Origin: Planctomycetia bacterium | GTDB taxonomy: Bacteria > Planctomycetota > Planctomycetia > Gemmatales > Gemmataceae | NCBI GenBank assembly: GCA_005808665.1 | Contig: SYLG01000093.1 | Location: 1-61,434 of the forward strand | DNA: 61,434 bases | Direction of reading: 5' to 3' | Part shown: piece by piece, positions 1 to 61,434 of the stretch | How positions within the stretch are numbered: position 1 is the first letter of the stretch | How the letters are laid out: each line of letters begins with the position of its first letter | Made by a program: the position numbers and the translations under genes | The notes under the pieces: model-generated | Database searches by the model: none | What the model saw: the letters and a program-made list of their open reading frames with translations, nothing else | Told to the model about the DNA's origin: nothing

Positions 1-65
1 CCGTTCCGGACCGCCATAACTGCACGAACACGCACATCAGGTGTAGAATATCCACAACCATCCAT
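1..65 (-). CDS. Partial gene, N-terminus only, unknown product
   Basis: An open frame begins with ATG at 65 on the minus strand and runs off the left edge after 21 codons with no stop. A strong Shine-Dalgarno sequence (AGGAGG) lies 9 bases upstream, which is better than most starts in this window and is the main reason to believe the gene. The visible residues begin MDGCGYSTPDVRVR. They are too few for a family assignment and show no obvious signal peptide. The next gene to the right, on the same strand, ends at 178, so the two could be co-transcribed. Confidence 0.5.
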   Translation of the reverse strand, partial: MDGCGYSTPDVRVRAVMAVRN

Positions 66-177
66 GCCCCTTTACCTCCTGCCAAACTTGCAGCTGTCGT
101 CAGCTGCTTATTGTAGCAGAACCTTTGCGGTAGGCCATATAACAAGGATTCCGGAAAAAACGGATCACCATGACTCC

Positions 178-2532
178 TTAATCGGGTTTTATAATGACCC
201 AAATATCGGTGACATAGTGACGATTGCGCCAGTTGAGGTGGCGTTCATCAAGTTCGGCCCATGTTAGGGTCATTTTGCCGTCTTTGAGAGCCTCTTTGGG
301 TACTTCGAATTCTTGTAAGGCCACCTGATCGAAGGTCTCCCCTTTGCGAACCAATGGCACCCTTTTACCATCAATCATGAGAGGGGATTCCCGTTGGGAA
401 AACAAACGAACAATATATCCCCTATTGGGATCCAGGTTGTCATAGGTAAGTCCTGCTGGGATCTCATCCTGATAGACATGCCAAGCCATCCGCAAAGGAC
501 GGTGCCCCTCTCCCATGTTGCGCTGGGTGGGAACGGGGATAGTATGGTAATGTTTCATGGCATCGGCCAAATCATACAATTTTGCCATGCGTGGGGAGCG
601 CCCCACATGCCCCAAAACATCATAATACCCACCTGGCCCAGGATTTTCCCACTCCACAAGCCTTTGAATGGATAACATCTGGTCCTTTGGATCCGTCATT
701 TTGACAATGGCCCCCATTTGATCCTCAAGGAACCAGCGATTGTTCAAGGGATAGTCAAGGTAGTCGAAGATGGCTCCACGCTCTGACCCACTAGCCTGAT
801 AGCGTTTCACACTGGTTTGCAGGCCAATGGACCTAAAGAGTGATTCTGCCAGGGATTCGATCTTTTGGCGATCCTCGATGAAAATAGGGCGTTTTTCCGC
901 TTCGAGAAGCTTGGTCCTGGCCATATCCAAGGATTTGGAAATTCCCGTGGAGGAACTATCGGCAAGAATGGCCAATGCTTCCTTTTCCAAACGGGTTTCA
1001 TTCAGAAGTCGATGTCTAATGTAGAAATCATAATAAGCTCGCATAAGGTGCATTTCAAAACGCCAATTGTTTGAGGTATTCCCCAGTTGGCTTGCCAAAA
1101 GCTGCCAAAACGAAAGGGTGGCATCGACAGATCCATTGGTGGAGAGGGCACCACGCCAATTGTTTTCCAGAGCAAAGAGTGCATCGGCCCCGGCATTCGC
1201 AAGGTTTGACTTGAAAAAGAAACGGGCATAATCTTTGGCAATTTCCCGGACAGAAAGGTCGGGTTCCCAACCAAGGAGGGACCAAACGGCTTTGTTGAAA
1301 TCGTCGTGGACCCCATCGGAATAGGTAAGGAAACCATTCGTGTGGCGAAAAAGCAATCGATAGACGCCCGCCATATCATTGGGACGGGGATTGACCGGTT
1401 CCCTGCCCAAAGTCATTCCAAAAGCGGGATCCCACCAGGGTACGGGGTATTGGCAACGAATGGTGTGGGTAATGTCCGGGTACCAACGGATAGGGTACTT
1501 TGCGGGGAGCCGATTCCGGGTTTCAGCAAGGGATGGGGAACTTGGTCCCATGACGACTCCCCCCAACCAAAGGGGACGATTTTCATTGACATAGGCGTAA
1601 AAATCATCGACATCGGCTTTTTTGAAACCTTGAAGGGAAAGCCAGACCTTTGCTTTGGGGTGATGGGTGGCGAGGGTTTTGGCCATTTTTTCCAGAAAGG
1701 GTAGAAGGTTTTTGGCATGGTTGTCGCCTGGGTCTCCACCCGGAACAAAAACCGCATCGAGTCGTTTGCAGTTTCGGTAAAAATCGTCCTGTTTTTTGAG
1801 AAAGGCCGCCTCTTTGGCTAAATTGGGCACCTCAAATTGTACGGGTACCCAAACCCAGTGATCGAGGTCGTATTTGGCACAAAGTTCACCGAATTTGAGG
1901 TTCATTTCCCCCCTTGGTATTTTCATATGGGGGGAATCATCGGAGTCCTCGAAGGGAATGTTCTCTACAGCATTGGCACCAAAAATGGCCATTTCCCGGA
2001 AATATTGATCGAACTGGGCCAAGGTCCATGCATCCCAACTGTTGGCCCGGGCACGGTAACCAATTTGGTGGCCCCGCAAAGGGACATTGGGGGAAAGGGT
2101 ACATGAGAATTGGGCATCCAGCTTTACCTGACCCTTGTCCCAATGAAGGGTACGAAGGAATTTCCCGACTCCAAACATCACCCCACGACCATCCGCACCC
2201 AAAATTTCTACGACCGGAAGGGTCTCTTTATTGGGCTGTCCCGGAATAATGCGGATGCTAAAACTTTCGGGTTTGGGTGAGGCAGTGGATTTGTCAAAGA
2301 GCCCAAGGCGGACGATCGTATTGGCGGGCCCGGATGCCTTTTGGGTAATTTGCCATTTCAGGCCGGTGCGTTTGGCGATTTCTTCGCTTAGGATGTCTGC
2401 GGCAACCTTTTCGGCTGGGGAACGCTCCCCTTGGCGGACGACTATGACAGATCGACTTAGGTCAAGGTCTTGTGATCGGGCAGAAAACCCATTCAGGGAA
2501 AGCACAAGGATGGGAAGGAACCACCGCAACAT
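178..2532 (-). CDS. Secreted glycoside hydrolase-like protein
   Basis: The protein has 784 residues from ATG 2532, chosen because it begins with a clean signal peptide (MLRWFLPILVLSLNG, cleavage near SARS-Q); the frame is open further upstream. After the signal comes an alpha/beta domain of about 130 residues (VIVVRQGERSPAEKVAADIL, then a GADGRGVMFGVGKFLR segment). This resembles the N-terminal domain placed before TIM barrels in GH20, GH67 and GH84-type glycosidases. The central region (RGHQIGYRARANSWDAWT, FGANAVENIPFED, WVWVPVQFE) reads like a barrel. No Asp-boxes are seen, so it is not a classical sialidase. It is divergent from a transporter and N-acetylneuraminate-lyase pair, which suggests release of an amino sugar or uronic acid in the periplasm. 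The exact family and substrate are not determined. Confidence 0.6.
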   Translation of the reverse strand: MLRWFLPILVLSLNGFSARSQDLDLSRSVIVVRQGERSPAEKVAADILSEEIAKRTGLKWQITQKASGPANTIVRLGLFDKSTASPKPESFSIRIIPGQPNKETLPVVEILGADGRGVMFGVGKFLRTLHWDKGQVKLDAQFSCTLSPNVPLRGHQIGYRARANSWDAWTLAQFDQYFREMAIFGANAVENIPFEDSDDSPHMKIPRGEMNLKFGELCAKYDLDHWVWVPVQFEVPNLAKEAAFLKKQDDFYRNCKRLDAVFVPGGDPGDNHAKNLLPFLEKMAKTLATHHPKAKVWLSLQGFKKADVDDFYAYVNENRPLWLGGVVMGPSSPSLAETRNRLPAKYPIRWYPDITHTIRCQYPVPWWDPAFGMTLGREPVNPRPNDMAGVYRLLFRHTNGFLTYSDGVHDDFNKAVWSLLGWEPDLSVREIAKDYARFFFKSNLANAGADALFALENNWRGALSTNGSVDATLSFWQLLASQLGNTSNNWRFEMHLMRAYYDFYIRHRLLNETRLEKEALAILADSSSTGISKSLDMARTKLLEAEKRPIFIEDRQKIESLAESLFRSIGLQTSVKRYQASGSERGAIFDYLDYPLNNRWFLEDQMGAIVKMTDPKDQMLSIQRLVEWENPGPGGYYDVLGHVGRSPRMAKLYDLADAMKHYHTIPVPTQRNMGEGHRPLRMAWHVYQDEIPAGLTYDNLDPNRGYIVRLFSQRESPLMIDGKRVPLVRKGETFDQVALQEFEVPKEALKDGKMTLTWAELDERHLNWRNRHYVTDIWVIIKPD

Positions 2533-2860
2533 GATAAGCAACCCCCTGAATGCATTGTTTGTAACCATACTAGGGAAAAACGGGGGAAAATGGCCTGAAA
2601 TCAGCAGGGGTTTTCCCGTCATGACGGCAATGAACTGCCTTAACCTTTTTATCCAAATTGGCCCCTTAGGAAAATTCCTCTCGCCACTTGAGCCAAGAAC
2701 TTCGAAAACAAAGAAGGGTTCCCTGCTCACTCATTGATGGGATCCCAAAAGGGCTCCTCCCTTCCCTCACTTTTTTCATTGGAAGGCCCAAGATTGCGGG
2801 GTTTTGGGATGTTCCCCTATAGTTCATTAATGGTTGGCCCGATTTTTTTGGTTTGTCCCC
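2533..2860. other. Divergent intergenic region
   Basis: This 328-base gap separates the glycosidase-like gene (minus) from the MFS gene (plus) and must hold both promoters. Both frames stay open into the gap (minus to 2730, plus to a TTG at 2834), but those extensions have no family resemblance. I see no convincing -35/-10 pair or operator. Confidence 0.4.
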
Positions 2861-4120
2861 ATGAATAAAACCCAATCGCTTTCTCCAAGCTCTCTGATGG
2901 GGACCGCTTGGCTTGTGGTTGTCCTTCTCCTCCCTGTGGCTTTGTTGAATTATCTCGACCGGCAAATGATGGCCACGATGAAATCTTCGATCATGAATGA
3001 TATTCCATCCATTGCGTCCAATGAAAATTGGGGGTTTATGCTGGGCCAGTTCAAATGGGTCTATGCGTTTTTAAGCCCGGTGGGGGGAGTGGTCGCCGAT
3101 TGGTTTGGCAAGCGGGTAACCATCTGCACCAGCCTGTTTGCCTGGAGTGCCATCACCTGGTGGACTGGCCAGGTGGAATCCTACACATCCCTTCTCTGGG
3201 CCCGGTCGCTCATGGGGATAAGCGAAGCGTTTTACATCCCGGCAGCCCTCGCCCTGATTGCAAACTTTCACAGTGGTTCCACGCGCTCCCGGGCGGTTGG
3301 GTTGCACCAGACGGCAATCTATGTTGGCCAGATTGTTGGCGGATTTGGGGGATATGCTGCGGATAATCCTGCCCTGGGCTGGCGCATGACCTTTGAAATA
3401 TGCGGTTTGGCAGGCATTTTTTATACGGTTCCTTTGGCCGTTTTATTGCCCAACCAATTTGCCTTGGCAAGGGCCTCGGTTGACCCTGAAACAAAACGGG
3501 GCCATGATTCCTGGATTTCGCTTATCAATGTTTCATTTGTACTTTTGGTACTTTATTTCACCTTTCCCGCATTGGCAGGTTGGGTAATTCGCGACTGGAT
3601 GCCGGCCATTTTACAAAAACAGTTCAACATCACCCAGGGAATGGCGGGGGTCTCGGCCACCCTTTATTGGCAGGTCGGGGCGATCGTCGGGGCCCTTCTG
3701 GGAGGTTATGCTGCGGATCGGTTAATGAAGAAAACCATTCGTGGGCGCATTTGGATCAGTGCCCTAGGGATGGTGCTTATCATCCCAGCCCTTTTTGGGG
3801 TGGGAAACGCCCCAACGCTTGTATATGCCGTGTTGTTTTTGGTTTTGTTCGGACTGGGTTGGGGAATGTTTGATACCAACAACATGCCTATCCTTTGTCA
3901 AATCGTTCGACCCGAGTTACGAGCGACGGGATACGGCATAATGAACTTTGTCAGCATCAGCTGTGGTGCCTTTGCCGACTGGACCTTTGGGATACTTACG
4001 GATCGTCATTGGCCCCTTAACCAGATTTTTGCGGTGTATGCCTCCTTTGCAGCCCTATCCGTGTTACTTGTTTTACTTATCCGACCCAATCCGTTAATAA
4101 AGGACTCAGAGACCCCATGA
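2861..4120 (+). CDS. MFS transporter (ACS-like, probable sugar-acid uptake)
   Basis: A 419-residue polytopic membrane protein with about 12 hydrophobic segments. It begins MNKTQSLSPSSLMGTAWLVV and carries the early LNYLDRQMM motif typical of the anion:cation symporter (hexuronate/sialate-like) branch of the major facilitator superfamily. The loop motif GVVADWFGKRVTI matches the family G-x-x-x-D-R/K signature between helices 2 and 3. ATG 2861 is preferred to the TTG at 2834, which adds nine residues; neither has a good ribosome site. Its stop overlaps the next start as ATGA at 4117-4120, so it is translationally coupled to an N-acetylneuraminate-lyase-type gene. The inferred cargo is therefore sialic acid or a related keto-sugar acid. 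Confidence 0.85.
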   Translation: MNKTQSLSPSSLMGTAWLVVVLLLPVALLNYLDRQMMATMKSSIMNDIPSIASNENWGFMLGQFKWVYAFLSPVGGVVADWFGKRVTICTSLFAWSAITWWTGQVESYTSLLWARSLMGISEAFYIPAALALIANFHSGSTRSRAVGLHQTAIYVGQIVGGFGGYAADNPALGWRMTFEICGLAGIFYTVPLAVLLPNQFALARASVDPETKRGHDSWISLINVSFVLLVLYFTFPALAGWVIRDWMPAILQKQFNITQGMAGVSATLYWQVGAIVGALLGGYAADRLMKKTIRGRIWISALGMVLIIPALFGVGNAPTLVYAVLFLVLFGLGWGMFDTNNMPILCQIVRPELRATGYGIMNFVSISCGAFADWTFGILTDRHWPLNQIFAVYASFAALSVLLVLLIRPNPLIKDSETP

Positions 4121-5025
4121 AGTATCCCAAGATCGAAGGTTTTGTCGCCGCAACCTTTACCCCTTTTCAGAACGATGGCTCCCTGGATTTGGCCGGGGTA
4201 GAACCCATGGCAGAGCACCTTTTGAAAAATGGGGTGAAAGCTGCCTTCATTGGCGGGACGACGGGCGAAAGTGCCTCACTTACCTTGCTTGAGCGTTTGG
4301 ACTTGGCAAAACAGTGGATGGAGGTTACCTGCGGAACCAAACTTGGAGTGATGGTCCATGTAGGATCCAATTGTTTGGCCGATTCAAAAACTTTGGCTGC
4401 CCAAGCGGCCAAATTGGGGGCGATGGGAATTTCGGCAGTCGCCCCGTCTTATTTCAAACCTCAGACCATGGAGGATTTGATCGCTTGCGCAAGGTCCATT
4501 GCCCTGGCTGCCCCGAGGCTGCCCTATTACCAATATGACATCCCCATGTTAACCGGGATAACGCTTTCCATGTCTGCATTTTTGCATCAGGCGGCGGATA
4601 AAATTCCCAACCTTGCAGGGATCAAATATTCCAACACGGATCTGGTAACTCTGCAAGAATGTCTGGCCAATCCTGATTTCGATATACTTTCGGGAGTTGA
4701 CGAGGCATTGCTTGGGGCAATGGTTTTAGGGGTACAAGGGGCGGTGGGCAGCACCTATAACTTTGTGGCACCCGTGTTTCATCAGATGGTTACCCATTTT
4801 TCCAAGGGTGATTTGGCGGCAGCCCGGATCGAACAATTCAAGGTGGTGCGATTTGTCCGGGTCATGTGCAAGCGGGGATACTTTGGATCCGCCCGGGTGT
4901 TATTGGACATGATGGGTATTAAAAGTGGCCATCCCCGATTGCCCAACCGAACCCTTTCTCCCTTGGAGAGGCAGGAACTCGAGGCGGAGATTTTGAACCT
5001 GGGTTTTGTGATTAAGGGTTCTTGA
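4117..5025 (+). CDS. N-acetylneuraminate lyase-type aldolase (DHDPS family)
   Basis: A 302-residue class I aldolase of the DapA/NanA superfamily. Visible motifs are GGTTGES (46-52, substrate carboxylate loop), the catalytic tyrosine in YDIP (Tyr140) and the Schiff-base lysine in GIKYSNTDL (Lys170). Segments LPYYQYDIPMLTG, SGVDEALLGAMVLGVQGAVG and GHPRLP closely follow the vertebrate/bacterial N-acetylneuraminate lyase pattern rather than dihydrodipicolinate synthase. The expected reaction is cleavage of N-acetylneuraminate, or a similar 2-keto-3-deoxy acid, to pyruvate and an N-acetylhexosamine in the cytoplasm. It overlaps the transporter by four bases. No kinase or epimerase of the Nan pathway is in the window, so a different 2-keto-3-deoxy acid is possible. 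Confidence 0.85.
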   Translation: MKYPKIEGFVAATFTPFQNDGSLDLAGVEPMAEHLLKNGVKAAFIGGTTGESASLTLLERLDLAKQWMEVTCGTKLGVMVHVGSNCLADSKTLAAQAAKLGAMGISAVAPSYFKPQTMEDLIACARSIALAAPRLPYYQYDIPMLTGITLSMSAFLHQAADKIPNLAGIKYSNTDLVTLQECLANPDFDILSGVDEALLGAMVLGVQGAVGSTYNFVAPVFHQMVTHFSKGDLAAARIEQFKVVRFVRVMCKRGYFGSARVLLDMMGIKSGHPRLPNRTLSPLERQELEAEILNLGFVIKGS

Positions 5026-5042
5026 TCAATCCGGGATAAACG

Positions 5043-5076
5043 AAAAAGGGACCGGAAGGCGTTGCCATCCGATCCC
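5043..5076 (-). terminator. Rho-independent terminator, minus strand
   Basis: Read on the minus strand, a 13-base-pair stem (GGGATCGGATGGC against GCCTTCCGGTCCC, one wobble and one mismatch) with an AAC loop is followed by TTTTT. It sits 24 bases after the stop of the lipoprotein gene at 5100 and probably ends the transcript carrying the DUF1559 and lipoprotein genes. Confidence 0.7.
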
Positions 5077-5099
5077 ACGATAGTTTGGAAGGATCCTGG

Positions 5100-5456
5100 T
5101 TAGGGAATCAGCTTGATTTCCAGGCTTGCTCCGCTTGAAACAACGATGGTGTGGTCTTTGGAACCATCCCTGTAACTAACGGGAACCTTGGCCGTGGCAG
5201 CACCGCCCTTCATTTGAAAGGAAAAGGCGTATTTGCCTGCCACTGCTTTGGATTTGAAGGAACCGTCGGCTCCAAGTGGAATGATCGCCGGTTTTCCCGA
5301 ATCGAGGGGTTGCAGGTGCATCTCCACACCCCCGATGGGTTTGCCGGTTGCGTCGGTGACTTTACCGGAAAAATCGACGGCATCGGCAATCGGTTTTCCC
5401 GATTCCCCACAGCCGAGTCCCACAAAAGCAATCAAGGTTACCAAGAAATATCTCAT
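5100..5456 (-). CDS. Small lipoprotein with carboxypeptidase-regulatory-like domain
   Basis: A 118-residue protein starting at ATG 5456, which has a good ribosome site (AAGGTGAGGA seven bases upstream) and is preferred to the ATG 21 bases earlier. The N-terminus MRYFLVTLIAFVGLGCGES is a lipoprotein signal with Cys in a VGLGC lipobox. The mature part is a single beta-sandwich: FSGKVTDATGKPIGGVEMHL is the usual opening of carboxypeptidase-regulatory-like (transthyretin-like) domains. It lies 33 bases downstream of a DUF1559 gene, a pairing common in planctomycetes. The role is unknown, probably a periplasmic or cell-envelope accessory. Confidence 0.8.
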   Translation of the reverse strand: MRYFLVTLIAFVGLGCGESGKPIADAVDFSGKVTDATGKPIGGVEMHLQPLDSGKPAIIPLGADGSFKSKAVAGKYAFSFQMKGGAATAKVPVSYRDGSKDHTIVVSSGASLEIKLIP

Positions 5457-5489
5457 CTGATTCCTCACCTTTTTCATAGATAGTTGGTC

Positions 5490-6584
5490 TTAGTCTAAGG
5501 AATATACGGTGCCGTCGGATGCACCCACCGCGGCTTTAATCACCAAGCCATCAGTGGCTTCACGGATCGTGCGAACGGATCCATCACACATGGCGGCTTG
5601 AACAAGGCCGGTGTGGAAGGCAAAGGGTTCATCGTTGGGGCCACAGTTGTTGACGGACCATCGACATTCGGCGGGGCCACCAATGATGGAATTGTTGTTG
5701 TTGACCTTGGCGGTTCTATCACCCAGGGATTTGCTGGGACCAGAGAATCCGTTGGTTGCGGCATCGGGATCGGCCCAAGCGTAAACACGACGGGCATTTC
5801 CACCAAGTCCATCACCAGGGGTTGAGTGGCCGGGGGAGGCTACGGGAGAATTCCGGGCGGAACCCGCACCAAAGGTGCTGACACCATAATGAGCGCGACC
5901 TGCGTCCTCAACAACGAGGATGGTGTTGAAGGATCCATCCAGGATACTGGAAATCTTGGCCCCTTCGGCAGTAAGAGGACCAAGGAAGCGACCACGGTAG
6001 GCACCGCTTCCGGTTCCTACCACACGGGCCCTGGTGCCTTCGTCCACATCGCTAACCGCACAGGCCATATAGTCGATTGGTCCAAGGTTTTCGCCATTGC
6101 CACGGGCTGCAGTACCAATTGGAGTGGTGGGACAAACAAAAGTTTTGACTTGGGTTTGTGCTGCCAACCAGCCCGAAGGATAGGCGGGATCATCATAATC
6201 CAGTCCCTGATAACCCAAAGGATGAATCAAGGCCCGGTTGTACCCGGCGGCCATATTGTTCGAGCTGGTATCGAACATTTTGTAAGTATTTTCCTGTTCG
6301 ACATAGGGCAGGATTTGAGTACACCAGGAGTGGATCATGTAAAGGGTGGTGTTGGAACCGGTGGAGTCGATTTGGCCGGGATGGGGGAGTTTGCCTTGGC
6401 TGGATTCGAAGTTGTGAAAGGCAAGTCCGATTTGCTTCAGGTTATTGGAGCACTGCATCCGGTTTGCTGCTTCGCGAACCTTTTGGACTGCGGGCAGAAG
6501 CAGGCCGATTAATACAGCGATGATAGCGATTACAACCAGGAGCTCGATAAGCGTAAATCCCTGGCGCTTGCGTGAATGAGACAT
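5490..6584 (-). CDS. DUF1559 pseudopilin-like protein
   Basis: A 364-residue protein with an N-terminal class III (type IV pilin-like) signal, RQGFTLIELLVVIAIIAVLI, in which cleavage is expected after Gly. This is followed by LLPAVQKVREAANRMQCSNNLKQIGLAFHNF, the planctomycete DUF1559 hallmark. The C-terminal FHTGLVQAAMCDGSV is the DUF1559 H-x-G-G-x-x-x-x-x-x-DGSV-type ending, with one Gly lost. The start at 6584 (MSHSRKRQG) is supported by AGAGGA upstream; an earlier Met at 6623 has no support. DUF1559 proteins are major-pseudopilin relatives of unknown function, often present in tens of copies per planctomycete genome. Confidence 0.92.
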   Translation of the reverse strand: MSHSRKRQGFTLIELLVVIAIIAVLIGLLLPAVQKVREAANRMQCSNNLKQIGLAFHNFESSQGKLPHPGQIDSTGSNTTLYMIHSWCTQILPYVEQENTYKMFDTSSNNMAAGYNRALIHPLGYQGLDYDDPAYPSGWLAAQTQVKTFVCPTTPIGTAARGNGENLGPIDYMACAVSDVDEGTRARVVGTGSGAYRGRFLGPLTAEGAKISSILDGSFNTILVVEDAGRAHYGVSTFGAGSARNSPVASPGHSTPGDGLGGNARRVYAWADPDAATNGFSGPSKSLGDRTAKVNNNNSIIGGPAECRWSVNNCGPNDEPFAFHTGLVQAAMCDGSVRTIREATDGLVIKAAVGASDGTVYSLD

Positions 6585-6801
6585 GCAGGTTCCTCTGAAA
6601 GTACTTGTCGGTTGGCGAAACACCGCCCGCCGGACAACATTAAGATTAGCTAAAGGATATGTTGGCCATGTGAAGACAAGGTGAATCTTTCATGAAGATG
6701 CCTTTTCCAAAGGCCAAGGGGCTCCGGGCCATGGCTTTTCAATCCCTAAAAACCAGGATTATTGGCGAGACTTCATGGTTTAAGCCCCAGGGGTGGTTTT
6801 T

Positions 6802-8160
6802 CTAAAACACTTGGTGAATGGGGGAGGTACCCTGATCGAGAAAAATGGGTTGATTGCTGGCCGTATAGAGTGGTTTTGTCCTGTCGATTCCCAGCTTTTC
6901 ATAAATAGTCGCGGCATAAGACTCTGGGGTATAGGGATCACTAAGCACCTTGCCTCCCTCCCGATCGGTGGCGCCGATGACTTGGCCGCCTGGAACCCCG
7001 GCCCCTGCCAAAGCGATCGAATAGGCATGATGCCAATGATCGCGCCCCTGAAACTTGTTCAACCGTGGCGTTCGGCCAAATTCAGTAACAAAACAAACAA
7101 GTGTTTCCGCCAAAAGGCCCCGTTCGTCCAAGTCCCTGATCAGGGCAGCAAAGGCCCGGTCGGTCGATCCCATCATCACCCAATGGCCTATTCCGTACCG
7201 CCCCTCGCCCCCCCCTTTGTCCCGAACCGTCCCACAAGAACCAGGCGTATAGATAAGGTCGTGATGGTCCCAATTGAGGTTACTGCCCCCGGGAACCTCC
7301 GGAGTAAGCGGCCATCGGACATCCACGGTGACAAAACGGACCCCGGCCTCGATCAGCTTTCTACCCACCAAATAGCAGGCCCCGCGGTGGCCGGCCCCGT
7401 AACTTTTTCTCACATGCTCGGGTTCGCGGGAATAGTCAAAGGCTTTGGCAACCTGATCGCTTGTCAGGGTGTCAAACGCCTGAGCATAAAAGGGATCCAT
7501 TGCCCCAGCCAAGCCGGTCAACAAATTGCGCCGACCTGCCAATCGTTGAACCGGAGTATCGGGCCGGGGCTCCAAAGGCCCCACCTTCCAATGGGGAGAA
7601 GAAAGGTCATTTCCCCCCGTTTTAAACACGCCATGGCCGGCAGCAAGGAAGCCGACGCCGGTTTGGTCGGCCTGTTCATGATTGCCTGGAACCATTACAT
7701 AAGGCGGCAGGGAACGGTTTCCCTTGCCAAGGATATGGGATGCCACCGAACCCATGTCAGGCATTTTGATAGGGCCTGAGGGATGGCAACCAGATAACAA
7801 ATACTTGGTTCCTTCGGGATGTCCACTTGCTCCCTCTTTTGAGTGGTGCATGGAGCGAATGACAGTCAATTTGTCGGCAACCTTGGCGGTTTCCCCAAGG
7901 AGTTCGGTAAACCGCATTCCCGGGACCCGGGTGGCAATCGGTTTATGGGGACTTCTATGTTCCACGACCGTTTCGGGTTTTGGGTCCCAGGTGTCGATGT
8001 GGGAAAGGCCGCCCTGCTCAAGAATTACCAAAACATTTTTCGCCTTGCCAAGGCTTGTGCGACCTGTCGCCGAAAGTAGTGTGGGAAGCGACAACCCCAA
8101 AATCCCCGAAGCACTTAAGCAGAGTAGGTCCCGTCGGTTGGGAGGAGGATGTCTTTTCAT
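6802..8160 (-). CDS. DUF1501 protein, Tat-exported (solo)
   Basis: A 452-residue protein of the DUF1501 family (alkaline-phosphatase/sulfatase-like fold). Start 8160 gives MKRHPPPNRRDLLCLSASG, a twin-arginine signal followed by a hydrophobic stretch; the frame is open to 8514 but that extension is not protein-like. Family motifs seen: LEQGGLSHIDTWDPKPE, HSKEGASGHPEGTKYLLSG, FVTEFGRTPRLNKFQGRDHW and the GAGVPGGQVIGATD segment near the C-terminus. Unlike the other four intact DUF1501 genes here it has no adjacent DUF1549/DUF1553 partner. Function is unknown; periplasmic hydrolase activity is inferred only from the fold. Confidence 0.9.
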   Translation of the reverse strand: MKRHPPPNRRDLLCLSASGILGLSLPTLLSATGRTSLGKAKNVLVILEQGGLSHIDTWDPKPETVVEHRSPHKPIATRVPGMRFTELLGETAKVADKLTVIRSMHHSKEGASGHPEGTKYLLSGCHPSGPIKMPDMGSVASHILGKGNRSLPPYVMVPGNHEQADQTGVGFLAAGHGVFKTGGNDLSSPHWKVGPLEPRPDTPVQRLAGRRNLLTGLAGAMDPFYAQAFDTLTSDQVAKAFDYSREPEHVRKSYGAGHRGACYLVGRKLIEAGVRFVTVDVRWPLTPEVPGGSNLNWDHHDLIYTPGSCGTVRDKGGGEGRYGIGHWVMMGSTDRAFAALIRDLDERGLLAETLVCFVTEFGRTPRLNKFQGRDHWHHAYSIALAGAGVPGGQVIGATDREGGKVLSDPYTPESYAATIYEKLGIDRTKPLYTASNQPIFLDQGTSPIHQVF

Positions 8161-8512
8161 GGCACCGAAAGGTTGCGGAGGTTTAGGGAGGTAGGAAACC
8201 TGGCAGGGAGACCGAGGATATTCTATGTCATTGCCAGATGGGAAGCTCAGAAATGCTATCCACGACCAAAAAACGGATGGACATAACCAATGGTTGGTCG
8301 AACAAGGGTAGTTTCCCTTGGAGCCAATCCGGGCATTTTTGGTTGAAAAAGGTTGGATGTTCCGGAAAAGGGAACACATTTTGTTAAAGTTTGCCAACCT
8401 GAAGGAAAAATCCGGTCTCGATTGGAACCCATGAATCCTCTGGGCTAGAATGAAAAGACGGTCTGCTTTTGCGGACCATTTGTTTTTTGGCTCTACCGGT
8501 TCGGATCTTTTC
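8161..8512. other. Divergent intergenic region
   Basis: A 352-base gap between the solo DUF1501 gene (minus) and the aminotransferase gene (plus). Promoters for both must lie here, but I find no clear consensus elements, hairpin or small gene. Confidence 0.4.
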
Positions 8513-9673
8513 ATGAAACCTCGATTGCTTTGTCCCGGCCCGACCCCTGTTCCCGAGGAAACTCTCCTTGAGTTGGCCAGACCCGTTACCTTTCACCGGT
8601 CCGCCCAATTTCGATCCGTTCTTGGTTCCGTGGTGGCCGACCTCCAGCAAGTTTTTTGCACAAAAAACCCAATTTGTGTGCTCACCAGCTCGGGAACCGG
8701 GGGAATGGAAGCGGCCCTTACCAATGTCATCCGGCCAGGGACCAAGATCCTTTGCTGCATCAGCGGGCGTTGGGGGGAACGCTGGAAAAACATTGCCAAG
8801 GCCTTTGGGGCCATCGTTATCGAAGTGACCTGTCCCTATGGCGAAGCCAATACCCCGGCCCAACTTGCCAAAGCCCTTGCGGAACATCCCGATGCCGCCG
8901 TCGTCACCGCAACCTTGAGCGAAACCAGCACCGGGGTTCGCAATGATATAAAAGGCTTGGGGGCGGTGGTCAAGGACACAAAGGCTGTGTTCATTGTCGA
9001 TGCGATCTCCGGCCTTGGGGTAATGGAGTGCCGAACGGATGACTGGAATATTGATTTCTGTGTAACGGGATCGCAAAAGGCGCTAATGCTTCCTGCTGGT
9101 TTGGCATTTGTTGCGGTGAGTGACAAAGGATGGAAGCGGGTGGACGAGGTTTTAACCCAGGGTCCAGCTTGCTCATTTTATTTTGACCTGCGCAAATATC
9201 GGGAAAACCTGAAGAACAATGACACCCCTTTTACCCCCGCCAACACCCTGATCAAGGCTCTTTCCCACAGTTTGGCAAGGCTAAAAACCGAGGGAATGGA
9301 GAAAGTTTGGCAGCGGCATGAACGAATGGCCGCCGCCGCCAGAGCTGCCGCAACGGGACTCAACCTCAAACTTTTTGCCAGGGTCAATCCAACCGCAGGC
9401 CTTACCGTTTACGAGATTCCCAGCGGGATGGATGGGTCCGTTTTGTTGGGTCGGCTGGAAAAAGAGCATGGGATTCGGATCGCAGGTGGCCAGGACACCA
9501 TGAAAGGCAAAATCATTCGGTTGGCACACATGGGATACATTGATTTCTTTGAGGTCCTTGCCGCAGTTTCTGCCCTGGAAATGGTCCTTGCTGACCTGGG
9601 TCACAAGGTAGAATCCGGTGCAGGAGTGGCAGCAGCCCAAAGGGCTTTTTCCTCGTGGAAGGCAGGAGCCTAG
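8513..9673 (+). CDS. Class V PLP aminotransferase, probable phosphoserine aminotransferase role
   Basis: A 386-residue fold-type I aminotransferase of the alanine/serine-glyoxylate type. It starts MKPRLLCPGPTPVPEE, the usual start of this family (pyruvate/serine-glyoxylate aminotransferases), which makes ATG 8513 preferable to the earlier ATG 8450. The PLP lysine is Lys189 in TGSQKALMLPAGLAF, and the cofactor aspartate is in IVDAISGLG (Asp163). It ends four bases before serA. That placement implies it transaminates 3-phosphohydroxypyruvate in serine synthesis in place of a classical SerC. Such substitution is known for class V relatives in some thermophiles and archaea; the specific activity here is inference. 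Confidence 0.88.
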   Translation: MKPRLLCPGPTPVPEETLLELARPVTFHRSAQFRSVLGSVVADLQQVFCTKNPICVLTSSGTGGMEAALTNVIRPGTKILCCISGRWGERWKNIAKAFGAIVIEVTCPYGEANTPAQLAKALAEHPDAAVVTATLSETSTGVRNDIKGLGAVVKDTKAVFIVDAISGLGVMECRTDDWNIDFCVTGSQKALMLPAGLAFVAVSDKGWKRVDEVLTQGPACSFYFDLRKYRENLKNNDTPFTPANTLIKALSHSLARLKTEGMEKVWQRHERMAAAARAAATGLNLKLFARVNPTAGLTVYEIPSGMDGSVLLGRLEKEHGIRIAGGQDTMKGKIIRLAHMGYIDFFEVLAAVSALEMVLADLGHKVESGAGVAAAQRAFSSWKAGA

Positions 9674-9677
9674 TCCC

Positions 9678-11297
9678 ATGCCCAAAGTACTGATTTGCGA
9701 TAAATTGGAAAAACCCGGGCAGGATTTATTGATTGCTGCAGGGATTGAGATCGACAACAGGCCAGGCCTGAAGGGTGAGGAACTCAAAGCCGCACTTGCA
9801 GGAGCAGATGGCTGTATCGTCCGGTCCGGAACCCGATTAACAGCAGATCTACTCACCAAAACCGGCAGGTTGCGGGCCGTGGTTCGTGGCGGGGTGGGGG
9901 TGGATAACATTGATGTTGCCGCAGCAACCCGTTGCGGCGTTATCGTCATGAACACTCCTGATGCAAACACCATTTCCACGGCGGAACATACCATTTCGAT
10001 GCTGATGTCCATGGCAAGGCTCATCCCGGCAGCAGATGCCTCAATGAAAGCCGGGAAATGGGAAAAAGGAAAATTCCTGGGAAGTCAATTAACAGGCAAG
10101 ACGCTTGGCGTGATTGGCCTTGGCCGCATTGGCCGCGAAGTAGCCCGTCGGGCAGCATTGGGCCTGGGCATGAATGTCGTGGGCTTCGACCCCGTGCTGT
10201 CTCCCGCCGCAATTACCCAAATCGGTGTCAAAGCGGCCGCTACGGTGGATGAATTGTTGCCCCAATGCGATTTCGTTACCGCTCACACTCCCCTAACGCC
10301 CGAAACCACCAACCTTCTTGACAGACGACGGATTGCCTTGCTTCCCAAGGGTGCAAGGGTTGTTAATTGCGCAAGAGGCGGAATCTATAACGAAGCGGCT
10401 GTGGCAGAGGCTTTAACCTCTGGCCACCTCGCAGGGGCAGCATTTGATGTCTTTGTGGAAGAGCCTTTGGTCGCTGGACACCCGTTTTTGAATGCGCCCA
10501 ATATCGTCCTCACCCCCCACCTTGGTGCCGCAACCATCGAAGCACAGCTGCTGGTCGCCCAGGAATCGGCACAGCTTTTGGTGGACTATCTTACCAAGGG
10601 CCAGATTCGCTATGCGGTAAACATGGTGGCTCTTGATCGGGCCGAGCTCGAGGAATTTGCCCCCTGGATTGATTTGTCCCGCCGATTAGGGCTTTTGTCG
10701 AGCCAAATGGCCCGCGGCGCCATCAAGAAAGCTGAGTTGCATTATCGGGGCGAGATCGCCTCCAAACCAACCCGGTTGATCACATCCGCTTTTGCAGCGG
10801 GCCTTTTGGAAAACCATTTGGAACAGGTCAACATTGTCAATGCCCGGGTCTTGGCCACCGAAAGCGGTATGGAAATCATCGAGCAATCCAGCACCCAAAA
10901 GGGTGATTTCAGCTCCCTGATCAAGGTTGTCCTACATACCGAAGCAAAGTCCTATACCATTTCCGCAACTACTTTTGGTAATCAGTACTTACGGCTAGTA
11001 CAAATCGGCCATTACAAGGTCGACGCTCCCTTGGACGGTGTCCTATTAATCTTTTCCCACCAGGATGTTCCGGGCCTCATCGGTTTCGTAGGCAACATCA
11101 TGGGAAGGCATTCCATCAACATTGGTGGCATGAATGTCGGCCGGGAAACCCAGGGGGGAGAAGCGATCGGGGTCTTGAACCTCGATGCCCTGCCCCCGGA
11201 GGCTGCCGTAAAAGCCATGTTGGACAATCCCCAAATTACCAGTGTTAGTTTGGTCAAATTGCCCGGGGTTGGCATTCGCCCCGATTGGTTGGCCTAG
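9678..11297 (+). CDS. serA: D-3-phosphoglycerate dehydrogenase
   Basis: A 539-residue long-form SerA. It starts MPKVLICDKLEKPGQ at 9678, four bases after the aminotransferase stop. The order is: substrate-binding half, Rossmann NAD-binding domain (GLGRIGREVARRAA), active-site segment NCARGGIYNEAAV, catalytic His in TPHLGAATIEAQ, then an allosteric substrate-binding domain and a C-terminal ACT domain (VPGLIGFVGNIMGRHSINIGGMNVGR) that usually binds serine for feedback inhibition. It catalyses the first committed step of phosphorylated serine biosynthesis. Length and layout match the ~525-residue class typical of cyanobacteria, actinobacteria and plants. Confidence 0.95.
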   Translation: MPKVLICDKLEKPGQDLLIAAGIEIDNRPGLKGEELKAALAGADGCIVRSGTRLTADLLTKTGRLRAVVRGGVGVDNIDVAAATRCGVIVMNTPDANTISTAEHTISMLMSMARLIPAADASMKAGKWEKGKFLGSQLTGKTLGVIGLGRIGREVARRAALGLGMNVVGFDPVLSPAAITQIGVKAAATVDELLPQCDFVTAHTPLTPETTNLLDRRRIALLPKGARVVNCARGGIYNEAAVAEALTSGHLAGAAFDVFVEEPLVAGHPFLNAPNIVLTPHLGAATIEAQLLVAQESAQLLVDYLTKGQIRYAVNMVALDRAELEEFAPWIDLSRRLGLLSSQMARGAIKKAELHYRGEIASKPTRLITSAFAAGLLENHLEQVNIVNARVLATESGMEIIEQSSTQKGDFSSLIKVVLHTEAKSYTISATTFGNQYLRLVQIGHYKVDAPLDGVLLIFSHQDVPGLIGFVGNIMGRHSINIGGMNVGRETQGGEAIGVLNLDALPPEAAVKAMLDNPQITSVSLVKLPGVGIRPDWLA

Positions 11298-11390
11298 GGA
11301 AACAGGCTTTTGCCATCATTGGGACCTTCTTTTGCGGGGGGTGCCACTCTATTAATATTTCGTGAAATTTCTCCATTTACGGATTTTTAT

Positions 11391-11419
11391 TTCACAAATT
11401 CCGATTATAAGCGTATTAT
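11391..11419 (+). promoter_or_regulatory. Candidate sigma70-type promoter
   Basis: TTCACA (11391-11396) and TATTAT (11414-11419) are separated by 17 bases, each matching five of six consensus positions. They lie in a locally AT-rich patch (about 11350-11420) that stands out from the surrounding sequence. It would drive the small open frame at 11544. No experimental support. Confidence 0.35.
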
Positions 11420-11543
11420 GAAGTGTAGCACTTGTTCCGATTGGGATAAGTTTGTGCAGAGCTTTGCGGTTCAGGGAAGAGAATCACACTACGAGTAGGG
11501 AGGCTCACAGCGGAGGCTTTGTGCTTTGCTTTGAGGGCTTCCC

Positions 11544-11726
11544 ATGAAACGATCCATCCGACAAACACAATCGAATCGAAAGACCCACCGTCCCACCGCT
11601 CCCAAGGTCCGGAAGGTAACCCGTTCCAAGGATGCGGTACCAGGGTGGGCCGATATTCAGCATTACAGCGTACCCGTTTGGAACGGCCTCCCTGGCCAAC
11701 CAGGTTCCCTTCCCGAATCGTATTAA
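11544..11726 (+). CDS. Possible small basic protein, 60 residues
   Basis: A short frame starting ATG (MKRSIRQTQSNRKTHRPT) with a weak AGGG eight bases upstream. The first half is strongly basic; the second half is proline- and glycine-rich. It sits alone in a 458-base gap between serA and a convergent membrane-protein gene, downstream of an AT-rich promoter-like patch. I recognise no family. It could be chance; conservation in relatives would decide. Confidence 0.35.
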   Translation: MKRSIRQTQSNRKTHRPTAPKVRKVTRSKDAVPGWADIQHYSVPVWNGLPGQPGSLPESY

Positions 11727-11755
11727 CAATTGAATAGTCGTTTCGTAGGGCAGTG

Positions 11756-12607
11756 CTAAAACAGCCTGCCTTGTTGGTAAAGCGAGGCCAGGTCCATTGT
11801 AAGTGCCACCGCCATGTGCAGAATTGCCCCAGGCCAAATCGAACCGGTCCTCAAGCTCATTAACCCCAAGCCAAGACCGGCAAGTATCGCCGCAAACGCC
11901 TCGGGGGTGGGCTTGCCCCAATGAATCATGCAATAGGGCACCATGGCAATCGGGACGGCCAAGCTTCCAACGGTTCGCGAAAGTCGGTAAAGCAAAAATC
12001 CACGAAATAGGCTTTCCAGCGCAATGAATTGGACCAGGTAAAAGGCTTCCCAAAGGTAGAATCGGGGCCAAAGGCTCACCCCTTCGGGAATCCGGTAAAA
12101 CGGATACCGGTTCAAAAATTCCGTTTGCCTGATCGTCCAACTCAATACCAAAACCATAATCAAGGCAAAGCCGGCATAAATGGAAAGATGGTTTTTGGTT
12201 TTACCAACCCTCCAACCCATGTTTTCAGGAATCGAAAGGCCACTCACCAAAAGCCAAATGAGAGGCAAACCCAAATAGCCAATGATCGTGACGCTTGCCC
12301 ACCAAAGGAGATCGAGGAGTCTCCAATCCTCTCCCGACATCGACAGTATGCTGGCCGACCCTGAGGAACAACCCAAGGACCTTGCTACCCACTCGAGCAC
12401 CATTGGTCCGTTCATTCTTGCGGTATAGTGGACCCAAGTGAGCATGGCAGCCAACAAGGTCAGCAACAACCAGGATTCGCGGGTCGACTGGGGATTCGTA
12501 TGGGGAACGGGTTGGGGGTCCCAAACCATTTTTGCAAGGATCTGCAATTCACCAAGGATACCAGGTTGGGAAGGCAAAGCCTTGGTTGGCTCAGGTTTGG
12601 ACGGCAT
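11756..12607 (-). CDS. CPBP/Abi-type membrane protein with incomplete active site
   Basis: A 283-residue protein with about seven or eight membrane segments. The start at 12607 (MPSKPEPTKAL) lies inside the end of the upstream permease gene (17-base overlap). The CPBP (Rce1-like intramembrane protease) signature is recognisable. Motif 1 reads LESLFRGFLLYRL where the family has EExxxR, so the first glutamate is leucine. Motif 2 is YCMIH (FxxxH), and motif 3 is HMAVA where Asn or Asp usually follows His. Two of the canonical catalytic positions are therefore altered, and the protein may be a non-proteolytic member. It is the last gene of an operon with a phosphatase and an LptF/LptG-like permease. 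Confidence 0.7.
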   Translation of the reverse strand: MPSKPEPTKALPSQPGILGELQILAKMVWDPQPVPHTNPQSTRESWLLLTLLAAMLTWVHYTARMNGPMVLEWVARSLGCSSGSASILSMSGEDWRLLDLLWWASVTIIGYLGLPLIWLLVSGLSIPENMGWRVGKTKNHLSIYAGFALIMVLVLSWTIRQTEFLNRYPFYRIPEGVSLWPRFYLWEAFYLVQFIALESLFRGFLLYRLSRTVGSLAVPIAMVPYCMIHWGKPTPEAFAAILAGLGLGLMSLRTGSIWPGAILHMAVALTMDLASLYQQGRLF

Positions 12608-13697
12608 CGAACAAGACACAGGATAATGGTCCAAACAGCAGAATGGGTAACCATGCAGCAAGGGCCGGGGCAAGGATATTGGCGTTACCAAGCATTTGGA
12701 AAACCTGGATACTTATAAAGAACAGGCCGCATAAACCCAAACAGATGCCCATGGAGATGAACATATTGCGGCTTTGGTCGCCAAGGATCACACCCAGCCC
12801 CATGATTACCAAAATCATCCCTAAAACGGGTCGGGTCAAACGGGAATGAAAAAGCACAGCCATCCCGGCCATCTTGGTGGCATCATTTCGATGCAGTTCC
12901 TGATAAATGCGAGGTGTGGATTCAAGGGTGTACCAGGCCGGATCCTGGGTAAGCTTGGCAAATGTGACCTCACGGACCTGAAGGAAATAGTGACCGATAT
13001 CAACCGGTTCAAGGAGTTTGCTTTCCCGGTCAAAGCCTTCGATTTCTGCCGGATTGGTTTGCAATAGTTCCCATTTTCCACCACGCCCGCCCTCCGGTTC
13101 GGGGTGAAAAATAGCCTGTCGGGCGGTAATATGGATCAAATTTCCCGCCAGGGATTCGGGAATGGTAACTCTCAAATTGGTCACATCACGGTTGGTGCGA
13201 CTTGCTTTATCGCCCTCAATATGGATGCCATTTGTCTCATAACTGCCCCGGACTGCCATGGGACCCAAACCATTTGGATCCTCCTTCTGGCAAACCAGTT
13301 TTTCTGCCACAAGGGGTACAAATATTTCCTGATTGAGGATGGAAAGGCCAAGCATGGCAAATGCGCTGAACAACACCGGGGCAACAATGCGGCCCGTGGA
13401 GACCCCCGCTGCCAACAGCGGGACCTGCTCGTTGCAGCGTTGCATCCAGGTTATCGTAAACATCGCCGCCAGCAGGAGGATCGCCTCACACAAATGGTCG
13501 AAAATCTGCAATACCCGGTAGCTGTAAAAGGTGCTGATGTCGAGAAGGATTTGCTTGAACCCCCGACCTTTTCCTGTGAAATCGTCAAGGTTGGTAAAAA
13601 GATCCACCACGATGTACAAGGTCAACATACTGGTTAAACAAATGGCATACGCCCGGAAAAAATTGCCCACCAGTTGACGATCAATCAGGGTGATCAT
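12591..13697 (-). CDS. LptF/LptG (YjgP/YjgQ) family permease
   Basis: A 368-residue membrane protein with the YjgP/YjgQ layout: an opening IDRQLVGNFFRAYAICLT helix, further N-terminal helices (CEAILLLAAMFTITWM, VLFSAFAMLGLSILNQEIF), a large periplasmic domain of about 150 residues, then three C-terminal helices (LGMILVIMGLGVILG onward). In Gram-negative cells this family forms the membrane part of the Lpt ABC transporter moving lipopolysaccharide to the outer membrane. Its start overlaps the upstream phosphatase stop as ATGA (13694-13697). Only one family member is in the window, so whether it is LptF- or LptG-like cannot be said. Confidence 0.85.
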   Translation of the reverse strand: MITLIDRQLVGNFFRAYAICLTSMLTLYIVVDLFTNLDDFTGKGRGFKQILLDISTFYSYRVLQIFDHLCEAILLLAAMFTITWMQRCNEQVPLLAAGVSTGRIVAPVLFSAFAMLGLSILNQEIFVPLVAEKLVCQKEDPNGLGPMAVRGSYETNGIHIEGDKASRTNRDVTNLRVTIPESLAGNLIHITARQAIFHPEPEGGRGGKWELLQTNPAEIEGFDRESKLLEPVDIGHYFLQVREVTFAKLTQDPAWYTLESTPRIYQELHRNDATKMAGMAVLFHSRLTRPVLGMILVIMGLGVILGDQSRNMFISMGICLGLCGLFFISIQVFQMLGNANILAPALAAWLPILLFGPLSCVLFDAVQT

Positions 13698-14359
13698 GGA
13701 GCAACCCCGATGTTTGTCCGCAAAGGTTTTTGGTCCACCCCAACCAGGGCTTTTCGCACGCGAGGTTGGTATTCCAGAACATATTCCCGAACATAGTCGT
13801 TGGCTTCGGTGCAGGCTTTATCGCCATAGCCATGATCCCGCATCTCCCGATGCGCCTGATCCGGGGACCAGCCTTCGTATTCCATCCGATAAATGGCAAT
13901 CAGAACACCCGTTCGGTGAAGGCCTGCCTTGCAATGGACCAACATCGGATAGTTTTCTTTGTCATCGTAGGTCGCCAACATTTCCTCGATCACCTTGGGG
14001 CGATCGCCTGGTTTCGCATTGCGACTGATCAAGTCAGGCATGAGGTGGATGTATTTCACACCCATTTCCGCACAAAGGGCTTGCTCCTTTATGGTGGAGT
14101 GGTCATACCATGATTTCACAATATCCGGATCGGGAAACTCATCCTGAAGGTTCACCACGCTTTTGATTCCAAGGTCACGAATGGATTGGCGAAATCCGGC
14201 CGCCGTAAGCTGGCCACTCCGATACAGTTTGCCTGGGGTTACTTCACGCAGTCGTTTGTTGAACGACCAATAGACCCGGTAATAGACGAAAACCCCTGTG
14301 CCAAACGCCAATAATAGCGCCAAGCCTAAAAGGGTTCGGAGTGGATTGGCCAGAGTCAT
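13694..14359 (-). CDS. Membrane-anchored tyrosine/dual-specificity phosphatase
   Basis: A 221-residue protein with one N-terminal membrane segment (LRTLLGLALLLAFGTGVFVYY) and a cysteine phosphatase domain. The P-loop is HCKAGLHRTG (Cys143 from this start) and a candidate general acid lies in the NLQDEFPDPD stretch. Start 14359 (ATG) is chosen over an in-frame GTG at 14392; neither has a good ribosome site, so this is uncertain. It heads an overlapping operon with an LptF/LptG-like permease. Substrate could be a phosphoprotein, phosphoinositide or an envelope phosphoglycolipid. Confidence 0.82.
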   Translation of the reverse strand: MTLANPLRTLLGLALLLAFGTGVFVYYRVYWSFNKRLREVTPGKLYRSGQLTAAGFRQSIRDLGIKSVVNLQDEFPDPDIVKSWYDHSTIKEQALCAEMGVKYIHLMPDLISRNAKPGDRPKVIEEMLATYDDKENYPMLVHCKAGLHRTGVLIAIYRMEYEGWSPDQAHREMRDHGYGDKACTEANDYVREYVLEYQPRVRKALVGVDQKPLRTNIGVAP

Positions 14360-14597
14360 ATCCCTAGGTATTCCATTCTCAATAACGGTCACCGGAGTCC
14401 GGCCCGACTATGCCCGGTTTTGCCCCAGGAAACAAGGCCGATTGGACCCACAATGGGCAAACAAGGCAAAACAGGAGGCCTTGAATGCTCCGGCCACTCG
14501 CTTGGCCAGGCCTTTCTTTTCCCATAAGTTTGGGAGGAGGGCATCCTCGCCTTGGCACCACCTCGTTCCCCAATTTATCCGTACCATGGAGTAGCTC

Positions 14598-15350
14598 ATG
14601 ACCTGTTCCAAACAATCGTTCACAGTTGGTACCCATTTCACCGCCTGTCTGGTAGGTTTTGCAACCATATTACTTCCCACCCCGGTCCACGCTCAAGAGT
14701 CGGCACCGGAGGCAAAAATCAGTATCGGCACCGGCAAGGGTTGGGTGACTTTGGGGGAGAAGGATTTTCAGATGGTCAATGGTGACCCCGATACCTGGGT
14801 TTGGAAGGAGGAGGTCCTTGTCTGCAAGGGCACCCCGGTGGGCGTCACCAAAAGCGTCAAAACCTTTACCAATTTTGAAATGGTTGCGACCTGGCGCCAC
14901 CTGAAAAAAGCTGGAAATTCAGGAATTTTTTTGTGGGCCAGCGAAGCGGGTCTCAAGGGGCTCAAACCAAACCAACTGCCTGGGGTAGGGATCGAAGTCC
15001 AAATTTTGGACCATGGCTATACCGAACAATTTGAAAAATCGTCCGGCAAAAAAGCCGATTGGTTCACCACCCATGGCGATGTCTTCCCGGTGGGTGGGTC
15101 CAAAATGATCCCTTTTGAACCCAAAGCCCCAGGTGGGTCTCGTAGCTTTCCCTCCAAAAATCTCAGCTTGGGGGTGGGAGAATGGAACCATTACTACATC
15201 CGGGCGATCGACGGCGAAGTCAGGCTTTGGGTCAATGGGGGAGAGGTTTCCGGCGGCACCAAGTGCAATCCCAAAACGGGTTTTATCTGTCTTGAATCCG
15301 AAGGGTCTCCTGTCGAATTCAAAAACCTGCGGATTCGCGAACTGCCATAA
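14598..15350 (+). CDS. Secreted DUF1080 protein (3-keto-glycoside hydrolase/lyase family)
   Basis: A 250-residue protein with a signal peptide (TACLVGFATILLPTPVHAQE) and one jelly-roll domain of the DUF1080 family (now described as 3-keto-disaccharide hydrolase). Typical elements are DTWVWKEEVLVCKG, TNFEMVATWRHLKKAGNSGIF, PGVGIEVQILDHGY, GEWNHYYIRAIDGEVRLWVNG and a closing GSPVEFKNLRIREL. Family members cleave glycosides after oxidation at C3 of the sugar. It lies about 2.5 kb from a Tat-exported Gfo/Idh/MocA oxidoreductase that could supply the 3-keto substrate. Catalytic residues are not assigned by eye. Confidence 0.85.
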   Translation: MTCSKQSFTVGTHFTACLVGFATILLPTPVHAQESAPEAKISIGTGKGWVTLGEKDFQMVNGDPDTWVWKEEVLVCKGTPVGVTKSVKTFTNFEMVATWRHLKKAGNSGIFLWASEAGLKGLKPNQLPGVGIEVQILDHGYTEQFEKSSGKKADWFTTHGDVFPVGGSKMIPFEPKAPGGSRSFPSKNLSLGVGEWNHYYIRAIDGEVRLWVNGGEVSGGTKCNPKTGFICLESEGSPVEFKNLRIRELP

Positions 15351-15565
15351 GGTTGTTTTTGTTGGGACGCTCCCGTTACCCGCCTATTTGTGACATTGTG
15401 CCGATGGCCGAAATTGTACCATGCCTTGGGGGCGTTTTCCCAACGAACTCCCAATGCTTGAAGGGTGATTTTATTCAGGCATTTCCGGTAGGCTCATGCC
15501 CAAATGCTCTCCCGGTTCGGGATGGTTGATCACCTTGGTATTTCCAAGGTTGTTGAAGGTTTCCA

Positions 15566-17458
15566 TTACGGAGCCTTGGGCGCATATTTCTGAATCCATT
15601 CTTCGAAACGATTCAGCGGTTCGGTCCGCTCGCTTTTGGACTGGTAAAAATGGTACCCGATACTGGCCCGGTTCAAATGAAACACTTCGCCGAGTGCTTT
15701 AAGGGCAAATTGGCGATTGATCAGATACGGGTCATCAAGAGCCTTTTTGGCATCCGGAAGGAAGGCGGGATTGGCTGTTCTGATCAGGGCATTGGCTCCA
15801 ATTAGCCTTACCGCCGGGTTATCGCTTTCCAGCCAACCTTTGGCCACAGCTCCTTTTCGATTGGGATACCTTAAATCAATCCGCCAATCCTCATAGGTTT
15901 TGCCATACCACTCTTTCAGATAATTCAAAGTCCAATCAATCGGTTTATCCGCATGGCAAACATTGCAGGCGTTGGGTTGATTGGCATAAAGCATATCCGG
16001 CCTGGTCGGCGAAAAAATCATGTGGGTGCGGACAACCTCTTCCAGCCCTTCGTGGATTTTGGGCATATGGCAATTCTGGCACCGATCGCCCTCGGATCCG
16101 CCCTGGTGGTGGGTGTGGGCCTTTCGTTTGGGTCCATCCTGTAAATGTTGATGACACCTTAAACAGGCAGCATCATCCTTCGTTTGCGTTTGCGCCCATT
16201 TCAAGCCAATGGGTTGGTGAGGATTGTGGCAATCCACGCACTTTAATTGGGAATAGCAGGAACCATTGATCGCATCGGTATATTCCACCGAGTTCCAGGT
16301 GGACATGCCCGCCTCAAAGGTTGGCCGGCTGCCCGAGTGACACCTGGAGCAGATCCAATTGCTATTGGCATGGGTCCTTCCCGGGTCGGGTTTCTTGGCC
16401 GATTCGGATGAGGCGCCCTGCACCTCAATGGATAGAAAAGGGCTTTTGGGAACAAAATCCGGAGGAATTTTTCCCTCACTTTCAGCGTGTGCTTTGGCTC
16501 CCAAGTGACAGGCCTCGCAACTGATCCCAAGGGCCACGGCATAGCGGGGAGCATCCCAAGCCGCCATCGGATTGGCTCCTCCATGCCCCTTTTGCAAAAG
16601 CTGTTCCATTTTGGGGGATTCATCCGGATAGTTTTGATCCAGATAGGGTTTCATGGACCAGTGCATTTTGAAAGGGGCATGGGCCGTTACCTGTTGGGGC
16701 CTCCTGGCTAGCAAGTCCCCAAGGGCAAAGGTGGTATGGCAATGATTGCAACTGGTCGCATACTCCGCAAAGTGCTTCCCCTTGCCAGGGGGCTGGAAGG
16801 GGTCGGGGCGTTCCCCATCCGGGAGTTCCGGGCCAATATGGACGACCGGTACCCATTCCTTGCTTGCCAACCAATAGCCAAAAGGCAGCACATGCTCCTT
16901 GGTGTAAAAATCGTGATCTTTAGGCTCAGGGCCATCGACGAGAGTGCCCACATAGTACTGATGCGACCTGCTGCCAATCGTTTGATGGACCTGGTAGGTC
17001 CTTTTGATGGCACCCCTTTCAAGGCGCATTTGCTGGATCCCCTGGACCGTTTCAAAATGTACCTTTCCCCCAAGGTAGGCAAGGACATCCTTCCCTGAAA
17101 AATCGCCAAGAACCGTTTGGGAGGTCGCCTTTGCATTCATCCAACGATGGGGGTGGATGGACCAACCTTGATGGTTGGCTGGATGGCATTTTTTGCAGGC
17201 ATCTGCCCCTACATAATCCGAAGGGTGGATGTTTGCCCCAGGACCCGAATTCAGAACGACCTGATTCCTTTGCGATTCGAGTTGATTCCACCACACCGTA
17301 AGTTTGGGAAACGATGCCAAAACAATAGGAAGTGGATCCGGGTTGGTTATTCCCGGTAAAGGGAGTTCCCCGGGAACGCCCTCGGGGGGAGTCCCCCAGG
17401 GCAAAAAGAACCAACACAACGCCGCCAAAATCCCCAGGGAGGTCAAGCAGGCAACCAT
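15566..17458 (-). CDS. Octaheme c-type cytochrome
   Basis: A 630-residue exported or membrane-anchored protein (MVACLTSLGILAALCWFFLP) with eight CxxCH heme-attachment motifs beginning at residues 88, 237, 314, 370, 407, 432, 460 and 498: CKKCH, CNHCH, CEACH, CSRCH, CVDCH, CLRCH, CQNCH and CNVCH. No CxxCK is present. The long stretch between the first and second motifs and the C-terminal 130 heme-free residues (with LIGANALIRT and LINRQFALKALGE, HEAT-like) are distinctive. Eight hemes recall the hydroxylamine oxidoreductase/octaheme nitrite reductase group, but the motif spacing looks more like cytochrome c-554-related multiheme proteins. Likely role: periplasmic electron transfer or a redox enzyme. 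Confidence 0.85.
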   Translation of the reverse strand: MVACLTSLGILAALCWFFLPWGTPPEGVPGELPLPGITNPDPLPIVLASFPKLTVWWNQLESQRNQVVLNSGPGANIHPSDYVGADACKKCHPANHQGWSIHPHRWMNAKATSQTVLGDFSGKDVLAYLGGKVHFETVQGIQQMRLERGAIKRTYQVHQTIGSRSHQYYVGTLVDGPEPKDHDFYTKEHVLPFGYWLASKEWVPVVHIGPELPDGERPDPFQPPGKGKHFAEYATSCNHCHTTFALGDLLARRPQQVTAHAPFKMHWSMKPYLDQNYPDESPKMEQLLQKGHGGANPMAAWDAPRYAVALGISCEACHLGAKAHAESEGKIPPDFVPKSPFLSIEVQGASSESAKKPDPGRTHANSNWICSRCHSGSRPTFEAGMSTWNSVEYTDAINGSCYSQLKCVDCHNPHQPIGLKWAQTQTKDDAACLRCHQHLQDGPKRKAHTHHQGGSEGDRCQNCHMPKIHEGLEEVVRTHMIFSPTRPDMLYANQPNACNVCHADKPIDWTLNYLKEWYGKTYEDWRIDLRYPNRKGAVAKGWLESDNPAVRLIGANALIRTANPAFLPDAKKALDDPYLINRQFALKALGEVFHLNRASIGYHFYQSKSERTEPLNRFEEWIQKYAPKAP

Positions 17459-17858
17459 TTTCCAGTGACCCAAAGGTTACCGGCCCTTTCCCATTAATCA
17501 ATGCTTCCAAACACTAGGGTACCAGATTTGCCTCCTCACTGCGATGGTTTTTGGCGGATACTTTTGCTTATACACCAAGAAGTCCAAATAGGGCTCACTT
17601 GTGTGGGCAGAATTGGGTTAGACGGCTCCACCGGTTCTTACAAACCAAAAACCAGTCCAAAGCGTTCTTGGATGAATTGGAAATTGCGAATGGATTTTTT
17701 TGGGGAAAAACAAAATGTCATGAAAAAGCTTTGGTCTGGCCCAAAAAATAAACCCTGGGCAACCGGGTCAGGAAGCGATAATTCACTAGAGTTTCTTTGA
17801 GCCTGCCTGAAGCCCACCTTCCCAGGGTGGAATGTCAAAACCGTGAAGGAATATTGCC
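17459..17858. other. Divergent intergenic region
   Basis: A 400-base gap between the octaheme cytochrome (minus) and the Gfo/Idh/MocA gene (plus). Short frames here look random. A run rich in A (around 17695-17755) may be part of promoter DNA. No hairpin, repeat or RNA gene is recognised. Confidence 0.4.
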
Positions 17859-19256
17859 ATGTCGAAAAACCCAATCCGACGGGAGTTTCTGAAAACCTGC
17901 TCCGCTTTCACTGGAGGAGGGATCCTTGCGGCCGGGGCACAACTAACCGCACCCCGGTTTTTACGCGCCAAAGACACCCACAACCGGCTGAATATTGCCG
18001 TCATAGGTAGTGGGGGCCGGGGCGGGGGCAACCTCCAAAGTGTTTCGTCCCAAAACATCACCCTCCTTTGTGATGTCAATGGTCAAGCCCTTGGCCGGGC
18101 AGGAATGGCCCATCCCAAGGCGGAACAATTCAGGGATTTTCGAAGGGCATTTGACCGATCCAACCAATTCGATGCCGTCGTGGTTAGCACCTGTGAACAT
18201 ACCCATGCTTTTGCCACCTTGGCAGCACTTCAATTGGGTAAACATGTCTATTGCGAAAAGCCCCTCACCCACAACATTTATGAAGCCAGAGTGATTCGTT
18301 TGGCCGCGGCGAAAACCAGGGTCGCTACCCAAATGGGAATCCAGATCCATGCTGAAAACAACTATAGAAGAGTGGTGGAGTTGATTCAATCAGGGGCCAT
18401 TGGCAAGGTTTCCGAAGCCCATGTTTGGGTGGGCCGAGCATGGGGTCTGCAATCGGCAGAGGAGGCCAAGGCTCATAATGACATTGTTCATGTGATGGAT
18501 AGGCCCAAGGAAACGATGGCCATTCCTCCTGAGTTGGACTGGGACCTTTGGTTAGGGCCAGCTCCCAAGCGCCCGTTTCATCCGGTCTATTTTCCCGGCC
18601 CAAAATGGTATCGTTGGTGGGATTTTGGCAATGGCACCATGTCCGATCTGGGAAGTCACTGGAATGACCTTCCCTTTTGGGCACTCAAGCTCAAAGCTCC
18701 AGTATCTGTGGAAGCAACGGGGCCTAAACCCCATCCCGAAATCGCCCCAGCGTCCATGCAGGCGACCTATGAATTTCCTGCCCGTGACAATATGCCTCCT
18801 GTCAAAATGGTCTGGTATCAGGGTGCCTACAAACCACCCTATTGGAACGATGGTTCCATTCCCAAATGGGATAGTGGGGTGCTTTTTATCGGAGACAAGG
18901 GAATGCTCCTTTCCGATTATGGCAAACACCTCCTTCTCCCCGAGAAGGAATTCCTCGACTTCAAACGCCCTGAACCATTCCTCAAAAACTCCATTGGCCA
19001 CCATCTGGAGTGGATCGAGGCCTGTAAAACGGGGGCATCCACCACTTGCAATTTTGAATATTCTGGCTGGTTAACCGAATCCAATCATCTGGGGAATGTG
19101 GCCTTCCGCATGGGGAAAAAACTCCTTTGGGACGAAAAAACGATGCGAGCCACCAACTGCCCCGAGGCAGACCGCCTCATTCGGCGGGATTACCGAAAAG
19201 GCTGGGATTTAGCCATGGATGCGAAAAATAATCCTGACAGCCTTGAGACCCTATAA
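17859..19256 (+). CDS. Tat-exported Gfo/Idh/MocA oxidoreductase
   Basis: A 465-residue protein beginning [20 protein letters not shown], a classical twin-arginine signal, preceded by AAGGA ten bases upstream. The Rossmann NAD(P) motif is [15 protein letters not shown] and the conserved lysine is in [13 protein letters not shown]. The C-terminal half has the usual beta-sheet domain ([21 protein letters not shown], a planctomycete-typical segment). Exported members carry a tightly bound nucleotide and oxidise or rearrange sugars in the periplasm, including 3-dehydrogenation of glycosides. Its stop overlaps the next gene's start by one base (TAATG). Confidence 0.92.
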
Positions 19257-20365
19257 TGAAAATCCATGGTCAGGGCCCCTTTTTCAATCGGTGCCATCTG
19301 GGCTGGGCAATCCTTATCTGGACAACTGCCTCATCCGTTTTTGCCACCGAGCCGACCCCTGAAACCCTACGCCTTGCTGTCAACAAATCTATGCCTTTGC
19401 TCCAAAAGGGAATGGTCGGCCACACCCAGGAACGGACCTGTTTTGCCTGTCATAACCAGGCAATGCCGATCCTTGCCTTAACCACCGCCCGTGGGAAGGG
19501 GTTTGAGGTAAGTAACGACCTACTCAAATCCCAGGCATCTTTCATAACCGAATTTCTCGAAAAAAACAAAAGTCGTTACCAGGAAGGGCAAGGCCAGGGA
19601 GGTCAGGTCGTCACGGCCGGTTATGCCCTCCTGGCCTTGGAACTTTGTGAGGGGAAACCCGATTCCCTTTCCAAGGCGGTTTCAGAATATTTCCTTCGCT
19701 ACAACCAGGACCTTGATCATTGGCGGGGGCATTCCAATCGCCCTCCTTCCGAAGGGAGTCCATTTACGGCAACTTATTTGGCCATTCGCGCATTGCAAAA
19801 ATTCGGAGCACCCGATCAAAAAGAACGAATAGAAAAACGCATCAGGGAGGTTCAGCAGTGGCTGCTAAAGGCCCCCGCAAAGGATACCGAGGATCGCACT
19901 TTTCGTTTGTGGGCGCTCATGGCGGTCCAGGCAGGCAAGAATTCCTTGCAGGCAGCGGTTGCTGAATTGGTGTCTTCCCAGCGCGAAGATGGTGGTTTTG
20001 CCCAGCTGGACACGATGAAAAGTGACATATACGCCACGGGACAAGTGCTTGTTCTTTTGCACCTTGCAGGAGGTATGGCAACCAGCGACCCGGTCTACCA
20101 GCGTGGCTTGGCCTACCTCCTGAAGGAACAATTACCGGACGGGTCCTGGCATGTGAAAACCCGAAGTGTTCCCATCCAAACCTATTACGAAAGTGGTTAT
20201 CCCCACGGCAAGGACCAATTCATTTCCCTTCATGCGGCCAGTTGGGCAACCACGGCGCTGGCGTTGGCCTGCCCGATACAACCCCAAACGGTGAAAAGCA
20301 ATAATCCACCCAAGGTGGTTAAACCCATGACCAAACCTGAATTGGAAGGTTCCCCTAAAAAATAG
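19256..20365 (+). CDS. Exported heme-binding prenyltransferase/squalene-cyclase-fold protein
   Basis: A 369-residue protein with a signal peptide (LGWAILIWTTASSVFA). One CxxCH motif, CFACH (62-66), follows, then repeats of the alpha/alpha-toroid type: VTAGYALLALELCEGK, FTATYLAIRALQKFG, FRLWALMAVQAGK, LVSSQREDGGFAQL, YATGQVLVLLHLAGG, LKEQLPDGSWHVKT. The QREDGGF and EQLPDGSW elements are the QW-type repeats of squalene-hopene cyclases and prenyltransferases. The DxDD catalytic motif of cyclases is not seen, so enzymatic cyclisation is unlikely. One-base overlap with the Gfo/Idh/MocA gene argues for coupled synthesis and a shared periplasmic task. Confidence 0.82.
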   Translation: MKIHGQGPFFNRCHLGWAILIWTTASSVFATEPTPETLRLAVNKSMPLLQKGMVGHTQERTCFACHNQAMPILALTTARGKGFEVSNDLLKSQASFITEFLEKNKSRYQEGQGQGGQVVTAGYALLALELCEGKPDSLSKAVSEYFLRYNQDLDHWRGHSNRPPSEGSPFTATYLAIRALQKFGAPDQKERIEKRIREVQQWLLKAPAKDTEDRTFRLWALMAVQAGKNSLQAAVAELVSSQREDGGFAQLDTMKSDIYATGQVLVLLHLAGGMATSDPVYQRGLAYLLKEQLPDGSWHVKTRSVPIQTYYESGYPHGKDQFISLHAASWATTALALACPIQPQTVKSNNPPKVVKPMTKPELEGSPKK

Positions 20366-20421
20366 CGAAAGGATTGTGGGAAAGGAGGATGTTCAGGTAA
20401 ACAATGAAAAGAATCTTTCCC

Positions 20422-21174
20422 TCATTTGCCTCTTTTTTGAATCGTTTTTGCCAATGCTTCCAGTTTATCCGTGCCAATCCGCTGAACACCCGCTTGACGC
20501 TGGATTTTCCAACATTCAGGAAGGTCAGGCGCTCCCCAAAAACGAAGTTGCTGGCCAGCCAAGGCAGCTTTTTTCCCCATCGATTCCAGACGGATTCGTT
20601 GATCCTCGGGCATCGGGCCCGTTCCTTTCCAGGAAAAATGTTTGTTCCATGGTTCACTCACCCATGGAATCACATCGGCTTTTCCCGGGAACCCAAGGTC
20701 ACCTATTCGACCATCAAGCCTGAGCAAGGGTTGCTTTTGTTCCAACACCCACTGGCGGGGCATATTACCCGACAATAACACCTTCACCGGTTTTTGGTCT
20801 TTGTCCCCTACCCGCTGAAACAATTCGGGGAATCGAAGCAACTCCGCCTCGATTGCCTTGGCCGTGCCGAGCCCATCACCTGATTTGATATCGACCATGA
20901 GCCACATGGATTTGAGCCTGCCCTGTTTGTGAAGGTTGGACAAGGGGACAAGGTAAAGGCTTGCCAAGGTCCGATCCTCCGAAAGGGAAAAATCAAAGTG
21001 ACCCACCAAAAGCTTGTCCTTTTTGAGAAATACATCCGCCTCCACGCTATCAAATCCTTGCTCAACCGCCTCCATTAAAGGGCGTTTATGAAGGTAGTCA
21101 TTATGGGCGTGAAGGCCGGGTAGCGTGACTTGCTGGATTAAAACTTGGCAAAGAAGCAATACAAAGGATGCCAT
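20422..21174 (-). CDS. Exported GDPD/PI-PLC-like phosphodiesterase
   Basis: A 250-residue protein with a short signal peptide (MASFVLLLCQVLIQQVTLPG) then HAHNDYLHKRPLMEAVEQGF, DSVEADVFLKKDKLLVGH. This is the pattern of the glycerophosphodiester phosphodiesterase / phosphatidylinositol phospholipase C TIM-barrel superfamily, closest to the AIM6-like branch. Active-site candidates are the His pair in HAHND, Glu and Asp in VEADVF and the His in LLVGHFD. Probable function is hydrolysis of a phosphodiester such as a glycerophospholipid headgroup outside the cytoplasm. It ends 57 bases from the convergent heme/prenyltransferase-fold gene and starts 26 bases after the PhyH gene on the same strand. 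Confidence 0.78.
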   Translation of the reverse strand: MASFVLLLCQVLIQQVTLPGLHAHNDYLHKRPLMEAVEQGFDSVEADVFLKKDKLLVGHFDFSLSEDRTLASLYLVPLSNLHKQGRLKSMWLMVDIKSGDGLGTAKAIEAELLRFPELFQRVGDKDQKPVKVLLSGNMPRQWVLEQKQPLLRLDGRIGDLGFPGKADVIPWVSEPWNKHFSWKGTGPMPEDQRIRLESMGKKAALAGQQLRFWGAPDLPECWKIQRQAGVQRIGTDKLEALAKTIQKRGK

Positions 21175-21200
21175 AAATAGTTCCAGGCATAAAGGCGAAA

Positions 21201-22043
21201 TTAATCTTTGGAAAGGATGCGGGCACTTTGATCATCCGTATCTTCAAGCCACCCCACCGCCGTCGTGTCATCGCCAAACCTTTTTATCCCCACTTCCCGA
21301 ATGGATGCATCGGGCACCACTTCAAGGGGTGTATAGCGGGGGTGGTGCGATTCCTTGTAGGGATTGTTGCTAGCCGCATTGTAGCAACAGATCATCGACC
21401 AACGGGGATGATCCGATCGATTCTGATCCGAGCGGTGCAGCAGGTTGCCATGAAAAAACAACCCATCGCCAGGTGCCATTTCCACAAACTCCAAAGGCAG
21501 GCGCGTTAAAAGCTCCTGAACGCGCTCCATATCAGCACCTGCCTGGTCGCCTGTCAGGGTATGGTCCATTCGGCCGCAATCGTGGGAGCCACTAATCACC
21601 TGAAGACAGCCGTTTTCCCGGGTGCAAGGGTCTACTGCAATGAACAGGCTGGCCATATGGGGAAAAAGGCATCCATTCTGGTACCAATAGCCGTAGTCCT
21701 GATGCCAGGTCCAGGCGCCTCCCACCTTGGCATCCTTCATGATCATTTTGGAGTGATAATGGTATACTTCGCCACCCAGGAGCAATTCCATCGACCGAAC
21801 CACCCGTTCACAACGGGCAAACATCCCATAGATACCCTGACCAGGATGGTTCCAGAGAGCCAGCCGGACACTGCCCCCAGCACCATCCGCCCTGCCAAAG
21901 GAGTGTTGGTCCAAAGTGCGGTCTTCCCTGGCACTTTTTCCAAGAAGAGCGATTTCCTCCGGGTCAAACATCCCAGGCACAAGGACGAATCCCTTTTTTT
22001 GGTAATCGCTAACCTGGTTCGGGTCAAGCTTTGAAAAAGCCAT
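21201..22043 (-). CDS. Phytanoyl-CoA dioxygenase (PhyH) family protein
   Basis: A 280-residue Fe(II)/2-oxoglutarate dioxygenase. Start 22043 (MAFSKLDPN) has GGAG seven bases upstream and is better than the in-frame Met at 22067. The iron triad is visible as HQD (His114, Asp116) and the distal His203 in GNLLHRSDQN; Arg214 (HPRWS) should bind 2-oxoglutarate. YNAASNNPYKESHHP near the C-terminus resembles EctD/PhyH relatives. Substrate is unknown: the family hydroxylates fatty acyl chains, ectoine, halogenated compounds and others. It precedes the GDPD-like gene by 26 bases and is probably co-transcribed with it. Confidence 0.88.
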   Translation of the reverse strand: MAFSKLDPNQVSDYQKKGFVLVPGMFDPEEIALLGKSAREDRTLDQHSFGRADGAGGSVRLALWNHPGQGIYGMFARCERVVRSMELLLGGEVYHYHSKMIMKDAKVGGAWTWHQDYGYWYQNGCLFPHMASLFIAVDPCTRENGCLQVISGSHDCGRMDHTLTGDQAGADMERVQELLTRLPLEFVEMAPGDGLFFHGNLLHRSDQNRSDHPRWSMICCYNAASNNPYKESHHPRYTPLEVVPDASIREVGIKRFGDDTTAVGWLEDTDDQSARILSKD

Positions 22044-22213
22044 GGCAAGGCTCCAGGCAAATCGCAATTAGAAAAAGGTTATCCTACTGTTTGCCCAGGA
22101 TTTCGGCATAGGCCCGGGTCAAAGGTGACCTTTCGGTCCATCCCAATGGCTCATTCAGAAAGTAGGCCAATCCTGGCAAACCTACCTGGCTGGAGTTAAC
22201 AGAGATTCACTCC

Positions 22214-23848
22214 CTATTTTTTTTCCCAAATGTCCGTCAACAGCGTGTGGATTTCCGGTTCGTTTTCCTTGAGTTCGGCCCGATTGAAAGGATAAAAATC
22301 GTTGACCCCAAAATAGGCTTCGGTCATCTCGGCGAAAAACTCCATCGGATTGGTCAAGCCATAGTGTTTGACCCTGTTTCCATTGTAAAGGAGGGCTTTT
22401 TCCCCGTGACCTCCCTTTTTGAATCGTTCGTAGGCCTCGATAACCCGAGGGTGATTGAATCCGAGGACCTGATCGTGGTAGGCATGGGCAAGTTCATGGA
22501 GGATGACCCAAGGTTGCTCATTGATGTTCCGCCTGGTCGGCAAATCTTTGGCCCGGGGTAAGTGGACACACTTGGCAAGATCAGGAGAATACCCATTGTC
22601 CAAAAGCCATTGTTTGCCGGGATGATACTGCATCGGGCCCAATTTGCCGTGATCCAGGTCCAAAACAATCACCACCGTTTGCAACTTTTTGAGTCGTTCC
22701 GGGGGAACCACCGCACAAATATCCAGCAACTTGTTTTCCAAAAAAGTGAGACAGCGGTCGACCAATGGTTTATTGGCTTCCAAAAAAAGTCGATCATCCA
22801 CCCGAACTGTCCACCCCTGGATTACCTTATTTGTTCGTGTCTTGGGTAAGGAAGCATCATCAGGTTGGGTCTTTTTTTTCGGGGTTGGTTTTTGGGTAAT
22901 CAATTGCACCATGGTTTTCCCCAGTGCTTCGCCCACCAGAAAATAGGTTTCGGCATTGCCAAATTCGTGGTGCCCGTGCCCTGGATTGGGAGACTCCTCG
23001 GGTTTGCGTACAAAGGAACCCGTTTCGACAAACAAAACATTGCCTGAAAATTCGGGGAGGGCCGCACAGCTCGCTTGGGCCTTGCGAAGGGTATCCCATG
23101 CTCCGGGGGCCTTTACCCAAGGCCCGGTGAGTTCTCCCACCACCACCGGCAAACGGGGAGAATTAAGGTCTTTTCGTACATCCCGAATCAGGTTGGCCAG
23201 GTTTTTTTCATATTCGGGAACTGCTTTTTTGGGATCCACACCATCATTCCATCCTTGATACCAGACAAACCCGGCCAACTCCACACCCTCGCTCTTGTAG
23301 CCGGGAAACTCCTTTCCCAAATTTGGCAAGGCATCCCGTACTTGTTCGATCATTTTTGTATAATAGGGACCAACCCTGCCACCTGAACTGGGTGGCCGGA
23401 AATCAGTGTAAAGGCTTTTGCCTCCCCAGGCCGTTTTGATCAAAAGAACAGGTTGGGCAAGGGCATTTCCCACCACATGGCCAAACTCAAGCTCCGGTCC
23501 GAAATGATGTTTGTCTCCATAGGGAGTAAACCCCAAACCGAGCGGGCCGACCCTTAAGGGAGCTCCTTCCGGTTGATACCGGACCCAGACATCCCTTCTG
23601 GTGGCCCACGCACCAGATTCGTCTCTTAAATGTTTGAGTTTCGGACCCAATACCGGGTCCCCCATGAGGGACAACAAGGTGCCACGGCCCTGATTGTAGA
23701 CTTTGCCAGCAAGGTCAACCACGGCCTGGCCCTCCATGTTGGATTGACCGGCAAGAATGAACACCTTCCAGGGTAGTGGTTTTTCCACGACCCTGGGAGC
23801 CTGCTGAAATAAAAATACAAAAAAAATCCCTATTGTGGACAATGGCAT
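22214..23848 (-). CDS. SASA carbohydrate esterase fused to HExxH metallopeptidase-like domain
   Basis: A 544-residue secreted protein (signal MPLSTIGIFFVFLFQQAP). Residues about 28-310 form a sialate-O-acetylesterase (SASA, CE6-like SGNH) domain: the nucleophile block is LAGQSNMEGQ, followed by KTAWGGKSL, WYQGWNDG and a late HHEFGN. A second domain (about 340-544) holds a zinc-protease motif HELAH (451-455) and a downstream PMEFFAEMTEAYFG, whose Glu507 is a candidate third ligand, as in gluzincins. The linker is lysine- and proline-rich. The fusion would combine removal of acetyl groups from glycans with peptide or glycoprotein cleavage. Substrates are not known. Confidence 0.82.
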   Translation of the reverse strand: MPLSTIGIFFVFLFQQAPRVVEKPLPWKVFILAGQSNMEGQAVVDLAGKVYNQGRGTLLSLMGDPVLGPKLKHLRDESGAWATRRDVWVRYQPEGAPLRVGPLGLGFTPYGDKHHFGPELEFGHVVGNALAQPVLLIKTAWGGKSLYTDFRPPSSGGRVGPYYTKMIEQVRDALPNLGKEFPGYKSEGVELAGFVWYQGWNDGVDPKKAVPEYEKNLANLIRDVRKDLNSPRLPVVVGELTGPWVKAPGAWDTLRKAQASCAALPEFSGNVLFVETGSFVRKPEESPNPGHGHHEFGNAETYFLVGEALGKTMVQLITQKPTPKKKTQPDDASLPKTRTNKVIQGWTVRVDDRLFLEANKPLVDRCLTFLENKLLDICAVVPPERLKKLQTVVIVLDLDHGKLGPMQYHPGKQWLLDNGYSPDLAKCVHLPRAKDLPTRRNINEQPWVILHELAHAYHDQVLGFNHPRVIEAYERFKKGGHGEKALLYNGNRVKHYGLTNPMEFFAEMTEAYFGVNDFYPFNRAELKENEPEIHTLLTDIWEKK

Positions 23849-23923
23849 GGTGCGGATCCGTGAGGGCTTTGATAATGGTCTAATGTATGGATACAGGGCA
23901 ACGGTTTGCGAACAGGAACGAAA

Positions 23924-25648
23924 TCAGGAAATGATGGAACGCCTCCGGGCAAGGTAATCCCAAACCACAAACCGGTCCAAATCGCGCCCTCCTGTAAAAA
24001 TGACCCGGCCCTTGGTGGATTCCGCCAAACGGTAGGCAAATCGGACATCCTCCTCGGTTTGATTCCAGGCCGAAAGAAGAAACAAATTGATCACGATTCC
24101 GTCCCTGGCACAGGCCTTCGCCTCCCGCAAAGTTGCGTTTTCGGTACGAACATCGGGGGGATAGAGCATGTAAAGATCCTTTCCTTCAAAGTGGGCGGTA
24201 GGAAGACCGTCTGTTATCAGGATAATTTGCCGGTTGGGAGTGTCTTGGGTGGAAAGGAATTGTCGACCCAGTTGGAGTCCATGTTGGATGTTGGTGAAAT
24301 GGGGAGGGAGGTCCTGCTCGGTAATGTTGGGTTTGGACATATCCGCAAATAGGCGAACGATGGGATCATAAAGGGTGACTGGCTTTGGCAAAAGGGAAGC
24401 AATTTCCCCAATGGCACGAGGTTTGGCGACCGTGTACATCTCAATGAATTGCAGAAAATCCCCGGGGTATTCCCGCCGAATCAACCCTTCCAGGGCAAGG
24501 GCCATCCTTTTGACATCCATATAAAGGCCATCGTAACGCATGGAGCCGGACATATCAAGGAGTACGGCGGTAGCACATTTGGGTTTATTACGGGTGGAAT
24601 GGATTACCAAATCCCTGGTGGCTAGCCGAAGCGGATGTCCTTTTCCCCCTTGGCCCCCTTGGCGGACAAGGGCGTTGACAAAACTCTGGGGGATGTCCAA
24701 TTGGCTAATGGAGTCGCCATATTCATAGGGGCGGGTTACCTGCGTTTCGACCGAACCCTCTCCCTCGATATTGACATCATGGCGACCGGTTTTGGAGGGG
24801 TTCAAATCGCTATAGATTCTGGATAACAGTTTGGATTGAAACAAACGATAGGCTTTTGGGGTGATTTCCATCCCCCCCTTTTGCGATTCATGAAGGCCCT
24901 GTTCTTCGGCCAACCGCCTTGTCAGATTTTGGATCTGCTTTTCCACCTCGGTCAAATGGGAGATGTCCATGGGCTCGACAAACTGGGACAGGGCTTCACG
25001 GTCGATGATGCCAATTTGGGATGTCTTCGCTGCTTCTTCGATCTGTTTGAGCAAGCGATCCAGGGTTTCAAGCGATTCCCTGATTTCAATGGCTCGAGGT
25101 ATGTCCAGTGCCTCCTGGCCATGAAAGGCGTATTTTTGGGCCAATTCCTCCACCTGATACCGTTCGGCAACGGCCCTTATGAGCCTGATCAAGTCGAGGG
25201 AAAAATCACTCCCCTGGTCCTCTCCCTTTTGGGTAGACTTGTACCAGAGCAGTTCGAGGCCTTCGATGTCCCCCTCCTTTAAGGCCCGATGAAACTCCTT
25301 TTGCCAAAGGAGCGGGGGGGTTACCAGCGTTGTCCTTTTGCTTACCTGGGCAATGGCATCCTTTGTTACCGTGTCCGTTTGAAAGGTGGCAAGGATTTTT
25401 CGTTTTTTCGCCAAAAGCAACTCTCTGAGAGCATCCAGGCTTGGCCCCAGTCCCCGGATCTGGGAAGAAGTCAAAGGAATCGCCCGTGCCAATTCTTCCT
25501 TGCTGAGATTTCGGGTGTGGCCAAATTGAAGCAAGTGTTCAAAGGCCGTGCTTACCATATCCCCTTGCGGTTGATTTGGCGGCGGACACTGGATCGGGTC
25601 AAAATGCTGGTACGCATGGATGATCCCACCTAACGGGGGTGTCGGCAT
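23924..25648 (-). CDS. VWA domain protein (CoxE/BatA-like), orphan
   Basis: A 574-residue cytoplasmic-looking protein. The start at 25648 is preferred to 25663 because AAAGGAA lies seven bases upstream. The N-terminal ~330 residues are helical with charged stretches and a predicted coil (MDISHLTEVEKQIQNLTRRLAEEQ). The C-terminal von Willebrand A domain carries the MIDAS motif as LLDMSGSM, with later ITDGLPT. Relatives usually act with a MoxR/Mg-chelatase-type AAA+ ATPase encoded next door. None is in the window, so the partner must be elsewhere. The extreme C-terminus is RRRS-rich. Confidence 0.82.
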   Translation of the reverse strand: MPTPPLGGIIHAYQHFDPIQCPPPNQPQGDMVSTAFEHLLQFGHTRNLSKEELARAIPLTSSQIRGLGPSLDALRELLLAKKRKILATFQTDTVTKDAIAQVSKRTTLVTPPLLWQKEFHRALKEGDIEGLELLWYKSTQKGEDQGSDFSLDLIRLIRAVAERYQVEELAQKYAFHGQEALDIPRAIEIRESLETLDRLLKQIEEAAKTSQIGIIDREALSQFVEPMDISHLTEVEKQIQNLTRRLAEEQGLHESQKGGMEITPKAYRLFQSKLLSRIYSDLNPSKTGRHDVNIEGEGSVETQVTRPYEYGDSISQLDIPQSFVNALVRQGGQGGKGHPLRLATRDLVIHSTRNKPKCATAVLLDMSGSMRYDGLYMDVKRMALALEGLIRREYPGDFLQFIEMYTVAKPRAIGEIASLLPKPVTLYDPIVRLFADMSKPNITEQDLPPHFTNIQHGLQLGRQFLSTQDTPNRQIILITDGLPTAHFEGKDLYMLYPPDVRTENATLREAKACARDGIVINLFLLSAWNQTEEDVRFAYRLAESTKGRVIFTGGRDLDRFVVWDYLARRRSIIS

Positions 25649-25942
25649 GACTTTCCTTTGCATCTTGGAAGGGCAACCATGATTCTAGATGCCCGTGGTC
25701 GGGTGACCTGGTTAAGCCATGGCCATCCTGAAAAATGTCACCTATCATTGCAGGAAACCTGAAAAGGGTGTATCACCCGATTGTTTTTCCCCCTGAATAG
25801 AGCCCTTGGTTTTGCAATTTTGGCTAACCTTTCCCTTTGGGAGAATGAAGTTTCCCCTTTTCCAACAAAATCTTTTGCTTCTGGAACCCATGGGCCCATA
25901 ATTCCAAAATAGCTTTTTTGTACTACCCTAAGGAACCATTCC

Positions 25943-27172
25943 GTGTCATTGACCCGTCTGCTGGATCGTTTTCTTGCCTATGTGAAGATCGACAGTCAGG
26001 CCGATTTTCGAGCCAAAACCTATCCCAGTTCTCCCGGTCAACTTCTGGTAGGCCAACTACTCCTCCAGGAATTGCATGCAATGGGCCTTGAGGAAGCATA
26101 CCAGGACAAAAACGGCCTGGTTTATGCCCTGATCCCTGGCAACCCGAAGGCTCCGGCCATTGCCCTTGTCGCCCATGTCGATACTTCGCCGGAATCGCCA
26201 GGCGGTGGCGTTCTCCCCCAGGTCATCAGCCGGTACGATGGCACAGATATTGTACTTCAAGGATCGAAAAAGGTGCTTTCTCCATCCCGGTATCCCGAAC
26301 TGTCCGCTTACTGTGGAAAAACCCTGATCACCTCCGATGGTACCACTCTGCTTGGGGCGGATGACAAGGCTGGCGTCGCCGTGATCATGGAAGCCGCCCA
26401 AAGGCTTTTGGAACAACCCCTTAATCATGGACCCGTCATGCTTTTGTTCACCTGCGACGAGGAAATCGGCCACGGCGTGGACCATGTGGATATTGAACAA
26501 TTGGCAGTCGCCTGTGCCTACACGCTGGACGGGGGGCCCTCGGGTGAACTGGACATCGCCACCTTTTCCGCCGATCGGGCCGAGGTTACCTTTACGGGAA
26601 TCAACCTCCATCCAAGCATAGGCAAAGGGAAAATGATCAATGCCGTCAGGCTTGGAGGCATTTTTCTCGACCGCTTGCCAAGGCACATTTTGAGCCCAGA
26701 AACCACCGAAGGGAGGGAGGGATTCATCCACCCCTATGAGATCCAGGGCGGGGTTGCCCAAACCAGAATCTCTTTGTTACTCCGGGATTTTCAGGCCTCC
26801 GCACTCGACCAACAGGAAGCCATGCTCCAGACCTTGGCCCGGGAAATCGAAACGGAATTTCCCGGAGCAAAGGTCGAAGTGACCAGGCATATTCAGTACC
26901 GCAACATGGCCGAGGGCATGGCCAGGGAACCTCGGGCGGTCACCCTTGCCGAACAGGCCATGAAAAATGCAGGCGTGGTTCCCAACCTCACTTGGGTCAG
27001 GGGCGGAACCGATGGCTCCAGGCTCACCGAACGAGGCCTACCCACCCCAAACATTTTCTGTGGGGAACACAACGCCCACTCTCTTGATGAGTGGTGCTGC
27101 CTGGAAGAGATGGAAGAATCGGTGTTAACCGTATTGGAATTGGTAAAACTGTGGGCCAAAGAACGACGGTAA
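25943..27172 (+). CDS. pepT: Peptidase T (tripeptidase)
   Basis: A 409-residue M20-family zinc exopeptidase. Start GTG 25943 has AAGGA nine bases upstream. The metal-site segments are in order: ALVAHVDTSPE (first His and Asp), LLGADDKAGVAV (bridging Asp), FTCDEEIGHG (catalytic Glu pair), AYTLDGG, and C-terminal FCGEHNAHSLDEW (last His). The lid domain in the middle has the expected length for PepT. It removes the N-terminal residue from tripeptides in the cytoplasm. It stands alone, divergent from the VWA gene. Confidence 0.93.
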   Translation: MSLTRLLDRFLAYVKIDSQADFRAKTYPSSPGQLLVGQLLLQELHAMGLEEAYQDKNGLVYALIPGNPKAPAIALVAHVDTSPESPGGGVLPQVISRYDGTDIVLQGSKKVLSPSRYPELSAYCGKTLITSDGTTLLGADDKAGVAVIMEAAQRLLEQPLNHGPVMLLFTCDEEIGHGVDHVDIEQLAVACAYTLDGGPSGELDIATFSADRAEVTFTGINLHPSIGKGKMINAVRLGGIFLDRLPRHILSPETTEGREGFIHPYEIQGGVAQTRISLLLRDFQASALDQQEAMLQTLAREIETEFPGAKVEVTRHIQYRNMAEGMAREPRAVTLAEQAMKNAGVVPNLTWVRGGTDGSRLTERGLPTPNIFCGEHNAHSLDEWCCLEEMEESVLTVLELVKLWAKERR

Positions 27173-27275
27173 CCACCACTTGCCTGCGAGGTTCCAGACA
27201 ATGGTTGAACCCTCCCACCATCGGCATAGTCTATACTTCGACGACATCCTCCCACCCCGCTAAAGGATACCTTTC

Positions 27276-28745
27276 ATGACTACGAAGCTTTTTCGGGCCA
27301 AAACGCCAATCATCACCCAAACCAAACTGTTCATCAACAATGAATGGGTGGAGCCGATGGACGGTGGCACCCTCGACACCATCAATCCCGCCACGGGGGC
27401 CAAAATCGCCACGGTTTCCACAGCTGGGGTCCGGGATGTGGACAGGGCCGTCCATGCCGCCCGTGCCGCATTGGAAACGGGGCCATGGGGCCGCATGGAT
27501 GCCGCCACCCGGGGCAACCTCCTATTCAAGCTGGCTGGCCTTGTGGAAAAACACGCTGAGGAGCTGGCCGCTCTCGAAGCATTCAACAGCGGCAAAACCA
27601 TTGTCGATAGCCAAGGGGATGTGGGTGCCGTGGTAAACTGGCTCCTCTATTATGGGGGCTGGGCCGACAAAATCGAAGGCAAGACGGTTCCTGTCCGCGG
27701 CAATTTCCTGAGCTACACCCTCCGGCAGCCTGTCGGTGTGGTGGGCCAGATCATCCCCTGGAATTTCCCCTTGCTGATGCTGGCATGGAAATGGGGCCCC
27801 GCCTTGGCCTGTGGCAATTCCATTGTGATGAAAGCCGCGGAGCAGACGCCGCTTACAGCTCTCCGAATGTGCGAATTGGCCCAGGAAGCCGGTTTCCCTG
27901 CCGGGGTGATCAATATGCTCAACGGCCTTGGCGAGGTTACCGGCGATGCCATGGTGGTACACCCCGGAATCGACAAGATCGCCTTTACCGGCCATGTCGA
28001 AACCGCCAAAATCATCCAGAAACGAGCTGCGGATACCCTCAAAAGGACCACTTTTGAACTGGGTGGAAAAAGCCCCAATGTCATCTTTGCTGATTGCGAC
28101 ATGGAAAAAGCGGTCGATGGGGCCTTTCACGCCATCTATTTTCATTGTGGCCAATGTTGCACGGCGGGCAGTCGGCTTTTTGTGGAAAAAAAGATCCAGA
28201 AAGAGTTCGTGGAAAGACTGGCAGTCAAGGCCAAGGCCAGAAAGGTGGGAGATCCCCTGGAAAGCTCTACCCAACAGGGGCCCCAGGTTTCGCAGGAACA
28301 GTTGGACAAAATCCTTGGCTATGTGGAACTAGGCAACAAGGAAGGTGCCAAGTTGGTCGTGGGAGGACAACGCAAGGGCACGGAGGGCTTCTTTGTCGAG
28401 CCAACCATTTTTGACAATGTCACCGACAATATGAGCATTGCCAAAGACGAAATCTTTGGACCCGTGGTCAGCGTGCTTCCTTTTGAAGATTTCGATTCCA
28501 TGCTGGACCGGGCCAATCGTACCCAATACGGCCTTGCCGCCGGGGTTTGGACCAAAGACATCAACAAGGCCCACCTCTACGCCAAGGGGGTCAAAGCGGG
28601 TACGGTTTGGGTCAACTGCTACCATGTTGTGGACACAACCACCCCCTTTGGAGGCTTCAAGATGTCCGGCCAGGGGCGTGAAAATGGGGAGGCCGCCCTG
28701 GAACACTACACCGAAACCAAAACGGTAACCGTGAACCTGGATTAA
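27276..28745 (+). CDS. NAD(P)-dependent aldehyde dehydrogenase
   Basis: A 489-residue ALDH superfamily enzyme with AAAGGA upstream of ATG 27276. Motifs: PWNFPLLMLAWKWGPALACG (cofactor-site start), the general base Glu261 in FELGGKSP, and catalytic Cys295 in GQCCTAGSR. The usual FTGS before the cofactor loop reads FTGH here. Overall pattern fits the class 1/2 and betaine-aldehyde-dehydrogenase-like group, oxidising small or medium aldehydes to acids. It follows pepT by 103 bases and ends at a strong terminator. The physiological aldehyde is not evident from context. Confidence 0.93.
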   Translation: MTTKLFRAKTPIITQTKLFINNEWVEPMDGGTLDTINPATGAKIATVSTAGVRDVDRAVHAARAALETGPWGRMDAATRGNLLFKLAGLVEKHAEELAALEAFNSGKTIVDSQGDVGAVVNWLLYYGGWADKIEGKTVPVRGNFLSYTLRQPVGVVGQIIPWNFPLLMLAWKWGPALACGNSIVMKAAEQTPLTALRMCELAQEAGFPAGVINMLNGLGEVTGDAMVVHPGIDKIAFTGHVETAKIIQKRAADTLKRTTFELGGKSPNVIFADCDMEKAVDGAFHAIYFHCGQCCTAGSRLFVEKKIQKEFVERLAVKAKARKVGDPLESSTQQGPQVSQEQLDKILGYVELGNKEGAKLVVGGQRKGTEGFFVEPTIFDNVTDNMSIAKDEIFGPVVSVLPFEDFDSMLDRANRTQYGLAAGVWTKDINKAHLYAKGVKAGTVWVNCYHVVDTTTPFGGFKMSGQGRENGEAALEHYTETKTVTVNLD

Positions 28746-28770
28746 AAGTCAGCTTTTTTGATTCTCTCCA

Positions 28771-28799
28771 ACAGGGTGCAATTGCACCCTGTTTCTTTT
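28771..28799 (+). terminator. Rho-independent terminator after ALDH gene
   Basis: A perfect 22-base palindrome (ACAGGGTGCAA paired with TTGCACCCTGT) is followed by TTTCTTTT. It starts 26 bases after the aldehyde dehydrogenase stop codon. Confidence 0.8.
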
Positions 28800-29137
28800 C
28801 GCACCGTCGTCCCAATACCTTGGCAACGGATTAGGCGGGCGGAAAGTATCGGCTCTCATTCCCTCCTGAAAAGGGCGCATTGGCCCCGTCCGTTAAGGAG
28901 GGTGGAAGAAGGTTGCTTAGCAGCTGTGATCGCTAACAAAGAATCATCCCTATCAGAAACCATTAGAAACCCTGGATTTGCGTTATAAATATAGCCAATT
29001 CGCCAAAATTTCATTTTTTCTTGAAAAGATTCATCCAAAAGCTAAGGGCCCAGCGTACTATACTTTGAGGGCCTTCAAATTGTCTGAATGGTTCATCTTG
29101 TTCATCTTGTTCATCTTGTTGCAAAGGAAATTTTCAA
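28800..29137. other. Leader region of the surface-protein gene
   Basis: About 340 bases without a supported gene between the terminator and the DUF4214 protein. The second half is AT-rich (for example TTATAAATATAG around 28982) and probably contains the promoter. It ends with a short tandem repeat and a good ribosome site (AAAGGAAAT). Confidence 0.4.
29092..29118 (+). repeat. Tandem repeat of TTCATCTTG, three copies
   Basis: Three exact 9-base units lie end to end at 29092-29100, 29101-29109 and 29110-29118, finishing 19 bases before the start codon of the 990-residue surface protein, inside the presumed leader. Copy-number change would alter leader length without touching the coding frame. 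Confidence 0.85.
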
Positions 29138-32110
29138 ATGCATAAATTCTCCGTTTCCCGCACCCAATCGCGCTTGGTTCTTGAACAACTGGAACAGAGA
29201 TTGACACCTGCCAGTTCCGTCTTTGAGGATCAGGTCACCAACATTTTTCGCTTTGGCCTCAACCGAAATCCCGAGGCGGAAGGACTTCAAGCATTCGTGT
29301 CCAGCTTGGAAGCAGGTAATTCCCTGAAACAGGTGGCCAATGCCATTTTCCAATCGGAGGAGCACCAACGATCTGTGATCACCTCCTATTACCGGGCGTT
29401 TTTGAACCGGGAACCGGACAGTGCCGGTTTGGACGCCTTCCTGGGAGTGGTGAAGGAGGGGGCCAGCTCCGAAGAGGTTCTGGCTGGCTTCCTGAGTTCG
29501 GCCGAATACACAGGTTCCGAAACCAGCGATGAAGCCTATGTGGAACTACTTTATCAACGGATTTTGGGACGAAAGGGAGATGAACAAGGCACAGAGGCCC
29601 ATTTGAAGGCGCTTCAATCGGGCGGAAGTCGTTTTGGGGTTGCACTAACCTTTCTTACCAGTAGGGAAAACGATGCTACCGAGGTGCAGAATCTTTATCA
29701 AAAAATCCTGGGTCGGGACCCCTCTGAGGAAGAAGTGGCCGGTTGGGTTGGCCAATTGGCCCGTCCCGATACCGACCAGGAAGGTGTGATGGTCGGTTTC
29801 CTTTCCTCTTCTGAAGGGGAAAAAAGGCTGGGAGCGGATGTGGTTTTTGGAACCCTTTTAGGAAGTGAAGGTTGGTGGTTAAGGAATTTGGGAATGGATT
29901 CCCTGCCCGGAGCATCAATGGATGAAGAGTCTGGCCAAGCTCGAATTCAGGATTTTGTCGATCGGTTCCGGGCGGTGGAAACATTTTCCAATCCTCTCAA
30001 CCCGGGCCAGGTGGTTGCCCAGTTGCGAGAAGGTAAATTCCCCGACCCCGACGCAAAAAATAAACTCCCCGACAGACCACTTTCAGGCACCAACGGGGCC
30101 TCGGCTTACCCAGATGACTTTCGCAATACCCCTGGCGCCCTGCAGGATGATTTAGCCAACATGGGGATAGAAACAAAGCCCCAATACACGAAATTGTTTG
30201 GACGCTGGGCGGGGAAACCGGAAACCTTAAAGGCCTCAGACCCCTTGAATGTGGAATTCGCTTTTAGCAAATACACGCTCTCCCATTTCTTTGGCATTGA
30301 GGTGGATGCCAATGGGTTGATCACCAGTATTGGAGCTGTTTCGGCATCGGTCCTCTTGGGCAATGAATCAGTGGCCAGAACGCCAGGTTTTGATCCCTTG
30401 AAAAACCCGCTTATCGGGCAAAATATCGAAACCTTAAAACATGAGCAGTTGGGTTTGTATCTGGCAGGGAGGGTTTATAACGATACAACGAAGGGCCTTT
30501 ATGATCAACCCCGCATTGCCCATTTCGGAGTGCTTGCTAACTCTTTGGAACTTCAGTACCAAGCAGCAAAAAACTACCTGTACGGTTTATTGAATAATTA
30601 CGCCAACAACCCTTCTTATAAAGAGACCTTTGCAAAGGCCAAGACCTTGTTCGGCAGCACCCTGGAAATTACAGCCAGCACAGCTGCGTTTGGAATACAA
30701 GCAGGACAAATGTTCAAGAGCAAGTTCAATGCGGGCTTTATTTCGGGCGGTGGTTATGTGAGAGGTGAACAAAATATGTTCGGACTAATTTCCGCTCTCG
30801 TCCAGGCGAACGAATCACCAGGTGTAACGGTAATCTGGAAAGCACCAGTTGGCCCTGACTTTACATATGTTGGCATCAAAAGAGTGGATAGTGGAAATCC
30901 GGTGGAAAAGGTCTTTACGATGGACAAAACTCCAACGAATTATACGGATGGTTACCCTTCTATGGTCCACTATGGAGCTGTGATGAGTGCCACCCCTATT
31001 GACGACCTAATAAACGATCCAAAAGCCTGGGGGGTGACCGACCAAACCGGCATTATGGGGTACGAGCGCCACGATGAGACTCATTTGCAAAAGGGTGAGG
31101 GAACTTTACCAACAGGGGAACCAGCCTATTCCTACACTTACGAGGGGTTGGGGAACGATCAAACGCTCAAAATGAACGGAAGTTCTTCCTACCGGATAGC
31201 GCCGCCTACGCCAAACGCATCGGTTGATCCGATTAAGGTGACCAATGAAGGATATACGGCCCCTGGAGATGGGAATAATGACCAATCGGTTATTGCCGAC
31301 CAAAAAATCGACATGTCCGCCTTTGAAAAAGCGCCTACTAACATAAATGACTTCAAACAGGCCTATGATAACATGTTCTATGTGGATACCAGGAAGGCAC
31401 CATTTAAGATCGCTCATGTCTCCGACAAGAGTTTTGTTCCCCCGACCCCGGCGGAGGGGGGCCTTTACATGTATTATGTCAACGGGGCGGGGGGAACGGT
31501 CGCAGGTGCGAATAAAATCATTAATTCGGATTCCGGATTGTATGGTCCTCCTGGTAAGTACTCCTATCGTGTTAATGTCGCTAACCTGGACATCTTGGGC
31601 CAATCAGCCGATCCAAAAGTATTTGGCGAACACTTTATCATGACCCCCCTCCCGCCGCCCGCCCAAGGAAGCGGAATCATCGATGCCGGTGGCCTGACCG
31701 CCAGCCTTTCTTTAGAAACCAACACTTCCCTAACCAAAGTACTTTTGGGAAAGGGCACCAACCAGATCGATGCCGGTAGCGTGGGGACCGGGATCCTGTA
31801 TGTAATGAATTCCGGGATGGCCGCCGGAGTCAGTTCCACCGTGTTTAGCGGCTTGCGCCTGGGAATCGATAAGGTGGATCTGACCAAATTTGGTGCGGTT
31901 AAAAATCTCACCCTCAATGTGATTGCGGCTTTTAACAACAAGGTCGGTAATTCCTCAACGAAGGATCTATATCCCCAATACACCAATACGGTCGAGGTTT
32001 CGTTCATTGCAGGCGGGAAAGCCTACAAATTCCTGGTGCTGGATGCAGGACAAACCCCAACCGAGGATAGTGCCTTGGTGGCAGCTGTTCGTTCCTCGAT
32101 CCAAGCCTGA
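29138..32110 (+). CDS. Large surface protein with DUF4214 repeats
   Basis: A 990-residue protein. The N-terminus MHKFSVSRTQSRLVLEQLEQ then RLTPAS is the planctomycete LExLExRLTPA-type export or surface signature that replaces a usual signal peptide. Residues about 30-235 hold four DUF4214-like helical repeats: VTNIFRFGLNRNPEAEGLQA, ITSYYRAFLNREPDSAGLDA, VELLYQRILGRKGDEQGTEA and QNLYQKILGRDPSEEEVAGW. The following ~550 residues match nothing I recognise. The last ~150 (from SGIIDAGGLTASLSLETN, through LGKGTNQIDAGSVGTG) resemble the beta-strand repeat ends of secreted adhesin or RTX-like proteins. DUF4214 is known from secreted and S-layer-like proteins. Ribosome site AAAGGAAAT precedes the ATG. 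Confidence 0.82.
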   Translation: MHKFSVSRTQSRLVLEQLEQRLTPASSVFEDQVTNIFRFGLNRNPEAEGLQAFVSSLEAGNSLKQVANAIFQSEEHQRSVITSYYRAFLNREPDSAGLDAFLGVVKEGASSEEVLAGFLSSAEYTGSETSDEAYVELLYQRILGRKGDEQGTEAHLKALQSGGSRFGVALTFLTSRENDATEVQNLYQKILGRDPSEEEVAGWVGQLARPDTDQEGVMVGFLSSSEGEKRLGADVVFGTLLGSEGWWLRNLGMDSLPGASMDEESGQARIQDFVDRFRAVETFSNPLNPGQVVAQLREGKFPDPDAKNKLPDRPLSGTNGASAYPDDFRNTPGALQDDLANMGIETKPQYTKLFGRWAGKPETLKASDPLNVEFAFSKYTLSHFFGIEVDANGLITSIGAVSASVLLGNESVARTPGFDPLKNPLIGQNIETLKHEQLGLYLAGRVYNDTTKGLYDQPRIAHFGVLANSLELQYQAAKNYLYGLLNNYANNPSYKETFAKAKTLFGSTLEITASTAAFGIQAGQMFKSKFNAGFISGGGYVRGEQNMFGLISALVQANESPGVTVIWKAPVGPDFTYVGIKRVDSGNPVEKVFTMDKTPTNYTDGYPSMVHYGAVMSATPIDDLINDPKAWGVTDQTGIMGYERHDETHLQKGEGTLPTGEPAYSYTYEGLGNDQTLKMNGSSSYRIAPPTPNASVDPIKVTNEGYTAPGDGNNDQSVIADQKIDMSAFEKAPTNINDFKQAYDNMFYVDTRKAPFKIAHVSDKSFVPPTPAEGGLYMYYVNGAGGTVAGANKIINSDSGLYGPPGKYSYRVNVANLDILGQSADPKVFGEHFIMTPLPPPAQGSGIIDAGGLTASLSLETNTSLTKVLLGKGTNQIDAGSVGTGILYVMNSGMAAGVSSTVFSGLRLGIDKVDLTKFGAVKNLTLNVIAAFNNKVGNSSTKDLYPQYTNTVEVSFIAGGKAYKFLVLDAGQTPTEDSALVAAVRSSIQA

Positions 32111-32151
32111 ACGGGACCATTGGCTCGTTAGGCAACATGGCAATCCAAGAA

Positions 32152-32184
32152 AGGCCCCTGAACCATCAGGGGCCTCCTTTTTTT
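32152..32184 (+). terminator. Rho-independent terminator after surface-protein gene
   Basis: A perfect 10-base-pair stem (AGGCCCCTGA with TCAGGGGCCT) with a four-base loop is followed by CCTTTTTTTT. It lies 41 bases after the stop codon. Confidence 0.85.
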
Positions 32185-32228
32185 GGATACTGAATATCCT
32201 TCAAGGATAATAATGCCGTTGGCACGGC

Positions 32229-33608
32229 TTACTTTCCCGGAATCAGTTCCAGGCACACCAAACGGTCGCGGCCCCGGACATAAAGCAGGCCGTGGCTAAG
32301 GACCGGGGCGGCCCATGCAGGGTACCGTAACAACAAACGCCCGGTGCCATCCACCGGATCGAGCCTGGCCAACTCGGTAAACTTGTCCTTGTCTGCCCTA
32401 AGGAGGTGCAAATTCCCCCGTTCCCCAAGCACCAACAATTTGTCTTCAATAGACAACATTGAGGTCCGGCCCAAACCGGGCTCCCGCCACCGCACCTTTC
32501 CGGTTTCAAAATCAAGTGCCCTAAGCTCAGCGTTCCCCTCATGGCGACCAGAACAACCATAAAGGACTCCCTCGCGAAGGATGGGAGTGCTCCAATGGGA
32601 TTGAAGGGACTTGTTTCGTCCCCGTTCCTCATCCGACCAAACAACTTTGGGAGTACCTTGTTCCACCTGAAGCAGGACCGAACCTGGGCCATAACATTCG
32701 GACAACAGGATCCGATTGCCTGAAACCACAGGGTTGGTAGCATTGACACTTTCCAGGTTTTCCGCCCGCAAAGGATAATGAAAAAGTTCCCGTCCGGTAG
32801 CCGAGTCGAGGCCATAAAGGCCTTGTCTTGCAAAAAGCAAGATTTGCGATCCTGTAAATCCTGGTAAATTGGCCTTTGCGGGACTGGCGTAACTTGCCAG
32901 GGCATTGGTCGATTGCCAGAGGATTTTGCCCGTGGAGGCATCAAAGGCCACTGCCCCCGACCCATTGCCTTTGAGTGCCCTAACATCATCATCAGTTGAA
33001 CCGGGGGGACTTCCCCCGACTTGCACGATCACCCGTTCCCCATGTCCATCGCTCACCACCAGTGGGGCACTTCCCGCCCCGAAAAAATTTTGCACCACCC
33101 CAAAGGTCTGACGGGTGTCCACTCTCCAAAGTGCTTTACCCGTGGTGGCATCCAGGGCAACCACTATTCCCTCAGGGCCCATATGAAACAGGCGATTGCC
33201 ACGGATAACAGGGCTGGCCCGGGCTCCCCCATCGTAGCCATATTTGTCCTGGTAATCACTTTTGTATTCATGGGACCAAAGTTCCTTTCCCGTTTCGGCA
33301 TTCAGGGCGAAAACGCGCATGCTGTTGGCAATGCGTTCCGAAAGAAAAAGCCTGCCTCGGGAGATAACAGGCGGGGCATAACCCTCCCCCAGGGTTTTGT
33401 TCCACAAGAGAGGCAGGCGTACCTCGCCTTTGAAATCAGGCAAGCCTTTTTCAGGGGAGGTGCCATTTCCCATTGGGCCGAGGAACTCCTCCCAATCCGA
33501 AGCACCTTGGGGCGCCAATCGACTGCGTAGGCCAGGAGGTGATTCGGACAAGGCGGTTGGCTCAAGCCCTTGGCTACTCAAGCAAAAAAGCCAAAACCAA
33601 AAAATCAT
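32229..33608 (-). CDS. Exported PQQ-type beta-propeller protein (BamB-like)
   Basis: A 459-residue protein. Start 33608 gives a short signal sequence (MIFWFWLFCLSSQG). Repeated blades carry the PQQ/BamB tryptophan-docking pattern: FALNAETGKELWSHEY, VALDATTGKALWRVDT, VAFDASTGKILWQST, YGLDSATGRELFHYPL, RALDFETGKVRWREP. The count is about seven or eight blades. Catalytic residues of PQQ alcohol dehydrogenases are not evident, so it is more likely a scaffold or binding protein of the kind annotated in planctomycetes as outer-membrane assembly-like. It is divergent from the DUF1593 gene. Confidence 0.85.
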   Translation of the reverse strand: MIFWFWLFCLSSQGLEPTALSESPPGLRSRLAPQGASDWEEFLGPMGNGTSPEKGLPDFKGEVRLPLLWNKTLGEGYAPPVISRGRLFLSERIANSMRVFALNAETGKELWSHEYKSDYQDKYGYDGGARASPVIRGNRLFHMGPEGIVVALDATTGKALWRVDTRQTFGVVQNFFGAGSAPLVVSDGHGERVIVQVGGSPPGSTDDDVRALKGNGSGAVAFDASTGKILWQSTNALASYASPAKANLPGFTGSQILLFARQGLYGLDSATGRELFHYPLRAENLESVNATNPVVSGNRILLSECYGPGSVLLQVEQGTPKVVWSDEERGRNKSLQSHWSTPILREGVLYGCSGRHEGNAELRALDFETGKVRWREPGLGRTSMLSIEDKLLVLGERGNLHLLRADKDKFTELARLDPVDGTGRLLLRYPAWAAPVLSHGLLYVRGRDRLVCLELIPGK

Positions 33609-33857
33609 GGATTCCCCCGTTTCATCCACACACCACAATCATGAGTTTTTGAGGTTATAGTTCAACAGGCCTGTTTTCGCAAGTCATAGCCTCTGTTCGG
33701 GCCGAGTCCTCCTGGAACAAACCTTGGAGAAATCGCAACTTGACAAAACCTGGCCCTAATGGGGTCGCCCCAAAGGCATAGAATTTTCGGTATAAAGGGC
33801 CGAATGGCTGCTGGAAACCTGTCCGGTAAAGGTAAACCCATCGCCAAGGGGGAATGG

Positions 33858-35285
33858 ATGAACCATTCAATCGCCAAGAATCTATCGGATTTTGTTAACC
33901 GGGTTGCCTTGTTCCGGTTTTTGGTTTTACCTTTGGTTTTCGCTTTGTGTTCCTTGGTAGGGGCCACCGAAACTATCCTAAACCTGTCCGACTCCAAAGC
34001 GAAGTCACCCCCTGGCAAGGCAAAACTCCGTGTATTTGTGGAAACCGATGCCGGGGGAGATCCGGACGATGAACAGTCGATGGTTCGTTTTCTCCTTTAT
34101 GCCAAGGAATGGGACATCGAAGGGATTATCTGCACCCTCTCCGTTGCCCGAAAGGGGGAGAACCTCAATCCGGAAAGAACAGGCCTTGGTATTGTCAGGA
34201 GACTCATCCAAGCCTATGGCGCCTGTTTCCCTAATCTGTTGCTCCATGACCCAGATTATCCCAAGCCGGAATGGTTGTTGGAGCGGACGGTTTCTGGCTA
34301 TGAGGATAGCGAGGAAGGGGTAAATCGGATCGTAGCTGCGGTGGATGCTCCGGACCCCCGACCCATTTGGTTTATGAACTGGGGCACGGCAGGTTCTGCG
34401 TCCAGCAGCCTCAAACGGGCTCTTGACAGGGTTCTCAAAGAGCGAGGTCCAAGCGGTTACGCTGCATTCAAAAAGCGAATCTGCCTCAGCAGCTCGGACC
34501 AATTTGGGGAACACACGACCAGGATCCTCCCTCCCTTCCCCATCTGGGTGGACACCTTTCGGCCTGAAATGGACAAAAGGCGATGGTATTGGCGTTTTTC
34601 TGCCATTACGGCCAAGGCCGGGGGGTTTGACATCCAACGGGACATGCTAACCGGGCATGGGCCGTTGGGTGCCCTCTACCCAACGAATACGACCCATAAG
34701 CAAAAAGAGGGGGATTCGATGTCGTTTCTGTATCTGGTGCCGACCGGCATGAACGATCCCCGCCACCCCAATTGGGGCAGTTGGGCGGGCCGCTATGGTC
34801 CCAATCCCGCCCAAAAAGGTTTGCCCTATTACTGGGCAAATCAGCCAGACACCTGGCAAGGGACGACCCATCGCGAAAACAGCCTGATTCGCTTTGCCGT
34901 GGATTTGCAAAACGATTTTCGGGCCCGTCTGGAGTATTGTGTAAAGCCATTCAAAGGGGCCAATCATCCACCGCAGGTTATCCTTAACCAGATCCACGGG
35001 ACTGAAATCGTTCACCTGGCGGTTACCCCGGGGCAATCCCAAAAAATGAGTGCGGTTGGGTCGAAGGACCCGGATGGAAACGCCCTTTCTTATGATTGGA
35101 GGGTCTATGCGGAAGCAGGATCCTATCCAGGAAAAGTAACCGTTCAAAACGCTAACAACCCAGAGGCGGAAATAACCCTACCCAAGGATTTGGGGTCGGA
35201 TTCGATTCACATTCTTCTGACCGTGAAAGATTCAGGAATTCCCTCCCTTACGAGGTATCGCCGGGTGGTATTCACCGCAAAATAA
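33858..35285 (+). CDS. Exported DUF1593 protein (nucleoside-hydrolase-like)
   Basis: A 475-residue protein. ATG 33858 (MNHSIAKNLSDF) has AAGGGGGAA upstream and leads into a signal segment FRFLVLPLVFALCSLVGATE; the frame is open further upstream but without support. The core RVFVETDAGGDPDDEQSMVR is the calcium-binding aspartate cluster of the inosine-uridine nucleoside hydrolase fold, in its DUF1593 form. A C-terminal Ig-like domain (about 400-475) begins AVGSKDPDGNALSYDWRVY. DUF1593 proteins are secreted and often linked with plant polysaccharide degradation; substrate unknown. Confidence 0.85.
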   Translation: MNHSIAKNLSDFVNRVALFRFLVLPLVFALCSLVGATETILNLSDSKAKSPPGKAKLRVFVETDAGGDPDDEQSMVRFLLYAKEWDIEGIICTLSVARKGENLNPERTGLGIVRRLIQAYGACFPNLLLHDPDYPKPEWLLERTVSGYEDSEEGVNRIVAAVDAPDPRPIWFMNWGTAGSASSSLKRALDRVLKERGPSGYAAFKKRICLSSSDQFGEHTTRILPPFPIWVDTFRPEMDKRRWYWRFSAITAKAGGFDIQRDMLTGHGPLGALYPTNTTHKQKEGDSMSFLYLVPTGMNDPRHPNWGSWAGRYGPNPAQKGLPYYWANQPDTWQGTTHRENSLIRFAVDLQNDFRARLEYCVKPFKGANHPPQVILNQIHGTEIVHLAVTPGQSQKMSAVGSKDPDGNALSYDWRVYAEAGSYPGKVTVQNANNPEAEITLPKDLGSDSIHILLTVKDSGIPSLTRYRRVVFTAK

Positions 35286-35486
35286 TGGGCGTTTTGCGTT
35301 TTTGGCAAAGTTTTTTTGCCCTCGATTGGTAGCCAGGCAACTCCAAGGGTTGAGACACCCCCCATCACCTCGGCCAATACGGAAACAAACAGGGGGGGGG
35401 AGATTGGCCAATAAATGCTGGCAAAGGGCTTATCGTTTGTGGTATATTAAACCTACCTGCCTTGCCCTTTTAGGGATACCTGATTT

Positions 35487-38400
35487 ATGTGGCCACTTCT
35501 TTTCCTTTTGGGAACCGCCCCGCCGCCGGATTACACCACGGTCATCAAGCCCATTCTTGCCCTTCGCTGTCGTGCCTGTCATGGGGGCCTGAACCAAAAG
35601 GGGGGATTACGAACCGATACGGCGGCCCTGCTTCTTGAAGGTGGAAACAGCGGCCCATCCCTTGTGGCGGGAAACTCGGCAGAAAGCCCGCTGGTAAGGC
35701 GCATTCAAAAACAGGATGGCAAACAACGGATGCCCCCTGAACACGAAGGGGAGATGGTCAGTTCCACCGATTTGGATCTGATCCGGCAATGGATCGATGC
35801 AGGGGCCAAGGCTCCTGATCTGGAAAAAGCGGAATCCGATCCCTCGAAACATTGGGCATTTCAACCTCCCAAAAAGAGTGCCATTGGCCCTGGAAACCCC
35901 ATCGACTCGATTTTGGAAAAAGCCCGATCGGAAAAGAAAATCCCGACCACCTCATCGGCAGCCTCTGGTTTATTATGGCGGCGCCTTTTCATTGACCTGA
36001 CGGGATTGCCGCCCACCCGGGAGCAACTTGCCATTTTGGCTAACCCCAAAACCATTGCCCAAACCGCCGATACGCTGTTGGCCTCGGATGCCCATGCCGA
36101 ACGCTGGGCCAGGCACTTTATGGACATCTGGCGCTATTCGGATTGGTGGGGCCTTGGGGCGGAGGTCCGAAACAGCCAAAAACACATCTGGCATTGGCGC
36201 GACTGGATCATTGACTCGATTCGTAGGGATAAACCCTACGACCAAATGATTCGGGAAATGTTTGCCGCCGATGAGCTTTACCCGACGGATCAGGAAAAGC
36301 TCCGGGCCACGGGCCTGCTCGTTCGGCCCTATTTTATTTTTAACCGAAACTCCTGGATGGAAGAGACCATTGAACATTTGGGCAAGGGATTTCTGGGCTT
36401 AACCCTCAATTGTGCCCGTTGCCATGATCACAAATACGATCCCATCAGTCAGGTCGATTACTATCGGTTCCGGGCCATATTTGAGCCTTACCAGATCCGC
36501 AGAGACCTGGTGAAAGGGGAATTGGATCCCGAAAAGGATGCCGTGCCCCGCATTTTTGATTGTAACCTCGACCTGAAAACCAGGCGCTTTATCCGTGGCG
36601 ATGAGGCCAATCCCGATACCAGCAAAGTAATGGAACCAGGCGTTCCAACCGTTTTGGGGAAAATACCTTTTGACCCCAAACGGATCCCTTTGGCACAACA
36701 GGTTCACCAACCCGGTTTGAACCCAACCCTCGTTAAAGCCTACCGGGAACGGATCCAGGGGCAACTCAGCCTGGAAGAAAAGGCCTTGGCGGCAGCTAAA
36801 ATCACCCTGGAAAATGCCAAGACTCCCCCAACCACCAAACCACCCCAAAAAAGTCCAACCCTTTTGACCAAAGGCTTTGCCGACCCCAAATTGTGGAAGG
36901 TACATAGCGGAACATGGTTGTTGGCTCCAAACATGGCTACCCAATCCAACACCAAGGATCTGCGCACCGAACTACATTATTTGGGAGCACCCCTGACCGA
37001 TTTTGAACTCAAGGCCAACATGCGCATCACCGGAGGGGATCCCTATCGCTCCGTAGGATTTGCCTTCGATGCCTCCGATGCCAATGAAAACCTCCTTTAT
37101 GCAAGTGCCCATGCACCCGATCCCAAGGTCCAGTTTTCCACGATTCGTGCCGGAGTTGCCAGCTACCCGGAAAAGGGACGGATCGCAAAACCGATAGTAT
37201 TGAATCAGGATTTTACCCTGCGAATACGGGTCCAAGCGACCACCATGCTTGTGGATTACAATGGTTCCCAAATCCTTCATTACACCCTTCCCATGGATCG
37301 TAAACCCGGCTTGCTCAAATTGATCACCTATACCGCCACCACCCAAATAAACGATTTTGAACTTTGGGAACTGCCGACCGGAATCCAACTGGATAACAAA
37401 ATTCCAAGCCTTGAAACCCTTGCCAAAAAGGTAAAAGCCTTTGAGGCCAAATGCCTGGCGTTGCGTGCGGAATTGGCCGGGTTTGACCCGGTGCTTGCCG
37501 CCATGCGCAACCCGTCGGCCTCCAACACCCAATCCGCCGCCAAGGCCCAAATCGAGACCGAATTCCTGACGGCCCAAGCTGACCTCGCAAAAATGGTTGG
37601 CGAAGGGGTTGCCCTGGAAAAAATAAAGAGTCAGGAAAAAACCGTTCTGGACTTGGCCAAAAAGAAATTAAACCCGGGCACTACTTTCAAGCCTCTTGTT
37701 GGATCGTATAAGGCTAAGGAATCCAATCAGGAATCCCAGGAAAGCCTCGACAAACCCTTTCCTACCCAAAGTTCCGGTAGGCGCACTGCTTTGGCCCAAT
37801 GGCTTACCAGTCGCGAACACCCTTTGACCGCCCGGGTCATTGTCAACCATGTCTGGACCAGGCATATGGGCCAACCCCTTGTGAAAAGCGTCTTTGATTT
37901 TGGCCGCAAAGGAAAGGCCCCCATCAACCAGGAACTGCTCGATTGGCTCGCCCTGGATTTGATGGAACACAATTACAGCCTGAAGCACTTGCATCGAATG
38001 ATTGTCACCAGCAATACCTATGCCTTGGCGGCCGATCCCCCCTTGGACCATCCCGGTTGGAAGCTTGATCCGGAAAACAAAACATTTTGGTACAAGGTTC
38101 CCCAAAGGCTGGAATCCGAGTCGATCCGCGATGGGTTGTTACACCTTTCCGGAACGCTCGACCCCAAGGTGGGCGGGCCAACCCTATCCTCAAACGACTC
38201 CCAATCCAGTCGCCGCAGCCTTTATTTCTTCCATTCGCACAATGAAGACCAGCGGTTTTTGGCGCAATTTGATTCACCGAATGTGCTTGATTGTTACCGG
38301 CGTGAGGAAAGCATTGTTCCCCAACAAGCCCTGGCCCTTTTCAACAGCAAAATCAGTCGGGACCTCTCCCAAAAAATTGCCGATCGGATTGCCCCTAAGG

Positions 38401-38600
38401 CATCCATGATGACGCCTGATGATTTTGTGAATCATGCCTTTCAATGGATATTGGGACAACCCCCAGGCAGTTTGGAAAAACGAGTTTGTGTCCAAGCCAT
38501 GGAGGAATGGTCCAGGTCAACTCCCAAGGACAGTCAAAGACCGAGGACAAACCTCATTCACACGCTGATTAACCACAACGATTTCATTACCTTGCGCTAG
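35487..38600 (+). CDS. PSCyt1-DUF1549-DUF1553 protein, pair A
   Basis: A 1037-residue exported protein. Order: a very short signal ([12 protein letters not shown]), planctomycete cytochrome C domain with CRACH (28-32), DUF1549 ([17 protein letters not shown] onward) with a second heme motif [11 protein letters not shown], a jelly-roll insert of about 170 residues ([16 protein letters not shown] to [13 protein letters not shown]1080/LamG-like), then DUF1553 ([34 protein letters not shown]). Two heme sites imply periplasmic electron transfer. The insert suggests binding of a carbohydrate. The DUF1501 partner begins 11 bases downstream. The molecular function of these pairs is not established. 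Confidence 0.92.
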
Positions 38601-38611
38601 GGGGATTTGAC

Positions 38612-40042
38612 ATGATTGGCCCCATTTCATTGGCGAACCGTAGGCACTTTTTGGGTCGTTCGTGTTTGGGATTTGGTTCCTTGGCCCTAAACGCCATGCT
38701 TTCCCAGAAAGCACAGGGAGGGTCGGGGCTCATGCCCCACGCCGTACCCAAGGCCAAGTCGGTCATTTGGCTTTTCATGAACGGAGGCACCAGCCATCTG
38801 GAAAGTTTCGATCCCAAGCCCGAATTGGACAAATATGCGGGAAAAACCATTTCGGAAACACCCTATAAGGATGTCCAAAATCCCAATAGGTTCAAGGATT
38901 TGAGAGTCGTTGCCAAGGGAGATGCCAACGGCCAACAACGGCATCGCTTGCTTGCCAGGCAAATCGGGTTTCAGAAAAGGGGGCAATGTGGCATTCCCGT
39001 TTCCGATTGGTACCCACACCTTGGGTCCATGATTGACGAAATGGCCATCGTCAAATCCATGTGGACCACGGATGATAACCACGGCGCCCAGACCCAATTC
39101 CATTCCGGTAGACATATGCTTGATGGGGAATTTCCAAACCTGGGTGCATGGGTACATTATGGTTTGGGGACTCTCAATGAAAATCTTCCCCAGTTCATTT
39201 CGATGGGAACGAGGGAGTATTGGAACAAACGCGATGGCCATTATCTTGGGCCAAGCCATGATGCGGTACCGGTCAAGGTGGATACCGCCAACCCGCTCGA
39301 TTTTGGTCGTCCTGAATCGGACATGACCTTTGCCGAACAAAAATCCGCCTTTGGCCTGTTGGACAAATTGGGGACCATTGCAGCAACCAGGCGCCCTTAC
39401 GATCGGGACTTGGAGGCTCGGTTGCAATCGTATGAATTGGCGTTTCGCATGCAAAAGTCCCTACCCGAGGTAATGGATTTTGCCAAGGAAACCGAGGCGA
39501 CCCGGAATCTATACGGCCTCGACCGGTCGGAAACCCGGCCGTTTGGACAACAACTTTTGGCGACAAGGCGGCTGGTTGAAAAGGGAGTGCGGTTTGTCCA
39601 GATTCAACATGGGGGAGGTGGTGCCGGGGCGTGGGATGCCCATGAGGGACTGAAGGGCAATCATGCCACCCTTTGCCAACAAACCGACAAACCGATGGCG
39701 GGATTATTATTGGATCTCAAAAGGCGCGGCCTGTTGGAAACGACCTTGGTGGTATGGGCCACCGAATTTGGCCGGACCCCGGGAACTCAAGGGTCAACCG
39801 GCAGGGATCACCACCCGTTTGCCTTCAGCATATGGATGGCGGGGGGCGGCATTAAAGGGGGCGTTGCCCATGGAGCCACCGATGAAATCGGTTTCCACGC
39901 GGTTGAAAACCGGCACTATGTCACCGATGTCCACGCCACGATTTTGCACCTTATGGGGCTTGATAGCAGAAAATTGGAGATCCCGGAGCGTAAACGGCTG
40001 GAGATAGACCATGGCCAGGTAATCAGGGAAATTTTGGCCTGA
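38612..40042 (+). CDS. DUF1501 protein, pair A
   Basis: A 476-residue protein starting [20 protein letters not shown], a twin-arginine-type signal, with GGGGGA seven bases upstream. Family motifs: [80 protein letters not shown] and [13 protein letters not shown]. The fold is alkaline-phosphatase-like but metal ligands are not assigned. Close spacing to the cytochrome-type gene suggests a shared transcript and probably a complex. Confidence 0.93.
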
Positions 40043-40606
40043 CCCTGTTTCAAAACGGTTTGGATATACCAGGCTGATTTGCCGTCGAACGACAAACCGT
40101 GATTTTCTGGGATCAAGGACCTGGCCTAATCAGAATGGAATGCTCTCATCCCGATCAAAAAATGATTTTCCTGGATTTTTAAACCAAATTTGAAACTCTT
40201 AAGATCATTTTCCCTTGATTTTGGAGTATGTCGAGGTCAAAACGGCCTGTAATCCGGACTTTTAAAGCTTATTTGACTTTTTTCCGGGGAAAACCCTGTT
40301 TTTATGAATTCCCCTCCTTGGAGGGGTGGCAGGCGAAGCCTGACGGGGTGATGCCTTAAGAAACACAAAAATGGGAGGGAGTGGTGGCCCAAGTTAAGAA
40401 CCACCCCGCCCTGACGGGCACCCCTCCATAGAGGGGAATAATGGCTAATCTTTTGTAATGCAATCCCCTCCTTGAAGAGGATTGGTAGGCCCGATGTTTG
40501 CATGCGGTTTTGGATTTTTCCCTTGAACACCAGGTTTTCATGGTCCGAATTGCGTAACTTGGGTTAAGATAAAGGTGCCTGCCTCTTTCCCGATCCTTGT
40601 GCCCCG
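40043..40606. other. Intergenic region with palindromic element
   Basis: A 564-base gap between pairs A and B. The first 250 bases show nothing recognisable. The rest contains the palindromic element listed separately. No small gene is supported. Confidence 0.5.
40307..40441. repeat. Palindromic repeat element with inverted arms (CCCCTCC type)
   Basis: Two inverted arms of about 45 bases flank roughly 45 bases. The left arm has nested hairpins CCCCTCC-TT-GGAGGGG (40311-40326) and AGGC-GAA-GCCT. The right arm read in reverse has CCCCTC-TATG-GAGGGG and GCCC-GTCA-GGGC. Both arms share ATTCCCCTC, GGAGGGGTG and GGGGTG in the same order. A third, decayed copy of the CCCCTCCTT motif lies at 40464-40480. 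This is a non-coding, MITE- or REP-like element of a type seen in many genomes. Confidence 0.75.
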
Positions 40607-43342
40607 GTGTCACCCTTGAACCTGAACAGGATACCCTGGTTCGCCTTCCCCTTTTTGCCAAAGGAGAAAGCCCGTCTCGTAGGGGTAGTAATTGTATTGG
40701 CCCTGTTAGGCATGGATTGGCCAGCTGCCAGGGGAGGGGACCTTTGGTCGCTCAAACCCTTGACCAAGCCACCGCTCCCGGCCACCGGGAATCCAAGCCA
40801 GGGCCTTACAAACCCCATCGATTCCTTCGTAATGGAAAAACTGCATTCAAAAGGCTTAAAACTATCCCCCCCTACGGACCGGAGGAGCTTGCTTCGCCGG
40901 GCCTATTTTGATGTTCTTGGGTTGCCGCCGACGCCAGCGCAAATGCGTACTTTTTTGGCGGACCCCAACCCTTTGGCATGGGAAAGGGCGGTCGATGGAC
41001 TTTTGGCTTCCCCCCACCATGGCGAGAAGATGGCTCGATTCTGGATGGACATTGTCCATTTTGGTGAAACCCATGGCCATGATCAGGACCGGATTCGTCC
41101 CCACGCATGGCCCTATCGTGACTATTTGATCAAGGCGTTCAACGATGATAGGCCATGGGCCCGTTTCGTCAAGGAACAGCTTGCTGCGGATCAGGCTTAC
41201 CCGGACCGTCCCGACCTGATTCCTGCCCTTGGCCTCCTTGCGGCAGGCCCATGGGATGAAAGTTCCCTTCGGGACATCCGGGAGGATACCATTGATCGTG
41301 AGATGGGGCATTATCTGGACCGCGATGACATTATCACTACGGTAATGTCCACCTTTCAGGGTGTGACTGTCCATTGTGCCCGCTGTCATGACCACAAATT
41401 TGACCCCGTTGGTCAGGAAGAATACTATCGGCTGCAAGCGGTATTTGCCGGGATCGGTCGGGGCAACCGTGGTTTTGAGCCCGACCCCATCAAGGCGAAA
41501 CAACGCCAACAACTTGCCAGGTTAAAAGCCGAATTGGAAAAAGGGGATCGTAAACTGTGGTCTGCGGAATTGCTTGCCCGGTTGGATTCCAAACCTTTTC
41601 AACAAAAGCTGCTTGCATTGGAAGGAAAGGTAACCAGGCCACTTTGGCATGGCTTGGATATCGAGTCCTTTACGGCAAAAAATGGTTCAAAACTGGTGAA
41701 ATCCCCGGATGGATCCATTCGTGCCGAGGGGCCAACCCCCCTGACCGAAATCACCACCATCGTGCTCAAAGGACCAGTTCAAAAGGTTACCGCGCTCCGG
41801 CTGGAACTGTTAACCGATCCATCGTTACCTCACAATGGTCCCGGCCGGTGCAGCAATGGCAACCTGCACCTGAACGAATTCGTGGTCCACAAACGGTCAG
41901 ACCTGGGAGATGAAAACCTTCTTTTAAGAGGACCATTGTCTGACTTTGACCAGGAGGGATGGACCATCCAACATGCGGTGGATGGCAACCCCGACACGGC
42001 TTGGGGAATCCATCCCCGCGAAGGGGAACCCCACGAGGCCCTATTTCCCTTGTCGGTGCCGGTTACCCTAAACGCAGGGGAAAGCCTGGTGGTTCGCCTT
42101 GACCAGACTCATGGAAGGGAACACCTGATTGGCAGGTTTCGCCTTCAGGTCACAGAAACACCCGGCCCGTTTGCTGTCGCCAAAGTCACCAATGCATTGC
42201 GGGTTATTATCGCCAAACCCCTCGCCAGCCGGTCAGCAGCCGAATCCTTGGTGATCGAAAAATACATCCTTGACCAGATGGTAGCCGAAGAACTGCTCGC
42301 CTTGGGACCGATGCCCATGGCTTTCGTTGGGGTGCCCGATTTCGAGGCGGATGGCAGTCACAAACCTCCTAGAAAGGCAAGACCCGTCCACCTTTTGAAA
42401 CGGGGGGAAATCCGCAGGAAATCGGATATCATTGGTCCAGGCTCGCTGGATTGCCTGAATCATATGCCCCTCCCTCCGGGTGAACTTTCAGAAAGCTTGG
42501 CCCGGGCTTGGCTTTCGGATTGGATCGGCCACAAGGACAATCCGCTTACTTGGCGAACGATTGCCAATCGGGTGTGGCAAACGCATTTTGGCAAAGGAAT
42601 CGTGGCAACCCCCAACGATTTTGGCAACATGGGCGAAGCACCGACCCACCCGGAGTTGTTGGATTATCTTGCCACCCTGGTTCGTGATAATGGTGGCCAC
42701 CTGAAGCCCCTTCATCGCCTGATCCTCACCAGTTCTACCTGGATGCAGGCATCCCAATCCAACCCACAAGCGTCGAAACAGGATGCAGCCAACCGGTTTT
42801 ATTGGACCGCCCCAAGGCGAAAGTTGGATGCTGAGCAATTTCGGGACGCCTTATTACTTGCCGCCGGACGCCTGGATACGCGCATGGGGGGCCCTTCGGA
42901 ACAACAATTCCTGACAAAGGCCAGCGTACATGTGACCCCGACCATCGATTACAAGGGGTTTGACTGGACCAAGGCAGGCAACCATCGGCGAAGTGTGTAC
43001 CGGTTTATTTACAGGACCCTACCTGATCCCCTTGTCGAAAGCCTGGATGGGGCGGATGCAGCGCAATTTACCCCGGTTCGAACAGAATCAACAGGCCCAC
43101 TTCAGGCCCTTGCCCTTTGGAACGATCCATTTATCCTGGCCATGGCCGGGTTTATGGCTGCGGATGTCGCCCGGGAATCGGGTAATCCCAGAAGCCAGAT
43201 CGCTATTGCATGCCAAAGGCTTTGGGGCCGGGAACCTGACCCAAACGAGGCATTCGTCCTTTTGCCCCACCTGAAAAAAGCAGGATTAGCTTCCCTTTGC
43301 CGGGTGCTCATGAATTCCTCCGAATTTCTCTATCTGGATTAG
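40607..43342 (+). CDS. DUF1549-DUF1553 protein without PSCyt1 domain, pair B
   Basis: A 911-residue exported protein. There is no ATG near the N-terminus; GTG 40607 (or TTG 40616) precedes the signal segment LVGVVIVLALLGMDWPAARG, so the start is uncertain. DUF1549 begins RRAYFDVLGLPPTPAQMRTF and contains one heme motif, [11 protein letters not shown]. The N-terminal PSCyt1 domain present in pairs A and C is absent. The middle section (DNPDTAWGIHPREGEPHEAL-type) resembles a discoidin/F5-8-type carbohydrate-binding insert. DUF1553 ends the protein (NPLTWRTIANRVWQTHFGKG, LKPLHRLILTSSTWMQ). Its DUF1501 partner follows after 7 bases. Confidence 0.9.
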   Translation: MSPLNLNRIPWFAFPFLPKEKARLVGVVIVLALLGMDWPAARGGDLWSLKPLTKPPLPATGNPSQGLTNPIDSFVMEKLHSKGLKLSPPTDRRSLLRRAYFDVLGLPPTPAQMRTFLADPNPLAWERAVDGLLASPHHGEKMARFWMDIVHFGETHGHDQDRIRPHAWPYRDYLIKAFNDDRPWARFVKEQLAADQAYPDRPDLIPALGLLAAGPWDESSLRDIREDTIDREMGHYLDRDDIITTVMSTFQGVTVHCARCHDHKFDPVGQEEYYRLQAVFAGIGRGNRGFEPDPIKAKQRQQLARLKAELEKGDRKLWSAELLARLDSKPFQQKLLALEGKVTRPLWHGLDIESFTAKNGSKLVKSPDGSIRAEGPTPLTEITTIVLKGPVQKVTALRLELLTDPSLPHNGPGRCSNGNLHLNEFVVHKRSDLGDENLLLRGPLSDFDQEGWTIQHAVDGNPDTAWGIHPREGEPHEALFPLSVPVTLNAGESLVVRLDQTHGREHLIGRFRLQVTETPGPFAVAKVTNALRVIIAKPLASRSAAESLVIEKYILDQMVAEELLALGPMPMAFVGVPDFEADGSHKPPRKARPVHLLKRGEIRRKSDIIGPGSLDCLNHMPLPPGELSESLARAWLSDWIGHKDNPLTWRTIANRVWQTHFGKGIVATPNDFGNMGEAPTHPELLDYLATLVRDNGGHLKPLHRLILTSSTWMQASQSNPQASKQDAANRFYWTAPRRKLDAEQFRDALLLAAGRLDTRMGGPSEQQFLTKASVHVTPTIDYKGFDWTKAGNHRRSVYRFIYRTLPDPLVESLDGADAAQFTPVRTESTGPLQALALWNDPFILAMAGFMAADVARESGNPRSQIAIACQRLWGREPDPNEAFVLLPHLKKAGLASLCRVLMNSSEFLYLD

Positions 43343-43349
43343 GTTAATA

Positions 43350-44768
43350 ATGCAAACCGGCTGGGCAAACCTGTCACGACGCGACCTGTTGCGTTTCTCC
43401 GGTGGGGGTCTTGGAGCCATCGCCCTTTCCGCGTTGGAATCCAAAGACTCCCAGGCGTCGGGAACCCTTGGCCTCCACCATGTCCCCAAAGCCAAACGCA
43501 TCATTCAGGTATTCCTTAATGGGGGACTAAGCCAACCGGATACTTTTGACTATAAACCCGAACTGGAAAAATACCATGGAAAACCCTTCAAGCCAGACAC
43601 GGGCGAAAAGGTGGAGGGAGTAACCAGTATACCGGGCAATTTGATGAAAAGCCCTTTTCCATTCAAGCCCCATGGCCAAAGCCAACGGATGGTCTCAAGT
43701 CTTTTCCCCAACCTGGCAACCCAGGTCGACAACATGGCTTTTTTGATGGCAGTCGCCTCGAAATCCAATGTTCATGGCCCGGCAAGTTACCTGATGAACA
43801 CAGGGTTCATCCTGTCCGGTTTTCCCTGCATGGGTGCCTGGATCAGTTATGGCCTGGGCCGGTTGGCAGACGATCTTCCCGCTTTTGTGGTCTTACCGGA
43901 CGGTCGCGGCCTCCCCTACAATGGCAAGGGTAATTTCTCTGCCGGGTTTCTTCCCGCCAATCACAACGGAGTCATTCTGGATGCCGCCGCCACTCCTCCC
44001 ATTCATGCCTTGTCACCCGATCCCAGGCCAAAATGGCTAACCCAAAAAGTAGACAAAGAAGGGCAAAATACACTTCAAAAACTCAACCAGATCCATGCCA
44101 GGGCCAGGCCGGAGGATAACCGCCTCGATGCCCGGTTGGAATCCTATGAACTCGCCGCACGAATGCAGCTTGAGGCCCCTGGCATCCTTGACCTTACCCA
44201 TGAAACGGTTGCCACCCACCGCCTTTACGGCACGGATAGGCCGGAAATGGCCGATTTTGCCCGCCGTTGTTTGATGGCAAGAAGATTGATCGAACGGGGA
44301 ACGCGGTTTGTCCAGGTATGGAGCGGGGCAGGTGGGGCTTCCAAAAACTGGGACAATCATACGGACATTCTCACCGAACTTCCCCACATGACCAGACAGG
44401 TGGACCAGCCGCTTACCGGGTTATTGGTGGACCTTGATCGTCGGGGGCTTCTGGAGGAGACCATTGTGGTCTGTATGAGCGAGTTTGGCCGCCAACCCTT
44501 CACCCAGGGGACCACGGGTCGTGATCACAATCAGGGAACTACGGTTGCGTGGCTGGCAGGTGCCGGCGTCAGGCAGGGGGTGGCCCTTGGGGAAAGTGAT
44601 CCATGGTCCTGGCGGGCCGCTCAAGGCAAGGTCACCAATTACGATATCCATGCCACGCTTCTCCATCTTTTGGGGATAAATCACGAAAGGCTTACGGTTA
44701 AACACAACGGAACCAACCGCCGTTTGACAGATGTCCACGGTCATGTCATTCCGGGGCTTTTGGCCTAA
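43350..44768 (+). CDS. DUF1501 protein, pair B
   Basis: A 472-residue protein. The start MQTGWANLSRRDLLRFSGGG has a twin-arginine motif, and AGGTTAATA lies directly upstream, overlapping the end of the cytochrome-type gene. Motifs: VFLNGGLSQPDTFDYKPEL, VHGPASYLMNTGFILSGFP, VVCMSEFGRQPFTQGTTGRD, GAGVRQGVALGESDPWSW and DIHATLLHLLGINHERLTV. The FGRTP consensus reads FGRQP here. It is periplasmic; function unknown. Confidence 0.93.
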   Translation: MQTGWANLSRRDLLRFSGGGLGAIALSALESKDSQASGTLGLHHVPKAKRIIQVFLNGGLSQPDTFDYKPELEKYHGKPFKPDTGEKVEGVTSIPGNLMKSPFPFKPHGQSQRMVSSLFPNLATQVDNMAFLMAVASKSNVHGPASYLMNTGFILSGFPCMGAWISYGLGRLADDLPAFVVLPDGRGLPYNGKGNFSAGFLPANHNGVILDAAATPPIHALSPDPRPKWLTQKVDKEGQNTLQKLNQIHARARPEDNRLDARLESYELAARMQLEAPGILDLTHETVATHRLYGTDRPEMADFARRCLMARRLIERGTRFVQVWSGAGGASKNWDNHTDILTELPHMTRQVDQPLTGLLVDLDRRGLLEETIVVCMSEFGRQPFTQGTTGRDHNQGTTVAWLAGAGVRQGVALGESDPWSWRAAQGKVTNYDIHATLLHLLGINHERLTVKHNGTNRRLTDVHGHVIPGLLA

Positions 44769-45084
44769 GCGGAACGAATAAAAAACCGGGTGTGTTCCCT
44801 GGGTGTTTTTGTGTGAACATCGGGATAAGGGAACCTGGGGCGTTGCCCCAGGCTGGTATGGCGCCACGCCTTTGGCGTTGAAATCATGGGTGGTTTGTTT
44901 TTCTGCGGGCCAACGGCCCGACCTATACCAGCCTAGGCCAACGGCCCAGGTATTGGGACAGGCACCCAAACCGGAGCACCAAAGGTGCAGCCTATTGCGT
45001 CAACGGATCCTATGGGGTGGGTGTTTCGGAAGCACCCGATGGGATAGGTCGGGCATTCCGCCCTCGGTGGTTTTGCAACCTGAC
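44769..45084. other. Intergenic region filled by hairpin element
   Basis: A 316-base gap between pair B and the small membrane-protein gene. Almost all of it after 44830 is occupied by the multi-hairpin element described separately; no coding frame is supported. Confidence 0.5.
44834..45053. repeat. Multi-hairpin element with inverted 26-base arms
   Basis: Left arm 44834-44859 and right arm 44925-44950 are inverted copies that match at 23 of 26 positions. Each arm itself folds: CCTGGGGC-GTT-GCCCCAGG on the left and, in reverse complement, CCTGGGCC-GTT-GGCCTAGG on the right. Positions 7 and 13 differ between arms as G-C versus C-G, a compensatory pair that keeps the inner stem. Further hairpins are ACGCC-TTT-GGCGT (44866-44878), CGGGCC-AAC-GGCCCG (44906-44920) and GCACC-AAA-GGTGC (44976-44988). 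CCCGACCTAT (44917-44926) recurs inverted at 45044-45053. Confidence 0.8.
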
Positions 45085-45345
45085 CTAATCTTCCTCCTGG
45101 CGATAATACCTGGGCCTTTCAATGGCCGTAAACGCCCAAACAAACGCCACCGCCCAACCCACAAACGACCATCCCAGCAGGATCGTCAACAGAAAAATAG
45201 GGATCGTATTGGGATGATTCCGGAAAGCGGCGATGAATCCGGGAAGCAGGTAACAAAACAATCCAAAACCGGCCAGGCAAAGAAAGCCCAATAATGCCCC
45301 ACCCTCCATTCGGCCGGATTGTGCCACCAAAAAGAGATCGTTCAT
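45085..45345 (-). CDS. Small membrane protein, superinfection-immunity family-like
   Basis: An 86-residue protein with two hydrophobic segments. Residues from LLGFLCLAGFGLFCYLLPGF through FRNHPNTIPIFLLTILLGWS and FVGWAVAFVWAF follow the pattern of the Imm_superinfect family (YFLPTIIALxRKHxN, LNLFLGWTFIGWVVALVWA). That family is named after a phage T4 protein that blocks DNA entry, but most bacterial members are uncharacterised. Start 45345 (MNDLFLVAQ) is chosen; TTG 45378 and ATG 45309 are alternatives. It lies 43 bases from the pair C DUF1501 gene on the same strand. Confidence 0.7.
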   Translation of the reverse strand: MNDLFLVAQSGRMEGGALLGFLCLAGFGLFCYLLPGFIAAFRNHPNTIPIFLLTILLGWSFVGWAVAFVWAFTAIERPRYYRQEED

Positions 45346-45388
45346 GGGCAGTTCGCCATTGGCAAAATCGCCTAACAAGGGACCTTTG

Positions 45389-46840
45389 TCAGGCTAATAT
45401 CTCGTTTACGACCCGGCAAGGTTCCACGCCGGACAGGCGCATATCCAATCCCTGGAATTTGACCGCAAACCGTTCGTGGTCGATTCCCAATTGGTGCAGG
45501 ATGGTGGCGTGGATGTCGTGGACGGAAACCTTGTTTACCGCCGCATGGTAGCCCAATTCATCGGTTTCCCCATAGGAGAAACCAGGCTTGATGCCCCCTC
45601 CCGCAAACCACATCGAAAACCCGGCAAGGTGGTGATCCCGGCCGTTTCCCTGAGCCATGGGGGTCCGGCCAAATTCCGAACCGAAAACGACCAAGGTGTC
45701 CTCCAATAGTCCCCGGCGACCCAGATCGGTCAACAAGGCGGAAGCTCCCCGGTCCACCTCGGCGGCACTCCCGGCAATGTGCTCCTTTACCGCTCCATGA
45801 TGGTCCCAATCGCGGTGGTACAGTTGGATGAAACGAACCCCTCTTTCCGCCAGTCGCCTGGCCAAAAGGCAATTGCTTCCAAAACTTCCATCCCCACCCT
45901 TGGTTCCATAAAGGTCCAAAGCTTCCTTGGTTTCGTTGGAAAAATCCATGAGTTCGGGAACGCTTGATTGCATCCGGAAGGCCATTTCATATTGACTGAT
46001 GCGCGTTTGAACCTCGGGATCCACATTGCGCAAGGCCTGAATGCGGTTAAGACCCTGGACAGCCCCCAACAAATCTCCCTGGGCCTCGGCATCGACCCCC
46101 TTGGGCCGGTTCACATAAAGCACCGGGTCGCCGGTGGACCGAAGCTCCACTCCCTGAAATCGGCTCGGGAGGTAACCCGAATGCCATTGCCTTGCCGCTA
46201 TGGGCTGTTTCTGCCCATATTTTCCGGTGGATACCATCACACAAAAACCGGGCAAGTTTTCGGTCTCGCTGCCAAGGCCATACAGGAGCCAGGATCCCAC
46301 TGCCGGCCGGCCGGTGATCATGGAACCCGTGTTCATGAAAGTATGGGCGGGATCGTGGTTGATCGCCTCGGTGTGCATCGAGCGAACAAGGCACATTTTG
46401 TCGGCACAATTGGCACCCAAAAGGGGCCACACCTCTGCAAACTCCAAACCTGACTTACCCCATTTTTTGAAGGGATGTTGCGGCCCAAGGCAAACCAGCT
46501 TGGCCCCCTGAAGCTGGGCAATCTGTTGCCCTTTGGTGATCGACTCGGGCATCGGTTTTCCCGACATCGATGCCAGTTTGGGCTTGTGGTCCCATGTGTC
46601 CAGGTGACTCATCCCGCCAGCCATATACAACCAAATGACCCGTTTGATTCGGGGTTTGTGATGCAAAGGGCGTAATACCCCCTCCCATTTTTCGCTTTTG
46701 TTGCCGTCCGCCCCCCTGGCAAGGAGGTGACCCATGGCCATGGACCCAAGGCTGAGCCCCGTTCGGGTGATGAAACTGCGGCGGCCAATTGTGCCCGGAA
46801 GGATCTGGGAAGCCTGGCCCGTTGGCGAAAAGGGATTCAT
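45389..46840 (-). CDS. DUF1501 protein, pair C
   Basis: A 483-residue protein. The Tat-type signal is in IGRRSFITRTGLSLGSMAMG, with GGGAG eight bases upstream of the start, inside the end of the preceding gene. Family motifs: WLYMAGGMSHLDTWDHKPKL, HDPAHTFMNTGSMITGRPA, VVFGSEFGRTPMAQGNGRDH, GGGIKPGFSYGETDELGYHA and DIHATILHQLGIDHERFAV. It starts five bases after the stop of the PSCyt1-DUF1549-DUF1553 gene, so the two are co-translated. Confidence 0.93.
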   Translation of the reverse strand: MNPFSPTGQASQILPGTIGRRSFITRTGLSLGSMAMGHLLARGADGNKSEKWEGVLRPLHHKPRIKRVIWLYMAGGMSHLDTWDHKPKLASMSGKPMPESITKGQQIAQLQGAKLVCLGPQHPFKKWGKSGLEFAEVWPLLGANCADKMCLVRSMHTEAINHDPAHTFMNTGSMITGRPAVGSWLLYGLGSETENLPGFCVMVSTGKYGQKQPIAARQWHSGYLPSRFQGVELRSTGDPVLYVNRPKGVDAEAQGDLLGAVQGLNRIQALRNVDPEVQTRISQYEMAFRMQSSVPELMDFSNETKEALDLYGTKGGDGSFGSNCLLARRLAERGVRFIQLYHRDWDHHGAVKEHIAGSAAEVDRGASALLTDLGRRGLLEDTLVVFGSEFGRTPMAQGNGRDHHLAGFSMWFAGGGIKPGFSYGETDELGYHAAVNKVSVHDIHATILHQLGIDHERFAVKFQGLDMRLSGVEPCRVVNEILA

Positions 46841-46845
46841 AGGGG

Positions 46846-49800
46846 TTACTCCCGGGTAATGGTTTCGTGGAGGTTGAAAAGCGCCCTTGCCACCATGGTC
46901 CAGGCGGCATGTTCCGTCGCATCAAGTCCTTTGGCTTTGGGCCATTCGCCGGTGGAAACCAATTCCGCCGCCTTGGCCGGGTTGGCTCCAAACTGTTTGC
47001 GTTGTTTGTGAAGGAGCGTTTCCAGAATCTCCTTCTCCTGGAGGTTCGGGTTCCGGTTGATGACTCGCTGCATCATCCACTGAAGACGCACGCTATCGGA
47101 CCCTTGTTGACGGAGAGCCTTTTCGCCCATCACCCTTGCCGCTTCGACATAGATGGGATCATTGAGTAACACCAGGGCCTGGAGGGGGGTGTTGGAACGG
47201 CCCCGGTCCGGGGTGCATTCTTCACGGCAGGGAGCGTCGAAGGCAAGCATCGAAGGATGGAGGTATTGCCTTTGCCAATGGACATATAGCCCCCTGCGGA
47301 AGAGTTCCTCTCCCTGACTCGATTGCCATTCCCGGGTGGGAAAATTGAGATGGGACCAATACCCGGGTGGTTGGTAGGGCCTGACACTTGGCCCCCCAAT
47401 TTTTTCCACCAGGATGCCAGCTTCAAAAAGGAGGGTATCCCGAACCACCTCGGCATCAAGCCTGTGTCGGCCCTGGCGGGAAAGCCACCGGTTGGAGGGA
47501 TCCTTTTCCCGTAGCGTTGGGGATTCCTCGGAGGATTGGCGATAGGCCTTGGTGGTAACCATTTCCCGCAACAAGGATTTGATGTTCCATTTCGAATCAA
47601 TGAACCGTTGGGAAAGGTAATCGACCAATTCCGGATGGCTTGGATGGTCGCCCTGGGTTCCCAAATCGTCCAAACTGCGGGAAAGGCCGGCGCCAAACAA
47701 CAGCTTCCAGAAGCGATTGACCGTCACCCTTGCGGTCAATGGGTTTTCGGGCGATACGATCCACTGGGCCAGGTCCAGCCGGGTCGGTCGTTGGCCTGGT
47801 TTCATCCCCTTGATGGGGGGCAGGATGGAAGGGGTTTGGGGTTGGACAACCTCGCCTTTCTCGTCCATCCAATTGCCCCGGGCCAGGACCCGAATGGGCC
47901 GGGGTGGGACCGTTTCGGTGATCAAAGTCGTAGCCGCCAAATTGGCCATTTGCTCGCGTTTTTGAACCAACCCGGCAAGAGTTTTTTGACTTGGGTCGTT
48001 GGCTGCCCCCAAAGTCTTGCCAAAATCCTCGATCGCTTTTTTTTGCCCGGCAGAGGTCTTGCCATCCACATTGAGGGCATCGGCTACCGCCTTGGGCCAA
48101 GGCCAAAGAAGACTCTTGGGGATTTCGGAGGAGAGCAAAACCCTAAAGTTGCCGAGGGTGTGTTTGGGGTTATCAAGGTTCTGTTTGAGGGTCACCACCA
48201 GAGTAGCCCCGGCAGGAATCGAAACCGGTTTTTCGGCAAAAAACTCGGCTGCCTGAGGGCGTTTTTCGTCTCCCAATACCCCCCAACCCCAAGTCGGTCC
48301 TTGGGCATCTTTGTCGATTGCCGCATGGACTGACCATTGCTTGTAGGGATTTTTTCCAGGCGATTGGGTCTGTTCAAAAGTGGCCCGGGCCGTCTTAAGC
48401 TCGATCGGGACAAGCTTGCCATCGGGGCCTTGCCAGGCAAGTTCCAATTCGGAAAGCACAAAATTGCCGTTGTTGGCCCGACCAGGTCCGCCGCCGGGTA
48501 GCCCACCCTTAGGCCAGGCCTCGATGCGGACGCCCTGAACGGTTTTTGGTAGCTCTTTTTCAAACCGGAGGGTGTAGGTGTTGGTAGCGGGGTTGGGGCC
48601 CTCGGCCAAAAGAAATGCTTCGGGGCCGTTCTTCAGGGTAACGGCATGCAAAGCCTCAGCCTTGGTGGCAGTGGCCAACCTCCACCGATTCAGGTCCACC
48701 TTCCAGGGATAGCTTGAGGAGCCATTTTCTGCCAGAACCCTTACCTTGGCCAGTTCCGAATCGAGTTTGGCCAGGTCCGCTTTTTGGGCCTGGGTTGGAA
48801 CCCGCATATTCGATCCCCAATTGCTCCCATTGTAAAGGCCTTGCTCCTTGATATCAGCAAAAAAGGCCTCAAATTGGTAAAATTCTTTGGTAGCCAATGG
48901 ATCGTATTTGTGGTCGTGGCATTCGGCACATCCAAAGGTTAGGCCCAGCCATACCCCGCTGGCATTGCGCACCCGCTCCGCGGCGTATTTGGACAAATAT
49001 TCCTTGTCCTGAACGCCTCCCTCGGCACTCATCATCCCCAGCCGATTGTATCCCGAGGCGATTTTTTCCCGCTCCCCGGCACCGGGCAGGAGGTCTCCGG
49101 CGATCTGCTCACGGGTAAAGCGGTCGAAGGGAACATTGGAATTGAAAGATTGGATCACATATTCGCGAAAGGGGTGTACAAGGACTTCCTGGTCTCCATG
49201 GTAACCCACGCTATCCGCATAGCGGACCAGGTCCAACCACCACATGGCCATCCGCTCGCCAAAGCGGGGGGATGCCAATAACCGATCCACCTGCACTTCA
49301 TAAGCATTGACAGAGGTATCGGCCTCAAAGGTGGCGACCTCCTCCGGGGTCGGGGGAAGCCCGGTCAGGTCAAAACTCAAACGCCTCAAGAGGGTTCGTC
49401 GATCGGCTTCGGGGGAGGGTTTCAATCCGGCTTGGGCAAGTCCCTGTTGGATCCAACCATCAATAACCGTTTTGGCCCACGGAGATTCCTGGGGATGAGG
49501 GGTTGCGGCTGCCAAGGGTTCAAACGCCCAGTGTCCTTGCCATTTGGCACCCTCCCTGATCCAACGGTCAAGAAGTTTTACCTGCTCAGGTCGAAGGGGC
49601 TTTCCTCCTTTCCTGGGGGGCATGAGCCCTGCCTCCTTTTCGGGAAGGTGGATTCGAAAGGATAAATCGCTTTGTTCGGGGTTACCTGATTTCACAATAG
49701 GACCATTGTCCCCAGCCGAGAAAAGGCCTTCTTTGGTGTCGAGCCTAAGGCCCGCCTTGCGGCGGTTTTTGTCGAAACCATGGCAACTGAAACAATGGTC

Positions 49801-49944
49801 TGCCAAAATGGGGCGAATGTCCCGGTTGAAGTGAATCGGACTTTGGGGTCCAACCGGGGCGGTGGGAGCCAGGGGTTCCCCAAAAACCACCAGGGCGAAA
49901 AGGCCCAAACCAGGAATGCTGGCCATCGTCGTAATGCGGTGCAT
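46846..49944 (-). CDS. PSCyt1-DUF1549-DUF1553 protein, pair C
   Basis: A 1032-residue exported protein. ATG 49944 is preferred to the TTG four codons earlier because TTTGGAG sits just upstream. After a signal (MASIPGLGLFALVVFGEP) come a planctomycete cytochrome domain with CFSCHGFDKNRRKAGLRLD, DUF1549 ([20 protein letters not shown]) with [11 protein letters not shown], a middle beta-rich insert (FVLSELELAWQGPDGKLV, ATLVVTLKQNLDNPKHTLGN) and DUF1553 (NPLTARVTVNRFWKLLFGAG, LREMVTTKAYRQS). Two heme sites. This is the canonical architecture of the family. Confidence 0.93.
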   Translation of the reverse strand: MHRITTMASIPGLGLFALVVFGEPLAPTAPVGPQSPIHFNRDIRPILADHCFSCHGFDKNRRKAGLRLDTKEGLFSAGDNGPIVKSGNPEQSDLSFRIHLPEKEAGLMPPRKGGKPLRPEQVKLLDRWIREGAKWQGHWAFEPLAAATPHPQESPWAKTVIDGWIQQGLAQAGLKPSPEADRRTLLRRLSFDLTGLPPTPEEVATFEADTSVNAYEVQVDRLLASPRFGERMAMWWLDLVRYADSVGYHGDQEVLVHPFREYVIQSFNSNVPFDRFTREQIAGDLLPGAGEREKIASGYNRLGMMSAEGGVQDKEYLSKYAAERVRNASGVWLGLTFGCAECHDHKYDPLATKEFYQFEAFFADIKEQGLYNGSNWGSNMRVPTQAQKADLAKLDSELAKVRVLAENGSSSYPWKVDLNRWRLATATKAEALHAVTLKNGPEAFLLAEGPNPATNTYTLRFEKELPKTVQGVRIEAWPKGGLPGGGPGRANNGNFVLSELELAWQGPDGKLVPIELKTARATFEQTQSPGKNPYKQWSVHAAIDKDAQGPTWGWGVLGDEKRPQAAEFFAEKPVSIPAGATLVVTLKQNLDNPKHTLGNFRVLLSSEIPKSLLWPWPKAVADALNVDGKTSAGQKKAIEDFGKTLGAANDPSQKTLAGLVQKREQMANLAATTLITETVPPRPIRVLARGNWMDEKGEVVQPQTPSILPPIKGMKPGQRPTRLDLAQWIVSPENPLTARVTVNRFWKLLFGAGLSRSLDDLGTQGDHPSHPELVDYLSQRFIDSKWNIKSLLREMVTTKAYRQSSEESPTLREKDPSNRWLSRQGRHRLDAEVVRDTLLFEAGILVEKIGGPSVRPYQPPGYWSHLNFPTREWQSSQGEELFRRGLYVHWQRQYLHPSMLAFDAPCREECTPDRGRSNTPLQALVLLNDPIYVEAARVMGEKALRQQGSDSVRLQWMMQRVINRNPNLQEKEILETLLHKQRKQFGANPAKAAELVSTGEWPKAKGLDATEHAAWTMVARALFNLHETITRE

Positions 49945-50106
49945 GGAGCACTCCAAAGGCTTGGATCAACGGGACAACCGTCATGAAGGAAGGAGGCAAG
50001 TAGAAGCAAAAAAGGTGGGATCTCCCCCGATGGGTTTATTCTAACCCAATCCCCCGTTCCAGAAAGGTGGAATGGGGGAAATTTGCGGGAGGAAAGCTTT
50101 GGTGGG

Positions 50107-50850
50107 TTACTTTAAATCGCGGAGATAGATGTTTTTGAACCAGAGTTTGTCCCCATGGTATTGCAATTCAATCGGGCCCGTGGCAGGAAGGGGTTGGCCT
50201 TTTTCCCAATAATTGGCCAAGGGTGCCCCCTCCACCACACAAACGCCATTAAGGTGAACCGTTACTTTTTCATCCTTCATGACAATGCGAAAAGTGTTCC
50301 ATTCTCCAACCGGTTTATCCGCTTTGACGAGGGGCACTTTCCCGACACTTTTGGGGGTTGCCCCGGGGGGAACCGGGTTGTTCCACAATCCACCCGACCC
50401 GGTCCCGGCATCCGCCTTGAGGCTGGCAGGGAGGTTTTCCGAATCCCATATTTGGATCTGGGGATTTCCCCGGAGATAAAGCCCACTATCGCCCGCTTTT
50501 TCGATTTTCCAATCCAGCAACAATTCGAAATTGCCATAGTCCTTGGCGGTTTGCAAGCTGCACCCGCTCTTCCTGCCTTTGGAGTCTATTTTGGGGACAT
50601 GCTGGATGATTCCGTCTTTCACAAACCAGGTTTCTTCCAGAAGCAGGTCTCGTGTTTCCTGAAGCTTGGCCCGCTCGGTTGGAGGTTTTTTGCGTTCGTT
50701 CATGTCCAGGTGGCCTTTCCACCCGCTTAAGTCCTTGCCATTGAAAAGGGCCGTGAAACCCTCGGGCGGTTGATTGTCCCCGGCTTGGGCAAAAACGGGC
50801 AGGCAAACCAAAGCACAAAGGAGCCATTGGGAAAGACGATAACTCGCCAT
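50107..50850 (-). CDS. Secreted DUF1080 protein (3-keto-glycoside hydrolase/lyase family), second copy
   Basis: A 247-residue protein. Start 50850 (MASYRLSQWLLCALVCLPVF) has AAGGA eight bases upstream; the frame is open to 50910 without support. The mature protein opens with EGFTALFNGKDLSGWKG, the canonical DUF1080 start, followed by GCSLQTAKDYGNFELLLDWK, AGDSGLYLRGNPQIQIWD, VGEWNTFRIVMKDEKVTVHL and GPIELQYHGDKLWFKNIYLR. It is a better match to the family than the copy at 14.6 kb. Periplasmic glycoside cleavage is inferred. It stands between pair C and the desaturase gene on the same strand. Confidence 0.9.
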   Translation of the reverse strand: MASYRLSQWLLCALVCLPVFAQAGDNQPPEGFTALFNGKDLSGWKGHLDMNERKKPPTERAKLQETRDLLLEETWFVKDGIIQHVPKIDSKGRKSGCSLQTAKDYGNFELLLDWKIEKAGDSGLYLRGNPQIQIWDSENLPASLKADAGTGSGGLWNNPVPPGATPKSVGKVPLVKADKPVGEWNTFRIVMKDEKVTVHLNGVCVVEGAPLANYWEKGQPLPATGPIELQYHGDKLWFKNIYLRDLK

Positions 50851-51063
50851 GAGAACATTCCTTGGGAGGGTGGAAAGGATTGGGATTGTCAATCTAAAAA
50901 AAGGCCCCAAAAGGGCCAGTCAAATGCCAGCCTTGGCCGTGGTAATTCAAGGGATTTCGGGAAGGGATTGCCCACCGGGACTGGTTTTGTGGCAAAGGGC
51001 GAAGCCAAAAATAGCTTCCATGGCAAAAGTTTCGGCAGGGGGCCGAAAGGACTCCCTCCCCTT

Positions 51064-52434
51064 TCAGGCATTCGCCTTGGCCCGCTCTGCGTCTGCTATG
51101 ATTTCCTCCCGGCCTTGGACCTCCATGGAGTCCAGGACCGAGTGATCCAGGTGAATCTCGTGAACCGTTTGGGGGGCCCATTCCGGGCTTAAAACATCCA
51201 TCACCGTGGGGTGGACCTTGGGCGTTTCGGGAGAGGCAAAATATCCATGTACCTCGGTGCTTTCCACAGCATATTCCGGGCACTGCATTAACCCCTCGTG
51301 AAGTTTCTTGAGGTTGTAGTGGGGAACAGAAGCATAGAGATGGTGGGGCAAATGGTAGTCCTGGCCCAGGGGAAAAACGGCAAAACGGATGAAATCGCTG
51401 ACGATGAATGTACGGGTATTGGTCAACCAGCCCCGGTCTGCGTTGCCATGTTGGACCACCTGCCTTAGCATCATGAACAAGCTAAAGGAGGTAAAGATGG
51501 CTCCCAGCCAAAGCACCGCATAATAGACCGGGGCCAGGCGATCGACATAAAAACTGAGGTAAGCCAAGCCGGTGTAAAGGGCACCATTCAACAAGACCCG
51601 AAACCCCATCTGGTACTTGGCGGGAAACAGGGTTTGAACCCGGGTGACCATGAATTGGTCCGGCCTTAGCATACCGATCCCGATCACCAGCAGGATGCTC
51701 AGGGCAAGGGGCCCCGCCCAAAGCAACCAGGGTAGCGGATAGAGGACCGCAACGGCCAACACCCCCATCAGGGAAAAGAAATAGCCCAAACCAAGGTTGC
51801 CGGGTGCCTTGGAGGTTTTCGTGCCTTTGCGGCGATAGGGATTGTGATCGGTTCCAACTGCATTAAACCGGGCGCGGACAAACATGAACCGGAGGACATT
51901 GGGAAGCCAGAGTTGTTTGTACAAAAGCTTTTTAAACGCACCGGCTTTGGCAGGGTTACCGATAAAGTGGCCCGATGCCTGAATTTGTGCAAGGTCCGGG
52001 TCCCGCTCCGGGTCGTTGACAAATTGGTGATGGGCAATGTGTTGAAGCCGGTAGAGGTGGGTGCTGCCATACACCGGATACATGCAGAAAAATTCGCTGA
52101 CCAATTCATTCAGCCAACGATTCTTGAAGAGAATGAAATGGGACGCCTCATGGGTTAGAGCCGTAAGTTGGTGCATCCCGGCTCCCATAAGGAACACGCC
52201 AAGGATCGTTACCGGAACATTCCATCCCCAATGTCCGCCCCAATAGCTGTTTGCATAATAAAATCCAATGGTTGCTGAGGCAACGAGGGCGAAATAAAGC
52301 CAAACCCGGACAAGGTAAAAGAAGTTCGTGAAATTGTCGGTTTGACGCAATCTCTGAATGAGTTGCTTGATTGCCGGGTCTTGCATGGTCATCGTCCCGC
52401 TTTGGGGACCAACCGGCGAAGCTAAGGTGGTCAT
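51064..52434 (-). CDS. Membrane fatty acid desaturase
   Basis: A 456-residue integral membrane protein with the three histidine boxes of di-iron desaturases: HEASH in LTHEASHFILFKNR, HIAHHQFVNDPERDPD, and the C-terminal HLPHHLYASVPHYN. Hydrophobic segments flank them (VWLYFALVASATIGFYYANS, VPVTILGVFLMGAGM, LSILLVIGIGMLR). The start is ATG 52434; a TTG lies one codon earlier. It introduces double bonds into acyl chains or modifies a related lipid. The head-group or position specificity is not readable. No electron-donor gene is adjacent. Confidence 0.9.
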   Translation of the reverse strand: MTTLASPVGPQSGTMTMQDPAIKQLIQRLRQTDNFTNFFYLVRVWLYFALVASATIGFYYANSYWGGHWGWNVPVTILGVFLMGAGMHQLTALTHEASHFILFKNRWLNELVSEFFCMYPVYGSTHLYRLQHIAHHQFVNDPERDPDLAQIQASGHFIGNPAKAGAFKKLLYKQLWLPNVLRFMFVRARFNAVGTDHNPYRRKGTKTSKAPGNLGLGYFFSLMGVLAVAVLYPLPWLLWAGPLALSILLVIGIGMLRPDQFMVTRVQTLFPAKYQMGFRVLLNGALYTGLAYLSFYVDRLAPVYYAVLWLGAIFTSFSLFMMLRQVVQHGNADRGWLTNTRTFIVSDFIRFAVFPLGQDYHLPHHLYASVPHYNLKKLHEGLMQCPEYAVESTEVHGYFASPETPKVHPTVMDVLSPEWAPQTVHEIHLDHSVLDSMEVQGREEIIADAERAKANA

Positions 52435-52608
52435 CAATCCAATTCCCCATCGAAAAGGGGGACAGCAACAAGTATCTCAAACCAACCCCCAGCCTAGTTT
52501 AATCTAAGATTCCCCCCCCGGATCAGGTAGGGCAGGGGCAAACTCGACGACTCGGGAGGGGATTTTCCGAAGGAACCGTTTAGGTTGTCTCCCCAGGTGG
52601 AAATGGGC

Positions 52609-53598
52609 CTAAGTCCTGGCGTTAGCCGCATTTTGCACCATGGCACGAAGCATTTCCGGGGTGACCTGATTGCCGTTGGCTGAAGTCACGGTTCCCGGGG
52701 TATTATGGTGATTCTGCTGGCTTTGAGGCGTTCCTACCTGCCCATGGCCTTGGTGGAGAGCCTGATATTGTGGGGCGGGAGGATTCGCTTGGCTACTTCC
52801 TTGATTGTGGAGACCCATGTTTGCAAGCGATGCCGCCACCGAGGGGGTCGACAAATTTCCCATATTGCTTAACATTCCCGAAACCCCAGATTGTATCGTC
52901 GGCTGCTGGGTCATCGGCCGATTTTGAGGCCCTGGTGAGGAGATTGGGGTGGTTCCTGCCTGGGTTTGGGGACGGGTGGGAATCGATCGCTGGGAGGCGG
53001 CCTGGGATCGGCCCGATTGGGCATTGTCCACCCCGGATACTCCACCTGCCCGCAAGGTTGCCCGGCTATGGGCCTTGTGTCCCAAATAGGCTTCCCGGTA
53101 GGCATGAATCAGATGCGGAACCCCTTCTACGACGAGGATATTTTCCGCATTTTCCTCCTCCGCCTGGCGTGTAAAGTTAAAACTCCCTGTGATCAGGGTT
53201 TTGTTGTCCAAAATCAGGATTTTGTTGTGGGCTACTCCATGGGTGTCGTCAATTTGGGGTTCCAAGCCTGAATCGATCAGGTAGTTCAATTCGCTTGTGG
53301 AATCCTTCTCGGTAATCGAATCGAGGAGAACCTCGCAATGGACGCCCCGATTTTTTGCGGCAACCAATGCTTCGGCAATGGGCCGTGAATGAAAGGTGAA
53401 TCCCTGGAGCAGGATTTCGCGCTTTGCTTTGGCCATGTGTTGCAAAAGGGCGGCTGTTACCCCACCGGCCGGGGAAAAATAGGCTTCATGCCGAACTTTC
53501 GACCCCAGGAGCTTGCTTAATCGGGAATAGACCATGGAAAGGCCAAGGCCCCCGGTCACTCCCATTCCCAATACTACATAGCCCATTGGCGTCAACAT
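52609..53598 (-). CDS. PLD-like protein with one HKD motif and low-complexity tail
   Basis: A 329-residue protein. Start 53598 (MLTPMGYVVLGMGVTGGLGL) has GGGGAG upstream and gives an N-terminal membrane anchor. Residues 35-190 form a phospholipase D-like domain with a single HxKxxxxD motif (His124, Lys126, Asp131) followed by TGSFNFTRQAEEENAEN. One motif per chain is typical of Nuc/PLDc_2 nucleases, which dimerise. The last ~140 residues are Gln-, Pro-, Ser- and Asn-rich with no recognisable fold. It may be a membrane-tethered nuclease or phospholipase. Confidence 0.82.
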   Translation of the reverse strand: MLTPMGYVVLGMGVTGGLGLSMVYSRLSKLLGSKVRHEAYFSPAGGVTAALLQHMAKAKREILLQGFTFHSRPIAEALVAAKNRGVHCEVLLDSITEKDSTSELNYLIDSGLEPQIDDTHGVAHNKILILDNKTLITGSFNFTRQAEEENAENILVVEGVPHLIHAYREAYLGHKAHSRATLRAGGVSGVDNAQSGRSQAASQRSIPTRPQTQAGTTPISSPGPQNRPMTQQPTIQSGVSGMLSNMGNLSTPSVAASLANMGLHNQGSSQANPPAPQYQALHQGHGQVGTPQSQQNHHNTPGTVTSANGNQVTPEMLRAMVQNAANART

Positions 53599-53684
53599 GA
53601 AACAGTCTCCCCTGGCGAATTTGGGTGTTCCATACCCAAATGAGGAGGGAAGTCTCAAGCCCAATCGAATGGGGGCCCAGAACC

Positions 53685-54323
53685 TTAAGGTCGGGGGAGG
53701 GGAAGGGGGGTATTGCGGCGGGGTTGAACCATTTTTTTCGCGACAAGTTCACCCATTAGGGTGCCGACCTTTTCATCGGTAAGCTCTGCGGGAGTCCAGG
53801 AGTGTAAACCCAAAACCTTGTAATTCTGATAAAGCACAGCGGTTACTGCCTTATCAGAGGGAATCCCCCAAGGTTTGACTCCCGAGGCACTGTCGAGGCC
53901 AAAGTTAAGCGATTTGAGCATCAATCCGCCTATCCAAGCCTTGAGCTTTTCCGCCGAGGCATTGCGTTCATCATCTTTTTGGTGAATGGTTCCTTCAATC
54001 TTGGCATCCACCACGATGACAAACGCCCGGAGATTGTCCCGTTTGTAACGGGTCAGGGCATTATCCAAATCCATCATCAGTTTTTTGACGGAGTCCGATC
54101 CTTCTTCCCCGGATTGCACAAAGACCAGGACACAGGGATTGTCTTCAATGGCGGTGATCGGACAGGCGTAGCTGGTTTCCCTGGCTCCCGTTAGGTTGTA
54201 AGGGAATAAGGGGCCCGGGATGCGGTTGCCCACCTTGACCCCAAGAGAAGGGGTGGGTACCTCGCCCGCAGCTTGGCATGGGGCAAGGCAAAGGAGTGCC
54301 GAAAAAATTGCAGTGGAAATCAT
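53685..54323 (-). CDS. Exported thioredoxin-fold-like protein
   Basis: A 212-residue protein with a signal peptide (MISTAIFSALLCLAPCQA). The mature part starts LGVKVGNRIPGPLFPYNLTG and includes PCVLVFVQSGEEGSDSVKKL and LRAFVIVVDAK, a pattern of the peroxiredoxin/thioredoxin-like fold as found in redoxin-family proteins. The usual CxxC is missing; there is one Cys after YAC and one in NPCVLVF. Redox activity is thus doubtful. It precedes the PLD-like gene by 86 bases on the same strand and shares a near-identical leader with it. Confidence 0.65.
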   Translation of the reverse strand: MISTAIFSALLCLAPCQAAGEVPTPSLGVKVGNRIPGPLFPYNLTGARETSYACPITAIEDNPCVLVFVQSGEEGSDSVKKLMMDLDNALTRYKRDNLRAFVIVVDAKIEGTIHQKDDERNASAEKLKAWIGGLMLKSLNFGLDSASGVKPWGIPSDKAVTAVLYQNYKVLGLHSWTPAELTDEKVGTLMGELVAKKMVQPRRNTPLPLPRP

Positions 54324-54454
54324 GAAACAGGCTCCCATTTAGCCAAATCAACCCATCATTTATAGTCGTCCCACCTAATTGATGCCAAGTCAAGCCGCAA
54401 CCCGCCATTTCCTTCTTTCCAATAGCCAATCCTTCGGTCCAATTGTTTTCTACG

Positions 54455-54487
54455 AAAAAAAAGGAGATCTCCTGGGAGATCTCCTTT
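54455..54487 (-). terminator. Rho-independent terminator after EF-hand gene
   Basis: A perfect 13-base-pair stem (AAAGGAGATCTCC with GGAGATCTCCTTT, two-base loop), followed on the minus strand by a run of eight T. It lies 26 bases past the stop at 54514. Confidence 0.85.
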
Positions 54488-54513
54488 TGGATACGGGCAA
54501 TTCCATGACCCTG

Positions 54514-54948
54514 TTATTGGGTCTTTTTGTCGCCGCCCCGGGGACGGCCACCACCCATGACTTCACGAACTTTTTTGAACTCTTCCTTGTCAATGGAGCC
54601 ATCGTTGTTGGCGTCCAGTTTCTTGAAGGCTTCATCGACATTGATGGCGGGACGCTTGGGGGCATCTCCCTCTTTCTTGTCCTTGTTGTCCGCTCCGGGA
54701 CGGCCGGGGCGGCCTTGGCGAGGGGTTTCAAGAAATTTCTTCAGCTCTTCCTTGGAGATTTTGCCATCGCCATCAGCGTCTGCTCGCTTGAAAGCGGCTT
54801 CCTGGAAGGCGGCGGGATCAAACTTTCCCTTTTTCTGGGGGGCATCCTGCTTGGGTGCATCCTGCTTGGGGTCTTGAGCTACGGCCATTCCCAAACCGGC
54901 CAAAACAACCACCGCCCCACCGGACAACAAACGATTCAATACGCTCAT
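54514..54948 (-). CDS. Small exported EF-hand protein
   Basis: A 144-residue protein. Start 54948 (MSVLNRLLSGGAVVVLAGLG) gives a signal peptide and has AGGAAG upstream; the longer frame to 55050 is unlikely. Two canonical 12-residue calcium loops are seen: DADGDGKISKEE (57-68) and DANNDGSIDKEE (112-123). They are joined by a Gly/Pro/Arg-rich linker with repeats such as RQGRPGRPG. The N-terminal mature part is Gln/Asp/Lys-rich (PKQDAPKQDAP). Planctomycetes carry many such proteins; probable calcium binding in the periplasm. Confidence 0.88.
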   Translation of the reverse strand: MSVLNRLLSGGAVVVLAGLGMAVAQDPKQDAPKQDAPQKKGKFDPAAFQEAAFKRADADGDGKISKEELKKFLETPRQGRPGRPGADNKDKKEGDAPKRPAINVDEAFKKLDANNDGSIDKEEFKKVREVMGGGRPRGGDKKTQ

Positions 54949-55142
54949 TTTCAAAGCTTCCTGAACAAGGGTACTGAAAGTCACAGCCCAGCCCGGAAGG
55001 GTGGAGAACGCCGCAATTTTCAAGCTACCTTGTCGTTCTATCCATTCCATAATGAGTAATTGATGAAAAAATAGGCTTGGAAACCAATTATGACTCCTCT
55101 AACAATAGTCCCAAATCCAAAGGCTTTGGGAGCAATGAGTCC

Positions 55143-56093
55143 ATGACATGGTTCCTTGACGACCCTGTGTTCCTCCAACACGACACCGGACCCGGCCACC
55201 CCGAACGGTCCGACCGTTTGCGGGTGATCTCCAAACTCCTCCAATCCTCAGGTTTAGCGGCAAAATGCACCGTTTTGCCCCCGGTTGCAGCAAAGGCCAC
55301 CGACATTGCCAGGGTGCATCCTGGAGCTTATTTGCGCCATATTGAGGAGTTTTGTTCAAACGGCCTCGGGTATTTGGATCCGGACACTCCGGTTTGTCCA
55401 AAATCCCATGAGGTTGCCCTGTTGGCCTCCGGGGCCCTCATTGCAGCTGTCGATGCTGTCCTCCGGGAGGATGCCTCTCCCAGGGAGAGGACCGCCTTTT
55501 GCCTTGTAAGACCCCCAGGCCACCATGCAACCCCCACCAAACCGATGGGTTTTTGCCTTTATAACCACATCGCAGTGGCAGCCCGTCACGCCCAAGCCGT
55601 CCATGGGTTGAACCGTATCCTGATTGTGGATTGGGATGTCCATCACGGCAATGGGACCCAGGACATCTTTTACGAGGATCCAGGCGTCCATTTTTTAAGC
55701 ATTCATCGGTATGGTGGCGGGTTTTACCCAGGCACCGGAAGCACTGGCGAAACGGGGACAGGGGAAGGTTTGGGTACCACCCAAAATGTTGCCATCAAGC
55801 AAGGCGTTACCCGCAAAGCTTACCGGGAGGCGTTTCAACAAGCCCTTGAACAGGCGGCCAGGCACAAACCCGATTTGGTCCTTTTAAGTGCCGGGTTTGA
55901 TGCTTGTCGGGGCGATCCGGTCGGAGATTTGGGCCTTGAGCCTGAGGATTTTGGTGAGTTAACCAAGGACATTAGGGATTTGGCCAATTCCCATTGCGGC
56001 GGTCGCCTGGTTTCCCTCCTCGAAGGGGGCTACCACCTTGAACAACTTGCGGAGTCGGTAAAGCATCATTTGGCAGGATTGCTCAAGGAGTAA
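55143..56093 (+). CDS. Histone deacetylase-family amidohydrolase
   Basis: A 316-residue zinc hydrolase of the HDAC/AcuC/acetylpolyamine amidohydrolase superfamily. Start 55143 (MTWFLDDPVFLQHDTGPGHP) matches the family's usual opening; the upstream TTG frame start at 55077 is unlikely. Active-site features: RPPGHHA (His127, His128), VDWDVHHGNGTQ (zinc ligands Asp165, His167), SAGFDACRGDP and EGGYHLE. Bacterial members deacetylate acetyl-lysine on enzymes, acetylpolyamines or acetoin-pathway substrates. The neighbourhood gives no clue to the substrate. It is divergent from the EF-hand gene. Confidence 0.92.
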   Translation: MTWFLDDPVFLQHDTGPGHPERSDRLRVISKLLQSSGLAAKCTVLPPVAAKATDIARVHPGAYLRHIEEFCSNGLGYLDPDTPVCPKSHEVALLASGALIAAVDAVLREDASPRERTAFCLVRPPGHHATPTKPMGFCLYNHIAVAARHAQAVHGLNRILIVDWDVHHGNGTQDIFYEDPGVHFLSIHRYGGGFYPGTGSTGETGTGEGLGTTQNVAIKQGVTRKAYREAFQQALEQAARHKPDLVLLSAGFDACRGDPVGDLGLEPEDFGELTKDIRDLANSHCGGRLVSLLEGGYHLEQLAESVKHHLAGLLKE

Positions 56094-56153
56094 CCAGCCT
56101 CGTGCCACCCGAAAAAGACGCCATGGGGGTGGATTATGGCCTCTGAAAAGCCC

Positions 56154-56220
56154 CATGGGACAAAAGGGACACAAAAGACCTAAACTCTCTTTCGTCCCCT
56201 TGGTCCCTTGGGTCCCATTT
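56154..56220. repeat. Inverted repeat of GGGAC-type units
   Basis: The left arm (56154-56180, units TGGGACAAAAGGGAC then ACAAAAGACC) and right arm (56192-56220, which in reverse complement reads TGGGACCCAAGGGACCAAGG) are imperfect inverted copies separated by about 11 bases. It lies between the convergent HDAC-family and WD40 genes. No T-run follows, so it is probably a dispersed repeat rather than a terminator. Confidence 0.6.
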
Positions 56221-56279
56221 AACAAGTTTGCCCGTGCTATTAACCCATTCCCCAAACGCTGCTGAGTAGGAGAGTTTTC

Positions 56280-57377
56280 CTATGCTTTCAGGTTTAATAT
56301 GCGTGCCGAGCCATTGACCTGGGCCACTGCGATTTTGTTACCGCTTGGTGAAAGGGCCAAACCACGAATGTTATCCGGTTGCTTTAAGGTTCGAAGGGGC
56401 TCTGTTTGATCCGGCTTCCAAATCCAAAGCATTCCACCGGAGCCACCGGCAACCCCCAGCACAAAACCCGCAGGATGAAACGCCACCCCCCACATGGTTC
56501 CCTGATAGGCCTCTTTGGATTTGTGCTCCTGCACGACCTTGAGAGTCATTGGGTCAATGACCTGAATCAGCGGATTTCCGACTCCGGCAAAGGCATTGCT
56601 CACATTGGTGATCCCCGCGCAGGCAAGCCGGTCCCCTTTTGGATTGGTCCCCCAACTCCGGACCCCGCCAATGTCCGCCCCAAAACCAGGATCAAACTTG
56701 TGAAGCGCCGCAACCGGTTTCCCTTCGCGGAGGAGTTTACCTGTCGCCGTATCCCAAACCCGAACATTGGCCTTTAGATCCGAGGTAATGATTTCCTTGC
56801 CATTTTCCCGAAAGGCCGCCTGATAAATATGGCAATCATGGCCAGACCAACGCCTTACGGGGACCAGGTTTGGAAGTTGCCAAAGGGCAACCTGGCCATC
56901 ATTTCCCACCGATACCACCAAACCATTGGAAGGTTCCACCGCCACCGCCCGAATCCAGCCGGTATGGGCGGCAACCTGCCTAATTGGTTCGGGTTGGACA
57001 CCCTCTATCGGCCAGGTAATGAGTTGACCTTCATAACCGGCGCTGATTACAAGATTTTTGCCGGGCCAAAATCCCAAACTCTTGACCCAACTACCATGTC
57101 CCGCAAGTTCCACCCTTTTGTTGCCCACAAAATCCCATCGGGAAATGACATTATCCTGACCGGATGTGTAAAGCCATTTTTCGCTCGGATCAAACCAGCA
57201 ACCCAGAAGCCCGGCTCCATGTTTGCAATCGGCGATTTGTTTGGGGGCGTCCAATTCCCAACCGGGGAAAGGTGGTTTTGGTTTTTCCTCGGGCTTGGCT
57301 GGGGCTTTTTTTACATCCTCTTTTTTTTTGGCCGCTTCTTTTTTTGCTCCGTCAATGGCCTTGTCCTCTGGCATCAT
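56280..57377 (-). CDS. WD40-repeat protein coupled to DUF1501 gene
   Basis: A 365-residue protein. A Lys/Ala/Pro/Glu-rich N-terminus of about 35 residues is followed by seven WD40-type blades, including CWFDPSEKWLYTSGQDNVIS, LGFWPGKNLVISAGYEGQLI, VAVEPSNGLVVSVGNDGQVA, GKEIITSDLKANVRVWD, GVAFHPAGFVLGVAGGSGGM and LALSPSGNKIAVAQVNGSAR. No signal peptide is visible, although its neighbours are exported. The start overlaps the DUF1501 stop as ATGA (57374-57377), showing translational coupling. WD40 genes next to DUF1549/DUF1501 pairs are common in planctomycetes; their role is unknown, probably protein scaffolding. Confidence 0.88.
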   Translation of the reverse strand: MMPEDKAIDGAKKEAAKKKEDVKKAPAKPEEKPKPPFPGWELDAPKQIADCKHGAGLLGCWFDPSEKWLYTSGQDNVISRWDFVGNKRVELAGHGSWVKSLGFWPGKNLVISAGYEGQLITWPIEGVQPEPIRQVAAHTGWIRAVAVEPSNGLVVSVGNDGQVALWQLPNLVPVRRWSGHDCHIYQAAFRENGKEIITSDLKANVRVWDTATGKLLREGKPVAALHKFDPGFGADIGGVRSWGTNPKGDRLACAGITNVSNAFAGVGNPLIQVIDPMTLKVVQEHKSKEAYQGTMWGVAFHPAGFVLGVAGGSGGMLWIWKPDQTEPLRTLKQPDNIRGLALSPSGNKIAVAQVNGSARILNLKA

Positions 57378-58669
57378 GAAAGGAGCTCCCGAATCGCCTC
57401 AGCCTTGGGATCGGCCATGGGAATAGGTCGTTGATCCACATAGTGATTCTTTTTGGAATCCAGTCCCAAAGCTTGCAGGTAGGTATGAAAAAGGTGGCCT
57501 CCATGAACTTCACGATCGACCACCGCCGTCCCTTGACCGTTGGTTTTGCCAACAACACCTCCGCCAACAATACCACACCCTCCCAGGGCAACCGACCAAG
57601 CCTTCGACCAATGGTCCCTGCCATAAAGGTGGTTGATGTGGGGGGTCCGGCCAAATTCGCTGATCACCATCACCAAGGTAGAGGACAGAATCCCCCTTTG
57701 ATGAAGGTCATCAATAAGGGTTGCGAAGCTGCGGTCAAATTCGCCCAGTTGCTCAAGGTGAAAATCAAAGTTCTCGTGGTGGGTGTCATAATTGGTGTGG
57801 GTCACCTTGACAAAGGTTGCTCCACCCTCGAGTAACCTTCGCGACAAAAGGCAATGGCGGCCAAAATCGTGACGGCCATAAGCATCCATCAGGCGGCCAG
57901 GCTCCCCGACAATGTCAAACAAACCCTTCCTGGACATCAAGCCTTTGGCTTGATCAAATGTTTGGGTGTAGGCTTCAGTGCGGGCCGTCCGTCTTTTGGC
58001 CAGGAAGCGCTCGTCCGCCCTTTTCCTCAATTCCTGCCGGGCAAGATCCCCCTCGGGAGTGAGGCCCCCCGGACGATCAATATTGAGCGGTGCCTTGCCA
58101 TCACTAATGCCCACCGGGCCAAATTTGGGTCCCAAAAATGCCGCATCCTGGGGGCTTGATCCCCCCCCTCCTCCTGGCGTTACATGGAGGTAACCAGGAA
58201 GTGGCCCTGCATCGGGCCCCAGCAATTTGGAGCAAATCGACCCCAAATGGGGATATTGTATTCCAGGCTCTTCTTTCCGGCCGGTGTGCATGATTTGCGA
58301 ACCCTTGCCATGATCGTCCTCTGCCGTGTTGATTCCCCGAACCAACGCCAGCCGGTGCATTTGCGAGGCACTATGGGGCAACAATTCGCTTAGGTGGACG
58401 CCTGGAACGGATGTGGGAATGGCGCGAAAGGGGCCACCCGTCTTCGCACCCGGTTTCGGATCCCAGGTTTCAAGTTGACTCACTCCCCCTGAGAGATACA
58501 CCATGAGCACTCTTTTTTGCGCCTGGGCCATGCTGGTTACCATGGATCCGAGGGTGGCCCCGGGATAAATGGCAGGGACTCCCAAGGCTGTTCCCGCCGC
58601 CAGGCCACCCATGAAAGAACGCCTTGATAACCCGTGGGCTCCTGAGCCGCAATGAGGGGACCGTAACAT
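57374..58669 (-). CDS. DUF1501 protein, pair D
   Basis: A 431-residue protein. Start 58669 (MLRSPHCGSGAHGLSRRSFM) has AAGGAG about 10 bases upstream and a twin-arginine motif at SRRSFMGG. A second possible start at 58711 forms an ATGA overlap with the upstream gene, so coupling may use either. Motifs: VYLSGGVSQLETWDPKPG, VRGINTAEDDHGKGSQIMHT, VISEFGRTPHINHLYGRDHW, GGCGIVGGGVVGKTNGQG. Sequence differs clearly from pairs A-C and belongs to another subfamily. Confidence 0.92.
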   Translation of the reverse strand: MLRSPHCGSGAHGLSRRSFMGGLAAGTALGVPAIYPGATLGSMVTSMAQAQKRVLMVYLSGGVSQLETWDPKPGAKTGGPFRAIPTSVPGVHLSELLPHSASQMHRLALVRGINTAEDDHGKGSQIMHTGRKEEPGIQYPHLGSICSKLLGPDAGPLPGYLHVTPGGGGGSSPQDAAFLGPKFGPVGISDGKAPLNIDRPGGLTPEGDLARQELRKRADERFLAKRRTARTEAYTQTFDQAKGLMSRKGLFDIVGEPGRLMDAYGRHDFGRHCLLSRRLLEGGATFVKVTHTNYDTHHENFDFHLEQLGEFDRSFATLIDDLHQRGILSSTLVMVISEFGRTPHINHLYGRDHWSKAWSVALGGCGIVGGGVVGKTNGQGTAVVDREVHGGHLFHTYLQALGLDSKKNHYVDQRPIPMADPKAEAIRELLS

Positions 58670-58707
58670 GGCAAAACTCTCCTTGGAATCCGGACAGGAA
58701 CAAATCG

Positions 58708-60387
58708 TCATGAGGCAAAGCGGAACTCAGCGGAGGCGATTAAGGCCCAAATCATTTCGCGCATTGCCTCGCGGGGTTGTTTTGAGGCAAGGGCTTTTTG
58801 AATCAAAGGGCGCCAATCGTCCTGTTCTTCCCTGGTGGCGTTTCGGGTTAGCACAGACCTGTAAAGGAGGTTGCAAATCACCTCAGGATCGGTTAGGGCC
58901 ATGGCCCTTTGCTCAAGGTTTCCCGAAGCGATCAGGTTGCGAATATGGCCATTATTCCCAAGAAAAAGAGCTTGATCGAGCCGGGCGTCAAATTCTTCCA
59001 CGGCCCCGGGTTGGGATTTCAGCTCATGGATGAGCGGTGCCATTTGAGGCACCATCCGCAGTTGAAGCGCATCTTCGGATGCTTCGGACTCTGTTTTGGC
59101 CGTGGCAATCATGGCTTTCTTTTGGGATTCGGTCCACCCGGTGCCTTGAAGGATGGACCGGGCATAGGTTTCCGGTCCAAGGGGTCTAAGCGGCATCATC
59201 CGCCATCCGTTGCCAGAATCGCTTTTCGCTTCGATAAAGGTGTTCTGGGCCCCGGACAAAGGGCGGCTCGAGCGTTGATAGGCATTGCTTGAAACAATTC
59301 CCTTGAGAAAGGCCCGGTGATCGAACTGCACATGGATCAGCTCTTGGGTCAGGTGGTCCAGAAGGGCTGGATGGCTAGGCGGATTGGCACTATGGTGCAA
59401 ATCAAGGGGATGGACCAAACCCCTTCCCATCACCAAAGCCCAAAGGCGATTGGCCAGATTGCGGGCAAAGGGATCGTAGCCACCCTGGGCCATTAACCCC
59501 GCCAGTTGTCCGCGGCGGCTATAACGGGGGATTTCGCGAATATCCTTGGCAGGGGCGGTAATGTATTCCATTCCCTTGGCCAAAACAGGATCCGATATTT
59601 CTTTTCTCCCAGGCAGCTTGGGGGGCGTTTTCTTTTGTACCTTGGCTTTGTCGAACACCGAAACAAACGAAGTCTCCCCCTCCGCTTTTTCGGCAAGCAC
59701 CGCCATTTTGGATTTGGGGTCATCAAATTGTCTGGTCCGGGAAAGGAAAGCAAACAATCCGAAATATTTTTCCTGGGTATAGTCTTCTATCCGGGGATGA
59801 TCATGGCATTGGGCACATTGCAGATTGGCGCCGAGGAATAGTCGGGCGACATCCTTTGCCACCAGGTTGGGTTCGAAATCCCTATCGAGGAAAAAACGGG
59901 ATGCCGGGCGGTTTTCTTTTTGCACCCCGTCCGACTGGAGGATGTCCCGGATGATGAAATCAAGAGGTTCGCCACCCCTGATCTGCTCCCGTAACCAGAT
60001 ATTCCATTGGTTGGACTTGATTTGTTTTTCCGGTCGCCTTTCCATCCACCAAACATCAAGCACTTCGGCCATGTGCCAAACATGGGCTTGGCTACCCAGC
60101 AGGTGGTCGATCATTTTCTGGCGTTTGCCCGGATCAGAATTCAAGGCAAAAGCCGATGCTTCGTCCGCAGTGGGAATGGACCCACAAAGGTCGAGGCTCA
60201 CCCGCCTGAAAAACTCAAGGTCGGAGGATACCGGGGACCTTTGGGCCAAAAAGGTAGGATCATGGGCACCAAGCAAGGAATCAATCGTATCCACATTTGT
60301 CTTTGGGGAAGAAACCTGTTCCCGAGCCATAACAAATAGGCCAAAAAAGGCCATTAACAGACAAAGGGCGAAAGTGCGTGCAAACAT
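58708..60387 (-). CDS. Short DUF1549-DUF1553 protein, pair D
   Basis: A 559-residue exported protein (signal MFARTFALCLLMAFFGLFVMA), about half the length of the pair A and C proteins. DUF1549 starts FFRRVSLDLCGSIPTADEAS, and one heme motif is present, CAQCHDHPRIEDYTQEKYFG. There is no PSCyt1 domain and no carbohydrate-like insert. DUF1553 follows directly (YDPFARNLANRLWALVMGRG, FLKGIVSSNAYQRS). The stop overlaps an alternative start of the DUF1501 gene (ATGA at 58708-58711), and a WD40 gene is coupled downstream, giving a three-gene operon. Confidence 0.9.
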   Translation of the reverse strand: MFARTFALCLLMAFFGLFVMAREQVSSPKTNVDTIDSLLGAHDPTFLAQRSPVSSDLEFFRRVSLDLCGSIPTADEASAFALNSDPGKRQKMIDHLLGSQAHVWHMAEVLDVWWMERRPEKQIKSNQWNIWLREQIRGGEPLDFIIRDILQSDGVQKENRPASRFFLDRDFEPNLVAKDVARLFLGANLQCAQCHDHPRIEDYTQEKYFGLFAFLSRTRQFDDPKSKMAVLAEKAEGETSFVSVFDKAKVQKKTPPKLPGRKEISDPVLAKGMEYITAPAKDIREIPRYSRRGQLAGLMAQGGYDPFARNLANRLWALVMGRGLVHPLDLHHSANPPSHPALLDHLTQELIHVQFDHRAFLKGIVSSNAYQRSSRPLSGAQNTFIEAKSDSGNGWRMMPLRPLGPETYARSILQGTGWTESQKKAMIATAKTESEASEDALQLRMVPQMAPLIHELKSQPGAVEEFDARLDQALFLGNNGHIRNLIASGNLEQRAMALTDPEVICNLLYRSVLTRNATREEQDDWRPLIQKALASKQPREAMREMIWALIASAEFRFAS

Positions 60388-60685
60388 ATTCCGGGTCCGG
60401 AAAGGTAGGAGGGAAATTCAAACAGGACCAGCAGGAAAAGCATCAAGGTAGGCCGGGGTAAGTATACATCAAAAAAGCCAAAGGGTCAATGTCAACCGGC
60501 CCCATTAGCTGAATAGACCCATTGGATAGCATCCGGGATGGATGGACCCCGGGTAGGGGAAGGCAGGCGGTAGGCAGCCATGGGGATCGCAGACAGTTTT
60601 CAGAACCATCGAAGCACTGCTTGTTGCTTTACGGCACGAGAATTAGCATGGCAATTTAGGACGGCTAAAGGGATGGTTTTACTCC
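60388..60685. other. Intergenic region, nothing recognised
   Basis: About 300 bases between the pair D operon start and the DUF1501 remnant. It should hold the promoter for the operon. No hairpin, repeat or coding frame is supported. Confidence 0.4.
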
Positions 60686-60967
60686 TTATTGATAGGGCCT
60701 GGTAAGGGGCTTCCCCTCGGTGATCCGGTGGGGACGAAGTTACCGGTCATGGATATCGGTATTTGGGTCCCTTCCCAAACCATGGAAAAGGGAAGCGGCA
60801 AGATCCCCGGAGTTACCAGATCTGTATCGGGGAAGGCCACATGTTTGTTGGTGGAACCCCAAAACATGACCACCTTGAATGCCACCACCGGTGAGAATCA
60901 CAGAATTGGCGTGAGGCCGACATTCTTTGCCAAGGGATAATCCTCGAAGTCTGGCATGGATGACCAT
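60686..60967 (-). pseudogene. DUF1501 C-terminal remnant with in-frame stop
   Basis: One minus-strand frame reads HANSVILTGGGIQGGHVLG, then GDLAASLFHGLGRDPNTDIH, a stop codon TAA at 60740-60742, then LRPHRITEGKPLTRPYQ and a second stop (60686-60688). This is the ordered C-terminal pattern of DUF1501 proteins (GRDHWPHANSV-LAGGGI, DLAATxFHALGIDPxTE, RLGRPxxI-EGKPL), interrupted by a single in-frame stop. Upstream of about 60920 the similarity is lost, so the 5' three-quarters of the gene is missing. The subtype is unlike any of the five intact copies here. The 60967 end is approximate. Confidence 0.75.
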
Positions 60968-61059
60968 TCATGGTCTTTCAAAACCCAGCCCTTTCACATC
61001 TGATTCGTCCCTAAAATGCCTATTTGTCCAAGTCCAATTTCAAATGTGACAAGGATTAG

Positions 61060-61341
61060 TTACTGACACATATGAGTGGTATCATACCAAGTACCGTTAT
61101 CCTTGCAGAGGTACCATGTGGGAAAGGAATGATCTCCGCGGACGCAACGCATAGAACCCGGAGAGTATGCCACCCCTTGCCAGTAGCACATACTGCCTAT
61201 TTGCGGTGGAGTTCCGGTTAGGGATCCATTCCCGCAGGGAACCCGATTTTTTTGTGAAGAACATCCACATGCCTTCTTCGCAGTTGTTTGGGAGCCAGTA
61301 ATTCCCGGCTTCAAAAAAAAGATGCGCCCTGATTTACCCAT
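61060..61341 (-). CDS. Small cysteine-rich protein, DUF1496-like segment
   Basis: A 93-residue protein from ATG 61341, which has AGGAGA nine bases upstream; the frame is open to 61404. It has seven cysteines, with the pattern CGCSSQ, VPCGNG, MCYWQGVAYSPGSMRCV, WYLCKDNGTW, THMCQ. The segment CYWQGVAYSPG recalls the CYYxxxxYSxGA core of the DUF1496 family, but this is only a short match. No clear signal peptide: the N-terminus MGKSGRIFFLKPGITGS is only weakly hydrophobic. Function unknown. Disulfide-stabilised secretion is a guess from composition. Confidence 0.6.
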   Translation of the reverse strand: MGKSGRIFFLKPGITGSQTTAKKACGCSSQKNRVPCGNGSLTGTPPQIGSMCYWQGVAYSPGSMRCVRGDHSFPTWYLCKDNGTWYDTTHMCQ

Positions 61342-61434
61342 TGTGAAAGGTCTCCTGTTGAGACACTGTTTTTGGTTGAGCGACAGGCGGTAATATGCGA
61401 TCAAAGAGTGGTTCAGAGGTGGTCCTGAACCGAC

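Follow-up and report, generated by a model that had tools for sequence, protein, structure and literature searches.

Four genes for exported, redox-looking proteins stand close together in a planctomycete genome of 4.48 Mb, and their grouping raises the question of whether they serve one pathway. They lie within a 61,434-nucleotide stretch of contig SYLG01000093.1 (hereafter the window). A first-pass annotation had read them as a candidate sugar-oxidation module in which two haem proteins carry the electrons of a sugar dehydrogenase. The locus was examined across 95 genomes of the host's family, many of them drafts, in which the lack of a gene says less than an empty site does.

The four genes and their products

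All four open reading frames listed by the first-pass annotation were present, with the identities that it gave them; the octaheme gene is on the minus strand and the other three are on the plus strand. The annotation had itself remarked that the genes are not all on one strand. The first gene (14598..15350, plus strand) encodes a protein of the DUF1080/3-keto-disaccharide hydrolase family with a Sec-like signal peptide. It scored 94.3 bits against PF06439 (cut-off 26.8) over profile positions 12-187 of 187, and had weak sequence likeness to solved DUF1080-type structures (E 0.005-0.02). Next comes a block of 2,504 bp without counterpart in relatives (15353..17856), which contains the gene for an octaheme c-type cytochrome (15566..17473, minus strand) and a 385-bp divergent intergenic stretch. 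Because this stretch is common to the octaheme and dehydrogenase genes, co-regulation of the two is possible. Candidate promoters and terminators did not exceed the level found in shuffled sequence.

The third gene (17859..19256, plus strand) encodes a Gfo/Idh/MocA oxidoreductase with a twin-arginine (Tat) leader (IRREFLK). A Rossmann dinucleotide domain (PF01408, 49.7 versus 24 bits) and the EKP lysine motif were present. The best solved structures in a PDB sequence search were 8tdf and 8tdh (E about 1e-66); the GSGGRG (GxGGRG-type) and EKPLTH motifs aligned with 8tdf and a later D/H motif with 8tdf/8tdh. By far the best NCBIfam model was NF058561, the BT_2158 glycoside 3-dehydrogenase, so the nearest relatives are of the BT_2158 type; the score of 321 bits fell below the cut-off of 750, and equivalence to BT_2158 is therefore not established. 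Pfam and NCBIfam searches returned Gfo/Idh/MocA domains only and did not place the protein among LacABC-type enzymes, and no flavin or haem motif was found by sequence and domain searches.

The fourth gene (19256..20365, plus strand) shares one base of its ATG with the dehydrogenase stop codon (TAATG), an overlap which suggests that the two are co-translated. Its predicted exported product, whose fold had gone unnamed in the first-pass annotation, is a squalene-cyclase-like alpha/alpha toroid according to profile, PDB sequence and model searches. The model (pLDDT 84) matched squalene-hopene cyclases at a TM of about 0.5 (0.52-0.54 for 8paj and 8pak). The protein scored 24.4 bits against the hopene-cyclase equivalog, below its cut-off of 431, the DxDD catalytic motif was absent from the sequence, and, unlike the cyclases, it has a conserved CFACHNQ motif (CxxCH) in its N-terminal part. 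This single CxxCH, a putative haem motif, was invariant in 17 of 17 aligned sequences and for that reason is taken to matter. A conserved C-terminal stretch was also seen in the toroid family (L076-L095), comprising R303, P306, Q308, G314, P316, Q321, I323 and S324.

The octaheme protein, read from a TTG start, has an N-terminal hydrophobic membrane helix, a beta domain that separates haem 1 from haem 2, and HEAT-like helices at its C-terminus. It contains exactly eight CxxCH motifs, and since all eight were invariant in 31 aligned sequences the pattern is not due to chance. The same alignment held seven further invariant histidines (H107, H109, H329, H419, H453, H456 and H484), one short of the number required for eight bis-histidine haems, so that the sixth position of one haem could be open or differently occupied. 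No significant match was found by sequence search of solved structures, or by Foldseek (no E below 0.09) with the predicted model, which was built without haems (pLDDT 81). A second look at this haem-free model with VIA placed OcwA first (Z 9.4, rmsd 4.1, 302 residues), above the unrelated rows, with the undecaheme cytochrome 6qvm (Z 7.5) and MccA (Z 5.2) also in the list; multihaem cytochromes ranked first only in VIA. OcwA, OmhA and MccA were the best candidate structural matches in that comparison. OcwA and OmhA differ from the window protein in having nine or eleven haem motifs rather than eight (MccA also has eight), and all three lack its C-terminal HEAT-like helices. OcwA serves as a terminal reductase and has relatives among the multihaem enzymes of nitrogen and sulphur cycling (PMC6703420).

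Elsewhere in the window, a second DUF1080 gene with a higher score (150 bits; 50107-50910) adjoins a fatty acid desaturase and not a dehydrogenase. Between 38612 and 49956, the open reading frames at 38612, 43350 and 45389 cluster with a DUF1501 gene at 6802-8514 and adjoin large homologous open reading frames at 40607 and 46846.

The DUF1080 and dehydrogenase pair

The host genome contained 33 Gfo/Idh/MocA and 24 DUF1080 matches. With both families so abundant, chance alone would put roughly one such pair within 3 kb in this genome, so that proximity alone is weak evidence and any grouping needs comparative support. One further pair in the host lies outside the window (G000:C174:31420-33437): a Gfo/Idh/MocA gene and, directly after it in the same orientation, a DUF1080 gene, uninterrupted by any cytochrome.

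Orthologs of the DUF1080 gene were found in 24 of the 95 family genomes and orthologs of the dehydrogenase gene in 42. Ten genomes contained both, and in all ten the two were neighbors. In the nine genomes other than the host, the DUF1080 ortholog (65-82% identical) was directly upstream of the dehydrogenase ortholog, with 40-103 bp between the aligned ends. The ten genomes span three genera, seven of them falling in one, and so do not count as independent events. Co-presence of the two genes was uncorrelated (10 genomes versus 10.6 expected among the 95, a figure that, like the other co-occurrence statistics given here, takes no account of kinship), and the majority of the remaining orthologs are unaccompanied by the partner gene; the evidence for the pair is its adjacency, not co-presence. 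On this evidence the partnership that had been proposed between the DUF1080 protein and the exported dehydrogenase held: the two form a genuine, ordinary, conserved pair.

We infer the chemistry, substrate and cofactor recycling of this pair as follows. The Tat-exported dehydrogenase, with bound NAD(H), would oxidize a sugar ring at carbon 3, after which the weakened glycosidic bond of the 3-keto product would be cleaved by the DUF1080 enzyme. Export by the Tat route fits a dinucleotide bound beforehand, as in the glucose-fructose oxidoreductase of Zymomonas. The bound cofactor would most simply be regenerated by reduction of a keto-sugar in the same compartment, and with such recycling the sugar pair would require no cytochrome.

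The nearest characterized system is that of Bacteroides thetaiotaomicron, BT2156-BT2160, which as described in citing papers likewise has a Gfo/Idh/MocA dehydrogenase of the same broad family (BT_2158) beside a DUF1080 enzyme (BT2157); it is a multi-gene operon, unlike the two enzymes of the window. The lactose 3-dehydrogenase LacABC of Caulobacter combines a GMC-type flavin enzyme with a cytochrome c subunit. As described in a citing paper, LacABC with the DUF1080 hydrolase CCNA_01705 resembles the window pair in oxidizing a disaccharide at C3 in the periplasm before a DUF1080 hydrolase acts, the two being encoded close together, and differs in that the dehydrogenase is a membrane-bound, three-component enzyme and not a Gfo/Idh/MocA protein (PMC9007349). 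The same paper assigns the DUF1080 proteins BT2157 and CCNA_01705 to 3-keto-sugar hydrolysis. BT2158 together with BT2156 or BT2157 is reported to be enough for converting glucosinolates in vitro (PMC12385236), so the nearest characterized system can work without a cytochrome.

The octaheme and toroid genes in relatives

The octaheme gene was found between the pair genes in none of the nine other genomes with the pair. A genome of the same genus (L021) is colinear with the window at 11769-15352 and 17857-19206; the alignment stops at the DUF1080 stop codon and restarts 2 bp before the dehydrogenase start, and L021 has 92 unrelated bp where the host carries the 2,504-bp block. Short gaps were also found at this site in two more genomes (L022 and L024). 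We infer that the block was inserted in the host lineage and not lost repeatedly elsewhere. A search of its edges for a mobile-element signature gave no noteworthy flanking repeats. A recent horizontal arrival of the octaheme gene was rejected, as its GC3 and codon fit match those of its neighbors; because codon use is host-like, the insertion would not be recent.

Octaheme relatives were found in 32 of 397 genomes of the class (E < 1e-40), the greater part of them belonging to two other families; those relatives that were named came from planctomycete MAGs. Within the host's family the gene occurred in three of the 95 genomes. One of the other two (G098) carries it megabases from the dehydrogenase ortholog and the other (G221) has no dehydrogenase ortholog. 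Co-occurrence was at the level of chance among the 95 genomes, both with the dehydrogenase (2 versus 1.3 expected) and with the DUF1080 gene (1 versus 0.8). Thirty-five further octaheme loci were read, of which two pairs proved to be one and the same contig, leaving 33 distinct loci. When the window proteins were searched directly against the 33, neither the dehydrogenase ortholog nor the toroid turned up at any of them; the closest cases were a 29%-identical dehydrogenase homolog (L144) and a DUF1080 fragment of 54% identity at a distance of about 8 kb (L145). A more sensitive rescan found a DUF1080-like gene at two of these loci and a Gfo-like gene at two. The recurrent neighbors were GDSL hydrolase, FG-GAP/ASPIC-UnbV/TPR and YfhO-like genes. 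Tandem octaheme cytochrome genes, 43% and 49% identical to that of the window, were seen at L061/L127, and an octaheme gene followed by a seven-CxxCH protein with a TPR-like tail was seen at L063/L126. The simplest reading of the octaheme protein is a role in respiratory electron transfer independent of the sugar pair.

The toroid gene was far more widespread, occurring in 55 of the 95 family genomes. It co-occurred mildly with the dehydrogenase (30 genomes versus 24.3 expected, p 0.02, statistics that ignore kinship), and adjoined it in none of the 29 other family genomes with both; where one contig carried the two, they came no closer than about 17 and 21 kb. The same-genus genome L021 retains the pair and has no toroid gene; its synteny with the window ends exactly at the dehydrogenase C-terminus. 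The toroid is judged not to be a conserved partner of the dehydrogenase.

Readings of the locus

The reading that we consider probable has as its core a two-gene exported 3-keto-glycoside unit, between whose genes an independent OcwA/MccA-like octaheme gene would have been inserted on the opposite strand in the host genome, and to which the toroid gene would have been joined by rearrangement. The latter event would have placed the one-haem toroid gene immediately downstream of the dehydrogenase gene.

The strongest alternative, though an unlikely one, is that the toroid aids the dehydrogenase in the host lineage as a scaffold, a sugar-binding protein or a redox accessory, and that the octaheme protein has nothing to do with it. 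The one-base frame overlap, the full conservation of the toroid motif across its family and the mild co-occurrence agree with such a role. They are set against the fact that the toroid never adjoins the dehydrogenase elsewhere, its absence from the same-genus genome that retains the pair, and the loss of synteny at the dehydrogenase C-terminus, as a chance junction would give.

It is very improbable that dehydrogenase electrons pass to the one-haem protein, on to the octaheme protein and into respiration while the DUF1080 enzyme cleaves the 3-keto product. All four proteins look exported, the dehydrogenase and CxxCH-protein frames overlap, and the octaheme gene diverges from the dehydrogenase gene over a common upstream region. 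An FAD-type glucoside 3-dehydrogenase accepts a haem c protein as electron acceptor (PMC9915066), which lends such a chain a precedent; this is a different class of enzyme from the window dehydrogenase, which is a dinucleotide-dependent Gfo/Idh/MocA protein free of flavin or haem motifs. The arrangement is unique to the host genome: all four genes occurred together in the host only (1 of 95), and neither haem gene had a conserved linkage to the pair, so the suggestion that the haem proteins serve as its electron carriers finds no backing among the relatives, an outcome which the first-pass annotation had named as counting against its module. A literature search found no paper combining Planctomycetes, a multihaem cytochrome and DUF1080. 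The four-part electron-carrying module is not supported. Gfo/Idh/MocA hydride chemistry is not known to feed a cytochrome directly. The narrower proposal that the octaheme protein and the co-translated toroid were recruited in the host lineage as an electron outlet for the dehydrogenase is extremely doubtful and drew no positive support; if true, it would couple a Gfo/Idh/MocA glycoside 3-dehydrogenase to a multihaem chain. An ancestral octaheme gene between the pair genes, later deleted cleanly in other lineages, would accord with host-like codon use and with octaheme relatives in two other family genomes, but is extremely unlikely, as it needs clean loss at the identical spot in three genera and the other family octaheme genes lie elsewhere (G098 and G221).

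Under the preferred reading of a pair with two unrelated additions, four exported, redox-looking genes close together, two of them from abundant families, are no evidence of a shared pathway. Comparison with relatives singled out the conserved part, predicted to be a compact exported unit of two genes acting on 3-keto-glycosides, and brought out two families worth separate study: an uncharacterized OcwA-like octaheme cytochrome that ends in HEAT-like helices, and an uncharacterized squalene-cyclase-fold protein with an invariant CxxCH, present in more than half of the genomes of the host's family.
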